From: Aureococcus anophagefferens
Lineage: Eukaryota; Sar; Pelagophyceae; Pelagomonadales; Pelagomonadaceae
Assembly (NCBI RefSeq): GCF_000186865.1
Contig: NW_008705571.1
Span: 832,530 to 896,529, forward strand
DNA length: 64,000 nt
Direction: 5' to 3'
Positions 1-64,000 of the stretch are shown one piece after another. The position numbers and the translations under genes are program-made. Numbering within the stretch: the stretch's first letter is position 1; every line of letters begins with the position of its first letter. A model generated the notes under the pieces. It was not told where the DNA came from and ran no database searches. It saw only the letters and a list, made by a program, of their open reading frames with translations.

Positions 1-688
1 TCCACTGGTCCATGGACGGGTCGACGCCCGTCGGGTTGTGCGCGCAGGCGTGGAGCAGGATCGTCGCGCCGGACTCGGCGGCCGACAGGTCCTCGAGCAT
101 CGCGTCGAAGTCGAGCTTCGTGCGCGTCGCCGCGTCGAGGTAGCGGTACGTGCGGATCTCGAGGCCCGCGTCGCGGAAGATGTTCAGGTGGTTGCTCCAC
201 GTCGGGTCCGGCACGTAGATGGCCTGCTTCTTGCTCGCGTCGCCGCCGGTGAGCGACGGCAGGCGCTCGAGGAGCTGCGCGGCGACGCGGAGGCAGCCCG
301 TGCCGCTGAGGGCCTGGGTGGCCGCGACGCGCTTCTCCGCGAGCGGCGCCGAGCCCGCGCCGTAGGCGAACTCGAGGCTCGACGCGAGGAACTTGGCGTC
401 GCCGGTGATCGGCGCGTACTCGTGGTCCGTCAGCGACGCGACGACGCGCTTCTCCGCCTCGGCGATGGACGGCAGCACGTAGGGCTTGCCGTTCTCGTCG
501 CGGTACGCGCCGACGCCCAGGGAGACCTTCTTGGCGTCCGTGTCCGCGAGGAAGTCCTGCGTCAAGCCCAAGATAGGATCGGCGGGCGCGCTCTGCACGT
601 TGCTCCACGCGGACAAGCTGCGCGCGGCGGACCGGCGGGCCGGTGCGGCCATGGTGATGGCACGGCGGGCGAGCGCACGCTGAGCCAT
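1..688 (-). CDS. GOT2: Mitochondrial aspartate aminotransferase, partial
   Basis: PLP-dependent transamination between aspartate and 2-oxoglutarate. About 229 N-terminal residues are present; the C-terminus, including the PLP lysine, lies beyond the left edge. The protein starts MAQRALARRA, an Arg/Ala/Ser-rich leader without acidic residues that suits mitochondrial import. It continues into family blocks: DPILGLTQDF, VSLGVGAYRDENGKPYVLP, the TGTGCLRVAAQ helix, the VPDPTWSNH strand-loop and LLHACAHNPTGVDP. The last is the hallmark around the PLP-contacting Asn and Pro of class I aminotransferases. No frame break is visible in this stretch. The start is the first ATG in frame. Identity is well supported; mitochondrial location is inferred from the leader. 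Confidence 0.93.
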   Translation of the reverse strand, partial: MAQRALARRAITMAAPARRSAARSLSAWSNVQSAPADPILGLTQDFLADTDAKKVSLGVGAYRDENGKPYVLPSIAEAEKRVVASLTDHEYAPITGDAKFLASSLEFAYGAGSAPLAEKRVAATQALSGTGCLRVAAQLLERLPSLTGGDASKKQAIYVPDPTWSNHLNIFRDAGLEIRTYRYLDAATRTKLDFDAMLEDLSAAESGATILLHACAHNPTGVDPSMDQW

Positions 689-953
689 GCTGTCTTGCTC
701 GGCGCTGCTGCAGACGACGGCGGGGCGCGAGAGAGCTGCTTCTCGGTTTGAAGAGCCTTCTCGAACTTGCAGTGACTTGCATTGACGTTGCACCAGATTG
801 CACCGCGCGCGTGTCGGCCAGGCGTCGCAGCTCCAGCTGAAAGAAGACACCCCGATCCTCATCGCAATCGTGGTTTGCTGAACCAGCGGGCTTGTCGAAG
901 GACCGTCGTCGCGAAACGCACGGCGACAACACACGACAAACCCCCCAAAAACT

Positions 954-2054
954 CTAGGTCAGCATCTTAATGCACGTCCCCATGGCGGCTCTCAGGATCG
1001 CGCGCTGGCCGTCGCGGTAGAACTTCGCGTAGTCCGCCGCGTTTCCCGGCGCCGCGGCGCTGCGGTCGTGGCGGTCCAGCGCGAGGAAGCCCTCCTGGAG
1101 CGCGAGCGCGAGCCGCTCGACGTCGCCGCGCGCGGGCGGGTCCGCGCTGCCGAGCTTGCGCCAGAGCGCCGGGGGCAGGACGCCGTCGGCCTTGAGCGCG
1201 CAGTCGGCGACGTCCGCGGCCTTGCCGCCGACGAGGTTGCAGACGTCGTTCTCGTTGCCGGGGAACGCGAAGCCGTAGGCCAGGAGCAGCTCGCCGTTGG
1301 ACCGGCCCGCGCCGTAGGTGATCGTCGCCTCCTCGCCTTCGAGGAGCGGCCGCGCGTTCGCGAAGCGGAGCGGCGCCGACCGCCCCGCGCGCGAGATGGC
1401 GACTTCCGCGGCCTCGTCGTGGTTCAGGAAGTCGAGAAACGGCACGTAGGCCGTCGTCGCCGCGCCGCCGTCGAAGCCCGCTTCGAAGCCCCGGCTCCAG
1501 AGCATGCCGCGCGCCCACGCGAGGTCGCCGCACGTGACGTGCGGCGCGAAGGGCCGCACGCGCGCCGCGAGACGCGCCAGCGCTTCGTCGCCCGCGCGGA
1601 CGGCCGCGAGGAGCGGCGTGCCGCCCAGCAGCGCGTCGGCCTCCGCCCGTCCCCAGCTGCCCGCGTCGACGCCCGGGTACGGCAGCGCGGCGGCGTAGGC
1701 GTAGAACGGCGACCGCGCGTCGAGGCGCGCGTCGGCGAGGGTCACGTAGAGCAGGTCGCGGCCCGTCGGCGGCGCGCGGCCCGCGGCGCGCATGCGGCGG
1801 AGCAAGCGTCGCCCGAAGGGCGTGCCCGCGGCGCGCCGCTCCGAGAGCACGAAGCGCGCCGGGCATTCGATCTCGAAGCCCTCCGGCAGCGCGCGCGCGG
1901 CGAAGAGGCCCTCGCCGCCGCGGCCGTCCGGCCGGCGCACGAGGCCGTGGGGCGCGTAGCCTGCCATGTGATTTCGGAGGCCGGCGCGCTGGCCTTTGAG
2001 CCGTCGCTTCGAGCGGCTGATGCGCCGGCGGCGCTGGCGCGTGGCGATGGCCAT
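954..2054 (-). CDS. SET-domain protein lysine methyltransferase (SETD3/Rubisco-LSMT type)
   Basis: Single-exon protein of 366 residues. The split SET core shows PYVPFLDFLNHDEA (about residues 200-212, the NH motif that contacts AdoMet) and ITYGAGRSNGELLLAYGF (about 245-262, the catalytic-Tyr end of SET, as in SETD3 and plant Rubisco-LSMT). A Rubis-subs-bind-like helical tail follows (ALWRKLG to AIL). An insert between SET-N and SET-C is typical of this class. The first 29 residues are strongly basic and could be a leader; an alternative start is the in-frame ATG at 1967 (MAGYAPHGLV). The substrate cannot be told from sequence: actin, elongation factors, histones and Rubisco are all known for this family. 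Confidence 0.85.
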   Translation of the reverse strand: MAIATRQRRRRISRSKRRLKGQRAGLRNHMAGYAPHGLVRRPDGRGGEGLFAARALPEGFEIECPARFVLSERRAAGTPFGRRLLRRMRAAGRAPPTGRDLLYVTLADARLDARSPFYAYAAALPYPGVDAGSWGRAEADALLGGTPLLAAVRAGDEALARLAARVRPFAPHVTCGDLAWARGMLWSRGFEAGFDGGAATTAYVPFLDFLNHDEAAEVAISRAGRSAPLRFANARPLLEGEEATITYGAGRSNGELLLAYGFAFPGNENDVCNLVGGKAADVADCALKADGVLPPALWRKLGSADPPARGDVERLALALQEGFLALDRHDRSAAAPGNAADYAKFYRDGQRAILRAAMGTCIKMLT

Positions 2055-2363
2055 TCACAACGCAGCGATTGCTTTGCCGCAGCAATGCGGAATGGGAGCT
2101 GCGATTTTGCTGCGCCGCCACTCACACGCTGCTCAGTGACTCCTCGCAGCGTCAGCGACCGCGCCGCGTTGCTCCTAGGCCGATTGGGCTAGCCGCAAAA
2201 AGTGCCGAGGCATCGCTTTGCCACAAGGTAAACCAGGGTTAAACACGCATGTTGAAGCACCACTCGACGAAAAATGCCCACGAGCACAGACAAGACGAAA
2301 TCGGCGCGCCTTACACGGCGGACTCTACTTGGGGTGCGGTCGGCGCGCTGCGGCGGGCCCGCC
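2055..2363. other. Intergenic spacer between SET and OSCP genes
   Basis: Spacer of about 309 bp between two minus-strand genes. It holds the 5' flank of the SET gene (2055 onward) and the 3' flank of OSCP. A slightly AT-richer patch lies at 2225-2290. I see no RNA gene, repeat or convincing ORF in it. Confidence 0.6.
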
Positions 2364-2966
2364 CTAGAGCGAGCGGGAGATCGCGGCGATCTTCGTCGCG
2401 GCGGAGAGGTCGAGGTACTTGTCGCCGATCTGGACCGTGAGGCCGCCGAGGAGCGCCGGGTCGACCTCCGTCGTCAGCTTGACGGTCTCGCCGGCGCCGA
2501 GGTGGGGCTCGAGGGCCTTGGAGATCTTCTTCGTCTGCGCGGCCGTGAGCTCCGTCGCGGACGTGATGACCGCGTCGACCTCCTTGCGCTCGGCCTTCAT
2601 GAGCGTCGAGTAGGCGTCGATGACCTTGTCGACCTCGGAGAGGCGCGCGTTCGCGGCGAGGGCCGTGAGCGTGTTCGTCGTGAAGTGGCTCGTCTTCGAG
2701 CCCTCGAAGAGCTTCGCCACCGCCGCGACCTTCTCGTCGCGGGCGATCGTCGGGTTCTTGACAAAGTCCTTGAGGCTCGCCGACTTCTCGATGGCGTCGG
2801 CGAAGGCGAGGAGCTCCGTCTCGACCTTGGCCGTCGCGCCCTCCTTGGCCGCCGACACGTACGCGGCCGACGCGTAGCGCGCGTGGATCCCGAACAACTT
2901 CACGGGCGCCGTCGGCTCGGGCGCCGCGCTAAACCGCCGCGCCACGCGGAGCAAATTGCGCGCCAT
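2364..2966 (-). CDS. ATP5PO: Mitochondrial ATP synthase subunit OSCP (delta/O)
   Basis: Complete 200-residue protein, a normal size for OSCP, the stator subunit joining F1 to the peripheral stalk. The N-terminus MARNLLRVARRFSAAP is a mitochondrial presequence. The mature part begins with the family pattern VKLFGIHARYASAAYVSA, followed by the six-helix domain with LKDFVKNP. It ends with the conserved C-terminal block VDPALLGGLTVQIGDKYLDLS, the OSCP/delta signature. No intron or frame problem. The upstream 393 bp are shared with the divergent gene at 3360. Confidence 0.96.
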   Translation of the reverse strand: MARNLLRVARRFSAAPEPTAPVKLFGIHARYASAAYVSAAKEGATAKVETELLAFADAIEKSASLKDFVKNPTIARDEKVAAVAKLFEGSKTSHFTTNTLTALAANARLSEVDKVIDAYSTLMKAERKEVDAVITSATELTAAQTKKISKALEPHLGAGETVKLTTEVDPALLGGLTVQIGDKYLDLSAATKIAAISRSL

Positions 2967-3359
2967 CTCTGCGGGGGGCGGGCGGCGGTGAGCGGCGCGG
3001 ATCGCGTGTTGTTGGGCGAGGCGTGGTTTCTCGGCGCGCGGCGGGCCCCCGGCGCCGCGGAAAGCGGCGGCCGTCGGCGTCGTGGAGGGCCGGGGGTCTC
3101 TCCGCGCGGTTTTATGGGCAGCGGCGCGCGTCTCGCCCCCCCTCTCGCACGTTTCATGGACGCTGCCATAGACCAGTCGTCGCCGTGCGCAACCCGTGCT
3201 AGGGCATCTAGGCTAGGAAGGCAACATCGCCTCGGCGGCCTTTTGGGGCTCGAAGGCTGCCCCTCGCAGCCGGCCTTTGTCTTCGTTCGGCGCCGGCGCG
3301 CGTGGAGGCGGCGCCGAAAGGACGCGAAGCACGAGCACAAGGTCCGCCTCTTCCTCGGT
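2967..3359. promoter_or_regulatory. Divergent intergenic/promoter region
   Basis: 393 bp separating the divergent OSCP (minus) and PX-protein (plus) start codons, so it must hold both promoters and 5' UTRs. It includes a G-run near 2970, an AT-containing stretch around 3110-3170 and an inverted GGCTGCC/GCAGCC pair near 3252-3272. No recognisable core promoter element. All frames are open by composition, but none reads like protein before the ATG at 3360. Confidence 0.45.
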
Positions 3360-4919
3360 ATGGCGGAGGACGACGCCGTGTCCGTGTCCCTCTTCAGCGA
3401 GGAGGCGAGCGAGAGCGGCGGCGAGCTCGAGGAGTGGGCCTACGCCGCGGCGTCCCTCCTGCGGACGTCCTGCGACCGCGACGAGGACGTCGACGGCCAC
3501 CCGACGTACTGTCTCCGCTGCCGGGTCCAGGACTTCAAGTGGACCGTGTCGAAGCTGCGCTTCGCCAAGTGGAGCGCCTTCGAGGAGCGCGTGCGGCGCC
3601 ACGGCGCGCTCGCGCCGGACGCGGCCGAGGTCCCGTTCCCGCAGCGGCTCCGGCGCCAGGCGTTCGGCATCAAGCTCCCGGACGAGGAGGTGACGAAGCG
3701 CGCGCTCGCGCTCGACGCCTGGTGCGCCGAGCTCAGCAAGCGCGTGCGGGCCGCCTGCGCCGCGCGCGAGGGGGGCGGCGCGGCGGACGACGCGTCCGAC
3801 CTCGACGCGACGCTCGTCGCGCTCGCGGCCTTCGCGCGCTTCGCCGAGGCGCGCGAGCCGCTGCTGGCGTCCGGGGCCCTGGCCCACGACCCCAAATTGC
3901 CGTCGCCGAGCGCCGAGATCCGCAAGCGGCCCGCGGCGGCGGCCGAGGCGCCGCCGGAAACACGCCTCGAGGAGAAGGACGAGAGCGTCGAGCGGAGCCT
4001 CGACGCCATCAACGCGCGCCTCGAGCAGCTCCGGGCGTCCCGCAAGGCCGCGCCGACGAAGAAGTCGCGCAAGTCGAGCCGCCGGTCCCTGTCGCTGCGG
4101 CCGCGGAAGGCGAGCGACGAGAAGCCGCCGCCGGAGCTGGCCGAGTCCCACACGTCGCCCGCGCGCGTCGGCCGCTCCGAGAGCGTCGAGGACCCGGCGC
4201 CGCGCGCCCAGAGCCTGGCGCCGCGGCCCGAGTCGCCGGGCGGCATCGACACGTTCCTGCGCAACGTCCGGGGCGACCTCGAGAAGCGGCGCGCGTCCGC
4301 GCGGCCCGCCCGCGACGCCGAGGCCGCGCCGGTGCTCACGCAGTCCGCGACGGAGATGCTCTTCGAGGTGCCCGCGGCGCCGGCGCCCGCGCTCACGCAG
4401 TCGGCGACGGAGACGCTCTTCGCGGCGCCCGCGCTGCCGAACCCGCCCGCGCTCGCGCCCGCGCCGACGGCGCCGGAGCTGACGCTGTCGGCGACGGCGA
4501 CGCTCCTCGCCATCCCGCCCCAGGAGGCGCCGGACGCCCCGGCGCCGGACGTCGCGACGCTGCCGCGCGTGCCCGTCGCCGCGCCGCCCGCGCCGCCCGC
4601 GCCGCCGCCGGACCTCAGCGCCATGTCGGACGAGGAGCTGCTCGCGGAGCTCGCGCGGCGCCAGGCGGCCCAGCGGCCGCCGGCGCCGGCGGGCTCGATG
4701 ACGTCCTTCCCGCGGACGGCGCGCACGGAGAGCAGCGACGCCTACGCGGACAGCGTCGACGCGGCCGTCGACGCGCCCGCGACGCCGACGCCGCGCGGCC
4801 GCTGCGCGACGATGGACCTCTACGACGGCGCCGTCGACCCCGAGGCCGAGGCGGCGCCGCGGTCCGCGCCCGCCGAGGCGCCGTCCCTCCTCTCGAGCCT
4901 GGGCCTCGGCTTCTACTAA
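3360..4919 (+). CDS. PX (phox-homology) domain protein with disordered tail
   Basis: 519 residues. Residues about 48-135 fit a PX phosphoinositide-binding domain: YCLRCRVQDFKWTVSKLRF (beta hairpin and basic RF), then FPQRLRRQAFGIK followed by the membrane-loop and helix region DEEVTKRALALDAWCAELSKRV. The rest is disordered and rich in Ala, Pro and Ser. It has a predicted coil (SLDAINARLEQLRAS), three degenerate copies of a TQSATETLF motif (about residues 323-381), an MSDEELLAELARRQ helix and a C-terminus ending LGLGFY. The open frame extends upstream, but the ATG at 3360 is the first with protein-like sequence after it. Likely endosomal membrane targeting; partners unknown. Confidence 0.7.
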   Translation: MAEDDAVSVSLFSEEASESGGELEEWAYAAASLLRTSCDRDEDVDGHPTYCLRCRVQDFKWTVSKLRFAKWSAFEERVRRHGALAPDAAEVPFPQRLRRQAFGIKLPDEEVTKRALALDAWCAELSKRVRAACAAREGGGAADDASDLDATLVALAAFARFAEAREPLLASGALAHDPKLPSPSAEIRKRPAAAAEAPPETRLEEKDESVERSLDAINARLEQLRASRKAAPTKKSRKSSRRSLSLRPRKASDEKPPPELAESHTSPARVGRSESVEDPAPRAQSLAPRPESPGGIDTFLRNVRGDLEKRRASARPARDAEAAPVLTQSATEMLFEVPAAPAPALTQSATETLFAAPALPNPPALAPAPTAPELTLSATATLLAIPPQEAPDAPAPDVATLPRVPVAAPPAPPAPPPDLSAMSDEELLAELARRQAAQRPPAPAGSMTSFPRTARTESSDAYADSVDAAVDAPATPTPRGRCATMDLYDGAVDPEAEAAPRSAPAEAPSLLSSLGLGFY

Positions 4920-5210
4920 AAACGATCCGTTGGACGAGCCGTTGCGGGTGAAAGGTTGCAGCGTCGGCCTCGCATCCGTCGCTTCAGGGGGATCGTGCCT
5001 TTTACTTGCTCGGCTGGCACCAGGTGTGGCTGGATCAGGGCGGGGCAGCCCCGAGCCCGTGTCAGAAGGGCGGATACCGCGCGCCCATGCCCGCCCGGGC
5101 GTGAGCCCGCGCCGCGCCCGACGCGCGGGACCCGCGGAACCAAGGAGAGAGACCCAGGGCAGCCTGGTGCAACGAGCGCAATTCTGGTGGGCCCGACCCC
5201 CACGGACGAC

Positions 5211-8200
5211 ATGAGCGTCGTCGCGACGCCGACGGCCGAGGTGCGCCCTGCCCCCCGTCCCCCCGCCGGCCGCGGCCCACCCCGCGCCGCGCAGGTCACG
5301 CCGGCGCCGACGCCGCGGTCGAGCTCGAGCGGCCTCTTCGAGGTCGTGACGCTCCCCGACGGCACGCGGCTGCTCATCGACGCGCGGAAGCTCGAGAAGC
5401 CGGGCACCGTCGACGAGTCGGAGCCGACGGTCCCCGCGGCGCCCGTGCGCCTCGACGACGGGGGCGGCAAGCACACGAAGCGCTACGCGCCGCGGCCCTA
5501 CAAGGCCGCGCCGCCGCGGCGCCGGTCCGACCCGAGCCACTCGCCGAGCTGGAACCTGATCCTGCCGACGAGCTCGGCGCCCGCGGCGACGACGCCCGCG
5601 CCGCCGCCGGGGCCCGACCCCGCGGCCGCGGCGCGCCAGGCGGCCCTGCGGTCGACGCTCGAGGAGGCGACGGCGCGCGAGGCCGCGCTGCGGGCCAAGC
5701 TCGAGGAGGCGACGGCGCGCGAGGCGGCCCTGCGCCACAAGCTCGAGCGCGCGGAGCGCGACGCCCAGGCGCGCGCGGCCCGCGCGCGCGACGCGCGCGA
5801 CGCCGCCGCCGCCGCCGCCGCAAAGCCCGCGCCGGCCGCGCCCCCGGGCCCGACCATCGACCTCGGCGCGCTGGCGCCGAAGCGCGTCGCTGAGAGCGAC
5901 AAGGTGCCCCTGACGCCCCTGGCCAACGCGAAGAAGTTCCAGGCGCTCAAGTGGGGCAACACGTCGAGCGCGGGCGACGAGCTCGCGGACGCGCGGACGA
6001 CGCACACGGCCGAGGACGCGACGCCGCCGCCGTCCAAGGCGCGCCGCAAGTCCTGGGTCGCCGGCGACGCCTTCAACACCAAGAGCCTCGACAAGGACGG
6101 CGACGACGCGTCGCCCGCGGCCGAGCCCCCCGACGCGGGGCCGATCAAGCTCGCGGAGCCCGCGAAGCCCAAGCCCAAGGCGGAGAAGGCCGTCGAGGAG
6201 CAGGCGGTTCCGAAGAAGGCGGCGGAGAAGGCCGTCGAGGCGGAGCCCGCGCCCGCGCCCGCGAAGAAGCCCGAGCCCGCCGCGCCGCCGCCGCCGCCGG
6301 CCGAGGAGCTCAAGTCGCCCGCCGCGCCGCCGCCGCCGCCGGCCGAGGAGGAGCTCAAGTCGCCGAGCCTCTTCGCCGTCGAGCGCCCCATCGCGACGCC
6401 CGCGAAGCCGGCGCCGAAGGCGTCGCCGTCGCCGACGCTGCGCATCGACGTCGGCGACGACGCGCCGGCCGCGCCGACGAGCTCCTTCTCCCACTCGCCG
6501 GCGTCGACGCTCGCGTCGCCGCTGTCGCCGTCGACGCCGTCGCGCATGCTCTGGGGCGACAGCGACAGCGACGAGAACGAGGAGGACGCCGCGCGCGAGG
6601 CGGCCGCGAAAGACGCGGCCGAGGGCTTCGAAGTCGTCGGCGCGAAGAAGAAGAAGGACAAGCTCCCCCAGGACCTCTGGGGCAAGGCGTCGCGGTCGAA
6701 GAAGGCCGCGCCGTCGCCCCGCAACGCCAACGACAAGGCGTCGCCCCCGAGCGCCAAGGCCAAGGGCGCCAAGGGCGGCTTCGGCTTTGGCGCGCGCGGC
6801 GCGCCGTCGCCGCGGTCGCCGCCGCGGTCGCCGCCGCCGTCGTCGCCGACGTCGCCGACGGCGCGCAAGTCCCTCGCCGCGCCGCCGACGAACGCCTGGG
6901 GCCAGGGCAACAAGCCCAAGCTCGTCGCGGAGGAGGAGCCCGCGAGCCCGCGGCCGCGGAGCGGCTCCGTGGACCAGGCGCCGCCGCCCGAGGAGCCGTT
7001 GAGCCCCATGCTCGTGCTGCGCAGCAAGCCCGCGCCCGCCGTCGTCCTCGACGCCAGCGAGTACCCCGCCCCCGGCGAGAAGGTCGCGCCGAAGCCCGCG
7101 GCGCCGCCGCCCGCGCCCGCGGCGCCGCCGCCGCAGCCCAAGCCCGCCGAGAAGCCCCGGCGCGAGGCCCCGGCCAAGGCCGCCCGGCCGCCGCCGGCGC
7201 CCGCGCCGGCCTGGCCCCGCGGCATGCGCCTCGAGCCCGCGCCCGCGCCCGCGCCGAAGCCCGAGAAGGCCAAGCCCGCGCCAAAGGAGGCCAAGCCCGC
7301 GCCCAAGGAGGCCAAGCCCGCGCCAGAGAAGGCGCCGCCCACGGAGAAGGCGCCGCCGCCGCCGGCCGAGGAGGCGCCCTCGAAGGCGCCCTCGAAGGCG
7401 CCCCCGAAGGCGCCCCCGAAGGCGCCCCCGAAGGTGCCCGAGGCGCCGCCGGCGCCCGGGGCCGACGAGCCCTCCGGCGCCGGCTGGACCGCGGCCGCGG
7501 CGAAGCCCAAGAAGGAGGCGCGCAAGGCCAAGGGCGCCGAGAAGCCCAAGAAGGTCGAGCCGAAGAAGAGCGAGGCCAAGGCGCCCGCGCCGGCGCCCAA
7601 GGCGCCCGCGCCGCGGCGCGCGGGCAACTCGTGGAGCGCGAAGCCGCGCCTCGAGCAGGACGAGGCCGCGAAGCTCTCGGAGGAGAAGCGCGCGCTGCTC
7701 GCGGAGAAGGCGGCCCTCGCGGAGGCGAAGCGCGAGTTCGAGGAGCAGAAGAAGGCCCTCGAGGCGGCCAAGCTCGCGCTCGCGGCCGCCGCCGCGGCGG
7801 CGGCGCCGCCGCCGCCGCCCAAGGCCGACGCGCCGGCGCCCGCCGCCAAGGCCGAGAAGAAGCCGAAGAAGGCCGACGCGGCGCCGCCCAAGGCGGACAG
7901 AAAACCCAAGAAGGCCGACGCGCCGCCGCCGCCCAAGGCGAGCGCGTGGGCCCAGGGCAAGCCGAAGGCGCTCGAGGAGCCCGCCAAGGCGCCGAAGCCC
8001 GACAAGGCCAAGCCCGCGCCCAAGGCGCCGCCGAAGCCCAAGGAGGTCAAGGCAAAGCCCGCGGAGGCGAAGGTGGAGGCGAAGCCGCCCGCGGCGAAAC
8101 CCGCGGAGGCGAAGCCGCCCGCGCCAAAGGAGAAGAAAGCGGAGACGCCCGCGGACGACGGCTGGACGACGGCCCCCAAGTCGAAGAAGGCCAAGGGCAA

Positions 8201-10316
8201 GGCCAAGGCGGCACCGGAGCCGGCGCCCGTGGCCGAGCCGGAGCCTCAGCCGGAGGCTCAGCCGGTGGCCGCGGAGGAGGCGAAGGCCGAGGCGCCGCCG
8301 GAGCCAAAGGCGGAGGTCGAGGCTCCCGCGCCCGCCGCCGTCAAGGCGCCGAAGCCGAAGCCGAAGCAGAAGCCCGCGAAGGAGGCCGAGGCGCCCGCGC
8401 CAGAGAAGAAGGCCGACGCGCCAAGGTCCGAGAAGAAGACGAAGGCAAAGAAGGCGCCCAAGGCGCCCGAGGCGCCCGCCGTCGCGGCGCCCGAGGCGCT
8501 CGCGCCCGCGCCCGCGGCGCCGGAGCCCAAGGCGTCGGAGCCCAAGGCGCCTCTGGCCGCTCCCGCTCCCGCGCCGGAGCCCGCGGAGCCCGCCTCGCCG
8601 GTCACGACGAGCGCCTGGGGCAAGGGCAGGCCGTTGAAGATCATGGCGGAGCCGGAGCCCGCGCCGAAGCCCAAGCCGCAGAAGAAGGCGGCGGTCAAGG
8701 CCGCGCCCGCCAAGGCCGCGCCCGCGCCCGCGGCGCCCAAGGCCGCGCCCGCGCCCGCCCCCGTGGCGCCCAAGGCCGCGCCCGCGCCCATCAAGGCCGC
8801 GCCCCCCGCCGCCAAGGCCGCGCCCGCGCCCGTCAAGGCCGCGCCCCCCGCCGTCAAGGCCGCGCCCGCGCCCGCGGTGCCTTCGCCCGCGCCCGCGGCG
8901 CCCAAGGCCGCGCCCACGCCAAAGGCCGTCAAGGCCGCGCCCGCGCCAAAGGTCGCCAAGGCCGCGGCCGCGCCAAAGGTCAAGGCGAGCCCGCCCAGGG
9001 AGGACGCGCCGAAGAAGGCGGCCGTCGAGGCGAAGGTGGCCGCGGCGCCGGCGCCGCCGACGGCGATTCCGAAGAACTTCGACTTCGACGCGCCCCTCAT
9101 GTTCATGCTGAGCCCCGCGCGGCCCGCGGCGAAGGAGCCGGAGCCCGCGCCGGTGAAGGCGACGCCCCCCGCGCCGCCGCCGACGCCCGCGGCGGCGCCG
9201 CCGCCCGCGCCCGCGCCGACGCCCGCGCCCGCGCCCGCCAAGGCCGCCAAGTCGTCGAAGAAGAAGGTGACGAAGAAGGACAAGGCCGCCGCCAAGGCCG
9301 CCGCGGCCGAGGCGTCGACGCCCGTCGCGCCGCCCGCGGAGCCGGCGAGCGCCGGCGTCGAAGAGTCGAAGGAGAGCGCCCCGGCGAGCGCCGCCCCCGC
9401 CCCGGCCCCGACGCCGGCCAGGGCCGCGCCCGCGCCCGCGCCAAAGCCCGCGCCGGCGCCGAAGCCCGCGCCCGCGGCGAAAACGACCCCGGCGAAGGCG
9501 GCCAAGGCCGCGAAGCCCGCGCCGGCGGCGAAGCCCGCGCCGGCCAGGGCCGCGACGCCCGACGCGCCCGCCAAGGGCGGCGCGTCGTGGAAGCCGACAC
9601 CCGTGCGCGCGGCCGAGGCCGACGCGGCCGCCGACGGCTGGAACACGAGCAAGTCGGCCAAGGAGCTCAAGGCGGAGAAGCGCGCGAAGAAGCGGGAGCA
9701 GGAGGCGGCGCTCAAGTCGCCGAGCCTCTTCGCCGTCGAGCGCCCCGTCGCGACGCCCGTCGCCGAGGCCCCGGACTTCGACGCGCCGCTCCTCCCCGCG
9801 CGCGCGCGCGCGGCGCCGCGCGGCGACTTCGACGCGCCGCTCCTCGCGAGCCTCGTCGCGCAGCCGGCGGCCCCGGCGGCCAAGCCGGCGCCGAAGAAGG
9901 CGCCGAAGCCCGCCGCGGCGCCCGCGCCCGCGCCCGCGCCCGAGGACGGCTGGGAGGCGGTCAGGAAGGCGCCGACGCGCAAGGAGCGCAAGGCCAAGGG
10001 CGCCAGGGCCGCGGCGCCCCCGCCGCCCCAGGCGGCGTCGAGCGAGGCCCACTCGTATAGCGCGGACACCCGCGACTCGGCGCCCGTCTCGTCGCTCCCG
10101 CCCCCCATCGAAACCGCATCGACCCGGTCGCTCCCTTCCTCGACATCGACCCCGAAGAGCGGCGCGGAACCCGCGACGCCGACGACGCCCAAGCTCAAGG
10201 CCAAGGCGCGCACGGTCGACGACGTCCACCATCCGCCGCCGCCGGCCTCGCCACAGAGCGCGAAGAGCGCCTGGCCGATGATGCGCGACGCGTCCAAGTT
10301 CCTCTTCTCAAGTTGA
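5211..10316 (+). CDS. Giant disordered Ala/Pro/Lys-rich GW/WG-repeat scaffold
   Basis: 1,701 residues in one exon; not assignable to a named family. The N-terminal LFEVVTLPDGTRLLIDARKL block and a heptad coil with EEATAREAALR repeats (about residues 145-195) are followed by PLTPLANAKKFQALKWG. Most of the rest is low-complexity KAAPAP/KPAPK sequence. Into it are spaced short Trp motifs: AWGQG, AWAQG and AWGKG, and four GW sites followed by Lys clusters. Two SPSLFAVERP motifs and three DFDAP(L/I) motifs also recur. WG or GW dipeptides fall near residues 247, 447, 489, 562, 758, 983, 1134, 1474 and 1579. The start is the first in-frame ATG. A shortened paralogue is at 11285. Possibly an RNA-granule or Argonaute-binding scaffold, but that is inference. 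Confidence 0.75.
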   Translation: MSVVATPTAEVRPAPRPPAGRGPPRAAQVTPAPTPRSSSSGLFEVVTLPDGTRLLIDARKLEKPGTVDESEPTVPAAPVRLDDGGGKHTKRYAPRPYKAAPPRRRSDPSHSPSWNLILPTSSAPAATTPAPPPGPDPAAAARQAALRSTLEEATAREAALRAKLEEATAREAALRHKLERAERDAQARAARARDARDAAAAAAAKPAPAAPPGPTIDLGALAPKRVAESDKVPLTPLANAKKFQALKWGNTSSAGDELADARTTHTAEDATPPPSKARRKSWVAGDAFNTKSLDKDGDDASPAAEPPDAGPIKLAEPAKPKPKAEKAVEEQAVPKKAAEKAVEAEPAPAPAKKPEPAAPPPPPAEELKSPAAPPPPPAEEELKSPSLFAVERPIATPAKPAPKASPSPTLRIDVGDDAPAAPTSSFSHSPASTLASPLSPSTPSRMLWGDSDSDENEEDAAREAAAKDAAEGFEVVGAKKKKDKLPQDLWGKASRSKKAAPSPRNANDKASPPSAKAKGAKGGFGFGARGAPSPRSPPRSPPPSSPTSPTARKSLAAPPTNAWGQGNKPKLVAEEEPASPRPRSGSVDQAPPPEEPLSPMLVLRSKPAPAVVLDASEYPAPGEKVAPKPAAPPPAPAAPPPQPKPAEKPRREAPAKAARPPPAPAPAWPRGMRLEPAPAPAPKPEKAKPAPKEAKPAPKEAKPAPEKAPPTEKAPPPPAEEAPSKAPSKAPPKAPPKAPPKVPEAPPAPGADEPSGAGWTAAAAKPKKEARKAKGAEKPKKVEPKKSEAKAPAPAPKAPAPRRAGNSWSAKPRLEQDEAAKLSEEKRALLAEKAALAEAKREFEEQKKALEAAKLALAAAAAAAAPPPPPKADAPAPAAKAEKKPKKADAAPPKADRKPKKADAPPPPKASAWAQGKPKALEEPAKAPKPDKAKPAPKAPPKPKEVKAKPAEAKVEAKPPAAKPAEAKPPAPKEKKAETPADDGWTTAPKSKKAKGKAKAAPEPAPVAEPEPQPEAQPVAAEEAKAEAPPEPKAEVEAPAPAAVKAPKPKPKQKPAKEAEAPAPEKKADAPRSEKKTKAKKAPKAPEAPAVAAPEALAPAPAAPEPKASEPKAPLAAPAPAPEPAEPASPVTTSAWGKGRPLKIMAEPEPAPKPKPQKKAAVKAAPAKAAPAPAAPKAAPAPAPVAPKAAPAPIKAAPPAAKAAPAPVKAAPPAVKAAPAPAVPSPAPAAPKAAPTPKAVKAAPAPKVAKAAAAPKVKASPPREDAPKKAAVEAKVAAAPAPPTAIPKNFDFDAPLMFMLSPARPAAKEPEPAPVKATPPAPPPTPAAAPPPAPAPTPAPAPAKAAKSSKKKVTKKDKAAAKAAAAEASTPVAPPAEPASAGVEESKESAPASAAPAPAPTPARAAPAPAPKPAPAPKPAPAAKTTPAKAAKAAKPAPAAKPAPARAATPDAPAKGGASWKPTPVRAAEADAAADGWNTSKSAKELKAEKRAKKREQEAALKSPSLFAVERPVATPVAEAPDFDAPLLPARARAAPRGDFDAPLLASLVAQPAAPAAKPAPKKAPKPAAAPAPAPAPEDGWEAVRKAPTRKERKAKGARAAAPPPPQAASSEAHSYSADTRDSAPVSSLPPPIETASTRSLPSSTSTPKSGAEPATPTTPKLKAKARTVDDVHHPPPPASPQSAKSAWPMMRDASKFLFSS

Positions 10317-10572
10317 GCCCGCCCGACCGCCACCGCCGGGATGATTATATCCGATAACACGGCGTCTAGTTTTTTATGTCCGTGGGGACCCACTTCCAGG
10401 CCCGCAAGTCCGCAGTTAGTCCGCAGGCCGTCGACTTCTTCAATTTTCACGCGGCCTTCAACGTTGAGGTATCTATGGATAGTGTGTTCCTGCGACGATC
10501 GTCCTATCGACAAACGCGTGTCCGCGTCGCGCGCCAGTTGCCATCTGACCGACCGCCCCCCCCGCCGGCCCG

Positions 10573-11088
10573 ATGCCGGACGACCGCAAGCGCAAGACGC
10601 GACGAGACCGCGAGCGCCGCCGCCGCACGCGCCGCGCGAGCTCCCGGGACTCCGGAAGTGCCTGGGGCAGCCTGCCGCGGCGCCGGTCGCTTTCGAGGGG
10701 CTGGCTGCGGCGCACGATGCGCCGGTCGCCCGTCGCCGGGTGCGCGGAGACCGTGCTCGCCCTCTACGACGAGTGGACAAAACGGCAGCGTGACCAGGCG
10801 AAGCTCGAGGAGGAGAGCCTCACGAAGGCGCTGTTCGAATCCGCGTCGCGGCGAAGCGAGCTCGCCGCGGCCATCCGCGCCGCGGAGCGCCGGGCCGACG
10901 AGCTCGAACGGCGTTCGGAGGAGCTCGAGCGACAAGCCATCGAGCTCGACGTGCAGTCGCTCGCGCACGGCGGCCTCGCGGCCGCGGACGCGGCGGCCCC
11001 GGAAGAAGAGCCGCGCGGCGCCGACGCGTCCGCCGACGACGCCTACGCCCGCCCGAGCAAGCTCCGCCGCAGCCGCTCCTGCGGCTGA
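10573..11088 (+). CDS. Small basic coiled-coil protein, unknown
   Basis: 171 residues. A very basic, Arg-rich N-terminus (1-50, nuclear-signal-like) precedes one long predicted helix or coiled coil, about residues 58-115, with heptad-like Glu/Leu spacing such as RRADELERRSEELERQAIEL. An acidic linker and a basic RPSKLRRSRSC end follow. No family recognised. A minus-strand frame over the same bases (10504-11211) is also open, but it is Arg/Ala/Gly-rich as shadows are here. The plus frame has the more protein-like composition and a plausible ATG context. Confidence 0.5.
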   Translation: MPDDRKRKTRRDRERRRRTRRASSRDSGSAWGSLPRRRSLSRGWLRRTMRRSPVAGCAETVLALYDEWTKRQRDQAKLEEESLTKALFESASRRSELAAAIRAAERRADELERRSEELERQAIELDVQSLAHGGLAAADAAAPEEEPRGADASADDAYARPSKLRRSRSCG

Positions 11089-11284
11089 GCGCCCCGTAGC
11101 CCCACCCTGTGTCCCCGCTGTAACTATTATCCGTCCGCCCTCGGGAGCGCGTTCAAAAAATCCGGCGCGCAACGTCTGGCGACTGTTCTGAGCACTTCTC
11201 GAATCGAACAAAGCGCGTTAAGTGAAGATTTTATATCATTGATCTGTGGCAGCCTCGTCGGAGACGGCGGCGGCCGGCTCGATC

Positions 11285-12208
11285 ATGGCCACCTTCCCGC
11301 AGCACAGAAAATACAAGAAGAATGGACGGAAGCGGAGCCCGGCGCCGGTGCCGGTGCCACCGACGTCCGCCACGTCGCAGAGCCTGTTCTGCGTCGACCC
11401 TGGCACGCAGCAGCTCAAGCACGTCATCGACGAGAAGCACTACGAGTACGTCGCGCCGGCGCCGGCGCCTCCGCCGAGCAACGGCCGCAACGGCCACGCG
11501 CCGCCGCAGCCCTGGGACGACGACCCGGAGCTCCAGCGGTCGCTCGACGAGGCCGCGGAGCGCGAGGCGGCGCTCCTCGCGGAGCTCGCCGAGGCCGAGT
11601 CGCGCGAGGCCGCGCTCCAGGCGCAGCTCGAGGAGGCGCACCTGCGGGCGCAGCTCGAGGAGGCGGCGAGCCGCGAGGCGGCGCTCGTCGCGCAGCTCGA
11701 GGCCGTGGAGCAGCGCGCGCAGGCCGCGACGGTCGTGCGCTTCGAGCAGTCGCCGTCCGAGGGCCGCTGGGCCAAGGAGAAGCTCGGCCGCGCGTCGCCG
11801 GAGCTGGCGCCCGGCGACGGCGACGCGCCCGTCGAGCCGCTCACGCCCCTGAGCCGGAGCGAGAAGTACCGGAAGCGCGACTGGGGCGGCTCCGGCCGCC
11901 GCTTCGGCGACGATCTGGCCAAGGCGCGGACGCTCGAGCGCGGCCGGCCCCGCGACCATTCCGACGACGCGCCGCTGTCGCCCCAGATGCCCGTCGAGGG
12001 CGACTGGCCCAAGCCGCGGTCGCGGCGCGGCTCCAAGAAGAACATCTCGCCCCTGCCCGCGGACGAGGCCCAGGTCAACGTCGACGACCTCCTCAAGCTC
12101 GACGTCCAGCGCGAGGACGAGGTCCGCCGCCTCCAGGAGATGGTCGCGTCCCTCCAGGTCGGCGTCGAGGCCCTCAAGAAGGAGCGGGGGGAGCGGGAGC
12201 GGTCGTAA
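11285..12208 (+). CDS. Short paralogue of the 5211-10316 scaffold
   Basis: 307 residues. It shares the module order of the giant scaffold upstream: an N-terminal SLFCVDPGTQQLKHVID block (compare GLFEVVTLPDGTRLLID), then a coil of EREAALLAEL/SREAALQAQL repeats (about residues 85-155), then PLTPLSRSEKYRKRDWG followed by GDDLAKAR. It lacks the long KAAPAP region and ends in a second coil, EDEVRRLQEMVASLQVGVEALKKE. The start is ATG at 11285 with purine at -3; the frame is open upstream but has no ATG. Its stop lies only 9 bp from the stop of the convergent zinc-finger gene. Function unknown. Confidence 0.72.
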   Translation: MATFPQHRKYKKNGRKRSPAPVPVPPTSATSQSLFCVDPGTQQLKHVIDEKHYEYVAPAPAPPPSNGRNGHAPPQPWDDDPELQRSLDEAAEREAALLAELAEAESREAALQAQLEEAHLRAQLEEAASREAALVAQLEAVEQRAQAATVVRFEQSPSEGRWAKEKLGRASPELAPGDGDAPVEPLTPLSRSEKYRKRDWGGSGRRFGDDLAKARTLERGRPRDHSDDAPLSPQMPVEGDWPKPRSRRGSKKNISPLPADEAQVNVDDLLKLDVQREDEVRRLQEMVASLQVGVEALKKERGERERS

Positions 12209-12217
12209 AAAGCGGCT

Positions 12218-13292
12218 TTACTCATGAGGCTCGGGCCACGCGAGGTCGATGGTGCTCGTGAACGCGCGCGCGTGCTCGTGGCGGAGGCTCGGCTTCACCC
12301 GGCTCCTCGCGCCCGCGGGCGGCCGGTCGTCCGCGAAGACCGGCGGCGGCGGCGGCGGCGCCGCGCCGCGGCGGGACCGCTTCGGCGACGCCGGCGGCGG
12401 CGGCGGCGGCGCGGCGCCGGGGCCCGCGCGGAGCAGCCGCTCGATGCGCGCGAGCGAGTCGCGGACCGCGTGGTGGCTCGCCTCGAGCGAGCCGAGCCGC
12501 TCCTCGTTTCTTCGGGCGGCGAACCCGGGGCTCGCGCTTCGGCGACTTGGGCGCGACCCGGCGGAGCTTCGCGGCGCGCTTCTTCTCCGCGGCGGCCTTG
12601 TCGCGCGGCGTCTTGTAGAACGTGAGCGGCGCGGGCGCGCCGTCGGCGCCGGGCACGGACCGGCGCGCGTCCACGCGGCCCTCGTCGAGGCGCACGGGCG
12701 CGGGGCGCGACACGGGCACCTTCGGGCAGTGGTGCAGGCTCTGCTCCACCGTGGGGTAGGTGCGGAAGGCGTCCTTGGCCGTCGAGAAGGACTGGGTCAG
12801 CGACGCGCGCATGAAGCTCGCGCCCAGAAAGCCGTCCGCGGCGCCGTGGCAGCCCTTGAGGTGGGCCTGGAGCGCCTTGAGGTGGAAGGACCGCCGGCAG
12901 TTCGGGCACGTCTCCAAACTCTGCTCCTTCCAGATGCGCATGGCCTCCCGGTTGAAGTCCTCGAGGACCTTGCCGCGGAGCGGCTTGCCCTCGGGCGGCG
13001 TCGGGCCCTCGGGCAGCGGCCGCCGGCTCGCCTTGGGCTTCGCGCCCTCGTCCGTGAGCCAGGCCTGGGCGCAGCGCTGCACGTGGCACTTGAAGCTCTT
13101 GAGCAGCTGCGGCGTCCCGCAGAGGTGGCAGATCCGCATCGCCGGCGCGCGCTTGAGCGTCGTCGACGCCTCCGCGGCCGCGGCCTCCTCCGTCGCCTTC
13201 TGCAGCGGGTCGTCGGTGCTGATCGTGAGGCCCGACGCGCTGATCATGAACGGCGTCTCCCGCGTCTCGCGGAACCCGCCGCCCGACGGCAT
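12218..13292 (-). CDS. C2HC zinc-finger protein (ZC2HC1/ZNF474-like), with frameshift
   Basis: Two C2HC fingers: CHLCGTPQLLKSFKCHVQRC (about residues 60-79) and CPNCRRSFHLKALQAHLKGC (about 135-154), the spacing of the ZC2HC1/ZNF474 family, many of which are ciliary or testis proteins. A TFYKTPRDKAAAEKKRAAK stretch follows. Near 12524-12530 (the run cccgggg on the plus strand) the coding frame changes. Downstream of it, another frame reads as protein: a coil with NEERLGSLEASHHAVRDSL, two poly-Pro tracts, and an end at the stop 12218-12220 (IDLAWPEPHE). I treat the break as a 1-base indel. The start is ATG at 13292; the longer open frame begins with GTG. Confidence 0.7.
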
Positions 13293-13638
13293 ACTTTCGG
13301 ACGCGCTTTCGGGAAGCGAGGAAGCGGCGCGGCGGCGGCGGGAGCGCGGCGAGGCCGCCGGCGACGCGGCAGGTCGCGAGGATCGATGCGATGGAAGCGC
13401 CGCGGTGTCCGCGCGGCGCGCGAACGGATGCCTTGAGGCGCTCGAGCACGCAGTTGCTCGATACCTACCGTTGATCCATGCCGCAGTGGACACTGAACCG
13501 GCGCCGGCGGCTGTTGGCCGGGGGTCGTGGTGTGTTTCTCCAGACGGCGTGAGACGGGCGGCGGAGGTGACTCAGCGGACGAGGGGGCGGGGCCCGGGAG
13601 GCTTAGCTTCGGATACAAACCGGCATTATGAGAGGGGC
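13293..13638. other. Intergenic spacer, zinc-finger gene to J-domain gene
   Basis: 346 bp between two minus-strand genes: the 5' flank of the zinc-finger gene (promoter expected near 13300-13500) and the 3' flank of the J-domain gene. G-rich stretches lie at 13330-13390 and 13560-13600. No RNA gene or repeat noticed. Confidence 0.5.
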
Positions 13639-14949
13639 TCAGCCGTGGTACCAACACGTCCAGCCGTTCGACGCCACATGGCAGATGCAGTAGTGCCGCG
13701 TCGCGGCGCACTTCGTCCACCCCGTGCGGGAGACGTCCACGCCACAAATACAATGGTGCGCGCTCGCGGCGCAGCTCTTCCATCCGTTCGGTTCTGTCCC
13801 ACAGATGCAATTGTGAGTGCTCGCGGAGCAGCTCTTCCATCCGTTCGGTTCTTTCCCACAGATGCAATTGTGCGCGCTTGCAACACAGCTCTTCCATCCG
13901 TTCGGTTCTTTCCCACAGATGCAATTGTGAGTGCTCGCGGCACACTTCGTCCATCCCGTGCGAGAGACGTCCACTCCACAGATGCAATTGTGCGCGCTTG
14001 CAACACAGCTCTTCCATCCGTTCGGTTCTTTCCCACAGATGCAATTGTGAGTGCTCGCGCCGCATGTTGTCGAGCCGTTCGGGATGCTCCCACAGATACA
14101 GTGGTGCCGTGTCGCGATGCACGACCGCGTAGTGCCCGTGAGGTTCGCAGTACCGCAAATGCACCGGTTCGGCATCGACATGACGCGCGGCCGCTTGGAC
14201 CCCATCAGGTCGCCTTCGTCCCGCGCGCGTTTCTGCGGCTGCGATGCAGGCGGCGGGGGCGGCGGGGGCGGCGGCGGCGGGGGCGGCGGCGGCGGCGGCG
14301 CAGGCGCGTCGGGCTCCTGCGCCGCGTCGTAGACCGCGCGCCGCGCGTCGTCGGAGAGCGTCTCGTGCGCCTCGTTGACCTTCTTGAAGGCCTCCGCCGC
14401 GCCCTCCTCGCTGCACTTGTCCGGGTGCACGAGGCAGGCCAGGTCGCGGTAGGCGACCTTGATGTCCTTCGCCGAAGCCTTCGCGTCGACGCCGAGGATC
14501 TCGTAGTGGCTCGCGGCCTGGAGCACGCGCGCGATCATCTGCTTGGTCAGGCGGCGCACCGCGCCCGACGCGGGCGCGGGCGCGGGCGTCTCCGCCGCTG
14601 GCATCGGCGGCGCGGGCGGCGCGGGCGCCGGGGGCGCTGCGCGGATCGCCGCGACCATGTCCGCCTTCTCGACGCAGCCGACGAGGCTCGCGCCGCGCGC
14701 CCGCGCCAGGGCCTTGAGCTCCTTGACGGAGCGCGCCTCGAGGCCGTCGCCTGCGGGCTCCGCCGGCGCGGGCGTCTCGTCGCCGTAGGTCTCCTTCTCC
14801 AGCGCCGACACGGTGGGGCCGACGCCCTCGTAGGGGATGCTCAGAGACGCGGCGAGCGCTTCGACGTCGGACCGGAGGTTGCCCGTCAGCTCGATGCCGA
14901 CATCACCGATGAGGCGGTCGACCCGCGCGCGCATCGTCATTGTGACCAT
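13639..14949 (-). CDS. J-domain protein with nine CxC-W-C-H tandem repeats
   Basis: 436 residues. Order: N-terminal helical region (1-60); a SAP/ARMET-C-like helix pair, VKELKALARARGASLVG (about 74-105); a J domain from SHYEILGVDAKAS to RRAVYD (about 148-210) with intact HPD in ACLVHPDKCS; a 17-19 residue poly-Pro tract; a basic linker; then nine repeats of about 20 residues to the C-terminus. The repeat consensus is CICG-x(2-4)-PNGW-x2-C-x-AS-x-H, Cys-x-Cys then Cys and His, suggesting metal binding. The repeat DNA is less GC-rich than the surroundings, and 79 bp are identical between 13861-13939 and 13981-14059, so copies are recent. J domains stimulate Hsp70; the repeat function is unknown. 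Confidence 0.82.
   Translation of the reverse strand: MVTMTMRARVDRLIGDVGIELTGNLRSDVEALAASLSIPYEGVGPTVSALEKETYGDETPAPAEPAGDGLEARSVKELKALARARGASLVGCVEKADMVAAIRAAPPAPAPPAPPMPAAETPAPAPASGAVRRLTKQMIARVLQAASHYEILGVDAKASAKDIKVAYRDLACLVHPDKCSEEGAAEAFKKVNEAHETLSDDARRAVYDAAQEPDAPAPPPPPPPPPPPPPPPPPASQPQKRARDEGDLMGSKRPRVMSMPNRCICGTANLTGTTRSCIATRHHCICGSIPNGSTTCGASTHNCICGKEPNGWKSCVASAHNCICGVDVSRTGWTKCAASTHNCICGKEPNGWKSCVASAHNCICGKEPNGWKSCSASTHNCICGTEPNGWKSCAASAHHCICGVDVSRTGWTKCAATRHYCICHVASNGWTCWYHG
13642..14170 (-). repeat. Tandem repeats coding for the CxC-W-C-H units
   Basis: About nine copies of a 57-66 bp coding repeat. A higher-order period of about 120 bp gives 79 identical bases at 13861-13939 and 13981-14059. 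Alternating unit types code for KEPNGWKSC and VDVSRTGWTKC forms. Each plus-strand copy contains cacagatgcaattgtg or a close variant. Confidence 0.85.
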
Positions 14950-15205
14950 GAGTCCGTGGTCGGAACCCCGCTACTGCGCGCCGACGAGGGTCGGGATGGC
15001 CCCTCGAGTCCGCGCTCACTTTCGACTATTTAGCTCGCCGCGGCGGGGGGTCGACCGCGCGCGCGCGCCACGGACTTCGCCACACTTCGCCACGGTGCCC
15101 GCCTGAAGTCACCCAGGGGGAGATCCTGTCCAAGGACAAAACGCCCGGGGGGGGGGCACCGCGATGAACCGAGCTCGCCAGCGGTACGATGCCACAACTG
15201 AGTTT

Positions 15206-18200
15206 TTACTGCGTGTACGCGTTGCGGAACTCGGGCGGCGCGAGGTCGACGCGCTCGTCGTGGGCCCGGAGCGCCGCGCGCGTGCGGTCGCGCGCGGCCT
15301 GGCGGACGTCGGCCTGGACGTTCTCGAGCGCGAGGGACGCCGCGCGCGGCGCGGGCCGCGGCAGGAGGTTCGCGAGCTTCGTCCACGTCGTCGCGGGCCG
15401 CGGCGGGTGGCCCACCTGGGCCGCCTTGAGCGAGCCCCAGAAGTCGTCGAAGGAGAAGGGCCGCGCGTCGTCGGCGTTGCCCTCGCCGAGGCCGCAGAGC
15501 GCGGCCTTGAGCGTCGCCGCGGGCGCGACCCACCCGATGCTCGCGAACTGGTGCCTGTCGAGGAGCCGCACGTGCTGCGCCTCGAGGCGGTCCACGCGCT
15601 TGTCGTCGGCGACGACGTGCGCGGAGAAGTAGGGCCACGCGCGGAGCCGGAGCGCGTGCTCCTCGGGCTCGTACTGGCCCGCGTTGTTCGCGAGCTCCCA
15701 GGGCTGGTCCCGTTCCAAGAGCGCGTCCGCGCGGCGCGAGACGACGCCCCGGCCCGCCGTCGACCGGAGGAAGTGCTTCAGGTCCTGGGTCGCGAAGGCC
15801 TCGGCGAGGGCGACGGCGCGGAGCGCCTTGAGGTGCGACGCGCCCTTGGTCGCGTCGCCGTCGAGCGCCTCGCCGTAGTGGTCCGCGGCGACGGCGAGCC
15901 GCGTCGCGTCGCGCGCCTCGCACCGCGCGGCGGCGAGGAGCGAGCACCTGGCGGCCTCGAGGAGGTGCTTCGCGCGGTCCGTCGGCGCGACGTCTTTTCG
16001 CTTCTTCGGCTCGCGCAGGCGCCGCTGGAGGCCGCCCTCGAGCCACGCGGAGAACTCCGCGGCCGTCGCGCGGACGGCGTCGGGCGACCGCCCCGCGGTG
16101 ACCGTCGTCTGGCTCGCGACGGCCGTGCCGCGCCGCGCGAGGGACTGGCGGTCCCGCGCCTGCTGCTGCTCGAGCCGCTTGAGGGACTGCTTGCCGTGGG
16201 CCGCGACCTGGCTCCGCCGCCGGCCCTCGGCCTTGCCGCCGTCGGCCGCGTGGCGCGCGACGGACGCCGCGTCGACCTTGAGCGAGCACAGGATGCCCGC
16301 GACGTGGCGGCCTAAATCCTGGTAGGCGCCGTGGGCTTTCGCCGCCGCCTCGCGCTGCGTGCCCGCGAAGCCCCGCGTCGTCCACTCGGCCAGCAGCTGC
16401 GGCTTCGTCTGGCCGCAGTGGAACGCGAGCGCGCGCGGGTCGCCGACGCAGCGCTCCGGCGCGAGGTCGCCGCAGACGCAGCCGTCGAAGTCGAGGACCC
16501 GGGCGAGGCGCACGCCGAGGTACTTGAGCTCGTCGCGGTCCAGGAGCTTCTCGGGCCCGTGGTCGCTCCAGAACTGCGCGACGACGAAGCGGACGACGAG
16601 GGGCCGCGCGGCGGCTTTGACCTCGTCGGGCTCCCCGTGGAGCTTCTTGAGCCGTTTCTTCAGGACGTCGAGCTGCTCGTCGTAGTGCTGCTTCCGCGCC
16701 TTGGCCTCGCGGCGGAGCTTGCGCCGGCCCGCGTCCGTCCGCAGGAACGCGACGACGTCCGCCTCCGCGGCGGCCTCCGCGTGGACGACGCGCCGCGTCG
16801 CGGCGACGGCGGACACGCGCGGCGCGCCCGGGTCGTCGCCGTCGGCGCGGGGCGCGAAGCGCGCGTCGACGTAGCCGTCGCCGAAGTCGAGGCACTCCGC
16901 GAGCGCGTCGTCGAGCGCGCGCGCGGCCGCGGACGCGCCCGGCGGCGCCTCGGCGGCGCCGCCGTCGGGCGCGTCGCCGAAGCGCGCGACCTCGTCGGCG
17001 TCGACGCGCCGCTGGCGCGCGCGCTCCACGTCCAGCGTCGCGTCGAGCTGCGCGACCGCGCGCCGCCGGCTCGCGACGAGCGCGCGCTCGCGCGCCTCGG
17101 CCTTCTTGCCGCCCGGGCCCCAGGACGTGACGACCCAGCCCCGGTCGAGGCGCGCGCGCACGCGGGGCGCGCTCGACCCCAGGAGCCAGTGCTTGAGGTC
17201 GGGCCAGCGCAGCTCCATCGCGCCGGGCCGCATCGCGTGCGCGGCGAGCAGCGCCTCGGGGCGGCCGTTCGCGACGCCGAGGCGGCCCAGCAGCCCCGGC
17301 AGCTCGTCGGCGCGCACCGTGCCCGCGTGGTCCACGTCGTACCAGGCGAAGAGGTACTCGGCCTGCGCGAGCGCCGCGTGGCGCCCCCGGAGGCCCGCGG
17401 CCGCGGCCTCGTAGCGCCGCCGGAGCGCGGCGCAGTACTCCGCCTCCCAGGCGAGCGTCGCCTTCCGGCGCCGCGTGCCGAAGTCGCGCGTCGTCTCGAC
17501 GTCGCAGTCGCGCCGCGCGCGGGCCTTCAACACCTCCTGCTCCGTCGCGGCGAAGCGCTGCTTGAGCCGCCGCGCGGCCGCGCGCGCCGCCGCGGCGCGC
17601 GGGTCCCGCGACGCCTCGGGCGACCCCGCCGTCGTCGCGGCCCAGAGCGCCGCGCGGGCCCCCGCCCGCGCGCGGCACAAGATGTGCTCGACGGCGGCGA
17701 AGGCGTGGTCCGGGTCCTCGGACGGGTTCGCCGGCGCGTCGTCGTCGCCTTCGTCGCCCGGCGCCGCGTACTTGCCCTTCTTCGCCTTGGCGACGCAGCC
17801 CGCGACGGACCGCCAGGCGAGGCGCGCGCCGAGCTTCGCCAATGGGAGCAGCTTCCCGTAGCGGGCCTCGGCGGCGCCCGACTCCGCGTACCAGTCGGCG
17901 AACGCGCGGCACGACACGCGGTCGTCCTTCGCCGCGTCGAGCTCGCGCGCGGCGTCGTCGAACTCGTAGGGCTCCCAGGGCAGCTTCAGGTGGCTCGACA
18001 GCATGCGCGGGATGTCGCGGACGTGCACGAAGCCCCGGCCGTCGGCGTCGTAGGCGAGGCACGCGATCGCGCAGTCCAAGCGCGACAGCGCCTCGTCCGG
18101 GTCCGCGTCGTCGTCGCCGGCGCCGCGCCGTAGCAGGAGCACCTGCGCGGCGATGCGGTCCGCCTCGGACCGCACGGCCTCGCGGCCGCCGCCCGTCGCG

Positions 18201-21200
18201 ATGTAGGCCCGCGCCTTGGCCTCGGCCGCGGCCTCGACGGCGTCGAGCTCCGCCTTGGTGGGCGCGCGCGCGAGCGACGCGTCCGGCGCGCCCTCCGACG
18301 GCGCCCCGGCGTCGTCGGCGTCGCGCGCGTGGTGCGCGTAGGGCGCCGGCAGCGCCTCGGCCTCGGCCCTGGCGTCCCACCAGCCGTGGACGGACGCGCG
18401 CGCGCCGGGCGTACCGGGCCGCGTCTCCGGCGCGGCGCCCTCGAGGGACGCCGGCGCCGGCGCCGGCGCGCCGCCGTCGTCCGCGGCGGCGCCCGGCGCG
18501 GGCGCGGGCGCGCCCGCGACGGACCCCTCGAGCGACGACTCGTCGAGGAACGCGAGCCGCTCGTCGAGGAGGCGCCGCGCCTCCGCGGCCTCGGCGTCCT
18601 CGCGCGCGCGCTCCTCGCGCCGCCGGCGCCGCTCCTCCTCGTGCTGGCGCTTGCGCTCCTTGCGCGGGTCGACGAAGCTCGACTTCGCGGACTTGGCGAC
18701 GATGACGGCCGCCGCGGCCTCGTCGGGCTCGGGCTCGGGCTCGGGCGCCTGCTTCGGCGCGAAGAACTTGCGCGAGCTCGCGCGCGTCTTCGGCGCCTCG
18801 ACGGGCTCGACCTTGGCGTCGAAGAAGTAGGGCATGTCGATGGAGAAGCGCCGCTTGAGGGGCTTCGCGACGGCGACGTGGCGGTCGAGGAGCCGGTCGA
18901 CGGCGAGCGCGCAGTGCTCGGCCTCCGCGGCGTAGGCCCGGCCCTCGTTGGCGTCCTCGCTCGGGACGAGGTGGGCGAGGCCCAGGGCTCGCAGCTCGGC
19001 CTCGGCGACGCCCAGGTCCAGGCGCGGGGGCCGCGTGAGCCGGAAGTCGCGGCGCGCGGACCGGCGCTTGATCGCGCGCGCGCGCCGCGCGAGCGCGTAG
19101 TTGGCCAGCACCGACGCCGTCGCCGGCCGCCGGAAGTTGGCCAGGTGCAGGTGCGACTCGCGGCCGCCGTCGTTCCACCAGGCGACGACGTCGTCCGCGG
19201 AGACGAGCGCCGGGTCCGCCCACGCGTCGCCCGCGCTCCCCGGCGCGGGCGCGGGCGCGGCCGCCTTCCGCTGGAGCACGGCGACGGCGCAGGCGTCGGC
19301 GACGGCCTCGCCCCGCAGGCAGCGCGCCGACCCCTGGGGCGCGTCGCCGACGCCGGCCGCGAGCGCGCGGAAGACGCCCCGGAGCTCGCCGCCGTCCAAT
19401 CCGCCGCGCCCCGCGAAGTCGGCGAGCTGCACGGCGTCGCGCAGCGTCGACTCGTTGTCGTGGCCGCTGCCCTCGCCTTCGAGATCCACGGCGAGCACGG
19501 CCGCGCAGTTCTTCGCCTCCGTCCGCGCGCGCGCGTCGAACGTCGGCGCGAAGAACGACGCGAGGAACGCCGTGTCCGCCTCGTGGGCGACCTTGACGCG
19601 CTCGTCGAAGGCGCGGCCGATCTCGGCCTGGACGCGCTTTCGCTTCGCGATCTCGGCCCGGCTGCAGCCCCGTAGAAAGTGGAAGGGCGCGGCCGCGAGG
19701 CCCGCGACGGCCGGCTCCGCGTTCGGGCACCTCGCGTCCTCGAAGTGGCGGACCCAGCCGCCCCAGAGCGCGAAGGGCGCGCGGCAGCAGGGGCACTCGT
19801 AGCGCGGCGGGTCGTGGGCGCGGAAGTCCGCGAGCATGGCGCGCGCGTTCGCGCGCGACTCCTCGCGCGTCGCCTCCTTCGCCGCGCGTTTCCGCAGCGT
19901 CGCCGCCTGGACGGCCTCGTGGACGGGGCCCTGGTTGATGAAGATGTTGGAGAAAAAAGCACCGCAGCCGCGCCGTCGCCGCGCGCGGCCGGGCCCCTCG
20001 GCGAGCCAGGCCTCCAGCGTGGCGAGGTCCGACTTGCCGCTCTCGTAGGGGTCCAACTCCGCCCTCGCCGCCGCGAGGTCGCTCTCCGTCGCGGGCACGT
20101 CGACGGCCTTGAGGATCGTTTTCAGCTTTTCGTGCAGGTCGACGGCGCCCGTGCCGTCGACGTCCGCCGCGTGGAACGCGCGCCGGAGCCGCTCGGCCTC
20201 GGACGGCGCCTCGCGGGACGCGGGCTCCTCCGAAACCGCCTCCGCGGGCTCCTCGGCGGCGCGCAGGCGCTCGACGTGGTAGTCCACGGGCCAGCGGCCC
20301 GCGGGGACCTCGTAGGCGAGGGAGCAGCGCGTCTCCGTGAGGTGCACGGACCCGCGGATCCACCGGAGCTCCGCGGCCGCGCGCCTGCCCTCCGCGGCGA
20401 GGAGCGACGCCCGCTGCCGGTCCGCCTTCTTCGAGGCGAGGCGCTCGCGCGCCAATACTTGAATACAGACGACGGACCGCGACTTGAACTGGCGGACCTC
20501 GTCGCGCTTCTTCTCGTACGTGACGCGGCCTTCCGCGCCGCGCCACGCTCTTTGAAGCAGCGCCGCCTGGTCGTTGTCGCGCTTGTTGAGTTTCTCGCGC
20601 ACGCGGATGCGGCATTTCCGCGTGAACTTCCACATGAGCCAGTAGTACTGGCGCTCCTTGCGCATGCGGAAGACGCGGCGCCGCGCGCGGCGGCCGCGCA
20701 ACACGCGCTGGATCACGAGCGTCTTCGCCGTGCGGAAGCGGAACCAGGCCTTGACGGGCTTCTGCAAAAAGTTCGCCGCGGCCGATAGATGCTTGGTCTT
20801 GGACCGCACGGCCTGGCGCGCCTTGGTGGCGCGGTAGATGGCCTTGAACTTGGAGATTGCGTAGTCTAGTAACCTTTTGTTCTCGCGGTAGCCGCGCTGG
20901 ATCGTGATGGCCGCGTGGTGCGCCGACGCGTCGTAGACGAAAACGTCCTGGGGCGCGATGTTCTGCTTGTCCTCGGGCACCTGCTGGTGGAAGCGCGTGA
21001 TCTCGAAGAGCCGCGCCGCGTGGCCGAAGTGCTCGTAGGCCGTGAAGGAGTCGCCGCGCCGAGCGAGGTCCTCGCCGAGCACCTCCTGCCACATGGCCTC
21101 GCGCCGTAAAGCGGCGTCCTGGAAGTGGTGCGTCTTGAGGTGGGACGCGATGGACTGCTGGCTCGCGTCGTCCTCCTTGGCGATGTCCTCGACGGGCATG

Positions 21201-22603
21201 GTGATGAGCTCCTTCTGCCGGCTCTCGTCGTAGGTCACGACGGCCAACGCGCTCGACTGCTGCAGGTCCGGGTGGCAGTAGACCGTCTCCGCGTCGAGGG
21301 GCGGCGCCAGCACGGACCCGACGCGGTCCGCGTGGACGTCGTTGCCGACGTTCGCCGCGACGATGTGGTCCATGCGCAGCGCCATCTCCGCGCTGATGTC
21401 CACGGGGTCGCAGGCCCTCCCGTCGCCGACGACGGCGAACTCGCCGTCCGGCAGCGCCGCGGCCGCGGCCCGGGACTCGCGGAGCGCCGCCGCGATCAAG
21501 GGGCCCTCGTGCGACTCCGCGACGGCCTCCTCGCGGTCCTTAAAGCGGCCGACGAAGCCGGCGAACTCCTCGACGACGGCGGGGCTCAAAGCCGGCGGCA
21601 TCTTCTCGTAGCGCCGCTCGAGGGCGACCGTCGGGTCCTCGTGGAACCGCGCGAAGTCGATGACGTCCGTGAACTTGGGCGACGCCTCGGCCTCGGCCTC
21701 GCGGTTCACGGCGTCGAGGTCGAGGTGCCGGTCCGACTTCGCGACGGAGGAGAACTTGGTGAAGGACGTCTGGGACGACTCGAGGGACTGGAGCTCGTGG
21801 AGCGACCCCTGCTGGTCGCCCTCGTGCTCCTCGTGGCTGCTCGACCGGCTCCGCGGCTCGTCGACGGACTCCGCGCGGCTCCGCGGCTCCTCCAGACTCC
21901 CGCTCCGGCTCCGGCCCTCCAAGCTCCCGCTGCGGCTCCGGCCCTCGTCGGACTCGGGCTCCGACGCCGCGCGTTTTCGCCGCTTCTCGGGCTTCTTCTT
22001 CTCGGCGAGGTGCGCGCCCGTCCACGGCGCGCGCTCCGTCTTCCGCCGCCCGCTGTGCGGCGCGTCCGGGAGGTCCTTGATCAGCGCCATGGCCGACGGC
22101 TGCTGCTTCTCGCCCAGCGCCTCCGCGAGCTCCGCGGTCATGACCATGTCGAACTCCTCGATGCCGTCGTCGACGGCCTCCTTCTTCTTCACGAGGCCCA
22201 TCGCGTCGCGCTCGACCTGGGGCTTCTCCACGTCCGGGTAGTCCGCCTCGAGCTGGCGCTTGAGGCGCTCGATCTTCCGCAACGCGATCTCCTCGGGCGT
22301 CGGCTTGACCTTCTCCTTCTCCTTCTTGCGCAGGTCCTGCGCGTACGGCAGGCCGTTCAGGTGGTCCCAGATGAGCTCGTTCGTCCGGTCCGGCGGCTTG
22401 ATGAGCTTGTTGAAATTCGTCCGCTTGAGCAGCGACACCTTGGGCCACTCGGGCCAGGCGATCTCCGCGAGCACGATGGTGAACGCCTCGACCTCATCCT
22501 TCTCCGCCTCGTCGTCGTCGCTCGACGCCTCGGCGATGCTCTCCTTGAGAGACGCCTCGTTGAAGAGGTCGTCGTCGGGCGACGCGAACTGGGTGGCGAC
22601 CAT
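15206..22603 (-). CDS. Giant IQ-motif and EF-hand protein, unknown
   Basis: 2,465 residues in one exon. An acidic N-terminus and SR-like SRSGSLE repeats (about 230-260) precede a TPR-like helix pair (DSFTAYEHFGHAARLFE). A cluster of IQ-type motifs (about 560-760: AITIQRGYRENKR, VIQRVLRGRRARRR, LLQRAWRGAEGR) would bind calmodulin-like chains. Canonical EF loops are DVDGTGAVDLHE (about 813), DADGRGFVHVRD (about 1519) and DVDHAGTVRADE (about 1757), plus a degenerate DFAGRGGLDGGE (about 1064). A Cys-rich finger, CPCCRAPFALWGGWVRHFED, lies near 935. The central and C-terminal thirds are Ala/Arg-rich helical with an RKERKRQHEEERRRRREE coil. Probably a Ca2+-responsive cytoskeletal or axonemal protein; no named family recognised. 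Confidence 0.8.
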   Translation of the reverse strand: MVATQFASPDDDLFNEASLKESIAEASSDDDEAEKDEVEAFTIVLAEIAWPEWPKVSLLKRTNFNKLIKPPDRTNELIWDHLNGLPYAQDLRKKEKEKVKPTPEEIALRKIERLKRQLEADYPDVEKPQVERDAMGLVKKKEAVDDGIEEFDMVMTAELAEALGEKQQPSAMALIKDLPDAPHSGRRKTERAPWTGAHLAEKKKPEKRRKRAASEPESDEGRSRSGSLEGRSRSGSLEEPRSRAESVDEPRSRSSSHEEHEGDQQGSLHELQSLESSQTSFTKFSSVAKSDRHLDLDAVNREAEAEASPKFTDVIDFARFHEDPTVALERRYEKMPPALSPAVVEEFAGFVGRFKDREEAVAESHEGPLIAAALRESRAAAAALPDGEFAVVGDGRACDPVDISAEMALRMDHIVAANVGNDVHADRVGSVLAPPLDAETVYCHPDLQQSSALAVVTYDESRQKELITMPVEDIAKEDDASQQSIASHLKTHHFQDAALRREAMWQEVLGEDLARRGDSFTAYEHFGHAARLFEITRFHQQVPEDKQNIAPQDVFVYDASAHHAAITIQRGYRENKRLLDYAISKFKAIYRATKARQAVRSKTKHLSAAANFLQKPVKAWFRFRTAKTLVIQRVLRGRRARRRVFRMRKERQYYWLMWKFTRKCRIRVREKLNKRDNDQAALLQRAWRGAEGRVTYEKKRDEVRQFKSRSVVCIQVLARERLASKKADRQRASLLAAEGRRAAAELRWIRGSVHLTETRCSLAYEVPAGRWPVDYHVERLRAAEEPAEAVSEEPASREAPSEAERLRRAFHAADVDGTGAVDLHEKLKTILKAVDVPATESDLAAARAELDPYESGKSDLATLEAWLAEGPGRARRRRGCGAFFSNIFINQGPVHEAVQAATLRKRAAKEATREESRANARAMLADFRAHDPPRYECPCCRAPFALWGGWVRHFEDARCPNAEPAVAGLAAAPFHFLRGCSRAEIAKRKRVQAEIGRAFDERVKVAHEADTAFLASFFAPTFDARARTEAKNCAAVLAVDLEGEGSGHDNESTLRDAVQLADFAGRGGLDGGELRGVFRALAAGVGDAPQGSARCLRGEAVADACAVAVLQRKAAAPAPAPGSAGDAWADPALVSADDVVAWWNDGGRESHLHLANFRRPATASVLANYALARRARAIKRRSARRDFRLTRPPRLDLGVAEAELRALGLAHLVPSEDANEGRAYAAEAEHCALAVDRLLDRHVAVAKPLKRRFSIDMPYFFDAKVEPVEAPKTRASSRKFFAPKQAPEPEPEPDEAAAAVIVAKSAKSSFVDPRKERKRQHEEERRRRREERAREDAEAAEARRLLDERLAFLDESSLEGSVAGAPAPAPGAAADDGGAPAPAPASLEGAAPETRPGTPGARASVHGWWDARAEAEALPAPYAHHARDADDAGAPSEGAPDASLARAPTKAELDAVEAAAEAKARAYIATGGGREAVRSEADRIAAQVLLLRRGAGDDDADPDEALSRLDCAIACLAYDADGRGFVHVRDIPRMLSSHLKLPWEPYEFDDAARELDAAKDDRVSCRAFADWYAESGAAEARYGKLLPLAKLGARLAWRSVAGCVAKAKKGKYAAPGDEGDDDAPANPSEDPDHAFAAVEHILCRARAGARAALWAATTAGSPEASRDPRAAAARAAARRLKQRFAATEQEVLKARARRDCDVETTRDFGTRRRKATLAWEAEYCAALRRRYEAAAAGLRGRHAALAQAEYLFAWYDVDHAGTVRADELPGLLGRLGVANGRPEALLAAHAMRPGAMELRWPDLKHWLLGSSAPRVRARLDRGWVVTSWGPGGKKAEARERALVASRRRAVAQLDATLDVERARQRRVDADEVARFGDAPDGGAAEAPPGASAAARALDDALAECLDFGDGYVDARFAPRADGDDPGAPRVSAVAATRRVVHAEAAAEADVVAFLRTDAGRRKLRREAKARKQHYDEQLDVLKKRLKKLHGEPDEVKAAARPLVVRFVVAQFWSDHGPEKLLDRDELKYLGVRLARVLDFDGCVCGDLAPERCVGDPRALAFHCGQTKPQLLAEWTTRGFAGTQREAAAKAHGAYQDLGRHVAGILCSLKVDAASVARHAADGGKAEGRRRSQVAAHGKQSLKRLEQQQARDRQSLARRGTAVASQTTVTAGRSPDAVRATAAEFSAWLEGGLQRRLREPKKRKDVAPTDRAKHLLEAARCSLLAAARCEARDATRLAVAADHYGEALDGDATKGASHLKALRAVALAEAFATQDLKHFLRSTAGRGVVSRRADALLERDQPWELANNAGQYEPEEHALRLRAWPYFSAHVVADDKRVDRLEAQHVRLLDRHQFASIGWVAPAATLKAALCGLGEGNADDARPFSFDDFWGSLKAAQVGHPPRPATTWTKLANLLPRPAPRAASLALENVQADVRQAARDRTRAALRAHDERVDLAPPEFRNAYTQ

Positions 22604-22851
22604 CGGTCACGGCGGCGCCGCGGAGGGCTGCCGCCCTATCATTTACACGACCATGCTGCCCAGCGCCGGTACCGTCGAGGCTTTCATCATCACTGCACGG
22701 CTGGCCTCGCTCAAAAACTTTACCGAGGCGAAATCGAGCTGCGGCGACCACTGCCGCTGGCCGCGAGGCGCGAAGACCCGCGCGTGTAACCCCGCTCGTT
22801 ACCCGTGTGCGCACGACCAGCCTCCGCCGCGCGCGCCGCTCGTCGACCACC

Positions 22852-25263
22852 ATGTCGGCGAGCACGCTCACGGACGCGGCCAAGGAGCGGCAGAAGTCCA
22901 AGGAGCTGAAAAAGATCATGGAGGCCATGCTCGACCGGTTGCGCTGCCGCACGCTCGTCACGGACGGCGGCACGGAGCACGCGAGCTTCCCCGACGAGGG
23001 CCTCTGCGTCCTCAAGGTCATGGGCTCCGGCGGGCGCGAGATCCCCTGGCCCGCGTGGCTCGTCGCGCGCGGCCTCGGCACGTGGTCGGGCAAGGGCGGC
23101 ACGCGCGGCGGCGCGGCCAAGGCCGCGGGGCGCGACGACGGCCTGCGGAGCGTCTGCTGCTACGGCAGCGGCTGGCAGCTGCGCGTGCCCGAGTCGGAGC
23201 TCCACGACTACGACCCGGCGATCGCGCGGAAGAACGTGCACATGGGCGGGCGGCTCTACCGCGCGGCGCTCGCCGAGGCGGAGGCGCGGCGCGCGCTCGG
23301 CGAGGACGACGGCGAGCTCGCGTCCTTCTCGTCCCTCGTGGCGCAGAATCTGGACGAGTGCCGGGACCCCGTGCTCCTCGGCCGCCTCTTCAGCGAGCAC
23401 GAGCGCCGCATCGAGGAGACGCCGACGGTCGGCGACGTGCTCGCCGTGCGCTGGAACGAGGACGACTGGTGGCCCGCGCGCGTCGTGAACGTGGACTTCA
23501 ACGACGTCGAGGTCGAGTACGACGACGACCTGAGGACGCGCGAGACCGTGGTCCGCGGCGACGAGATCTGGACGACGGACGTGCGGTGCATGGGCGACGA
23601 CCGCGAGGCGACGTTCGACGCGCGCGACGCGGCGCTGCTCGACGGGGGCGACTTCGGCCTGGGCGGCACGTTCCTCGACTCCGACGACGACGCGCCCAAG
23701 GCGCCGCGCGAGCCGCCGGTCTACAAGACGGACAGCGAGGAGGACGCGTCGGACGACGGCCGCGGCGAGCCGGGCGAGCCCTACAAACCCAAGGCGAAGC
23801 GCAAGGCGCCCAAGAGTGCTTCCGCCGCCGGCGACGACGGCGAGAAGAAGCCGAAGAAGAAGCGGCCCAAGGGCGAGGCGCGGCCCAAGAAGGCGCCGAA
23901 GATCCACCTCGCGTCGGAGATCGCGGTCCGCCGCGCGCAGTGGTCCGTCGGCGCGCGCGCGCCCGTCGTCGTCGAGGAGCGGCAGGATCGGCCGCCGCAC
24001 GCCGAGCCGGGCGAGCCAGAGATTATAGCGCTCGCCGGCGACCCGTCCCTCCCCAAGTGGAAGCGCGCGCTCCTGGCGCGGGGCGAGTCCGTCGGGGCGG
24101 CCTTTCCCGCCGCCGTCGCCGCCGCCGTCAAGAAGCCCCCGAAGCCCAAGGCCGCCGCGAGCGGCGGCCACCCGCCCCAGCGCGGCGCGACGACCATGGG
24201 CAAGGCGCGCGCCGCCGCGGCGCGGCCGAGCGCGCTGTCGCTCCTCGGCGCGATCCGCGCGCCGTCCGCCGCGACGCCCCGGGCCGAGCTCCCGTCGCCC
24301 GCGGCCGCGGCGGCCAAGCTCGCGACGACGAACCAGAATCACAACAGCGCCATCGCCCTCGCGCAGCAGAAGGCCCGCGCCGTCGAGGCCGCCATGCTCA
24401 ACGCGGACCGGGCCGTGCCGCCGCCGCCGCCGCCGCCGGCCGCGCCGGCGCCCGACAGCGACGACGACGACGCGTCGTTCACCGAGGCCGACTACGAGCG
24501 GCCGCCCGACGAGCCCAAGCCCAAGAAGAAGACGTCGAGCGCGCTGCCCCCGGGCTGGGTCGCCAAGTGGTCCGAGCGGAAGCAGATGTACTACTACGTC
24601 CACAAGGCGCGCGGCGAGACGCGGTGGAACAAGCCCAAGGACCGCGAGGACAGGAAGGTCAAGCGCGAGCCGTCGGGCAACCGCGCCGCGCCCGGGTCGC
24701 CCAAGGAGGAGTCGGCCCTCGACGCCGCGCGGCGCACGCTCGCGGCCCTCGAGTCGACGCTCGTCAAGCCCGCCGCGCCCGCGCCGCCGCCGCCGCCGGC
24801 GCCGCCGGTCGAGGTCGACGTGCCCTACCTCGCGCCCGAGGCCGCGCCGCCGCCGCCGCAATGGAGGCCGCCGGCGGCGGCCCTCGCCAGCCTCGGCGGG
24901 GCGCGCCCCTACGCCGCGGCCGCGCCCCCCTACGCCGCGGCCGCGCCGGCCTACGGGGCCGCGGCGCCGGCCTACGGGCAGCAGCAGGCGGGCGGCGACG
25001 TCTCCATGTGGGACGAGTCGGCCCTCTCGCAGCTCGACAAGCTCGTCGCCGGGCCGAACTACGGCCAGCCCGCCTACCCGCCGCAGCCGGCCTACGGCCA
25101 GCAGCAGCCCCGCTACGGCTACGGCCAGCAGCAGCCCCAGCAACCGCGCCGGGGCTTCAGCCAGCGGCCGCCCCAGCCCCGCCAAGCAACGCGGCGGGGC
25201 GCGCCGGGCGGCGGCTCGCGGCGCCCCCCGGGCCACTCGGGGCCCTACGTCCGGCGGGGCTAG
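22852..25263 (+). CDS. Tudor-like plus WW domain protein with prion-like tail
   Basis: 803 residues. A Tudor/PWWP-like barrel occurs near residues 190-240 (VGDVLAVRWNEDDWWPARVV followed by VEVEYDDD). A long basic, disordered middle leads to a WW domain near 564-598, PPGWVAKWSERKQMYYYVH then GETRWNKP, with both Trp residues and the aromatic triplet present. The C-terminus is Pro/Ala-rich and then YGQQQ/RYGYGQQQ-rich with RGG-like ends, as in RNA-binding or condensate proteins. Tudor plus WW plus prion-like tail suggests a role in transcription-coupled RNA processing, but no orthologue is clear. The start is ATG 22852 (MSASTLTDAA); the open frame upstream begins with GTG. It is divergent from the giant gene on the left and ends 24 bp from the next stop. 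Confidence 0.75.
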   Translation: MSASTLTDAAKERQKSKELKKIMEAMLDRLRCRTLVTDGGTEHASFPDEGLCVLKVMGSGGREIPWPAWLVARGLGTWSGKGGTRGGAAKAAGRDDGLRSVCCYGSGWQLRVPESELHDYDPAIARKNVHMGGRLYRAALAEAEARRALGEDDGELASFSSLVAQNLDECRDPVLLGRLFSEHERRIEETPTVGDVLAVRWNEDDWWPARVVNVDFNDVEVEYDDDLRTRETVVRGDEIWTTDVRCMGDDREATFDARDAALLDGGDFGLGGTFLDSDDDAPKAPREPPVYKTDSEEDASDDGRGEPGEPYKPKAKRKAPKSASAAGDDGEKKPKKKRPKGEARPKKAPKIHLASEIAVRRAQWSVGARAPVVVEERQDRPPHAEPGEPEIIALAGDPSLPKWKRALLARGESVGAAFPAAVAAAVKKPPKPKAAASGGHPPQRGATTMGKARAAAARPSALSLLGAIRAPSAATPRAELPSPAAAAAKLATTNQNHNSAIALAQQKARAVEAAMLNADRAVPPPPPPPAAPAPDSDDDDASFTEADYERPPDEPKPKKKTSSALPPGWVAKWSERKQMYYYVHKARGETRWNKPKDREDRKVKREPSGNRAAPGSPKEESALDAARRTLAALESTLVKPAAPAPPPPPAPPVEVDVPYLAPEAAPPPPQWRPPAAALASLGGARPYAAAAPPYAAAAPAYGAAAPAYGQQQAGGDVSMWDESALSQLDKLVAGPNYGQPAYPPQPAYGQQQPRYGYGQQQPQQPRRGFSQRPPQPRQATRRGAPGGGSRRPPGHSGPYVRRG

Positions 25264-25287
25264 TCTCTCTCTAAGTTCACGCGAACT

Positions 25288-26052
25288 TCAAAAGTTGAAC
25301 AGCACCTTCAGGGCCGACGACACGAACGCGGCGGCCAGCACGAGCACCATGCCGAGGGCGACGTGCAGCACCGTGGACGGTTCGGCCTGGACGGCGGCCG
25401 CCGGCTTCGAAGCGGCGACAGCCGGTTTGGCCTCTCTCGGCGGCCGCGTCGCCGCGACGACGGACGGAGCCTCCTTCGGCGTCGCGGGCGCCTCCTTCGC
25501 CGGCGCCGCCGCGGGGATCACGGATCGTGGGCTCGGCTGGAGCGTCGGCGCCGGAGGCGTCGGCGGTGTTGGCGGTTTCGGCGGCTCCGTCGCCGCCGCG
25601 GCGTCGTCGACCTCGAAATCGACCGCGTCGTCGTCGTCGCGGCTCTCGGGTCGGAGGATCGACTGGCGCTTGATCGAATCCTGGCGCACGAAGTGGTTGT
25701 CCTGCGACGAGGCCCGGCCGAGCTTCTGGATCTCCTCGAGGCTCTTGCGCCGGACCTTGGTCCGCGGCGCGCGCTTCGGCGTCGGCGACGGCGACGGCGA
25801 CGTCTCCTCGGCCGCCGGCGGAGGCGGGTCGTCGTCCTTCTGCTGGCTCAGGGCGCGCACGCGGCCGGAGTTATTCTCCATGAGCTGGGCCACGCTGGGC
25901 CGCCGCGTCTTCGTCCGCGTCTTCGACGGGCTGGCCTCGACGCTGCTCGTGATGGAATCGCGGACGCGCCCCGTGCCGTGGAGGTCGCGCAGGACCGGGT
26001 CCTTGATCGTGTCGGGCTCGACGGGCCGCGGCTTCGCTCGAAAGAACCCCAT
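25288..26052 (-). CDS. Tail-anchored membrane protein, unknown
   Basis: 254 residues. A hydrophilic, Ser/Pro/Lys-rich cytosolic part ends in a single hydrophobic helix at the C-terminus (VLHVALGMVLVLAAAFVSSA followed by LKVLFNF), the layout of a tail-anchored protein. Basic-Ser motifs such as KVRRKSLEEIQK and DSIKRQSILRP look like kinase sites. A PTPPTPPAP linker precedes the anchor. The start is ATG 26052 (MGFFRAKPRP); the longer open frame upstream is non-coding in character. No family recognised. Confidence 0.65.
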   Translation of the reverse strand: MGFFRAKPRPVEPDTIKDPVLRDLHGTGRVRDSITSSVEASPSKTRTKTRRPSVAQLMENNSGRVRALSQQKDDDPPPPAAEETSPSPSPTPKRAPRTKVRRKSLEEIQKLGRASSQDNHFVRQDSIKRQSILRPESRDDDDAVDFEVDDAAAATEPPKPPTPPTPPAPTLQPSPRSVIPAAAPAKEAPATPKEAPSVVAATRPPREAKPAVAASKPAAAVQAEPSTVLHVALGMVLVLAAAFVSSALKVLFNF

Positions 26053-26174
26053 TGCGTGGGCTGCCGAGAGCTCGAAGGGCTGCCGAGCGCGCTCGAACGA
26101 GCGGCAGCTCGAGCTCCACTTCTGGGAGTTTTTGCTGCAACTACGAGTCATGTTGCACCTCAACATTACCATGT

Positions 26175-29100
26175 TCACTCGTCGCGGCGGAAGAAGACGC
26201 GTGCGCCGGAGATGGAGAAGAAGAGGAGCTCGTTCTCGCGCTTCGCCGCGTGGACGCGGCGCGCCGTGAGCTGGAGCGTCGACACCGCGCGCGCGGCCTC
26301 CTCTTCCTCGTCGTCGTCGTCGTCCTTGGGCGCGCTCGCGCCGCTGAGGAAGCCGAAGGTCGACGACGCGGCCTTGCGCGCCTTCTCCTTGGCCTTGGCC
26401 TTGGCGGCGCGTTTCGCGAGGTTCTCGGCGAGCTCCGCCTCGTCCGCGAGGAGCTTGGCCTTGACGCGCTCGAACCAGTGGAGCGAGTCGAAGCGCGAGC
26501 CCTGCTCGAGGATCGCCAAAACGTAGGCGACGCCCACGGCGAAGCCGTCATCCGTATAATAGGCCTCCTTGGACCGGTTCTGCTTGAACATGCGGTCCTT
26601 GGCGACGAGGGAAGCCTCGACCCAGGAGAGGCAGAGCGCGGGCACGATCGTGTAGAAGTTGTCGAGGTGCGCGTGGTCGCCCGCGAGGAGCACCTTCTTG
26701 AAGACGTTGACCAGCACCTTGAAGTAGTCGCGGCCCTCGGCAAAATTTTTGCTCAGCGTCGCGATGACCTCGCCGAAGTTCGCGGCCGCGGCCTTGGTGC
26801 GCGGCGCGAAGCCGTTCGTCGACGATTCCGCCGCGGGCTCCGCGGTTTCCGCGCCGTCGCCGGCGGGCGGCGCCGCGCCGTCGGGGTCGCGCCAGGCGTC
26901 GCCGGCCGCGGTTTTAGCGAGCTCCGCGGCGTCGTCGAAGTCGGGCACGAAGCGCGCGGCGTCCGCGCAGAACTCCGCGCCCGCGGAGCGGACCATGCGG
27001 ACGTAGCCCAGCGCGTTGCCGATCTCCGTGATGAGCACGCGGAAGTGGTCCAGGAAGGACCGGCCGTCGTCGCCGACGCCGAGCTTGCGCACGTCCTTGG
27101 CGAACTTCGCCGCGCGGTCGTAGGGGTACATGGCGTCGCACGACTCGCGGTGCTTCCGGAACCAGCGGCGCTCCTTGGACAGGTGGGAGCGGATGTAGTC
27201 GTCGTAGAGGAACTGGTTGAAGACGTGGAACTTCGTGGCCAGGAACTGGTACGTGTAGTTCACCGTCGTGTTGAGCACGCCGAGGCCGTGCTGCTTCAGG
27301 GACGCGGCGATGGACCGGATGTTGATCGTGCGGATGTTCTTGGAGCCGCGGTCCGGGCGCCGCTCGACGAAGTTCTGCTGGTTGAGGTTGTAGGAGAAGC
27401 GGCTCACGAAGACGTCGATGTTCTGCATGATGCGCAGCACGTCGAGACCCACGTCGAGCGACCCCATGGGCAGGTGGTTGTCGCGGAGTGCGACGCCGTA
27501 GGTCTCGAGGCAGAGCTGCTTCATCTCCGCGTAGGTGCTCCAGTCGTGGAGGGCGACGACCGTCAGGTCGTAGAAGACCTTCTCGAGGTAGCGCTGGAGC
27601 CGCCGCTTCACGTCGAGGCGCCGGCCGAGGACGCGGAGCGGCGGGAGCACGAGCGCGTCGACGACGCCCGGCGACGGCTCCGGCAGGGGCAGCGACGCCG
27701 CGGCGTCGCCCGTGCGCGGCGCGGCGGCCCTGGCCGCGTCGACGCGGCCGACGTGCGCCGCCGCGGCCTGGGACCGGAGCACCGCGTCGGGCCGCGTCGC
27801 GCCCGCGCCGCGCGCCTGGCCGAGCGCGTGGGCCCGGAGCCGCAGCTCGTTCTCGACGCGGTGGCAGAGCGGCGTCACGAGCGCCGCCTCGAGGGCCTCG
27901 AAGACGAAGGCCGTCCAGCCCGCTACCAATGAACTCTCCGCGTCGTCGACGTGCTGCGCGGCCCTCAACGCCGGCGCGACGTCGCTGACGGCTAACACGA
28001 AGAGCGGCAACCGCTTGACGCCGCCGGGCTCGTCCAGGAGCACGTCGAGCATGGGCTGGAAGAGCTCGCGGCTCCAGTAGACGCAGGAGCAGTCGCAGGC
28101 CTTCCGCAGCTTCGCCTCGAGGGCCGCGAGGAGCCCGAGGCGCCGGAGGAGCGCGTGCGCGCGGTCCCGGCACTTGCGGACCTCCGCGGCGCCGCCCGTC
28201 GTCGACGACCCCTCCGGCGCCGTGCGGTCGTTGAAGGCGACGTGGAGGCACAGCTCGAGCACGCCCACGCGGCTCTGGCTGTACGCGTCGGAGCACGTCA
28301 CGAGGTGCGTCGCGGCCTCGACGGCCGCGAGCGCGTCGAGGCGCCCCGCGGACGAGTACTTCTTCCGCGCGAGCCGCGCCTTGAGCGGCGCCAGCTGCGC
28401 CGCCAGCGCGCCGCTCAGCGCCCGGAGCGCGCCGGACGTGCACTCGGCGATCGACGGCGCGTGGTGCCGCCGCACCGCGTGGTCGAGCGCCTTGAGGCCC
28501 TCGACGAGCGACGCGAGGGGCGCGAGCATGGACTTGCTGAAAGGGAGTGCTAAAGCCACGTGGAGCGCCACCGTCGACCGCAGGAGCGCCGCGTGCGCGT
28601 GCGCGAGCGCGAGCGCCTGGAGCAGGAGCGCGCCGCGCTGCTCGAGCGCGGCCTCGGCCGCGGCCGCGCCCTTGGCGCCGCCGTCGACGGCGTCGTGCTT
28701 CGCGCAGCGCGCGAAGCGCGCCCGGGCCTTGGCGAGCCAGGCCGCGCAGCGCGCGCGGAGCGCCGCCGCGTCGGAGGGCAGCGCCGCGTCGAGCGCGAGG
28801 CACGCCGCGCGCCGCGCGGCGACCGCGGCCTCGGGCGCGGGCTCGAGCTTCCGCACCGTCGCGGGCGGCGGCGGCGCGTGCTCCGCGAGGAAGTCGCCGA
28901 CGAACCAGGGCAGGCACCGGCCGTCGCAGAGCGTGACCTGTACCGATATCTCATCGTTTCCCCACCCCACATCTCTCGAACGTCGGCCGCAGGACGCCGA
29001 GCGCGACCACCGGCGCCCGGCTCTGCAGCGCCCAGAGCTGCCGGTACAACTTCGCGTCCGGCTCAGCGGACGGCGGCGCGAGGCGCCGCGAGAACGCGTA

Positions 29101-30180
29101 GAGCGCGACGACGCCGACGACCTGCTCGCGCTCCGTCGTCTCCGACGCCGTGCCCAGGCCCAGGGACACCTTCTCCAGGAGCCCGCGCACGCCCCGCTCG
29201 AACTCCGTGAGCAGCGTCGGGCTGCTCCGGACGTTGACGCGCGTCGCGCCCTCGTCCTCGTCGACGAGCTCCTCGAAGTCCATCTCGACGCAGGCCTTGA
29301 AGCAGGCGCCGTGGAGCACGCTCCGCTCGAGGTCCGCGAGGAGGCGCTCGAACTTGGCGAGCCGCGCGCGCGCCGCGGCGCCGTCGGCCGCGCCGTCGAG
29401 CTCGCCGGCCCACTCGTCCGGGTCCGTGCGCACGCGCTGCATGAGGCGCTTGTACTCGACCCAGGCCGTCGCCAGCGCGTCGTTGGACTGGATCGCCCGG
29501 TCCACCGTCGCCAGCAGCCGCAGCAGATCCGCGAGCGTCTCGAACGCCGGGCAGAGCCGCACGTCGCGGAACGTCGCCGCGTAGGACGCCTCGAGGGGGC
29601 TGTACAGCGCCGCGAGCTGCTGCGTGATGTTCAGCGCGCAGGCGTGGCAGCGCTCGACGAAGTTCGCGAGCTCCTGGAGGAACGGCAGCGCGCGGCCGAG
29701 CTCCTCCTCGAGCTCGCCCGTCGCGCGCGGCGCGTCGGGGTCGCTCGCCGGCCGCTCGCCGAAGCACAGCAGCGCCGGCAGGAAGTGGGCCTCCGCGAGC
29801 TCGCCGAGCTCCCGCACCTCGTCGCCGACGAACGCGAAGACCGCGAGCACCTTGCGGAGGCTCCGCTCGCCGGTCCGCGCGAGCTCAAAGGCCGGCGCGC
29901 GCTCCGGCGGCCGCGCGTCGAGGCGCACGCAGGCCGCGAGCTGGTCCCGCGGCGCGTCGAGCACGGGGTCGTTCACCGACTCGCGGCGCAGGGCGAGGAG
30001 CGCTTCTTCGTGGTCCTGCGTGAACCCGAGGAAGCGGCCTACGTTTTTTTATGTCATCGCGCGGAAAGCGGTCGAATCGCACGGACCTAGGAGCGCCTCC
30101 ACGGGCCGCGACCGCGCGTCGTCCTCCGTCTCGAAATCGAGGTTCCAGGGCCGCGCGTTGTCGACGACATCGTCGGCCAT
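26175..30180 (-). CDS. WASHC4: WASH complex subunit 4 (SWIP/KIAA1033), three exons
   Basis: WASHC4 is a core scaffold of the endosomal WASH actin-nucleating complex. Exons: 30180-30087 (MADDVVDNARPW to ALL), 30038-29008 and 28937-26175, giving about 1,295 residues, close to the usual 1,170. Intron 1 (30039-30086, 48 bp, GT-AG) joins a split Gly codon so that GRFLGFTQDHEEALLALR reads through. Intron 2 (28938-29007) is an introner relative. Diagnostic blocks are LQELANFVERCHACALNIT, LHDWSTYAEMKQLCLETYG, MQNIDVFVSRFSYNLNQQNF, KNIRTINIRSIA, FHVFNQFLYDDYI and SKERRWFRKHRE. It ends in an acidic and basic tail. The start codon lies 38 bp from that of the divergent CFAP119-like gene. Identity is strong; splice sites are inferred from frame. 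Confidence 0.92.
28938..28999 (-). mobile_element. Decayed introner (80-bp family) forming WASHC4 intron 2
   Basis: The 62-bp element starts CGGCGTCCTGCGGCCG, like the elements at 30890 and 42843, keeps TTCGAGA and GGGAAAACGA-like blocks, and ends GGTACAG. The flanking 8-mers on the minus strand are GTCGCGCT (29007-29000) and GTCACGCT (28937-28930), a 7/8 target duplication. Splicing from the GT of the upstream copy removes exactly one duplicate plus the element. Confidence 0.72.
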
Positions 30181-30218
30181 AGCTCGCGGCCGCCAATCAA
30201 GAAAGCGAAAGCGCGCCA

Positions 30219-31114
30219 ATGGTGAGGTTCACCGTATCTAGGCGTGAAGCAAACAGCCGCGCTATGGAGCTCGGGTTCCACATTAAGCAAGTCGACGCGC
30301 GCGCCCGCGTCCCCTTTTCGCTGCCCTTTTGTCGCCACACAGAAGCCGCGCAGATAAACGACTCCCTCCTGGCGATCCACGATGGCGTCGAGATGCGGCG
30401 GACGCTCGCCGGCCTCGTCAAGGTCTCCGACTCGTTGTCCTCGGAGCAATCGGAGATCGCGCGCTCCAGCGTTGCATCTTTCCCGCGCGGGGCGGCTCCC
30501 GCGACACTTTTCCCCGGTGCAGGTCCACGACTTCTACTTCTACCTCTTCGCCTTCAGCCGCGAGAACCGCTTCAGCCACGAGAAGACGTCGACGCTGCTG
30601 TCGATCTGCCGCGACGTCTTCGACGGGGACATGGGCACGAACGACCCCGCGAAGCACATGGGCACGTCCTTCGAGCGCCTCGAGGGCATGCTGCTGCGCC
30701 ACGCCGTCTTCCGGCCGCCCAAGTCCATCGGCGTCTTCGACGAGGGCGACGTCCGGTCGATCCTGAATTTCATGCTCCACAACTACTACCGCCACTGGCG
30801 GCTCTACAAGGTCTGCTTCACGCGGCGGCTCCAGTGCACGTTCACGCAGGTGCTGCCCTTTGGCGTCGAGGAGCCCGCGGCGTACCGGCCAGCGTCCTGC
30901 GGCCGTGACGATTTTCGAGAAATTTTGACCGGGAAAACGAAGAGAAATCGCCGCCGTCATGCTTGGTAGGTACCGGCCCCTCGTCGAGCTCCTGCCCCTG
31001 GGCGAGGCGCCGCCGGCGGTCCTCGAGCCCGAGCCCGAGCCCGAGGAGGAGGGCGGCGAGGCCGAGGACGGCGAGGCGACGGGCGAGGAGCCGCCGGCGG
31101 ACGAGGTAGCCTAG
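30219..31114 (+). CDS. CFAP119: Flagellar C1a-32/CFAP119-like protein, three exons
   Basis: The family (CLAMP/C1a-32, CFAP119/CCDC189) belongs to the central-pair C1a projection of motile cilia. Exons: 30219-30422, 30523-30881 and 30970-31114 (about 235 residues). The core is VHDFYFYLFAFSRENRFS, EKTSTLLSICRDVF, LLRHAVFRPPKSIGVF and NFMLHNYYRHWRLYKVCFT, matching the family's DFYFY, VFRPPxSI and YxRHYxLYKYxFT pattern. The C-terminal exon is a Glu/Pro-rich tail. Intron 1 (30423-30522) joins LAGLVK to VHDFYF; intron 2 is an 80-bp-family introner. The N-terminus is uncertain: the ATG at 30219 is followed by a donor-like GTGAGG, and an in-frame ATG lies at 30273 (MELGFHIKQ). Confidence 0.78.
30890..30969 (+). 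mobile_element. Introner, 80-bp family, copy 1
   Basis: The 80-bp element (CAGCGTCCTGCGG to CATGCTTGGTAG) is flanked by a perfect 8-bp duplication GTACCGGC at 30882-30889 and 30970-30977. It is about 92% identical (6 differences in 80) to the element at 42843-42922. The upstream duplicate starts with GT and the element ends TAG, so 30882-30969 can be removed as an 88-bp GT-AG intron that restores the uninterrupted frame (AAYRPLVELL). Confidence 0.9.
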
Positions 31115-31192
31115 GGCGGTAAAGTCCCTTGCTTGGAGCCGAGGCTTGCGAAGCGAACATCCCTGGTGGTGGCCTCAAAACACGACTAATAC

Positions 31193-31987
31193 TCAGCGCG
31201 CCGTCTCGCAGACCGCGCAGACGGGCGCGTGCGGTTTCTCGTTGAGGAAGGTGCACGCGCGACACGTCCAGGACGCCGCCGGACCGTCGTCCAGGCAGAT
31301 GACCTCCTCCTCGCGCGGTCGCGGCGGCGCGACGTCGCCCTCCTCCTCGCGCGGTCGCGGAGGCGACGCGCGCCCAGGCTTCGAAGCGAAGTTGAGCGTC
31401 GTCTGGCCCGGCGGCAGCGCCGCGGGCTTGGCCCGGGCGCGCTTCGTCGGCCGCTCCTCCGAGGCGGCGTCCTTCGCGTTGTCGCGTCGCGCGCGGCTCC
31501 CGTGCTTCTCGTAGACCTTCGCGCCTCGATCTTGGTCGCCTCGAGCTTTTTGACGGCGCTGACGAGGGCCTTGGCGCGCTTCGCGCTCTCCTTCTCGTCG
31601 ACGACGGGCCGCGGGTACGTCGTTCCGACGACGAAGCCGCAGGCGCGCGCGACCTCGGCCGGCATCTTCGACGGCTCGTGGCACCACTTCGCGGGGACGG
31701 CCCGGAGCTCGGGCACGTGGCGCTTGATGAACGTGCCCTGCGGGTCCTGGTCCTTGGCCTGCTTCGTGACGCTGTAGACGCGCCGCGGCGCCCGCCGCGA
31801 GCCGCGCGTCTAGATCCGCGAGCGACTCGTTCGCGAAGTTGACGTGGCTCCCGTGCACCGAGTGGTGCGCCAACTGGTCCGGCTCGTACAAGTACATGAC
31901 GATGAACTTGCGCCCGCTCTTCGCGGCCTCGCAAAACGGCGCATGGTCGTGCAGCCTCAAATCCTTCTTCAGCCACACGACGTCCAT
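31193..31987 (-). pseudogene. Photolyase/cryptochrome remnant with central deletion
   Basis: The N-terminus MDVVWLKKDLRLHDHAP and FANESLADLDARL is the photolyase/cryptochrome alpha/beta start. About 7 residues later (near 31780-31800) the sequence jumps, in another frame, to the extreme C-terminal end of the FAD domain: VYSVTKQAKDQDPQGTFIKR, HVPELRAVP and KWCHEPSKMP. The roughly 350 residues between, including the FAD site, are missing. A second frame change near 31520-31535 leads to a tail with a RanBP2-type zinc finger, WTCRACTFLNEKPHAPVCAV, ending CETAR. As read, it cannot make a photolyase. It is either a pseudogene or a collapsed assembly. Confidence 0.75.
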
Positions 31988-32000
31988 GGCGTCGCCGCGC

Positions 32001-32058
32001 GCCCGGGCGGGCAGCCTCTGCGGAACGATCGGGCTGCGCTGGCTACTGCGAGGCTGCC
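32001..32058. repeat. 58-bp direct repeat, left copy
   Basis: Identical to 32303-32360. It contains 9-bp inverted ends GGCAGCCTC (32010-32018) and GAGGCTGCC (32050-32058) around a 31-bp core, MITE-like. It lies just upstream of the photolyase start and on the upstream side of the 5S gene. Confidence 0.85.
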
Positions 32059-32124
32059 ACGGCCGATCCGAACCCGCTCTGTGCTCATCATAGGTTTATG
32101 ATCACCTTTGATTGAGACAAGCGC

Positions 32125-32242
32125 ACGAGCGACCATATCATTCGGAGAGCACCGCTTCCCGTCAGCTCAGCGAAGTTAAGCCGGATCGAGCTTGGTTAGT
32201 ACTACGGTGGGTGACCACGTTGGAATCCCGAGTGTTGCTCGT
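32125..32242 (+). rRNA. 5S: 5S ribosomal RNA
   Basis: Conserved eukaryotic 5S core: CGAGCGACCATA at the 5' end pairing with GTTGCTCG at the 3' end. The internal control region includes AGCTCAGCGAAGTTAAGC (A box) and GGTTAGTACTACGG and TGGGTGACC (C box). The length of about 118 nt is typical, and a run of eight Ts follows as the Pol III terminator. Ends are uncertain by 1-2 bases. The gene stands alone among protein genes and is bracketed by 58-bp direct repeats. Confidence 0.95.
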
Positions 32243-32249
32243 TTTTTTT
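32242..32249 (+). terminator. Pol III T-run terminator of 5S rRNA
   Basis: Eight consecutive Ts directly after the 5S 3' helix; a second T-rich run lies at 32272-32279. Confidence 0.85.
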
Positions 32250-32302
32250 GCCTTTTGCACGCTGTGTTTCTCTTTTTTTAAAACATACTACCTTCTGGAA
32301 TT

Positions 32303-32360
32303 GCCCGGGCGGGCAGCCTCTGCGGAACGATCGGGCTGCGCTGGCTACTGCGAGGCTGCC
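32303..32360. repeat. 58-bp direct repeat, right copy
   Basis: Identical to 32001-32058, 244 bp away on the downstream side of the 5S gene. Sequences outside the repeats differ on both sides, so the repeat boundary is sharp. Confidence 0.85.
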
Positions 32361-32495
32361 CCTCGCCCGAGTCGGACCTTGAGTGCAACATCGGCATCGT
32401 CGACTCCGCTGCGCCGCATCGATTCGCCCGGCGCGCGCGCCGTCGCAGCGTCTCGACGTCCGCGCGCAGCGCGACTCGTGCTAGTCTCCGACGCT

Positions 32496-33266
32496 ATGGA
32501 CGCCGTGGCCGCGGCAAGGCAGGCGGTCAGGGACGATAACGTAGACGCGCTGCGCGCAGCAATCGCCGCGGGAGCGGATCCAAGCGCATCGATCAACTCA
32601 CACCAATTTCTTCCGTTGCTGGGGGTCGCCGCAGATAAGGGACGTCTCGGAATTTGCGAGCTGCTTGTGGCCTCGGGAGCGGATGTGAACGCTTCCTCAC
32701 GCACTGAGTCAGTATTCTCTGCCCACGGCGGCGGCCTTGTCCCCGGCGGCGGCTCTGTCCCCGTGATCTTTTGCGCAGTAGGCGGCGAATCTGGCGCTCA
32801 TCTGGCCTGTGCCCGTCTGCTTCTAAATGCGGGCGCTGATCCCAACGCTTGTTCTACTCTTCACTCTGAAGGAGGGCCAAATGGAACCCAATACGCACTG
32901 AAGCACGCGGTTTTAGGATCAAATCATCAGATGGTGCAGCTTCTCATCGAGAAGGGTGCCTTGCTTGAAACGGAGGACGGGACTGGGACCGCCCTCTTGC
33001 ATGCTATCGGTCTCGGCAAGCGCAAGACTGCGCTCAAGTTGCTCCGCGCCGGCGCCGCCATGAAAGTGCTGCGCCGCCATGAACTCACGGACACGAACGA
33101 GGCCCTGCACGACTTTCTAGCCGACGTGATCAGTGACGGGGGCTGGGAACGGCACGTGCAGCGCCACCGCGATAGGCTCCTGGGCGTCATCTCGCACTGC
33201 GTCCGGCTTCCGCATGACGTCAAGGTCGCCATCCTTGGCTTTTGGTCGCCACCGGGTGGTAGCTAG
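32496..33266 (+). CDS. Ankyrin-repeat protein
   Basis: 256 residues with about four ankyrin repeats: NVDALRAAIAAGADPSASI, KGRLGICELLVASGADVNA, HLACARLLLNAGADPNA and HQMVQLLIEKGALLETEDG, followed by GTALLHAIGLGKRKTALKLL. The C-terminus has an LPHDVKVAILGFW motif resembling the F-box-like end of many stramenopile ankyrin proteins. Third-position A and T are much commoner than in neighbouring genes, so base use differs. The start is ATG 32496; the upstream open frame runs through the 5S gene and is spurious. Ligand unknown. Confidence 0.8.
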   Translation: MDAVAAARQAVRDDNVDALRAAIAAGADPSASINSHQFLPLLGVAADKGRLGICELLVASGADVNASSRTESVFSAHGGGLVPGGGSVPVIFCAVGGESGAHLACARLLLNAGADPNACSTLHSEGGPNGTQYALKHAVLGSNHQMVQLLIEKGALLETEDGTGTALLHAIGLGKRKTALKLLRAGAAMKVLRRHELTDTNEALHDFLADVISDGGWERHVQRHRDRLLGVISHCVRLPHDVKVAILGFWSPPGGS

Positions 33267-33304
33267 CTGAAGTTAATTCCACGGGAGAGGCGCCGGGTTC
33301 AGAA

Positions 33305-36300
33305 TTACTCGGTCTGGCGGATCTTCCGCCGGCGCTCCGCGGACAGAACCTGTTCTTTCCGCTTCTTGGCCCAGGACGTCGGATCGATGGACGGCTTGAC
33401 GCCGCGGCCGTAGGCCGAGCTCGCCTGGTCCTGGGCGGACTTGGAGCGCAGGTTCTTGTCGCGGATCTTGGGCAGGCGCTTCCGCGGCGACGACCGGAGC
33501 GCGGACCGCGCGAGCTTGGCGGAGCGCAGCAGCTGGCGGATCTCGTGGCTCCGGAGCCCGGCGGCGTGGAGCCTGTGTGCAAATCAACCAGTGAGCTGGG
33601 ACGTCGGGGCCAAACTTCAGAATTCTCTAGCTCGGTCAAATCGAAGTCGATTTGGCTGATTTTTGGACGAATCGATTGCTCTCAGCGAGTTCTCGAAGCA
33701 CGGCGGAAGTGATTGTGTCAAAACATTCGAATACGCGCACATTGAAGTCGGGTTGAAGATTTGATTTGCACACAGCGTGGAGCGTCGCGCTCGAGATGGC
33801 CGCGAAGGACGCCAAGTCGCCGCAGTTGGCGTCGCGGAGCCGCGCGGCCGCGCGGACGGCGCGCGGCGCGTCGACGCCCGACGCGACGAGGAAGGCCAAA
33901 AGGAAGCCGTCGCGCACGTCGTCGTCGGCCGACGCCGCCCGCGCGCCGCCGCCGTCCGTCGTCGCCGCGCTGAGGTCGCTCGCGCTCTGCTCGACGTCGA
34001 CGGCGCTTCGGGGCGACGAGCCGCGGCTCCGCCGCTTCGCGGGGGACGCGGAGTCGTCGCCGCGCTTCTCCGCGGCGTCGCGCTCGAGGGCCGCGAGGCG
34101 CGCCTCGAGGACGCTCAGGCGCCCCCGCGCGCGGAGGCTCTTGGCCTCGGCCTCCTCCTGGGCCCGGCGCTTCGCACGGTTCGCGGCCTTGCGCTTCGCG
34201 GCCTCCTCGACGGCCTCGGGCGCGGCGAAGAACTGGACCTGGACGATGGGCGCCGCGTCCGGGTCCTCGGGGTTGCCCGGCGTCTGCGACTGGCCCGCGG
34301 GCCGCGTCGCCATCGCGTCGTCGGGGAACCGCGGCGACTTGCGCGCCTTCCGCTTCTTCTTCTTGCCCGACTCGAACTGGACGCCCCGCGGCGGCGGCTC
34401 GTCGTCGAAGCGCGCGCGCCGCCGCTCGTGGAGCTCGGACGCGTCGGGCTGGGGCGACTCGCGCGCGTCGTCGTCGTCCGCCGGCGGCGGGCTCGCGAAG
34501 CGCGCCTTCCGGCCGCCGGGCGGCGGCGTGCCGCCGGCGACCTTGACGCGGGCCTCGCGCGCGTCGTCGTCGCGCGGCGGCGGCGTGCCGAAGCGCGCCT
34601 TGCGCGGCTTCGGGCTCGACACCTCCGCCGCGAAGCGCGCGCGGCGCGGGCTCTCGTCGCGCTCGCGGTGCAGCGGCGACGTCACGGACGTCGGCGACGA
34701 CTCCTTGAGGTCGCCGTCCTTGAAGGCCTCGTCGCCGCCGCGGCCCCGGTCGACGCGCCGCGGCGACCCGCCCTGGGGCGCGCGCTCGACGCCCTTGGGC
34801 CGCTCGCGCGCGGCGGCCGCGTCGACGCCGGGGCCCGGCGCGCCCGCGTCGTCGCCGAGGTCGTGGCGCAGCGGGGGCTCCGCGGGCGCCGCGTCCCAGC
34901 GCAGCGCCGCCGGCGGCTCCGCCGCGTCGTCCCAGCGCAGCGCCGCCGCCGGTTCCTCCGGCTCGTCCCGGGCCTCGGGCTCGCCGCGGCCGATCTCCGC
35001 GTTCGCGGCCGCGATGAGCGCGGCGCGGTCCTCGGGGTCGACGCCGATGGCCGCCATCATCGCCGCGTCCTCCTCCGGGTTCTCGCCGAAGGCCGCCATC
35101 GTCGCCTCCTCCGCGGCCGCCTCCGGGTCCCGCGCCGCGAGGCCGAAGCTCGCGCGGCCCTCGGGCTCCTGTTCGCGCTCGGGCATGGGCGGCGGCTCGT
35201 NNNNNNNNNNNNNNNNNNNNNNNNNNNNNNNNNNNNNNNNNNNNNNNNNNCGCACCGCCGCCGGCGGCTCGTCGAGAGCCGTGGGCCGTCTCCTCCTCCA
35301 CGGGCTCCGCCGCCTCCTCCGGCGGCGGCTCGTCCGAGGCCGCCGGCTCCGCCGGCTCGTCGAAGCGCGCGGCCGCCGGCTCGCTCGCGTCCGACCCCGG
35401 CGACGCGAGCGTCTTCGCCGTCGACTGCAGGTCGCTGTCCGCGGGCGCGACGCTCGCCGGCGGCGAGTGGTCCGGCGGCGGCGGCGACGCAAAGTCCGCG
35501 CGGTCTGGCTCCGAGGCCGGCGACGCGTCGAGCGCGACGGCCGGCGGCGCCGCGGCGTCGGCGAGGACGACCGGCTCGTCGTCGAGGACGACCGGCTCGT
35601 CGTCGAGGACGACCGGCTCGTCGTCGAGGACGACCGGCTCGTCGTCGACGGGCGCCGCCGCGCCGGCGTCCGCGGCGGCGTCCGCCGCGGCGCCGTTGAC
35701 GGGCGCGGGCGGCGCGGCGACGGCGTCGAAGTCGACGAGGGGCTGGTGGCTGATGTCGAAGGAGCCGTCCGTGTTCAGGCGGACGACGTCGCTCGGGAGG
35801 TCGGCCATGTCCGGGCTCACGATCGCCGGGTCGCGCGGCGAGAGGCGCGGCGTCGCCCCGGCGGGCGCCACCATCTGCTCCATGGGCGCCACGCCCTGGT
35901 CCATCATCTGCTCCTGGTGCATGGACATGGCGATCTCGTAGGACCGCGGCGTGAGGACGACGTCCTGGCCCGTCGCCGCCGCGCGCTCCATCTCGGCGTG
36001 GATGTGCTCGCGCATCATGGCCTCGGCCATCATGGACTCCATCATGTGGTGCTCGATGGCCGCCTGCTGCATCTCCGCGTGCGCGGCGGCCATGGCGTAG
36101 GACCGCGGCGTCCACTGTTCGCCGCCCGGCGGCGCGTAGCCCGCGGGCGGCACGGCGCCGGGCGGCGGCGCGCCGCCGCCGTAGGCCTCGGGCGCGTAGT
36201 CCGGGTTGTCCGGGTAGTCCGGCGGCAGCTCGCCCCCCGCGGCGGCCCCGTAGTCCGCGGCGACGGCGGCGTCGGCAAGCTCCAGGGCCGCGTAGTGGGC

Positions 36301-36432
36301 CTCCTCGCCCTTCTTGTGGAGCTCGGCCTCGGCGACGGCGACGGGCGTGTACGCCTCCTCGGCGACGGGCGACCCGGCGTCGGGGACGTCGACGGGGGGC
36401 GGGACTCCAGGGTCGGGCTGCCCCGGCTCCAT
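33305..36432 (-). CDS. Disordered protein with SAM-like C-terminal domain, interrupted by assembly gap
   Basis: Start MEPGQPDPGVPPP at 36432. The N-terminal half is disordered: two TPRSY motifs in a Met-rich region (about 105-185) and four tandem DDEPVVL units. After the 50-N gap the frame differs, as expected for a gap of unknown length. The second half carries RxARF motifs, a basic KKKKRKARKS stretch, a coil (RKAANRAKRRAQEEAEAK) and a C-terminal helical domain, FLLAFLVASGVDAPRAV to SHEIRQLLRSAKLARS, resembling a SAM domain. That domain is split by an introner: exon 1 ends at 33785, the intron is 33573-33784, and exon 2 is 33572-33305, ending RRKIRQTE. Full length unknown. No orthologue recognised. 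Confidence 0.65.
33573..33776 (-). mobile_element. Introner, ~204-bp TIR family, copy 1
   Basis: 204 bp with terminal inverted repeats CTGTGTGCAAATCAA and TTGATTTGCACACAG, flanked by a perfect 8-bp duplication CGTGGAGC (33565-33572 and 33777-33784). About 98% identical to the copy at 38959. On the coding (minus) strand the upstream duplicate begins GC and the element ends CACACAG, giving a GC-AG intron 33573-33784 with exact restoration. A GT at element position 5 would instead add 12 nt in frame. Confidence 0.93.
35201..35250. other. Assembly gap (50 Ns)
   Basis: Run of 50 Ns inside the coding region of the 33305-36432 gene. It is flanked on both sides by sequence coding for EPP-type repeats, which may explain the failed assembly. 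Confidence 1.
35562..35645 (-). repeat. 21-bp tandem repeat, four copies
   Basis: Four perfect copies of gaggacgaccggctcgtcgtc on the plus strand, coding for four consecutive DDEPVVL heptads in the minus-strand gene. Confidence 0.9.
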
Positions 36433-36663
36433 CCTTGGTAAACCGCCTTAAACGCGGCTGCAACGTTTCAACCTCGGCTTATTTATTGGGCGCTCTCCGG
36501 CAGCCCTCGGGGGAGCTTACTAGATCTAGCAAAGCGTGCCGACGAAGAAGCGTCGGGGCGAATAAATTTACGGCGTCTCGCGCCGCGGGGATCGGCTACG
36601 GGACGCGCGCCCCGGGTCCCAGCTCCGTGGGCTCCCAACCCCGCAGCCGCCGCCGGAAAAACC

Positions 36664-37591
36664 ATGCCGCGGGCGTCGGACCTGCAGAGCTCCTCCAGCT
36701 CCTCAAAGGACCCCTCCCTCGACGACGTCGTGCTCGTGCGGCTCCCGGCCCGGAGCGGCGCGAGCCGCGCGGCGACGTCCGTCTTCGAGATCCAGAACGT
36801 GCTCTCCCCGGACGCCTGCGTGCGAGCACGAGACGCGGTGAACGAGTGCTTCGACGCCGGCGCGGAGCGCGGAGCCCCCCCCTCTGATGATGTTCCCCCC
36901 CGTCCCCCGGCCTCACGGAGCCCCGCGCAGGTCGAACGACGGACCGCGGCGTCAGCCTGCCGACGCAGGACGTCATGGTCAGCAGCCTGCCCCAGCAGTC
37001 GCAGGACGAGATCCGCAACGCGCTCGAGCTGACCGCGCGGAGGGTCTCCATGGAGCTCACGGGCGTCACCCTCGAGTTCACCATGTCGCGGGCCTTCGTC
37101 ATCGTCTACGACGCCGCGCGCCAAAAGGGCCTCAAGTGCGTGCGCCCTCCCCCGCGCGCGCGCGCCTCCGCCGACGCCCCGGGCCCCGCAGGAAGCACAC
37201 GGACGGCCGCAAGGAGGGCGCGACGCTGCTCCTGCTCATCTCCAAGCCGAACCGCGACTTCGAGGGCGGCGGGACGCGCTTCTTTCCCTCGGTCCTCGAG
37301 TCGTCCTTCGACGCGAAGCCCGCGCTCGGCAGCACGATCGTCTTCCCCTCGGACACGCTCCAGCACGAGGGCATCCCCATCAAGCGCGGCCGGCGCCTCC
37401 TCGTCTGCGTCTTCGCGACCAAGAAGAAGATCGGCGGCGGCGCGCTCGGCCCCGGCGACTCCAAGGCCATCGACACCATCCAGCCCGCGAGCTCGACGCA
37501 CGAGAAGGCCTCCAGCCACGGCAAGAGCAAATACGGCATGATGAACGACGACCAGGTCCTCTCGCAGGAGTGCGCGTGCACGATCTCCTGA
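36664..37591 (+). CDS. 2OG-Fe(II) oxygenase (prolyl-4-hydroxylase-like), three exons
   Basis: Probable exons 36664-36901, 36931-37135 and 37192-37591 (about 280 residues). Exon 1 has FEIQNVLSPDACVRARDAVN; exon 2 has LPQQSQDEIRNALEL and SRAFVIVYDAARQKGLK; exon 3 opens KHTDG, the HxD iron ligands. It continues ATLLLLISKPNRDFEGGGTR, with distal ligands in DTLQHEGIPIKRGRRLL (His and the 2OG-binding Arg). Intron 2 (37136-37191, GTGCGT...GCAG) is clear. Intron 1 is uncertain: GTCCCCC...GCAG would be only 29 bp, next to C-runs that may hide errors. Substrate unknown; the C-terminal CACTIS ending resembles a prenylation-like Cys motif but is not convincing. Confidence 0.75.
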
Positions 37592-37904
37592 GGGCCCGTA
37601 GGACCCCCCGCTTCCCCCGTCTTTGTACATGATGTTTGTCATCCTTCGGTAGTGTGTACACGCGCCGACTCCGCCGGCGAGTCGAGCTTACACGCCGGCC
37701 GGCGTGAGCTTAAGCAAGAAAAAGTTAGATAAAAAAGAACACCGAAAGTCGGTTTGGCCTAGAGGGCCTCCTTGAGCATGCTGCGGTTCGGGCTCGGGGA
37801 GGGGCTTCGGCATGGTTCCCTGCCTGCCTGCCCGCCCAGACCGAGCGCCAGAGAAGGCTGTAATGCTCGCATCGGTTTCTGAAGGCACGTCCAGCTTCAC
37901 TATT
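37592..37904. other. Convergent intergenic spacer with palindromes
   Basis: 313 bp between the stops of the convergent 2OG oxygenase and the cation channel. It contains the hairpin GACTCCGCCGGCGAGTC near 37667 and the perfect 14-bp palindrome ACGCCGGCCGGCGT near 37692, then an AT-rich A-run near 37720-37740. These may serve 3'-end formation for either gene. No ORF of note. Confidence 0.5.
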
Positions 37905-40900
37905 TTATGTTGGCACGACGTCGTCGCCGGGCCCCGAGTTCGTGTCCTTCGGGTCGCCCGCGGCGGAGAGGCGCGCGTGGCGGAAGCGGCCCACGCAGCG
38001 CATGACGTGGAGCTGGACGAGGCAGCGGCACCAGCGGACCTTGAGCTTGGGGATGCCGATGAAGCACTGCTTCACGAGCGTCGCGGCGACCGCGTGGTAC
38101 TCGAGCTCGCGCGCGGCCTGGCCGTCGGCGAGCGTGTCGAGGGACGTGTCGTGGTGCGCCACGTCGAGGTGCACGGCGTAGGCACTGTGGCGGTTCTTCT
38201 CGTAGGCGTGGCACTCCTCGAGGATGAAGCGCGCGCGGACCATGAGCTCGACGAAGCGCGAGTCGCGGCCGCACCCGAAGGGCGCCTTCAGGTCCCGCAG
38301 CAGCCGGTAGATGGCCGCCTCGGGGATGCGCCCGGAGCCCGTCGGGTCGTGCCTCCCCCAGACGCGCCGCAGGTCCTCGATGCCGCCGTAGGCCGCGACG
38401 ATCTTCGGCTCGCTCAGCGAGTCGTAGGCCTCCGAGATGATCATGACGAAGAGGTTCAACACGAAAAAGTCCATGATCACCACGAAGGAGCCGAAGAACA
38501 CATACACCCCAAACTTGTACAACGGCTCGTTCCAGCCCGGCTTCGGGTCCGCGGCCGCTATAACGAGCTCGGGCCAGACGTCGCCGTTCGCGCACACGAA
38601 CAACAGCAGCAGCGCGTGCGCCGGCGACTGGAAGCCGAGGTAGTGGCCCCGGGGCTCCGGCAGGTCGTAGTGCGCGTAGAGCAACCGCCCCAGGCCCGCG
38701 TAGACGTACAGGATCATGAACATGATGAGCAGGATCGCGACGATGAACCGCATCGGCCGCGTGACCGCGTAGTAGATCTGCGCGTAGTTCGGCAGGCGCC
38801 GCAATAATCGCAGGATGCGCGCGCAGGACACGGCGGCCGCGACCTTGACGGGCCCCGCGTCGCGGCAGGACCGGCCCCAGAGCGCCTCGACGAGCGCGGC
38901 CAGCGTCACGAACAAGTTGCCGAGGTTCGCGGAGTCGTCCGCGTAGGCGCGGAGCGACCTGTGTGCAAATCAAATCTTCAACCCGACTTCAATGTGCGCG
39001 TATTCGAATGTTTTGACACGAGCACTTCCGCCGTGCTTCGAGAACTCGCTGAGAGCAATCGATTCGTCCAGAAATCAGCCGAATCGACTTCGATTTGACC
39101 GAGCTAGAGAATTCTGAAGTTTGGCCCCGACGTCCCAGCTCACTGGTTGATTTGCACACAGGGAGCGACCCGCGCGCGTAGAGCGCCAGCAGGACCTCGG
39201 CGGAGAACGCGCACGCGACGACGCCCGACGTCGCCGCGGCGACGGCGGGGAGCCAGGCCGGCTCGCTCCGGTGGCGGCAGGCCATCGCGGCCGCGTTGAC
39301 GAGGATGACGCCGTCGAGGCCCCAGCCCGCGGCGCCGCGCTGCGTCATCTCGCGCTCGAGCCAGAGCCGCAGGGGCGTCGGCGGCGCCTCGCTCACGGGC
39401 ACGCTCGACCGCTTGACGTCGTGGAGCACGCCGTTGAGCAGCCGCCGCGCGTTGCCCTCCGCGGCCGTGACGAAGTAGCCCTTGACCTCCGCGTCCGTCG
39501 TCGTCGCCGCGATGGCGTCGTTGCGCATCTCGAGGAAGCCGCCCCAGATGAGGTTCATGAAGAGCTGGGCGAAGTAGATGTTGAGGCAGAAGTAGACGAC
39601 GAAGAAGTACCAGAACGCGAATTCGCTGTGGCCGCTCTTCGGCGAGTAGTTCGCCTCCGTCGCGGCCATCGCGGAGAACATGAGGTCCGTGTAGCCCGAG
39701 CCCGCGATGAGTAAGAACGTCGACAGGATGCTCCCCGGGAAGTCGTCGTAGGTGTAGGGCGGGTTCTCCCAGCGCTCGTTCGCGCACGGCGCGACCTTCT
39801 CCGAGCCGTCGCTGAAGGTCTCGCCGCGGCGGTACGCGTATCTCGGGAAGCCCGGGTCCGTGCAGTAGGCGAACGTGCCCTTGAAGAACTCCTGGCCGAT
39901 GAGCGCCGCCACGGGCCAGACGACGAACATCACCGAAAAGAGCGCGCCGAGCGTCGGCACGCACGAGATCACGGACACGGCCAGCAGCCGCACGGTCTTG
40001 AGCTCGCGGACCAGGACGAGACATCGCAGGGACCGGAGCACGAAGAAGACGCGGTTGCCCGGGTCCAGGATCAGGCCCACGATGCCCGCGAAGACGACGG
40101 CGCGCTCGAGGCCGATCGCCGCGCCGCGCGCGGCGCGCCGGAGCCGGTCGTCGATCTTCCACCCGTGGCGCCGCCGCTCGCCCTCCTCTTCGTCGTGGAT
40201 GAAGCCGTGGAGCGTCGCCGACTGGTCCTCGCTGAGCCCGTTCTGCTGCGACGAATGGAGCTTGTCCTCGGGCCGGCGCCGGTTCGCGTCGAGGTGGCGC
40301 CGCGCGCGGTGGTACGCGTGCGCCGCGCGGCAGGCGCACTCCGCCACAAAAACCAGCCCCGCCGCGGCGTCCAAGATCGCCCAGCCCGGCCGCGCGTCCG
40401 GGCCCGCGTAGGCGTCGCAGAGCGGCACGCCGCACGTGACGACGGACGACGCGACGGCGTCGCGGAACGCCTTACTTTCGACGAGGTGCTCGAAGAAGCG
40501 GGCCCAGCTCTCCTCGGACCGCTGCTTCTTCTTGGGGATGCGCACGCGCTTCTCCCGCGCCGGCTCCGGCAGGAAGAGGCTCATGCGCGCGTTCTTCTTC
40601 TGCGGCGGCACGGCGAAGTTCTTCCGGCCCTTGACGTTGAGCTGGTTTTTGGAGCCGTTGAGCTGGTGGACGAGCTCGACGTGGACGGCGCTCGCGCGGG
40701 CCTTGCGCGTGCTCGAGCGCCGCTTCTTGTTGAGGCGCGGCTCCCGCGGCGCGTCGCCGTCCTTCGTCTCCTCGACGGCGCGCGCCGCGGCCAGCGCGAG
40801 GCCGGGCGCCTCGGCGACGCGCGCGTGGAGCCGGAGCAGGAAGAAGGCGCGGTTCAGCCGCCGCCGCACGACGAGGACGTAGTAGATCATGCGGAGCTTC

Positions 40901-43373
40901 TTGCGCTGGTCGAGGACGTCCAGGTAGAGCGTCGTCGACTCGTCCAAGAGGCACGCGAGCACGACGTTCGCGAGCACGAGGCGCCCGACGACGGCGATGG
41001 TCACGAAGAACGCCGCGCTCTCCTCGCCGCACTTGGCCATCGTCGAGTACATGACGTAGCTCCAGTCCTCGCCCAGCGCCGTGAGGAAGACCTGGAGGAA
41101 GGCCCAGGTGAACGAGTCGAAGCGCACCGCGCGCTCGTGCTCCGCGTCGTTCGGCGACGTCGCGACGAGGCCGTAGGGCCCGAAGAACTGCATGGCGCCC
41201 AGGGTCATGATGAAGAGGAAGAGGAGCAGGAGGAGCAGGCTCGGCCAGACCGCGTCGAGCGCCACCTCGATCATGAGCAGCACCTCCCTCAGCGAGTTCC
41301 AGTGGCGGACCGCGCGCACGAGCCGCGCGAGGCGCACGAGCCGCAGGATGCGCAGCGCCTTGACGCTGCGGAGCATGGACTCGACGAAGATCTCGACGAC
41401 GGAGCAGACGCAGATCACGAAGTCGAACCAGTTCCACGCGTCGCCGAAGTACGGCCCGACGCCGAGGATCGCGACCTTGGCCGCGAACTCGACCGCGAAG
41501 AAGATGGACGACCAGAGGTTGACGACGTTCGCGAAGCGCGACACGGACTTGGTCGCGTGGTAGCCGTCGGCGGCCATGGCCGCGACGCTCAGCAGCACGA
41601 CGAGCGTCACGAGCACGTTCGGCCACCGCGTCGGCGACGTGAGGAGTCGGCGGACCCGCGAGCTCCGCGTGCCGCGCCAGAGCCGGTCGCCGAGGGTCTG
41701 CGGCCGCTGGATGCGCAGGGACATGTCCTCCGGCACGAACTTATCGTCGTCGTCGAGCTCCATGGACCGCGTCTTGACGAGCCTGTCGCTGATCGCGTTG
41801 ACGTGGCGCCTGCGCGGGTGGACTCGTAAGCTTTCAAAAAGGGGGGGGGACGCCGCCGCCGCGCCGCTCGGGCTCCTCCGCGGGCGCGAGCTCGCCGTCG
41901 AGGACCGCCTTGATGTCCTCGCGCGTGTCGCCGTACTCGTGGAACTGGGAAAGCAGCGCGGCGACGGCGATGGAGAAGAGCATCGTGCTCACGGCGAGCA
42001 TGAAGCAGACGAAGAACGCGGACACGCCGGAGCCTGCGACGACAAGAAGTCTCACCCCCGCCAAGTAGTACACGGGACGCCGCCGCCGCGCCGTTGGCCT
42101 CCTGCGTGTGGAGCATGATGTCGCTCCAGATCTCGCCAAAGGCCAGGTTCGTCAGCGTGAGGACCGTCGTGAGCACGTTGCGGAACCCCGCGTAGCCCCG
42201 GCCCGGCCCGTCGGCGGACGCCGCGCGCGCGCAGGAGTAGCCCGCCTCGCAACCGTAGCCGTCGACGACGAGCCGCGGCAGGCCGCAGGTCCTCGCGGTG
42301 CCGCCGGGCGCGACGGCGTCGTCGTTCAGCCAGCAGGCGACCTGCGAGATCTCGAGGCCCGCGCTGAGCTCGTCGCCGTACTGGGGCGACCCGTCGAGGT
42401 CGGAGACGCAGCGCGTCACGGGCGTCGGGCTCCACAGCTGCATCGCCGCGAGCGACAGCGTCAGCAGGACGCCCGCGATCATCAGCACGATGTCGCGGAG
42501 GTTGATGAGCGACCGGAGCAGCACGGCGATGGTCCGCTGGAGCCTACGGGCACGCGGGGTGGGTCATCGCGGGGCGTCTCGCGGCACGCGCACCTCGGCA
42601 CGCGGTTCACGGTGCGCAGCGGCCGGAGCACGCGGAGCGCCTTGAGGAAGCTCACGTCGGGCGCGTCCATGTACGCGGCGTCGACGACGCCCGTCAGCGC
42701 GACGACGGCGTCGAGCACGTTCCAGGCGCTGTAGAAGTAGCGCAGCCGGAACGTCGCGATCTTCGCGATGGCCTCGAGGACGAAGGCGCCGAGGATCGCG
42801 AGGTCCGCCGCCTTCCACCAGAGCGGCGCGCCGCCGTCGCGCCTACCAAGCATGACGGCGACGATTTCTCTTCGTTTTCCCGATCAAAATCGCTCGAAAA
42901 TCGTCACGGCCACAGGACGCCGCGTCGCGCTCCCAGCGCGGGTTCCACATCGCGAGCAGGGCGCAGTTGATCAGGATGAGCACGAGCATGCCGTTCTCGA
43001 AGCGCTTCGACTTGAGGAAGCGGCCCGCGCGCGACGGCGCGGCGACGCGCGCGGCGGACGCGTCGCCCGACGGCGACCGGCGCCACGGCTCGTAGCGCTG
43101 GCCCTCGCCGAGGGCCTTGTTCGCCGCGGCGTTCTCCTGCTCGTCCGTCAGCTCGAGAGTCGGCGCGACGTCGACGACGACGTCGACCCGGGGCTCGTCG
43201 ACGTCGGCGTAGCAGAAGAACTCGAAGGGCGGCGGCGTCTCAAAGGTCGTCGAGCAGGACCAGCACTGGTCCTGTAAGGGCATCGGCTCCTCTCGCGAGC
43301 TGGGCTTGAACAGGTCGCTCGGCGCGAACAGGTCGGAGAACCACCCGCCGCCGCTCTCGCGGCGCTTCGCCAT
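37905..43373 (-). CDS. Four-domain voltage-gated cation channel (Cav/Nav/NALCN type)
   Basis: About 1,695 residues in five exons: 43373-42931, 42842-42594, 42543-42074, 42033-39170 and 38958-37905. Four 6-TM repeats are visible, each with an S4 (for example LKALRVLRPLRTVNRV and LRSVKALRILRLVRLARLVR). Pore loops read FGEIW, LGEDW, AGSGY and NGDVW in domains I to IV, a filter ring of E-E-S-D. After IVS6 comes the Cav-type EF-like block RRVWGRHDPTGSGRIPEAAI. Two introns are introners (42843-42930, 38959-39169); the others are 42544-42593 and 42034-42073. One base too many in the a5g9 run at 41836-41849 breaks the frame between domains I and II; phases agree if one base is removed. Membrane Ca2+ or Na+ channel, selectivity uncertain. 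Confidence 0.88.
38959..39161 (+). mobile_element. Introner, ~204-bp TIR family, copy 2 (opposite orientation)
   Basis: 203 bp with the same terminal inverted repeats CTGTGTGC...GCACACAG, flanked by a perfect duplication GGAGCGAC (38951-38958 and 39162-39169). Relative to its host gene it is inverted compared with the copy at 33573. On the minus strand the upstream duplicate begins GTCGCTCC and the element again ends CACACAG, so it forms a GT-AG intron restoring ARGSLRAYADD in the channel. Confidence 0.93.
42843..42922 (-). mobile_element. Introner, 80-bp family, copy 2
   Basis: 80 bp on the minus strand, CGGCGTCCTGTGG to CATGCTTGGTAG, with a perfect 8-bp duplication (plus strand CGTCGCGC at 42835-42842 and 42923-42930). 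In the sense orientation of the channel gene, the upstream duplicate begins GC and the element ends TAG. Removal of 42843-42930 restores WERDGGAPLWW. Confidence 0.9.
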
Positions 43374-43553
43374 GGTGGAAAGCACACGACTCAGCTGCCC
43401 ATCATCGTCCAGCCACAAAATCTTCACCTTGTCGTTGCTCGATGCTTTCGCAAGTCGGCGTTGCAGCGGGCTGCCCCCATCGATGGGATGATGGTGGCCT
43501 TTTAGGCATCAGCCGCTGCGCTCCAGCCATCGCCGGACGCCTCGCGCTGGCAT

Positions 43554-43620
43554 ATGTCGCGCCTCGCGGACTACGACAAATGGGCGTATGTGACGGACAG
43601 CGACGACGACGAGGCGGCAA

Positions 43621-43651
<31 letters not shown>

Positions 43652-44855
43652 GGAGCCCACGCCACCGCCACCCGAACCCGCGCCGCCGTCGGAGGACTGG
43701 GTGCTCGAGGCCTACAAGCGCGTCGCGCGCGCGGGCGCGCAGCTCGCCGAGTGCGCGCGCGCGGACGCCTACGCCGCCTGCGCCGCGGTCGTCGCGGGCT
43801 TCGAAGCCGGGACGCTGCGCCTCGACCGGCCCCTCGTGGGCGTCGTCGACGGCGCGCTCGACGCGGCGACCTGCGCGCGCTACGCGGCGGCGGTGCGCGA
43901 CCGCTTCGACGCGCGGCGGGCGGACCAGCGCATGGCGCTCCAGGTGCACATCCGCGGCGACGACGTCGAGTTCCTGCCGCTCGCCGAGGAGCCGGACTTC
44001 CTGCCCGAGGCCAAGGCCGCGCTCGCGGGCGTCGCCGCGGCCGTCGCGGCCGCGTCCGCGCCGCGGCAGGCCATCGGCGGCGTCGCGGAGCCCCCGGAGG
44101 ACGCGACGATCGCGGTCCTCGTCGTCGACGAGACGCGCGCCGGCGGCAAGGCGAAGCGCGCCGCGCTGAACGCGCGGTGGCGCCGGCGGCCCTGCGGCGA
44201 CCTCGCCAAGGTCGTCGGCGTGACGACGGCCTGCCAATTTTACGAGGCGACGCGCGGCCACCGCGTCGACCCGCGCGCGCCCGTCGGCGCCGTCGTCGGC
44301 GCCGGCCCGCGTCCCGCGGGGGAGCTTTTGAATCATGAAAGACCGGAGCTTTTGAACCATGAAAGACCGTCACCGACGCACTTCGTAGGCGACGGCGGCG
44401 CGCTCTTCCTCCGGGACCCGGCCGCGGACCCGCTCGCGGCCGGCGACGCCGCGGCGCTCCCGGCGCGCCTGCTCGTGCCCGCGTCCGCGCAGCTGTCGCT
44501 CTACGACGGCGTCCGGCGCGCCCGGCCGCGCTACGTGCCCCACCGCGACAACGACCCCGTCCGCATGGGCGACGGCGAGAACCACCGCGAGCTCACGGCG
44601 ATCCTCTACCTCGACGCCGCGCCGGCGCCGGGCGCGGGCGGCGAGCTCCGCTGCTACCTCGGCACGGCGCCGACGGACACGACAGGCGCCACGGCGACGG
44701 AGACCGTCGACGTCGTGCCCGCGCCCGGGCGGCTCGTCCTCTTCCGCGCGCGGGACCTCGTCCACGAGGTCCGGCCCGTCGTCGGCTGGCGGCGGGCCGC
44801 GCTCTCCGTCTGGGTGCTGCGGGACGCGCGAGACGGGTCCGAGGACGTGAGTTAG
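43554..44855 (+). CDS. 2OG-Fe(II) oxygenase (prolyl-hydroxylase/EGLN-like), two exons
   Basis: Exons 43554-44298 and 44389-44855 (403 residues); the intervening 90 bp are in frame and stop-free, so a 433-residue unspliced reading also exists. A short N-terminus and poly-Pro tract precede the double-stranded beta-helix. Iron ligands lie in YVPHRDNDP (HxD) and the distal His in FRARDLVHEV, with the 2OG-binding Arg in VGWRRAALSVWVL. RELTAILYLD and GGELRCYLG are typical of the P4Hc/PHD group. The substrate could be a peptidyl proline. The start ATG 43554 has MSRLADYDKWAYV; it is divergent from the channel gene by 180 bp. Confidence 0.82.
44307..44388 (+). mobile_element. Probable introner with internal 24-bp tandem repeat
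   Basis: 82 bp beginning CCGCGTCCCGCG and ending CACTTCGTAG. It is flanked by GCGCCGGC (44299-44306) and GCGACGGC (44389-44396), 7 of 8 matching. It is much AT-richer than the gene around it and holds two copies of a 24-bp unit, gagcttttgaatcatgaaag plus accg (44322-44369, one mismatch). Removing 44299-44388 as a GC-AG intron joins VVG to DGGALFLRD. Confidence 0.65.
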
Positions 44856-44904
44856 TTTTGCCCGCAGGGGCGTAGTGTTTCCCCGAAGTTGTTACGACGA
44901 GCCG

Positions 44905-44970
44905 GCGGACGAGTCCGCGGCGCGGCGCCCGCGAGGGGACGCCGCGCCGCATCATGAGTCGCGCCGAAAG
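44905..44970 (-). promoter_or_regulatory. Candidate SECIS element
   Basis: On the minus strand just after the second stop: ATGA (44955-44952), then a 12-bp helix (U-G plus GCGGCGCGGCG pairing with CGCCGCGCCGC), a loop containing CCCC, and GA directly after the helix. This matches the AUGA/GA quartet and helix length of eukaryotic SECIS, but the apical AA is absent and GC hairpins are common in this genome. A short competing hairpin (GCGGAC/GTCCGC) overlaps the 3' arm. Confidence 0.35.
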
Positions 44971-44979
44971 AGTGGTCGA

Positions 44980-45594
44980 TCACACGTCGAAGAACGCCGT
45001 CGCCGCGAAGGCGAGCGTGAAAGCGACGCCCTTGAGCCCCGTCTTCACGTTGAAATCGTTGACCTTGTCGAGGAGCGCGCGCGCGAGCTTCGCGTCGGCG
45101 ATCTTCTCCATGCCGTTCCCAGTCACGTCCCAGAGGCCGGACTGGGCGATGTTTCACAAGCCCTCCTTCTTGCTCTCGTAGTAGCCCAGGCTCAGCGCGA
45201 GGAGCGGGAACACGCTCAACCGCCCCGCGAAGCTCGCGTGGTTCGCTACGAGCGACGCCGCGTAGGCGAGCGTCGCCGCGCCGCCGACGACGGCGACGGC
45301 GCCGCGCCGGTCGCGCTCGGCGTCGTCGATGTTCGTCAAAGAGGCCGCGGCGAGCTCGCGCCGCCGCGCCTGCTCGGCCGGCGCGGGCGCGTCCGCGACC
45401 TCCGTGGAGAGCACGCCGAAGACGACGGACCGGCCCTCGTCGAACTGCGGCGCGCGGTCGATGGCCTCCTGGAGGAGCGGCACCGGGTTCTCGAACGACT
45501 CGGTGGCGCGCAGCAGCGGTTTGTTCGCGGTCTTACCGTGCAGGAAGCCGTCGGCCGTCGCGGCCAGCAGCAGCAGCGCCGCGGCGCGCATCAT
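44980..45594 (-). CDS. Putative plastid-targeted membrane protein with in-frame TGA (candidate selenoprotein)
   Basis: Starts MMRAAALLLLAATADGFLHG, a signal peptide followed by Phe at the likely cleavage site, as in the ASAFAP-type leaders of stramenopile plastid proteins. The hydrophilic middle is FENPVPLLQEAIDRAPQFDE; then two hydrophobic segments (AVAVVGGAATLAYAASLV and LSVFPLLALSLGYY). A TGA at 45156-45154 follows KKEGL. The same frame continues with protein-like sequence, NIAQSGLWDVTGNGMEKIAD and another hydrophobic helix, to TGA at 44982-44980. The first TGA may be selenocysteine, a sequence error (for example TGG), or the true stop, giving 146 residues. No splice option keeps the frame. 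Family not recognised. Confidence 0.6.
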
Positions 45595-45737
45595 TCTGGC
45601 GCTGTGCGCTGGCAAAATTGCGGTGCTTCGCGCGCGTCGACGCGCTGCGGCGCTCGCAGCAGCCTCGACGACGAGCTCTGCGTCGACAACAGCTCTCGAT
45701 GCGCTGGCCTCGAGCTGCAACGAGGGCAACATTAGCC

Positions 45738-45991
45738 GGAGCGGGGTCCGCCGGCGCCCCCCGGCGGAACTTGAAGTCGTCGCGAGCGCGGACGGCGGTC
45801 CTCGACCCTCGTCGGCGTGGGCCGAGGCCGTGGCCGTCGACAGCGGCGACGCGTGCGACGAGGAGGAGGAGAGCGAGGACAACAGCGAGCTCTTCGACAT
45901 CGCGACCCTCGAGCGCGGCTCCGAGTCCCACTCCCTGCCCAAGTCCCCCGCCAAGCCGAGCGCCTGCGCCGACATCACGAACCGCGCGTAA
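45738..45991 (+). CDS. Possible coding segment with acidic C-terminus
   Basis: A plus-strand frame with protein-like composition: ELEVVASADGGPRPSSAWAE, DACDEEEESEDNSELFDIA and SHSLPKSPAKPSACADITNR, then a stop. No ATG lies in frame close upstream, so if real it is the last exon of a small gene divergent from the plastid protein at 45594. Low certainty. Confidence 0.3.
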
Positions 45992-46210
45992 GGACGACAC
46001 GAGGATGGGCTGCGCGCAGTGGATGTTGAGGAGCCCATCTTATGGGCCGGAGGCGAGAGCATCTCAGCACGCGTCGCTGGACGCGTCCCGTGTACTAGAA
46101 AAGCTTCGTTGCACTTTTCGTTGCACCTCATTTAAAACTGGCTCGATTGAGCCCCTCTCGACCGGCGCCGCAGCAAGCCTTCGTGCACAAGTGCCTGTTC
46201 GTCGACAACG

Positions 46211-48378
46211 ATGGCGGTCCTCGCTAGCGGAACCGCGTCGCCCAAGAAGATCTACGCATCGCGCGGTGTCCAGCCAGCAGGATTCACCGCGCCGCGCGCG
46301 CCGCTCGTCGCCAAAACCGCTCGAGGCGACTGCGCGCGTGCGCGCGCGCGCGCGCGCAGTCGAGAGGCGACTGCTGCGCGCGCTCGACGCGCCGCACGAC
46401 TGCGCGCGCGCGCGCGCGCGCCGCACGAGCTGCCCAACACACGACTCGACGGCGCGCGCATCGCTCGCGCGCAGCGGCATTCACCCGCAAACGCGAGCGC
46501 GCGCGCGCGCGGCGAACGATCCCGATCCCGAAATCGCAGGTCCTTGATTGCGGCGGCCAATACTGCCACCTCATCGCGTCGCGCGTCCGCCGCCACGAGG
46601 CGCTGTCGGTCATCGTGCCCTGCGACGCGCCGGTGTCGACGTTCGCCGACGCGGGCGCGATCATCGTGAGCGGCGGCCCGCAGTCGGTCTTCGACCCGGC
46701 GTCGATGCGCGTCGACAAGGCGCTCTGGGACCTGCCCGTGCCGATCCTCGGCATCTGCTACGGCTGCCAGATGATGTGCCAGGACCTCGGCGGCAAGGTC
46801 GAGCAGGCGGCCGTCGGCGAGTACGGCCCGGCGACGCTCGAGGTCGTGAAGGCCGGCGGCGTGATGCCCGGCGACGCGGACAAGACGACGGTCTGGATGA
46901 GCCACCGCGACAAGGTCGTCGCGCTGCCCCCGGGCTTCGAGACGACGGGCAAGACGGCGGCGTGCGCGAACGCGGCGGTCCAGTGCTGCGACGGCACGCG
47001 CCGGCTCTACGGCCTTCAGCTCCACCCCGAGGTCACGCACTCGGCCAAGGGCGAGGCCATGCTCGGCGCGTTCGTCGAGCTCAGCGGCCTCAAGGGGACG
47101 TGGAAGATGGACGACTTCGTCGACCAGCAGATCGCCGCGATCCGCGCCAAGTGCGGCGCGAGCCGGAACGTCTTCGTGCTCGTCTCCGGCGGCGTCGACT
47201 CGACCGTGACCTACGCGCTGCTCGCCAAGGCGCTGCCCGCGGAGCGCATCCTCGGCCTCTACGTCGACACGGGCATGATGCGCAAGGGCGAGTCGGAGCT
47301 CGTGTCCGAGTCGCTCGCGGGCGCGGACCTCCCGAACCTCAAGGCCGTCGACGCGTCGGCGCAGTTCCTCAAGGCGCTGGAGGGCCTGACGGCGCCCGAG
47401 GCGAAGCGGCGCGTCATCGGCCAGCAGTTCCTCGAGATCCAGCGCGCGCAGGCCAAGGCCTACGGCCTGGACCCGGCGAAGTGGCTCCTGGGCCAGGGCA
47501 CGATCTACCCCGACACGATCGAGTCCGGCGGGTCCGCGAAGAAGGCCGACGTCATCAAGACGCACCACAACCGCGTGCCCGAGATCGACGCGCTCATCGA
47601 GCAGGGCCTCGTCATCGAGCCCCTCGCGGACCTCTACAAGGACGAGGTCCGCGCCGTCGGCGAGCGGCTCGGCCTCGCGTCGCACCTCGTCTGGCGCCAG
47701 CCCTTCCCCGGCCCGGGCCTCGGCGTGCGCCTCCTCTGCCACGACGGCGCGCCGGAGCCCGTCGACGACGTCGCGGCGCGCGCGCGCGCCGCGGCGACGA
47801 TCTCCGCGGCGCTGCCCGCGGGCGTCGCCGCGTCCGTGCCGCCCCTGCGGTCCGTGGGCTGCCAGGGCGACTCGCGGACCTACCGCAACTTCGCCATCCT
47901 CGCCGGCGCCTACGAGCGCGACTGGGACGCGCTCGGCGCCATCTCCACGGAGCTCGTCAACGAGTCCAAGCTCGTGAACCGCGTCGTCGTGAGCCTCCTC
48001 CACGCTTCCGCGCGCGACGCGCCCCTCGACTTCGCCGTGAGCCCCGGCGGGCCCCACACGGTGACGACGCCGCGCCTCGACGTGCTCCGCGAGGCCGACG
48101 CGATCGTGACGGACATGCTCACGGAGGACGGCGTCATGCGGTCCATCTGGCAGTGCCCCGTCGCCATGGCGCCCCTCGGGCTCGCCGGCCAGGCGGGCGA
48201 GGAGGTCATCATCCTCCGCCCCGTCGACTCGACGGAGGCCATGACCGCGGCCTTCTCGAAGGTGCCCTTCGCGCTCTGCGACAAGATCGCCGCGGCCATC
48301 AAGGCCAAGCTCCCCCAGGTCGCCGACGTCCTCTACGACGTCACGAACAAGCCGCCGGGCACGATCGAGTGGGAGTAG
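46211..48378 (+). CDS. GMPS: GMP synthase (glutamine-hydrolysing), two exons
   Basis: Converts XMP to GMP. Exons 46211-46267 (MAVLASGTASPKKIYASRG) and 46540-48378, 631 residues. The class I amidotransferase domain begins VLDCGGQYCHLIASRV, with the nucleophile Cys in LGICYGCQMMCQDLGG and the His-Glu pair in GLQLHPEVTHS. The ATP-pyrophosphatase has SGGVDST (PP-loop), then PGPGLGVRLL. The dimerisation domain ends RPVDSTEAM and NKPPGTIEWE. Exon 1 is assigned because the family start lies directly after an AG acceptor and a short upstream ORF supplies ATG with a phase-0 GTCC donor. The 272-bp intron is rich in alternating GC. The joined N-terminus is inferred. Confidence 0.92.
46268..46539 (+). 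other. Long GC-alternating intron of GMP synthase
   Basis: 272-bp intron, the longest inferred here, with GT donor at 46268 and GCAG acceptor at 46536-46539. It holds a near-perfect 34-bp palindrome at 46327-46360 (CGACTGCGCGCG to CGCGCAGTCG) and several other CG/GC alternating runs that could form hairpins or Z-DNA. No target duplication fits its ends. Confidence 0.6.
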
Positions 48379-48452
48379 GCGCCCCCCCCACCCCCTGTAT
48401 AAGTCTCGGAGACCCCGCAACCCGGCCCCCGGCGCGACTCCGAGTCGGAAGG

Positions 48453-48866
48453 TTACTTCGCCTCCGCGGCCGTCTCGTGGTGGAACGCGTCGAAGTTCGA
48501 CGTCAGCGCCTTGAGCTTCCGACTCCGCATCATCTCCGTGAAGCGCGAGAAGTCGCCCTTGGCGACGAGCAGGTCGATGAGGTCGTCCGCGCGGCGGTCG
48601 AGCAGCTCGCGCGCGAGCTCGTCCTCGCTGCACTTGTGCTTCCGCATGAAGAGGCCCAGGGACACGTCGCACATCTCCTGGTACTCGACGAAGAGGTCGT
48701 GGTGCTGGTGCTTGTGCTCCTCCTCCTGGTCGAAGGCCGCCGCGTTGTTCTCCACGAACTTCTCCAGGGCTTTTTTCCACATCATGTTCGACGTGATAAA
48801 CTTGCGGAAATGCGCTTCCAAGGAGACGTCGTCCTTGCTCTCCGCCGCCTTGCTCTCTGAAGGCAT
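48453..48866 (-). CDS. BART-domain protein (ARL2BP/CFAP36-like)
   Basis: 137 residues. One helical domain with the BART pattern: KALEKFVENNAAAF, then DLFVEYQEMCDVSLGLFMRK (compare the IFNEYQELVE motif of ARL2BP/CFAP36) and DFSRFTEMMRSRKLKAL near the end. BART domains bind ARL2/ARL3-type GTPases, often in cilia. A His/Glu-rich EEEHKHQHH linker interrupts the first helices. The start is ATG 48866 (MPSESKAAESK); the upstream open frame is spurious. Close to a stand-alone BART in size. Confidence 0.75.
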   Translation of the reverse strand: MPSESKAAESKDDVSLEAHFRKFITSNMMWKKALEKFVENNAAAFDQEEEHKHQHHDLFVEYQEMCDVSLGLFMRKHKCSEDELARELLDRRADDLIDLLVAKGDFSRFTEMMRSRKLKALTSNFDAFHHETAAEAK

Positions 48867-49025
48867 GGTACCGCGAGCGCGGGCTGCCCGCGCCGCTCGA
48901 ATCGGCGCGCCCAGATTGCGCGCTGCTATACGGTCGACCTTGCACGGCACGAGAAGGCGTTTCATAGTCAACATTAACATGAGACAAAGCCGAACAGGAG
49001 AGCATTGGACACGCAGCAGCCCCCG

Positions 49026-50583
49026 ATGGAGCCGGCCAAGTACGTGCACGGCGGCGAGGGCACGCTCGTCGAGGAGGATGACGTCGTCGTCGCCGTGGCG
49101 GCCATCGTGGACGACGCGGAACGCAAGGGCGTGCTCACCTGGTACGCGCGCGTCGCCTGCGTCTCCGTCTCCGGCGGCGTCGTGGTCATCGCGAGCATCC
49201 CCGGCACGGCGCCGCGTCTCGCGCGCCTGCGACGTCGATGGCCATCCGCGCACCGTAGGCATCCTCAACGCGCAGCAGACCGGCGACGTCGACGACCCGA
49301 ACAAGCGGTCCGCGCTGCTCGTCGGCGTCCTCGGCGGCGTCGCGTACCTGTCCATCGCCTTGTTCTCCAAGTTCCTGCCGACCTACGCGGAGTCGCGGGG
49401 CCACCGGCCCCAGCTCTGGCTGTCGCTCCTCGGGCAGGCCGTGTCGACGGCGCTCTTCTTCGCCGGGTCCGTCGCCGGCGGCGGCACGTCCGCGCTCGGG
49501 ATTTGTTTGTACGCGGCGTCGCTCGTCGTCATGGGCCTCAGCGCGCCGTTCACGGACTTCATCACGCAGATGACGACGGAGGTCTGCGACGGGCTGGGCC
49601 ACGGCGCCCTCGAGGACGGTTTAGGATACGTCGGCGCCTGGGGCTTCTTCGTGGGCTTCGTCGCGGGGCTCGTGCTCACGGCGGCGAGCGTCGCCGCGTT
49701 CCCGGGGGCGTGGAAGGGCGGGCCCTACACGGGCAGCAGCTCCTGCGGCATCGCCTTTGCCTGCTACGCGCTCGCGGCCGCGTTTCTGGCGTCGCCGGAC
49801 CGCGTCCGCGAGTCGCTGCCCGCGGCGCTCCGGACGCCGTTCTCCGGCGGCTGCGGCCGCTTCGCGCCGACGTGGCGCACGCGGCACCCGAGCGGCGCCG
49901 ACACGACCTACTTTTCCAACTTCAAGGTCGTCGTCATGGGCTTCATGTTCCTGGACGCTTATTTTTTCGCGATCGTCACGAATTATTTTTTGTGGAAGCG
50001 GCTCATGTCCATCGTCGTCGTCTACTTGTACGGCTTCGTGACGATCCTCGTCGCGCTGCCGTCCGTGCGCTTCGTGACGGAGTCGCTCGGCGCGCCGAAA
50101 ACCGTGCGCGTCGCGCTGCTCTGCTACGTGTGCCTGCTCCTGATCATCGCGCTCGCGCCGGCCGCGTCGACCGCGGGCCGCGCGCAGGTCTGGTGCACGC
50201 TGCCATTCGTCGGCGCCGCGTGCTGCATCGTCCCCGCGTTCCAGACGCTGCTCTACAGCCAGTACCCGGTGGACGCGCGCGCGGAGATCATCTCCTGGTG
50301 GAAGATCATGGCCGTCGGCGTGCCCAAGGCGCTCGGCTCCGCGGTCGGCGGCATCGTGCTGAGCGCCTGCATCCGGCGCGACCCGAACGCGTCGAACTAT
50401 TTGGTCGGCGCCGTACCGCACGCGGTCCTCGTCGTCGGCGCGCTGGGCCTCCTCGTCCTCCACGAGCGGAACGAGCGGGACTACGGCCACGAGAGCCTCT
50501 ACGTGCCGCCGCCGGCCAAGGCCAAGGTCGAGGCGCGCGCGCCGGCCAAGGGCGTCACGGAGCAGGTCGCCCACTCGTACTAA
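49026..50583 (+). CDS. Multi-pass membrane protein, unknown (MFS-like), two exons
   Basis: Exons 49026-49215 and 49259-50583 (504 residues). Exon 1 codes for an acidic N-terminus (MEPAKYVHGGEG) and the segment CVSVSGGVVVIASIPG. The 43-bp intron (GTCTCG...GTAG) joins a split Arg codon. Exon 2 has roughly ten hydrophobic spans, for example SALLVGVLGGVAYLSIALF, WGFFVGFVAGLVLTAASVAA, VALLCYVCLLLIIALAPAA and GAVPHAVLVVGALGLLVLH. The linkers contain DFITQMTTEVCDG and YSQYPVDARAEIISWWK. The overall pattern suggests a transporter, possibly MFS-like, but no signature motif is certain. The open frame upstream begins with a non-ATG codon. Confidence 0.7.
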
Positions 50584-50698
50584 AAAGGTTGTGTGGCACG
50601 TTTCTACCGAGCGTCGCGTCGAGGCACGCTCGCATGTTGTTCTCGAGTCGCGGCGCGCCGGAGGCACGCGAGCACCCCCCGAACAAACACCGGAGAAT

Positions 50699-51430
50699 CT
50701 ACGGTCGCCTAGGGTCGTCGCGCGTCGAGTAGCCGCTCCCGACGGACCAGCGCTTCGTCCGGTCGTCGACGATCACGCCGTGGTTGACGCGGAGCTCGTC
50801 CCGGTAGTGGTCGGCGACGACCCAGTCCTTCTGGTACTGCGCTTTGCTCCGCCGCGCGAGGATCCGCGTCACCGTGCGCAGGAGCGCGCGGTCGAGGCCC
50901 GCGGCGTCGCCCGCGAAGGCGTAGCGGCTCGGCCTGAAGCGGCTCGGCGCGGACCGGCGCGAGGCCCAGGTCTTCCGCCGGTCGTCGACCTCCACGCCGA
51001 GGCGCCGGAGCTGCGCGTGGATGCCGTCGGCCGCCTCGAAGTCGCGGCACTGGCGCAGCAGCGCGCGCTCCACGAGGAGCTCGTCGACGGCGTCGACGTC
51101 CACGGACGCGTCGCGGTCGTACGTCGCCCGCGCGTAGCCGTGGTCGAAGCGCTGCTCCGTGCCCGAGTGGGCCGCGACGAAGTCGAAGCCGAGCTCCTCG
51201 CTCAAGACCTCGTCGAGATCCAGTTCCAGCGCCCGCCGGGGCGTGCTCTTGTGCTCCTTCTGCCGCGGCAGCTCGAGCGATCGCGCGTGCGCCGCGACGT
51301 ATGCGCGCGGCGCGTAGCCGCGCGCCGTACGCGCCGCCAGCGCGAGCGCTAGGAGCGAGGATCGCGCGGCGCTTCGTGCGTTCATCGCGCAGCTTCGATC
51401 GGGCCGCAAGGCTTCAAGCGACTGCTCCAT
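50699..51430 (-). CDS. Organelle-targeted protein with two CysRS-like helical motifs
   Basis: 243 residues. The N-terminus has a basic segment and a hydrophobic Ala/Leu stretch (SSLLALALAARTARGYAPRA), a likely signal or transit leader; ATGs at 51430 and 51385 are both possible. Two related helix-strand motifs follow: RDFEAADGIHAQLRRLGVEV DDRRKTW and, later, KDWVVADHYRDELRVNHGV IVDDRTKRW. This 'ADxIRdeLxxxGVxIDDrtktW' pattern is the tail of cysteinyl-tRNA synthetases and recurs in many stramenopile plastid or mitochondrial proteins. No catalytic domain is present. Function unknown. Confidence 0.65.
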   Translation of the reverse strand: MEQSLEALRPDRSCAMNARSAARSSLLALALAARTARGYAPRAYVAAHARSLELPRQKEHKSTPRRALELDLDEVLSEELGFDFVAAHSGTEQRFDHGYARATYDRDASVDVDAVDELLVERALLRQCRDFEAADGIHAQLRRLGVEVDDRRKTWASRRSAPSRFRPSRYAFAGDAAGLDRALLRTVTRILARRSKAQYQKDWVVADHYRDELRVNHGVIVDDRTKRWSVGSGYSTRDDPRRP

Positions 51431-51505
51431 GAGATGTCGACGCGGCGCGATAAAACAAGTGATGATGAAACCGAGCTGCGACCTCGTCGCGGCATTAAAA
51501 AAACT

Positions 51506-52831
51506 CTAGACGAGCGCGAGCAGCGCGAAGGAGAGCGCGGAGCCCGCCGTGAGGCCGAGCGTGAGGAAGAGGCACATGACGTTGCCCGCGAGCTCGCGCT
51601 TGTGCGGCGCGACGAGCTGTGGCGCCTCGCCCATGGCGAGCGTCGCGACGAGGCCGTTGGAGAGCGCGAAGGGCGCCATCACCGCGAAGGGCGCCGCGGA
51701 GGACCGGAGGCCCGGCGCGCCGCCGGCGCCGCCGGAGAGCGTGCCGAGCGCGATGAGCGGCACGAACGCGAAGCGCGCGACGGCCGCGAAGAGGAGCGCG
51801 CGCGCGCCCGGCGACTTGACGACTCCCGCGGACGCGCGGCCCAAAAAGTCGAAGACGTTGAACTCGAGGAAGAGCAGCGGCACGAAGAGCGCGCGGAAGA
51901 GGTCGCCGTCGCCGCCGTCGTCGTCCGCGTGGCCCTCGGCGCGCGCGAGCGCCGTCAGCGCGGGGAAGGGCGCGAGCGTGCAGGCGAAGACGAGGAAGAC
52001 GGCCGCCGCGGGCACGCGGATCTCGCGCGCCAGGGCCCCCAACGCCCCGAGGTCGCCGGGCGCGGCCTTGGCCGCGGGCGCCTGGATCGACGGCTCCGCG
52101 TCGACGCCCATGAGGCTCGCCTGGAGGCCCGCCTCGTCGTCGGGCTCGTCCTTCGTCGCCAGGGACGACGCCAGGAACACCTCCTGCCGCTCGAGGATGC
52201 GAAAGGCGAAGATGCTGACCACGAACAAGCCCGCGGCGGCGACGAAGTAGCCGACGGCGCCGCCGTCGACGCGCGGCGCGACGCAGCCGCCGTCGTCGCC
52301 GCCGTCGTCCGCCGCGGGCTTCGCCGCGCCCTCGGAGAGGACCGTCGCGACGACGATTAAAGCGGGGATGACGCCGCCGACGGCCTGGCCCGCCATGTTC
52401 GCGGCGTTGAAGCCGCCCTGGAGCGCGGCCGCGAGGCCGAAGACGGCCGCGCAGAGGAACTGCGACAGGGAGCCGCACAACGCGACGCCCAGGAGCGTCA
52501 CGGGCGCGAAGACGGCCCGCTCGGGGGCGCCGGGGGCCAGCGCGAGGACGGCGAACGCGGCGAAGACGCCGACGAGCGCCCACTGCGTCGGCACGATGCG
52601 CGACCGCACGCTCAGCTCCTGCGACGCGCGCAGCGCGTAGACGTTCGACGCCAGCGACGTCAGCTGGTACGTGACGGCGAAGACGCTCTCGAAGGACGTC
52701 TCGAACAGCGAGCCGCAGAACCGCGTCTTCCAGTAACTCGAGATCGTGATGACCGCGTTCCAGCTAAAGAGGCTCGCGCAGCCGATGACGAAGGTGCAGG
52801 CGAGCGGGAGGGCCTTCGACGGGGAGGCCAT
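51506..52831 (-). CDS. Equilibrative nucleoside transporter (ENT/SLC29 family)
   Basis: 441 residues with about 11 hydrophobic spans and the long hydrophilic loop between TM6 and TM7 usual for ENTs. Family signs: LFSWNAVITISSYW in the first helix region; LCAAVFGLAAALQGGFNAAN then GQAVGGVIPALIVV (TM4-5 block); FLEFNVFDFLGR (TM8 N-D-x-x-GR motif); and ELAGNVMCLFLTLGLTAGSA (TM10-11 signature). Moves nucleosides or bases down a gradient across plasma or organelle membrane. The start is ATG 52831 (MASPSKALPLA). It shares a 232-bp divergent promoter region with the 2OG oxygenase at 53064. Confidence 0.9.
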   Translation of the reverse strand: MASPSKALPLACTFVIGCASLFSWNAVITISSYWKTRFCGSLFETSFESVFAVTYQLTSLASNVYALRASQELSVRSRIVPTQWALVGVFAAFAVLALAPGAPERAVFAPVTLLGVALCGSLSQFLCAAVFGLAAALQGGFNAANMAGQAVGGVIPALIVVATVLSEGAAKPAADDGGDDGGCVAPRVDGGAVGYFVAAAGLFVVSIFAFRILERQEVFLASSLATKDEPDDEAGLQASLMGVDAEPSIQAPAAKAAPGDLGALGALAREIRVPAAAVFLVFACTLAPFPALTALARAEGHADDDGGDGDLFRALFVPLLFLEFNVFDFLGRASAGVVKSPGARALLFAAVARFAFVPLIALGTLSGGAGGAPGLRSSAAPFAVMAPFALSNGLVATLAMGEAPQLVAPHKRELAGNVMCLFLTLGLTAGSALSFALLALV

Positions 52832-52997
52832 GGCTCCTGAGCGGTGTCGCGACCCCCGACGCGGGGCGAGGACGGCTGTCGCTTTGCTCTCGCCAAGTCG
52901 TGCCCGGCTGCGAACTTTGATTGGCTGGCGAGCATCTGGCGAGCTGTGGTAAAAATTAAAATTTATTAATTTCATCAGCAAAGAAGGGCGGCAGCGT

Positions 52998-53061
52998 CGT
53001 CGTGCTCCATCGCCCGAGGTGCTCGAACAGCGCGTCGTGCTCCATCGCCCGAGCGCTCGAA
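52998..53061 (+). repeat. Tandem duplication in 5' UTR
   Basis: Two adjacent copies of about 32 bp sharing cgtcgtgctccatcgcccga, directly upstream of the ATG at 53064. A nearby AT-rich tract (52951-52980) probably belongs to the divergent promoter. Confidence 0.75.
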
Positions 53062-53063
53062 GC

Positions 53064-54176
53064 ATGGCCGCCCTGACAGCCGCCAAGACGGAGCTCGTGC
53101 TCATCGACTACGACGACTTGGTCCACGCGAAAAACGACGCGGACACGGCGCAGAAAATCAAATTCGCCTTTGGGAAGGACGGCTTGGGCGTGCTCGCGGT
53201 GACGAACGTGCCGCAGGAGCTGCGCGACCAGCGCCTGCGCCTGCTGGGCATCGCGCGCCGCCTCGGCACGCTGCCGGAGGAGACGCTGGCCAAGTACGAG
53301 AACCCGGACCTCCACTACTGCGCGGGCTGGTCGCGCGGCCGCGAGAAGTTCAAGGGCAAGGTCGACACGGCCAAGGGCTCGTGGTACGCGAACGGCCTCC
53401 ACGAGGACGCGGCGAACGGCGACGCGGACCTCAAGGCGCGCTACCCGGAGTCGACGACGGAGCCCGCGTGGCCCGACGCCGAGGTCGGCGACGACATGCG
53501 CGGCGCGTTCCGGTCGTTCTCCCGGAGCTTGTACGACCTGTCGCGCCACGTGCTGCGCCACTGCGACGCCGCCGTCGCGAGCGCCGTCGCCGCCAAGGGC
53601 TTCGCGAGCGACGCGAAGCGCCTCACGGCCGTCACGCACGAGCGGAGCCGGCTCCACGTCGGCCGCCTGCTCCACTACTACCCGCGCGACGACGCGCCGT
53701 CGGGCGACGACGCGGCCTGGTGCGGCTGGCACAACGACAACAGCGTCATCACGGCCCTGGCGCCGGCGATCTACTTCGACGACGCGACGGGCGAGCGCGT
53801 CGGCGCGCCCGCGGGCGCGGGCCTCCTCGCGTTCTCGCGGAGTGGCGCCAAGGTCCGCGTCGGCGCGCCGCCCGAGGGGTCCATCCTCTTCCAGATCGGC
53901 GAGGCGGCCCAGATCCTCAGCGGGGGCACGCTCGTCGCGACGCCCCACGCCGTCGCCGCGGGCGACATGGCGCGCGTGAGCCGCGAGTCGTTCGCGCTCT
54001 TCGTGGAGCCGGACTGGGACGAGGCCATGCAGGTGCCGACGGGCTGCTCCCTCGACGCGGTCCTCGCGCCCGACGACGCCCGCGCGGACATCATCCCGCC
54101 CATGCGCAGCCGCCTCACGGAGGTGCCCGTCGCCTTCGCGAAGTTCCTCACGGACTCCATCGCCCAGTACTACTAG
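53064..54176 (+). CDS. 2OG-Fe(II) oxygenase (isopenicillin-N-synthase-like fold)
   Basis: 370 residues. N-terminal DIOX_N-like part: LVLIDYDDLVHAKNDAD, FGKDGLGVLAVTNVPQELRD and LGTLPEETLAKYENPD. The core has the HxD ligands in WCGWHNDNSVITALAP, a downstream beta strand ILFQIGEAAQILSGGTLVAT, the distal His in ATPHAV and an R-x-S motif in ARVSRESFALFVEP. This ordering matches plant and algal clavaminate/IPNS-like oxygenases. The substrate is not predictable. The start is the first ATG after the 5' tandem repeat. Its stop lies 10 bp from the stop of the convergent gene. Confidence 0.85.
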   Translation: MAALTAAKTELVLIDYDDLVHAKNDADTAQKIKFAFGKDGLGVLAVTNVPQELRDQRLRLLGIARRLGTLPEETLAKYENPDLHYCAGWSRGREKFKGKVDTAKGSWYANGLHEDAANGDADLKARYPESTTEPAWPDAEVGDDMRGAFRSFSRSLYDLSRHVLRHCDAAVASAVAAKGFASDAKRLTAVTHERSRLHVGRLLHYYPRDDAPSGDDAAWCGWHNDNSVITALAPAIYFDDATGERVGAPAGAGLLAFSRSGAKVRVGAPPEGSILFQIGEAAQILSGGTLVATPHAVAAGDMARVSRESFALFVEPDWDEAMQVPTGCSLDAVLAPDDARADIIPPMRSRLTEVPVAFAKFLTDSIAQYY

Positions 54177-54186
54177 GTTTTTAAAA

Positions 54187-56193
54187 TCAAATCTTCTTGA
54201 GCAGCGCGCGCGCCTTGCGCTCGAAGACGACGGGCCCCACGTCCATGCCCGCGACGCCCGTCGCGGACTTTGGCCGCTGGAGCTTGCACTTGTAGGGCAT
54301 CTCCGGGTCCTGGAGCTGGTCCTTCATCGCCCGCTTCGGCGCGGACTCGGGCCGCTTCGCCCGGGGCCCCGCCGCGACGAGCGTCGTGTCGAAGGTCGCC
54401 GCGGACAGGGAGCCGCGGCCGAGGAGCTCCGCGTCCGACGGCGGGTTCGGCGTCGCGGGCCGCCGCCGCGAGGCCGCGGACGCGCGGCTCCTCGCGTCCG
54501 CCGTCGACGGCCGCCGCAGCGGCGTCGAATAGGCGCTTCCCGCCGTCGACGGCCGACGTAAAGGCGTCGAGGCGACGCTCCCGGACCCGAGGTCCGACGG
54601 CCGCGGCCGCGGCCGCGCGCCCGCCGTCGCCGGCCGCGTCGGCGACGGGCTCCGCGACGCGCGGCCCCGCGGCCCGACCGTGGACCCCGCGGGCGTGACG
54701 ACCGCGGAGCCGCCCGTCGTCGCGAAGAGGTCGCCGGGCGCGCGGTCGTAGTCGGAGCTCCGCCAGGACCGGAGCGACGTCGCGCGGTCGAGGCGCGCCG
54801 CGTCGCGCGACCGCCGCTGTTCGTCGCCGCGGCGCCGCGCGACGGCGAGCTTCGCGTACTCGCGCATGGCCTTCTTGCGGCAGGGCCGCTCCTGGAAGGA
54901 CCGGAAGTGGTCGCTCCGCTCCTTGGACAGCGTGCCGTAGGGCTTGAACGCGCCCTTGCCCGGCCGGACGGGCTCCGGGTCCAGGCCCCGCCGCGCGGCG
55001 ACGTCCGGGAGCTTGGGCCGCGGGAACGTCTCGTAGGCGAAACTCTCGTCCCACGCGTCGTGGATGCCGAGCGCGCCCCGGAGCTTCTTCGTCGCCTTGG
55101 GCTCCGGCGACCGCGCGCGCCGTCTCGCGAGCGACGGCTTCACCAGGCTCTCGTCGAGGTACGACGACGCGTCGTCCGTCTCGGCGACGGCGCGCTTCTC
55201 GCGCAGGGTCCGGTACGCCGCGGGCTGGGCCGGGTCCGCCTCGGGAGCGACGTGGTGGCCGTCGTCCCAGGGCCGCTTCTTCGGAGGCGCGAGCCCGAGC
55301 TTCTCGCGGAGCGTCGGCGGCTTCGCGGGCGCCGTCGCGCCGCGCCGCGCCCGTCGCTTCTCCGTCGCCACGAAGTCGTCGTCGGACGAGCTCGACGACG
55401 ACTCGGGCCGGCCCTCGCGGCGCCGCCGCGACCGGTCGAGCTGCGCCTGCACTTTTTCGCTCGGCGCCTTCGCGGAGCGCCGGTCCCAGTTCTTCGACTT
55501 CATCTGCACGCCCTTGCGCCGCTTCGCGCTCTTGGGCCGCACGGCGAGGCGCCGCGGCACCTGCGCGAGCTCGCGCTTTTCGATCGCGGGCGACGTGCCG
55601 CCGCGGCGCCCGCCCGAGTCGCCCGCGTCCCGCGTCTTCTTCACGCTCGCCTGGAGCATGCTCTCCTTGCCGTGGCGGTGGCCCTGCTTCACGAAGCGCG
55701 CGGCCGTCCGCGCGTCCATGGCGTACTGGTCCCGGAGGTGCGACGCCTCGCCCCGCGCGATCCACTGGTCCCGCAGCGCCACCCGTACGCCGACGACCCA
55801 GCGCTCGGCGAAGGCCACCCGCGCCGCCGCCTCGGCGCGCCGCAGCCGCGCCGCCGCGTCCTCGACGGCCGCCTCGGCGGCCGCGACCGGTTTCGCGGCT
55901 TCTTCCCGGAGCGGCCGCGCCGGCGCCGCCGCGTCGTCGTCCGCGTCCGCGGCCGCGACGACGACGCGCGGCTTCCTCGCGAAGATGGAGTAGCGCGTCT
56001 TCCTCGCGACCGTCGGCCGGCGCCCGACGACCGTCGACTTGCGCCCGCGGAACATGGTCGTCGCCCGCCGGAAGAAGCCGAACTCCTGGAGCTGCTCCGA
56101 CAGCAGCCCGCCGTCCACATCGCCGACGATGTCGTCGCTCGTGAGCAGGTCGTAGTCGTTGCGGTCCTCGCGCTTGCTGAGGCAGCAGCCCAT
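54187..56193 (-). CDS. N-acylated (MGCCLSK) disordered basic protein
   Basis: 668 residues beginning MGCCLSKRED: Gly2 for N-myristoylation and Cys3/Cys4 for palmitoylation, so likely on plasma or ciliary membrane. The rest is Arg/Ser/Pro-rich with little predicted fold. It has a helical stretch at about 110-160 (RLRRAEAAARVAFAERW), DNA-encoded tandem STPLRRPSTAGS/STPLRRPSTADA units near 550-575, and recurring RP-(S/A/K)-(T/S/A)-A motifs. Short motifs such as FRSFQERPCRKKAMREYAKL recall microtubule-associated flagellar proteins, but no family is certain. Confidence 0.7.
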   Translation of the reverse strand: MGCCLSKREDRNDYDLLTSDDIVGDVDGGLLSEQLQEFGFFRRATTMFRGRKSTVVGRRPTVARKTRYSIFARKPRVVVAAADADDDAAAPARPLREEAAKPVAAAEAAVEDAAARLRRAEAAARVAFAERWVVGVRVALRDQWIARGEASHLRDQYAMDARTAARFVKQGHRHGKESMLQASVKKTRDAGDSGGRRGGTSPAIEKRELAQVPRRLAVRPKSAKRRKGVQMKSKNWDRRSAKAPSEKVQAQLDRSRRRREGRPESSSSSSDDDFVATEKRRARRGATAPAKPPTLREKLGLAPPKKRPWDDGHHVAPEADPAQPAAYRTLREKRAVAETDDASSYLDESLVKPSLARRRARSPEPKATKKLRGALGIHDAWDESFAYETFPRPKLPDVAARRGLDPEPVRPGKGAFKPYGTLSKERSDHFRSFQERPCRKKAMREYAKLAVARRRGDEQRRSRDAARLDRATSLRSWRSSDYDRAPGDLFATTGGSAVVTPAGSTVGPRGRASRSPSPTRPATAGARPRPRPSDLGSGSVASTPLRRPSTAGSAYSTPLRRPSTADARSRASAASRRRPATPNPPSDAELLGRGSLSAATFDTTLVAAGPRAKRPESAPKRAMKDQLQDPEMPYKCKLQRPKSATGVAGMDVGPVVFERKARALLKKI

Positions 56194-56350
56194 CGTTCTC
56201 TACGGCATCGTTACGACAGGCTCTGCATCACGCGTCCATCGTTGCGTTATATGGATTCTTGCAGTTGATCTTGCCCGGCTGTGTTGCACTTCAAGCGCGA
56301 AAGCACCGAACTCCGCTCGCTACTTCTTTCGCTTGATCTTACGCCCCCCT

Positions 56351-57223
56351 CTAGAGCTCCTCGTGGCCCGGCGCCGGTGCCGCGCGCTCGAAGGCGAGGC
56401 TCTGCCAGTCGCCGCGGTGGCGCCAGCGGGCGTAGGCCGCGCCGTCGCTCACGTCGACGAAGTTGCGCGTGTGCGCGAGGAGGTAGGCCGCGTCGCCGTA
56501 GCAGAGCGCGCTCAGGGGCGCGTCGTCGTGGTCCGGCGCCTTGAAGAGCATGAAGCGTTGGAAGTCGCCGCGGTCGCGCCAGCGCGCGAGGAGGGGCACG
56601 TGCTTGCCCTCGACGGGCGGCGGCGCGTCGAGGTAGACGCCGTGCTTCTCGGATTTGAGGAAGACGGCGCCGCCGGGGAAGAGCGGGCCCTCGCCGTCGC
56701 CCTCGACGATCCACGCGGCGTCGGCCGGGTCGCTGTCGCCGACCGCGTGGACGACGTGGTCGGAGAAGGAGAGCCGCGGCGCGCCGTCGACGCCCGTCGC
56801 GACGACGTTCACGCGGTCGCCGGCGCGCACGGGGTCCGCGCAGCCGGCGGCGTTCGCGTCGCCGCCGCCGTCGACGCGGTGCAGGTGGTGGTCCTCGCTC
56901 TCGACGATGGACATGATCGTCCGGCGCGACACGCCCCGCGACACGTCGACGCGCTGGTCGGGGCCGTCCTTCTCGCGGACGACGTAGTGGAAGACCTCGC
57001 CGCCGCGCGCGTCGTGCGCCGTCCAGCTCTGGCCGTCGGACGACCGCGCGCTGTGCTTCTCGCCCTGAGCGGCGAAGGCGTGCATCTTCTTGCCCATGAC
57101 GTAGAGCGTCGCCGGGCCGTCGAGCTTGTTCGTGAACGTGATCTTGATCTTGTCGTCCTTCTGCTTCTTCGCCGCCGACGCCACGGCGGCGACGAGCACG
57201 AAGGAGCGCGCGAGGGAGCGCAT
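56351..57223 (-). CDS. Secreted protein with VHL-beta-like and beta-trefoil-like parts
   Basis: 290 residues with signal peptide MRSLARSFVLVAAVASAAKK. Residues about 25-85 (IKITFTNKLDGPATLYVMG to GEVFHYVV) resemble the beta domain of VHL-type proteins. The C-terminal half has two related blocks, GVYLDAPPPVEG with LLARWRDRGDFQRFMLF, and AYARWRHRGDWQSLAF, like beta-trefoil (fascin or lectin-type) repeats. No catalytic residues are evident. Probably a secreted or lumenal binding protein. The start is ATG 57223, just before the hydrophobic core; the open frame extends a few codons upstream without better support. Confidence 0.6.
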   Translation of the reverse strand: MRSLARSFVLVAAVASAAKKQKDDKIKITFTNKLDGPATLYVMGKKMHAFAAQGEKHSARSSDGQSWTAHDARGGEVFHYVVREKDGPDQRVDVSRGVSRRTIMSIVESEDHHLHRVDGGGDANAAGCADPVRAGDRVNVVATGVDGAPRLSFSDHVVHAVGDSDPADAAWIVEGDGEGPLFPGGAVFLKSEKHGVYLDAPPPVEGKHVPLLARWRDRGDFQRFMLFKAPDHDDAPLSALCYGDAAYLLAHTRNFVDVSDGAAYARWRHRGDWQSLAFERAAPAPGHEEL

Positions 57224-57346
57224 GGCTTGCGGGGTCAGGCTGCCTCGCTCGTCGCGCACATTTTGCCCGACTCAGCTCCTTCAGCTGATGTTGAAGCGAT
57301 CCGCGGCAGCTCAAACATTGAGGCACGCTGCCCGCGCTGAAGCTAG

Positions 57347-58048
57347 ATGACGATGGCTGTTCTCCCCCGCGTCCTGCTCCTGGCCTCGACCATTGCCGCG
57401 TCGACGACGACCATCGACTGGAACGCGCAGTTCTCCGCCGACCCGAAGACGACGACCGTGGCCGACGATTCTGATCTCCTGTTCTCCTGGACGGGCGGCC
57501 ACGATGTGTGGGAGATGGCCGACGAGACCGCCTACGACGCCTGCGACTTCTCCGGCGGCACGGACCTCGGCAGCTCGTCGGGCGTCGCCGTGTCCGCCCA
57601 GGCCGGCCAGACGGTCTACTACAGCTGCAGCGTCGGCTCGCACTGCGCGTCCGGCCAGAAGGTCGCCGTGACCTGGGACTCGTCGTCGCTCAGCTCCACG
57701 GGCGCGCCGACGTCGAGCCCCGTCCTCGTCGAGTACGCCGGCGCCTGCCACAGCGACGGCGAGTACCCGAGCTACTGCACGGAGGCCGAGGCGAACGCCG
57801 TCGGCGACGGCACGAGCCACGCGCACGGAGGCGTCTACATGCCCAACGGCGTGGACATGTACCACGGCGACTACCCCGGCGACGCCGACGAGTGCGCCTG
57901 CGACGACGACGCCGACGACCACGCCCACGACGACGGCCACGACCACGACCACGGCGACGACCCGACGGACGAGGAGGCGGACGCGGCGGCCCCGCGCGCG
58001 CTCGCGGGCCTCGCGGGCCTCGCCGCGCTGGGCCTCGCCGCGCTGTGA
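57347..58048 (+). CDS. Secreted cupredoxin (phytocyanin-like) with GPI-type C-terminus
   Basis: 233 residues: signal peptide MTMAVLPRVLLLASTIAAST, then a cupredoxin fold. Type-1 copper ligands fit His in WTGGHDVWEM, Cys and His in VYYSCSVGSHC, with Gln (GQKVAV) in the axial place as in stellacyanins. A His/Asp-rich segment (DDHAHDDGHDHDHGDD) could bind metal. The C-terminus is a short hydrophobic tail, ALAGLAGLAALGLAAL, after small residues, consistent with a GPI-anchor signal. Likely extracellular electron transfer or copper handling. Divergent from the VHL-like gene by 123 bp. Confidence 0.82.
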   Translation: MTMAVLPRVLLLASTIAASTTTIDWNAQFSADPKTTTVADDSDLLFSWTGGHDVWEMADETAYDACDFSGGTDLGSSSGVAVSAQAGQTVYYSCSVGSHCASGQKVAVTWDSSSLSSTGAPTSSPVLVEYAGACHSDGEYPSYCTEAEANAVGDGTSHAHGGVYMPNGVDMYHGDYPGDADECACDDDADDHAHDDGHDHDHGDDPTDEEADAAAPRALAGLAGLAALGLAAL

Positions 58049-58098
58049 GAGGGGCCTCCTGTCCCGCCGTGTAACTGAAAGACAGCCTCGTAGAGCCC

Positions 58099-61000
58099 TT
58101 AGTCGGAGTCGGACCAGCCCGACTCCGAGGACGCGTCGTCGGCGACGACCTGCGCGCGGCGCGCGTCGAGCTTCGCGGCGACGCCGCGCTGGAAGTTGGC
58201 GAGCATCTCGTCGGCGGAGGCGTTCTGGGACGCGGCGAAGGCGTTGAAGAGGTCGTCGCTCGGCGGCGGCGGCGGCGCCTCGCCCGGCGGCAGGTCCGCG
58301 AGCTTCTTCTTGTGCGCCTCGGCGGCCTCGGCCTTCCTCGCCTTGGCCGCGTCGCGCGCCGCGCGCTCGGCCTTGCGCTTCGCCTCGAGCGCCGCGAGCT
58401 GGCGCTTCTTGACGTTGGCGAGGCGCGCGGTCTCGAAGGCCGCCGCGAAGTCGCGGACCTGCGCGAGGAACGCCTTGATCGCGCAGCCGCCGTCCTGGAG
58501 CGTCGGCTCGTCGCCCGCGCCGAACTTCTTCTTGACGCCCAAAGCCAGGGTCTTCGTCTCCGCGTAGTCGTCGTGCGCCCGTTTGAGTTTGTCCGTGGCG
58601 TCGGCGTAGAAGGGGCCGAAGGTCTCGACGAATTTGCTCGCGGAGCCGTCGCCGCCCTTCCGCGAGACCTCGAGCTCGGCCCCGACGCTCTTCGCCAGGG
58701 CCGCCTCGAGCTTCCGCAGGTCGCCGGCGATCTCCAGCGCGTCGACGGCCGCCGCGGCGCCGACGCCCGCGAGGTCCCCGGCGAGCGTCGCGGCGAGCGC
58801 CGCGCCCTTGGCGTCCTCGAGCTGCGTCACGACCAGATTCATGAGCGTGCCGGCCTTGGCGTCGTTCTGTTTGATCGTCGCGAGCTTCGGCAAGAAGTCC
58901 GGCGCGAAGCCGTGCGCGTCGCCGCGCGCCGTGCCCGCGTTGAGCTCGTTGCCGACGCCCAACGCGCATCGCAGCGCGGACCGGAGCGCGCCGCCCTTCT
59001 GCTTCGCGGCCGCGTCGAGCTGGGCGCAGCCCGCCCGCAGCAAACTCGCCTTGCCCCGCGCGTCCTCGAGCGCCTCGCCGAAGCGGTGCATGTCCCGGAG
59101 CGCCTCGAGCCGCTGCTTGAGCCGGGGCGCACCGGAAACCACGGCGAAGAACTTCTCGACGGGCGCGAGCTTCTCGAGGGCACCGTCGCCGCCGTTGGCC
59201 GTGAGCCAGCCCGTCACCAGCTGCGTCTCCTCGTCCGTCGGGATGAGGCCGAGCCAGATCTCCGCGCCGGACGCGTCGCCGAGCGACGGCAATTTGTCCA
59301 CGTCGAGCGCCACGAGCGCGTCGCGCGTCTCCGCGGGGCTCAGCTTGACGCGGCCGAGGCCGATGAGCACGTTCTGGTTCCGCTTGCCGTCGACGAGGTG
59401 CGTGAGCACGGGGCCCTTGGGCTTCTTCTCCTTGGGCTTGTCGTCCTTGGCGGCCTTCGTCGTGCCGAACGCGGCCACCAAAGCGTCGCGCGACGGCAGG
59501 GGCACCGTGGACCCCGCCCGCCCCCGTCCCTCGTCGAGGTCCGCCCAGAGCGTGCCCTTCAGATCGTCGTCGCCGAGCTTCGTCCAGAAGGCGCCCTTGA
59601 GCCGCGCGCCGGCCGCGGCCTTCTTGCCCGCGGCCTTCTTCTTCGGGGGGAGGCCGCTGCCCTTGCCCGGGGGCGCGGGCTTCGACGGGTCGCAGTCGAG
59701 GAGCGACGCGTCCAGGCCCTCGCCGAGCATCTTCGCCGCGACGGCGCCCTTGGGCACGTGCATGGCGAGCATCTTGAAGTACTTGGCGTACTTGGGGTCG
59801 TCTCTGAGCGGCGGGCCCGCGGCGCCGCCGCCGTCGAGCACGCGCGGGTCCAGGCCCTCGGCGGACATCTTCATCATGACCGCGGGTTTCGGTATGTGCA
59901 TGGCGAGCATCTTGAAGTACTTGGCGTACTTGGGGTCGCTCGCCGCGCCGCCGGCCGCCGCGGGCGCGGCCGCGGCCGCGGCCGCGGGCTTCGGCGGGCC
60001 CGCGCGCGCGGCGAGCATGGCCGCGAGGCCGAGCTGGGGCGTTTCTTCTTCCGCGGGGGCCGCCGCGGCCACCGGCGCGGCCGCGGCCGGCGGCGGCGCG
60101 TCGTCGAGGCGCGCGGGGTCGAGGCCCTCGGCGGCCATCTTCGCCTCGACCGCGCCGCGCGGCACGTGCATCCTGAGCATCTTGTGGAACTTGGCGTAGG
60201 CCGGGTCCGCGGCGGCGGTCGCGCCCGGCGGCGCCCGGACGACCACGACCGGGGCCGGCGGCGGCGGCGGGAGCGCGGCCGCGAGCTCCGCCTCGCGTTC
60301 TCGCTGGCGCTCGACCATCGCGCCGAGCGCGAGCGCGTGGGACGACCAGGCGCTCCTGGCCTTGCGGTGCTTGCGCTCCTGCGTCGGCGCCGCGCCGACG
60401 TAGGGGTCGCCGCCGTCGGCGAGGCCCGCCTCGAGCTCGCGGCGCCGCTCGCGCGTGAACGACAGCGACTTGAGCGCGAGGCGCCACGCGCTCGCGGCGC
60501 CGAGCGCGCCCTCGACGGGCCAGAGGAGCAGCTCCTGGAGGAGCCGCACGGCGACGTCGGGCGCGCCGGCCCGCGCCGCCGACTCGGCGACGAGCGCCGC
60601 GAGGCCGCCCACGTCCGCGCCGTCGACGCCGTCGCCGAGCAGCGGCTGCACCGTGATCTCGCGGTCCGCGTCGGACACCGCGCGGAAGATCTCGCACTGC
60701 TTCCGCAGGTTCTTCGTTTCGGCTAAAAGCTGGTCCGGCGCGAGCTCGGACCGCGCGCGGTTCGCGCGCACGTCCTTGGACGCCTCTCCCATTGACTCCT
60801 TCTCTCCGCCGTAGAACGCGGCGTCGCGCCGCGCGACCTTGAAGGCCGTGAACCAGGCGTCGTGGTCCCGCTCGTCCTCGACGCCGAGCACGAGCGGGTG
60901 CCGCGGCGGCGCAAACACCAGCTCCACGGCCAGCGGGGCGACGGCCAAGATCTCCTGGTGCGTCGTCGCGGGTCGCACGACCAAGACCTCGTCCATGTAG

Positions 61001-61251
61001 ACGCGCTGCTCCGACTTCGTGACCTCGTCGTCCTTCTCCATGGACCAGCTCAGGATGCCCTCGTCGAGCTCGTAGATGCGGTGCTTCGTCGCCTTGCCGC
61101 CCAAGGCCTTGGCGACGGCGTTGATCTTCGCGGACCGCGCCTTGGCCGCGACGAGCGACCCCTTCATCTTGCCGTTGCGCGGGTCCACGCCGTTCTCCGG
61201 GTCGTGGACCAGCGTGCCGCGGATCTCCACCTCCGCGTCGTCGTCCGAGTC

Positions 61252-61282
<31 letters not shown>

Positions 61283-62289
61283 GGGTCGTAGGCCTCGTAG
61301 AGCCGCTCCGCCTTCGCCGCCTCCTCGAGCGCGGCCGACGGCACGCCCGCGGCCAGGAGGCAGTTGCGCCAGGCGCAGCGCTCCTCGAGCTCCGGCGCCT
61401 TCATGATGATCTGGTTGCAGAGCGCCATCGTCTTCGCCTTGACGGGCACGGACTTGCTCCGCTTGACGAGCGCGCGCGCGAACGCGAACGGCGCCTCGAG
61501 GCGCTGGTGGCTCAGGCGCGTCAGCGACCGCAGCACGGCGCTCCGCGCGCCGTCGCTGGCCCAGACGGCGACGCACAGGATGTCCAGCGCCTCGCCGTGG
61601 ACCGACGCGAGCGCGGCCGTCGGCTCGCAGCACGCTGCCAGCACGTCGAGCGCGCCGCGCGCGGACACGACGGCCGCGAGGCCGTCGGCGTTGTTGCAGA
61701 TCGTCTTGAAGCAGCGCAGGGCCGCCTCGACGGCCGCGAGGTCCGGCTTGAGGAAGGGGTCGCGGATCAGCCGCTTCCGCGCGACGGCCGACACGAGCTC
61801 GAGGCCGCCGTGGTCCAGGAACCCGCGGAGCCACTCGCGGTTCGCCGTCTTCAGGCGCGTGTGGAGCTCGCCGAGGCGCTGCGTGAGCTGGAAGAGCGCC
61901 CCGCGCACGCTCAGCGCGCCGCCGAGCGCGCCCGCGCCGCTCGCGCCGCCCTCGGCGCACGCGGCGTCCGCGTCGCGGATCAGCTGGAGCAGCGCGCCGT
62001 CCTCGCCGGCCGTGAAGCGGCTCTTCGACGCCGCGGCGTCGTCGGCGAGGAGGGCGCCGTGCATGCTGATCATCTGCTGCTTCTTGTCGATGCTCAGCGT
62101 CGCGATGAGGCGCTGCTGGGCGTCGCCGGGGAGGAGCTGCAGCTGCAACAGCTTGGCGAACATGGCCTCGACGGCCGCGTCCGACGGGGCCGGGCCCGCC
62201 TCGCCCACGGGCGGCGGCGGCCGCGGCGGCGGCGCGGGTGCAGCCTCGGCCTCGGCCGCCGCCGGGGCGGCGGGGTCGGGCTCCGCCAT
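58099..62289 (-). CDS. Formin with FH3, PH, three WASHC3-like repeats and FH2
   Basis: 1,396 residues. A helical GBD/FH3-type region (about 35-330: LKTANREWLRGFLDHGGLEL, AALRCFKTICNNADGLAAVV) is followed by an Asp run and a PH-like domain (about 355-490, ending HDAWFTAFKVARR). Three repeats of YAKYFKMLAMHIPKPAVMMK type ending EGLDP (about 695, 785 and 832) resemble the WASHC3/CCDC53 motif. A classic poly-Pro FH1 is missing. The FH2 domain runs from LKGAFWTKL through GKRNQNVLIGLGRVKLSP and GVGNELNAGTARGDAHGF to about 1280. A basic coil and acidic DDASSESGWSDSD tail end it. Nucleates and elongates actin filaments. Single exon. Confidence 0.92.
61240..61284 (-). repeat. (GTC)n microsatellite coding for poly-Asp
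   Basis: A run of consecutive gtc/gtcgtc units codes for a nine-Asp tract in the formin linker between FH3 and PH. Confidence 0.8.
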
Positions 62290-62499
62290 CGGGCCTGCCG
62301 GGCAGCCACACGAACAGGATGTTCAACACGAGCTTGGCTCGGTATGGTGCCGCGGCGTCGAACCGCGATCTCATCACTAAGTCTTCTCATCTCGATCTCG
62401 ACAAGCACTGCTCAGTGCGCCGAGGTGGCAAGCGACTTGCACGAGCTCCTCACGAGCTCCGACTTGAGCTGAAGTGTTGGACGCCCGCGCAGCTCATCG

Positions 62500-63405
62500 A
62501 TGACGCGCGGCGTGCTCCTCCTCCTCGCGGCGGCGGGCGCGCTCGACGCGTCGCGCCGGCGCGTCGTGCTCGCCGGTCCCAGCGCCGCGGCCGTCGGCGC
62601 GCTGCGGCCCGCGGCCGCCGAGGTGCAGCAGCAGATGCGCACGTCCGGCGACATCGGCAGCTACCAGGAGGCGACGGGCATGATGAGCTCGAACCTCGGC
62701 GCGGGCACGATCAGCGGCAAGTCGCGGCCCGAGACGGGCTGCGTCATGGTCGAGGCGCCCGCGGCGTCCGGCACCGTCGTCTCCGCCTTGCTCGTGCTCA
62801 ACGACGGCGTGCTCGCGACGGTCCAGTTCGACGCGCCGGCCCTCAAGCTCGCCAAGGGCTTCTACTACGACGTCGAGGCGCGGTCGAAGACCGGCGACTC
62901 GTCCTACGTCCAGGTGCTGGCCAAGCCCGGCAAGAAGCTCGACGAGCTCTCGGCGGCGCAGATCGCGGACCGCGTGCTCCAGCCCAGCGGCCGCTACGGC
63001 GCCTTCGGCCCGCCGACGGACGTGAAGATCACGCGCGACGTCTCCGCCGGCGCCGCGCGCCTCGTCGACGTGTCCTTCTCGGCCATCACGCCGGGCGGCT
63101 CGTCGACGCCGCGGCGCGCCGTCGTCGCCGCGACGACGGCCGAGGGCAGCGGCGACGTGCTCCTCCTCGTGTCGTCCGCGTCCGAGGCGCGCTGGGCGAG
63201 CGGCGGCGAGGCCGCGGCGCGCGCCGTGTCCCAGTCGTTCCGCGTCGCCGCGGCCAAGGCGACGAAGCTGAAATACAACGCGGAGAGCGACTACCGCTTC
63301 GAGGCGCAGGGCGGCGTGCGCATGCCCGCGAACCCGCTCGACGGATTTAGCACGGAGCCGTCCTTCGGGTCCGCGGGCGGCCTCGGCAAGCCCTTCGGGT
63401 CCTGA
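62500..63405 (+). CDS. PsbP-domain thylakoid lumen protein
   Basis: 301 residues. A short hydrophobic signal (MTRGVLLLLAAAGALDAS) is followed by a basic stretch and a second hydrophobic segment ending AAA, compatible with import through complex plastid membranes to the lumen (twin leader). The rest fits a PsbP-like fold: YYDVEARSKTGDSSYVQVLA, ADRVLQPSGRYGAFGPPTDV, RLVDVSFSAITPGG and the C-terminal SQSFRVAAAKATKLKY. PsbP proteins assist photosystem II; divergent ones have other lumenal roles. Divergent from the formin gene by 210 bp. Confidence 0.75.
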   Translation: MTRGVLLLLAAAGALDASRRRVVLAGPSAAAVGALRPAAAEVQQQMRTSGDIGSYQEATGMMSSNLGAGTISGKSRPETGCVMVEAPAASGTVVSALLVLNDGVLATVQFDAPALKLAKGFYYDVEARSKTGDSSYVQVLAKPGKKLDELSAAQIADRVLQPSGRYGAFGPPTDVKITRDVSAGAARLVDVSFSAITPGGSSTPRRAVVAATTAEGSGDVLLLVSSASEARWASGGEAAARAVSQSFRVAAAKATKLKYNAESDYRFEAQGGVRMPANPLDGFSTEPSFGSAGGLGKPFGS

Positions 63406-63426
63406 AGGTCCGACGTAAGTTTCCAA

Positions 63427-64000
63427 TTACGACCGCGCGACGGACCGCGCGATGGACGACAGGCCCGCGAAGAGGTCCTCGGCCTCCTCTTCCTCCGCGT
63501 CGTCGTCCTCGGCGGCGGACCGGAGCGACCGCGCGGCGCTCAGGGGCGACCGCGGCGTCCCCTCCGGCGTCTTCGCCTTCTCGTCCTCGCCGGGGAGGTC
63601 GTGGCCCTTCATGGCCGCGAAGTGGATGCCGCCGTGGTCCGCGCCCTTGCGCGCCTTCTTCTCGATCCACGCGCGCTGCCGCTTGACGGCCTCCGAGAGC
63701 CGGTGGCTGAACTCGACGTGTTTTTTGGGCGCGACGTAGAACTTCTTCCGGTTGGAATGGAGCCGCTCCTGCTCCTCGCGCTCCTCCTCGGCGAGCGCGT
63801 CGACGTGGACGCCGTTGACGCGCAGCGGCTTGTAGAGGCCCGCGCCCTCCTTCCACCGACGTCCGACGTCGTCCGCGCTCACGCGCGGCTTGTCGTCCGC
63901 GCTCACGCGCGGCTTGCCCTTCAGGTCCGACCGGACGCCCGCCGCCGTGTCCTCGCCGTAGGACTTCGACGGCCGCCGGTCCCGCCGGGGGCTCGCGAGC
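63427..64000 (-). CDS. Hypothetical charged helical protein, partial
   Basis: C-terminal 190 residues; the N-terminus is outside the window, since the frame stays open to the right edge. A tandem KPRVSADD repeat precedes a highly charged helix, VDALAEEEREEQERLHSNRK, then KHVEFSHRLSEAVKRQRAWI, and an acidic end, EDDDAEEEEAEDLFAGLSS. No family recognised. The stop lies 21 bp from the stop of the convergent PsbP-like gene. Confidence 0.55.
   Translation of the reverse strand, partial: LASPRRDRRPSKSYGEDTAAGVRSDLKGKPRVSADDKPRVSADDVGRRWKEGAGLYKPLRVNGVHVDALAEEEREEQERLHSNRKKFYVAPKKHVEFSHRLSEAVKRQRAWIEKKARKGADHGGIHFAAMKGHDLPGEDEKAKTPEGTPRSPLSAARSLRSAAEDDDAEEEEAEDLFAGLSSIARSVARS

Follow-up and report, generated by a model that had tools for sequence, protein, structure and literature searches.

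A 203-bp element family of Aureococcus anophagefferens, here called family A, is best explained as a non-autonomous DNA transposon (MITE) that works as an introner, in which the AG of the terminal inverted repeat (TIR) and a GY supplied by the target site duplication (TSD) are spliced in either orientation; we assign this reading a probability of about 0.93. Basically, insertion would duplicate an 8-bp target. Both inverted ends read ...TTGATTTGCACACAG outward, and the downstream end would provide the 3' splice site whichever way the element lies. A GT or GC that opens the duplicated target on the sense strand would act as the 5' splice site. Splicing would then excise 211 nt, made up of one TSD and the element, and leave the mRNA as it was before insertion. 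An element without a sense-strand GY would presumably stay unspliced and then be lost. After insertion, the AG in use is retained, whereas its mirror image at the gene-5' end often disappears. The anatomy, the two orientations, a sense-strand GY above background, the restored reading frames and the unequal decay of the ends are observed in this scheme, whereas the actual splicing of the elements and their mobilisation by a transposase are what we infer.

The window (the whole 64,000-nucleotide stretch analysed) contains two copies of family A, with the following features.

33573..33775, plus strand: copy 1 of the family A introner, 203 bp long, 15-bp TIR CTGTGTGCAAATCAA, opposite to the host gene.
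33565..33572: TSD CGTGGAGC at the copy 1 site, which is the start of the 3' exon on the minus strand.
33776..33783: TSD at the copy 1 site, GCTCCACG in minus-strand reading, putative source of the GC 5' splice site.
33573..33783, minus strand: predicted intron 1, 211 nt, GC-AG, phase 2; the host protein is uninterrupted across the site.
38959..39161, minus strand: copy 2 of the family A introner, 203 bp long, in the same direction as the host gene.
38951..38958: TSD GGAGCGAC at the copy 2 site, which is the start of the 3' exon on the minus strand.
39162..39169: TSD at the copy 2 site, GTCGCTCC in minus-strand reading, putative source of the GT 5' splice site.
38959..39169, minus strand: predicted intron 2, 211 nt, GT-AG, phase 2; the gene encodes a voltage-gated cation channel.

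When one copy is reversed, the two differ at 4 of 203 positions (98% identical). The original prediction had this identity and the second span right, but placed the end of copy 1 at 33776 rather than 33775. It was also correct that the elements have terminal inverted repeats (perfect over 15 bp) and that both TSD pairs are 8 bp without a mismatch. Both host genes lie on the minus strand, as had been claimed, according to a codon model and to the homology of the joined frames, and the two elements indeed face opposite ways, copy 1 against its gene and copy 2 with it. The CACACAG of the inverted repeat, proposed as a 3' splice site in either orientation, is the sole splice site carried by each copy; this part of the proposal stands, and what it left unmentioned is the 5' site drawn from the TSD (GC at one site, GT at the other). 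With its 203 bp, TIRs and TSD and without a transposase gene, family A has the make-up of a MITE. The predicted fold of the sense strand of copy 1 has an energy of -59.0 kcal/mol (z -2.6), and that of copy 2 has a z of -3.2.

Copy 1 contains at least two stops in each of the six frames, so that its retention would truncate the protein. In fact, a retained element brings stops into all three sense frames at both sites, and at both the frames are open once the predicted introns are taken out. The encoded proteins continue through the junctions. At site 2, a Pfam Ion_trans match spans the junction (2.3e-28) and calcium-channel chains also align through it. At site 1, the public protein P0004 (98.8% identical, residues 231-560) and the homologues P0009-P0013 (37-39% identity) are gapless at the junction. 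In further A. anophagefferens assemblies, the gene models (P0002, P0003, P0005 and P0006) are broken at site 1, and the JL722 protein P0001 runs into the element at site 2, so both insertions appear to be common to several strains. The very recent insertion originally proposed from the near-identity and intact TSDs is thus only partly supported, as these proteins suggest that both sites are occupied in other strains as well.

A genome-wide count of the inverted repeat, proposed with the original prediction, found 78 places where two perfect 14-bp TIRs, one per end, lie 160-190 bases from each other. Since the reversed control pattern gave 0, chance is excluded. A pattern looser at one end gave 118 places, 59 per contig strand (control 0). 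Flanks were read for 68 copies with intact outer 7-mers, a non-random sample mostly chosen by patterns or best hits that demand intact ends. The gene strand was called by a codon model trained on the same DNA, and 3 of 51 calls (L015, L054 and L070) flipped once the 20 bp next to the junction had been omitted. Orientation is not one-sided: 30 copies share the direction of the gene and 38 oppose it (p=0.40 against 1:1). Coding flanks are clear in 63 of the 68, and the 8-bp TSD is perfect in 50 (37/51 in one set of copies). Family A thus consists of many near-identical, gene-interrupting copies with an 8-bp TSD and TIRs, one carried splice site and both orientations, which are features of introners of the Aureococcus type.

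A second family, family B, has an AG at a single end and serves as a control. Two of its copies are in the window.

30890..30969, plus strand: family B introner, 80 bp, with unlike ends CAGCGT...TGGTAG and TSD GTACCGGC, in the same direction as its plus-strand gene.
42843..42922, minus strand: family B introner, second copy, GC-AG, plus-strand TSD CGTCGCGC, in the same direction as its minus-strand gene.

All 22 family B copies that were read face with the gene, and the two families differ in orientation (Fisher p=6e-7). One of the 22 (L099) begins with GA instead of GY, and a clear TSD is missing in 4.

On the sense strand, the TSD begins with GT or GC in 66 of the 68 family A copies. For the 63 copies with clear coding flanks, a sense GY is present in every case (42 GC and 21 GT) and an antisense GY in 15; the background frequencies on the sense strand are 15.7% for GC and 4.2% for GT. 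Strictly read, two copies (L054 and L070) are without a sense GY; both have one additional base between TSD and element, and a GT-AG reading is possible for them as a post hoc fit. Two thirds of family A introns would therefore begin with GC, judged by position. The parts of PMC7789003 that bear on A. anophagefferens introners ascribe canonical splicing motifs to them, which is at odds with this proportion. Note that annotators should be wary of such introns; public gene models at site 1 seem to use other, upstream donors in place of the GC.

The GT or GC could alternatively reflect a target preference of the transposase rather than a splicing signal. The copies do share one TSD geometry, 8 bp and perfect in 37/51. 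However, the preference of an element with symmetric ends should appear on both strands, whereas GY is found on the sense strand only in 48 clear copies, on the antisense strand only in none and on both in 15. Nor would such a preference account for how the two ends decay (see below), and we consider it very unlikely.

Each insertion of family A is a natural experiment: its two ends are identical at the outset and a single one serves in splicing, so that the way they decay reveals splicing constraint without recourse to RNA. For this comparison, short or cut matches were excluded, as was one of 17 candidates (L072, TSD match below 6/8). In the remaining 16 copies with altered ends, there are 12 losses of the outer CTG/CAG at the gene-5' end, six in each orientation, and none at the gene-3' end (p=0.0005), where the CAG is kept in 16/16. 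The kept AG is what a target preference leaves unexplained. Genome-wide, TIR position 2 is altered at one end 17 times, always at the gene-5' end, as against 4 and 4 such changes at positions 4 and 6 (three copies that end in CTGTGCC and one indel are omitted from the position table). At positions 8-15, no asymmetry was evident by eye among pattern-selected copies, and this comparison was dropped, being biased by how the copies had been selected. The idea that the TIR contains a branch point (TTGAT) found no support, as copy L009:737 has TTGGT yet obeys the splice rule.

It is possible, although we lean against it, that change at TIR position 2 on the gene-5' side is repeatedly driven, either because it frees an AG paired in a hairpin or because it immobilises the element. 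In a TIR hairpin, the partner of this base would be the A in the splice-site AG. If the suggestion is true, a recurrent single-base step turns a fresh, orientation-neutral transposon into a better-spliced intron of fixed orientation. The kept AG and the unexpected hot position opposite make the passage from transposon to settled intron testable. We did not meet such asymmetric end decay in the literature searched, in which Huff et al. 2016 was represented by passages of later papers.

Reverse splicing of RNA introns yields a single orientation and is not known to leave a TSD, whereas family A has near-equal orientation, 15-bp TIRs and 8-bp TSDs that are mostly perfect. Spread by this route instead of DNA transposition is thus highly improbable, although most copies (63/68) sit in clearly coding sequence and a gene bias is, in a passage of PMC9860276, one ground for proposing such spread of fungal introners. 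That the elements are unspliced insertions within dead genes is just as improbable, given that conserved proteins align through the junctions, that every clear copy has a sense GY and that even diverged copies retain the gene-3' CAG.

For the transposon reading, a search for the 15-bp TIR where the next bases are neither AT nor CC found no element combining this TIR with a transposase. The 0, 2 and 2 matches were all family A (L060 and L104-L106), and a partner sharing 17 bp would escape this search. The hAT transposase domain PF05699 had no match in the genome, but its control likewise matched nowhere. The MULE domain PF10551 also had no genome match, a weak negative since its control was positive in 3 of 14 genomes and introns could hide a match. 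Viral spread was considered and rejected: the 15-bp TIR occurs in 32 IMG/VR stretches, once each and never as two copies, which we took as chance.

The introners of Huff et al. 2016 reportedly carry one splice site per element and take the other from the TSD. According to passages of the review PMC10228655, Huff, Zilberman and Roy (2016, Nature 538:533) described A. anophagefferens introners that, like family A, spread by DNA transposition, insert in both orientations and co-opt splice sites; orientation independence, originally put forward as the new point, is therefore already known for this species. In the relevant part of PMC7789003, A. anophagefferens introners also resemble family A in having TIRs as well as direct repeats whose length is constant, and what we found to distinguish family A from them is the predicted 42/63 GC starts as opposed to canonical motifs. 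In the sections of PMC9860276 considered here, the search of Gozashti et al. 2022 for TSD/TIR introners expressly permits insertions in opposite orientation, GC 5' splice sites range from 0 to 50% per family, below the share predicted for family A, and an example has a 4-bp TSD instead of 8 bp. The legend of Fig. 2F in PMC9860276 describes family 4 of Aureococcus sp., which is of the same genus and also has an 8-bp TSD, but brings along the two splice sites itself and lengthens the mRNA by 12 bp, whereas family A would add none. Amoebophrya introners, as excerpted from PMC7789003, resemble family A in that they have inverted repeats close to their ends, are bounded by direct repeats and can form hairpins; their splice sites are mostly non-canonical and their direct repeats 3-5 nt, in contrast to the predicted GY-AG introns and 8-bp TSD of family A.

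The window contains two copies of family A, an introner with terminal inverted repeats (TIRs) and an 8-bp target duplication (TSD), in an assembly of 49.05 Mb and 86 contigs:

33573-33775, family A element at site 1, 203 bp
38959-39161, family A element at site 2, 203 bp

The original prediction of two near-identical elements with inverted ends and perfect 8-bp TSDs holds: when one element is reversed, the two differ at 4 of 203 positions, and both carry the same perfect 15-bp TIR (CTGTGTGCAAATCAA). Removed together with one TSD, each element leaves an open frame; retained, it brings stops in all three sense frames. At site 2, whose host encodes a voltage-gated channel, the junction splits a glycine codon, and Ion_trans (residues 25-253, with the junction near residue 70-71) and calcium-channel chains align across it. 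At site 1 the junction splits a threonine codon; P0004, a public protein from a 1.3-kb ENA contig with 98.8% identity over residues 231-560, is continuous across it (...FAAISSA^TLHAAGLRS...) and may stem from an allele that lacks the insertion or from a spliced transcript, and the homologues P0009-P0013 (37-39% identity) are also continuous. The long open frame of the site 1 host gene contains a 50-N run, an assembly gap, at 35201-35250. Compared with the host genes, Aureococcus anophagefferens proteins reach 100% identity over 105 residues (P0008), 98.8% over 84 (P0005) and 100% over 31 (P0001), and longer alignments to other gene models give 67-84% where these models choose other exons. These matches make the source organism this species or one extremely near to it.

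The occupancy of both sites in other strains was judged from proteins read against the window's DNA. At site 2, P0001, from JL722, reads RARVAPCVQINQ, the TSD followed by the element start, and JL722 seems to carry this insertion. At site 1, four models from other strains (P0002, P0003, P0005 and P0006) break directly before LHAAG, as if the AG of the TIR were used, with upstream donors that vary; that of P0006 would match the GT of GACTTGGC|GTCC. These public models seemingly miss the GC donor and trim the exon through other upstream donors. The near-identity of the window copies shows recent activity of family A, not recency of these two insertions on the strain scale. The prediction of very recent insertion is partly right: according to these proteins, both sites are apparently occupied in other strains too.

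Genome-wide, a gap pattern that requires the 14-bp TIR to be perfect at each end matches 78 places (reversed control, 0), and the pattern relaxed at one end matches 118, with 59 on each contig strand. Family A may be larger than these counts, because, of 1737 first-look candidates in the DNA search, only 40 were scored. We read 68 copies with their flanks, 51 with intact outer 7-mers (including both window copies) and 17 from the 118 places; a few bystanders apart, they were picked by patterns or best hits, and the sample is non-random. Excluded were the duplicates L001 and L014, and also L079-L083 and L104-L106, which have changed ends or came from another pattern and were analysed separately. 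A sub-family with CTGTGCCGAAACC ends, identical to family A in length and layout, occurs at L065:3574-3776 and L068:1123-1325, and single ends of this type lie in L013:926 and in the cut L070:1-52. A different repeat with similar flanks of its own (tcaaaggctc...ttttccac) matches element positions 75-127 over as much as about 53 bp in eight cases in the fetched stretches:

L003:391-447
L018:2452
L063:1233
L064:3941
L068:564
L069:1329
L069:4001
L070:3469

The strand of the host gene was assigned with a codon model for which long open frames served as training set; omitting 20 bp at the junction alters 3 of 51 calls (L015, L054 and L070). As predicted, family A elements lie in genes in both orientations, 30 with the gene and 38 against it among the 68 copies (p=0.40). 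Four fetched stretches (L009, L058, L065 and L073) hold an opposite-orientation pair on the same gene strand, repeating the arrangement of the window's pair. On the sense strand, the TSD begins with GT or GC (GY), the inferred 5' splice site, in 66 of the 68 copies, and both exceptions have one additional base between TSD and element. In a clear-coding set of 63 copies (the 46 that pass the threshold among the first 51, and the 17 added copies, with margins of at least 29.8), 25 lie with the gene and 38 against it (p=0.13). Here GY is found on the sense strand in all 63 (42 GC, 21 GT) and on the antisense strand in 15, leaving 48 sense-only and 0 antisense-only copies. Because the sense background in the flanks is 15.7% for GC and 4.2% for GT, both are strongly enriched at the sense TSD start.

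Family B, a shorter introner with unlike ends, serves as a natural control:

30890-30969, family B introner, 80 bp, AG at one side only
42843-42922, family B introner, 80 bp, AG at one side only

The sample comprises these two copies and 20 of the best among 39 non-window matches (two shorter ones skipped). All 22 lie with the gene (L103 weakly), and the difference from family A (Fisher p=6e-7) ties orientation freedom to the presence of AG at both element ends. A perfect 8-bp TSD flanks 14 of the 22 copies, and in four it is unclear (L084, L089, L092 and L103); the 3' exon copy of the TSD starts with GC in 11, GT in 10 and GA in one. In the last of these, L099, both TSD copies begin with GA, suggesting a GA-AG intron.

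The two TIR ends of an element are identical at the moment of insertion. In 16 end-changed copies (11 bystanders from local BLAST of the fetched stretches and 5 from the first DNA search), the gene-5' end has lost its outer CTG/CAG in 12 cases, 6 per orientation, and the gene-3' end in none (p=0.0005); sense GY is present in all 16. Among 12 of these copies, TIR position 2 is changed 11 times at the gene-5' end and never at the gene-3' end. Because changes at position 4 (3 gene-5', 5 gene-3') and position 6 (4 and 3) fall at both ends, AG alone looks constrained among the outer seven bases at the used end.

Genome-wide, at one end of the element and with the rest of a 23-mer intact, position 2 is changed in 17 cases and positions 4 and 6 in four each, an excess of 17/25 over one third (p=0.0005). 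All 17 position 2 changes (14 new copies and L081, L082 and L106) lie at the gene-5' end, with weak gene calls for L124, L135 and L106, compared with 2 of 7 at positions 4 and 6, where the end was assigned for seven of eight changed copies. A script finds GY in 13 of the 14 new copies; by eye, L133 (boundary slipped one base) and L132 (a shortened copy) keep CACACAG and then GT. By sequence, changed copies show no clustering (for 6 of 26 the nearest neighbour is also changed; expected 6.9, p=0.63), which suggests that the position 2 change arises recurrently. Their median divergence is 10.8%, compared with 5.4% in an intact set that is biased by its selection for intact ends (p=0.005).

Constraint explains the zero losses at the gene-3' end, but it does not explain the position 2 excess at the gene-5' end. 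One idea is that the change would free AG from a predicted hairpin, in which the base at gene-5' position 2 is the pairing partner of the A in the splice-site AG. The predicted probability that AG is unpaired has a median of 0.005 in 46 intact copies and a mean of 0.45 in 13 decayed ones; against such unmasking, AG is still mostly paired in three of the 13 (L079 without the position 2 change, L082 and L011 with it), and intact copies are apparently tolerated in genes. Alternatively, the change would immobilise the element, or a mutation linked to insertion would be followed by loss of the copies hit at the gene-3' end; either would give the same counts.

No paper on asymmetric end decay was found by title or abstract opening. 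Introners of this kind were rightly predicted to be known from Aureococcus, and their working in both orientations is likewise already known: PMC10228655 credits Huff et al. 2016 with reporting that they insert either way round and co-opt splice sites, and PMC9860276 derives 5' splice sites from the TSD and uses a search that allows the opposite orientation.
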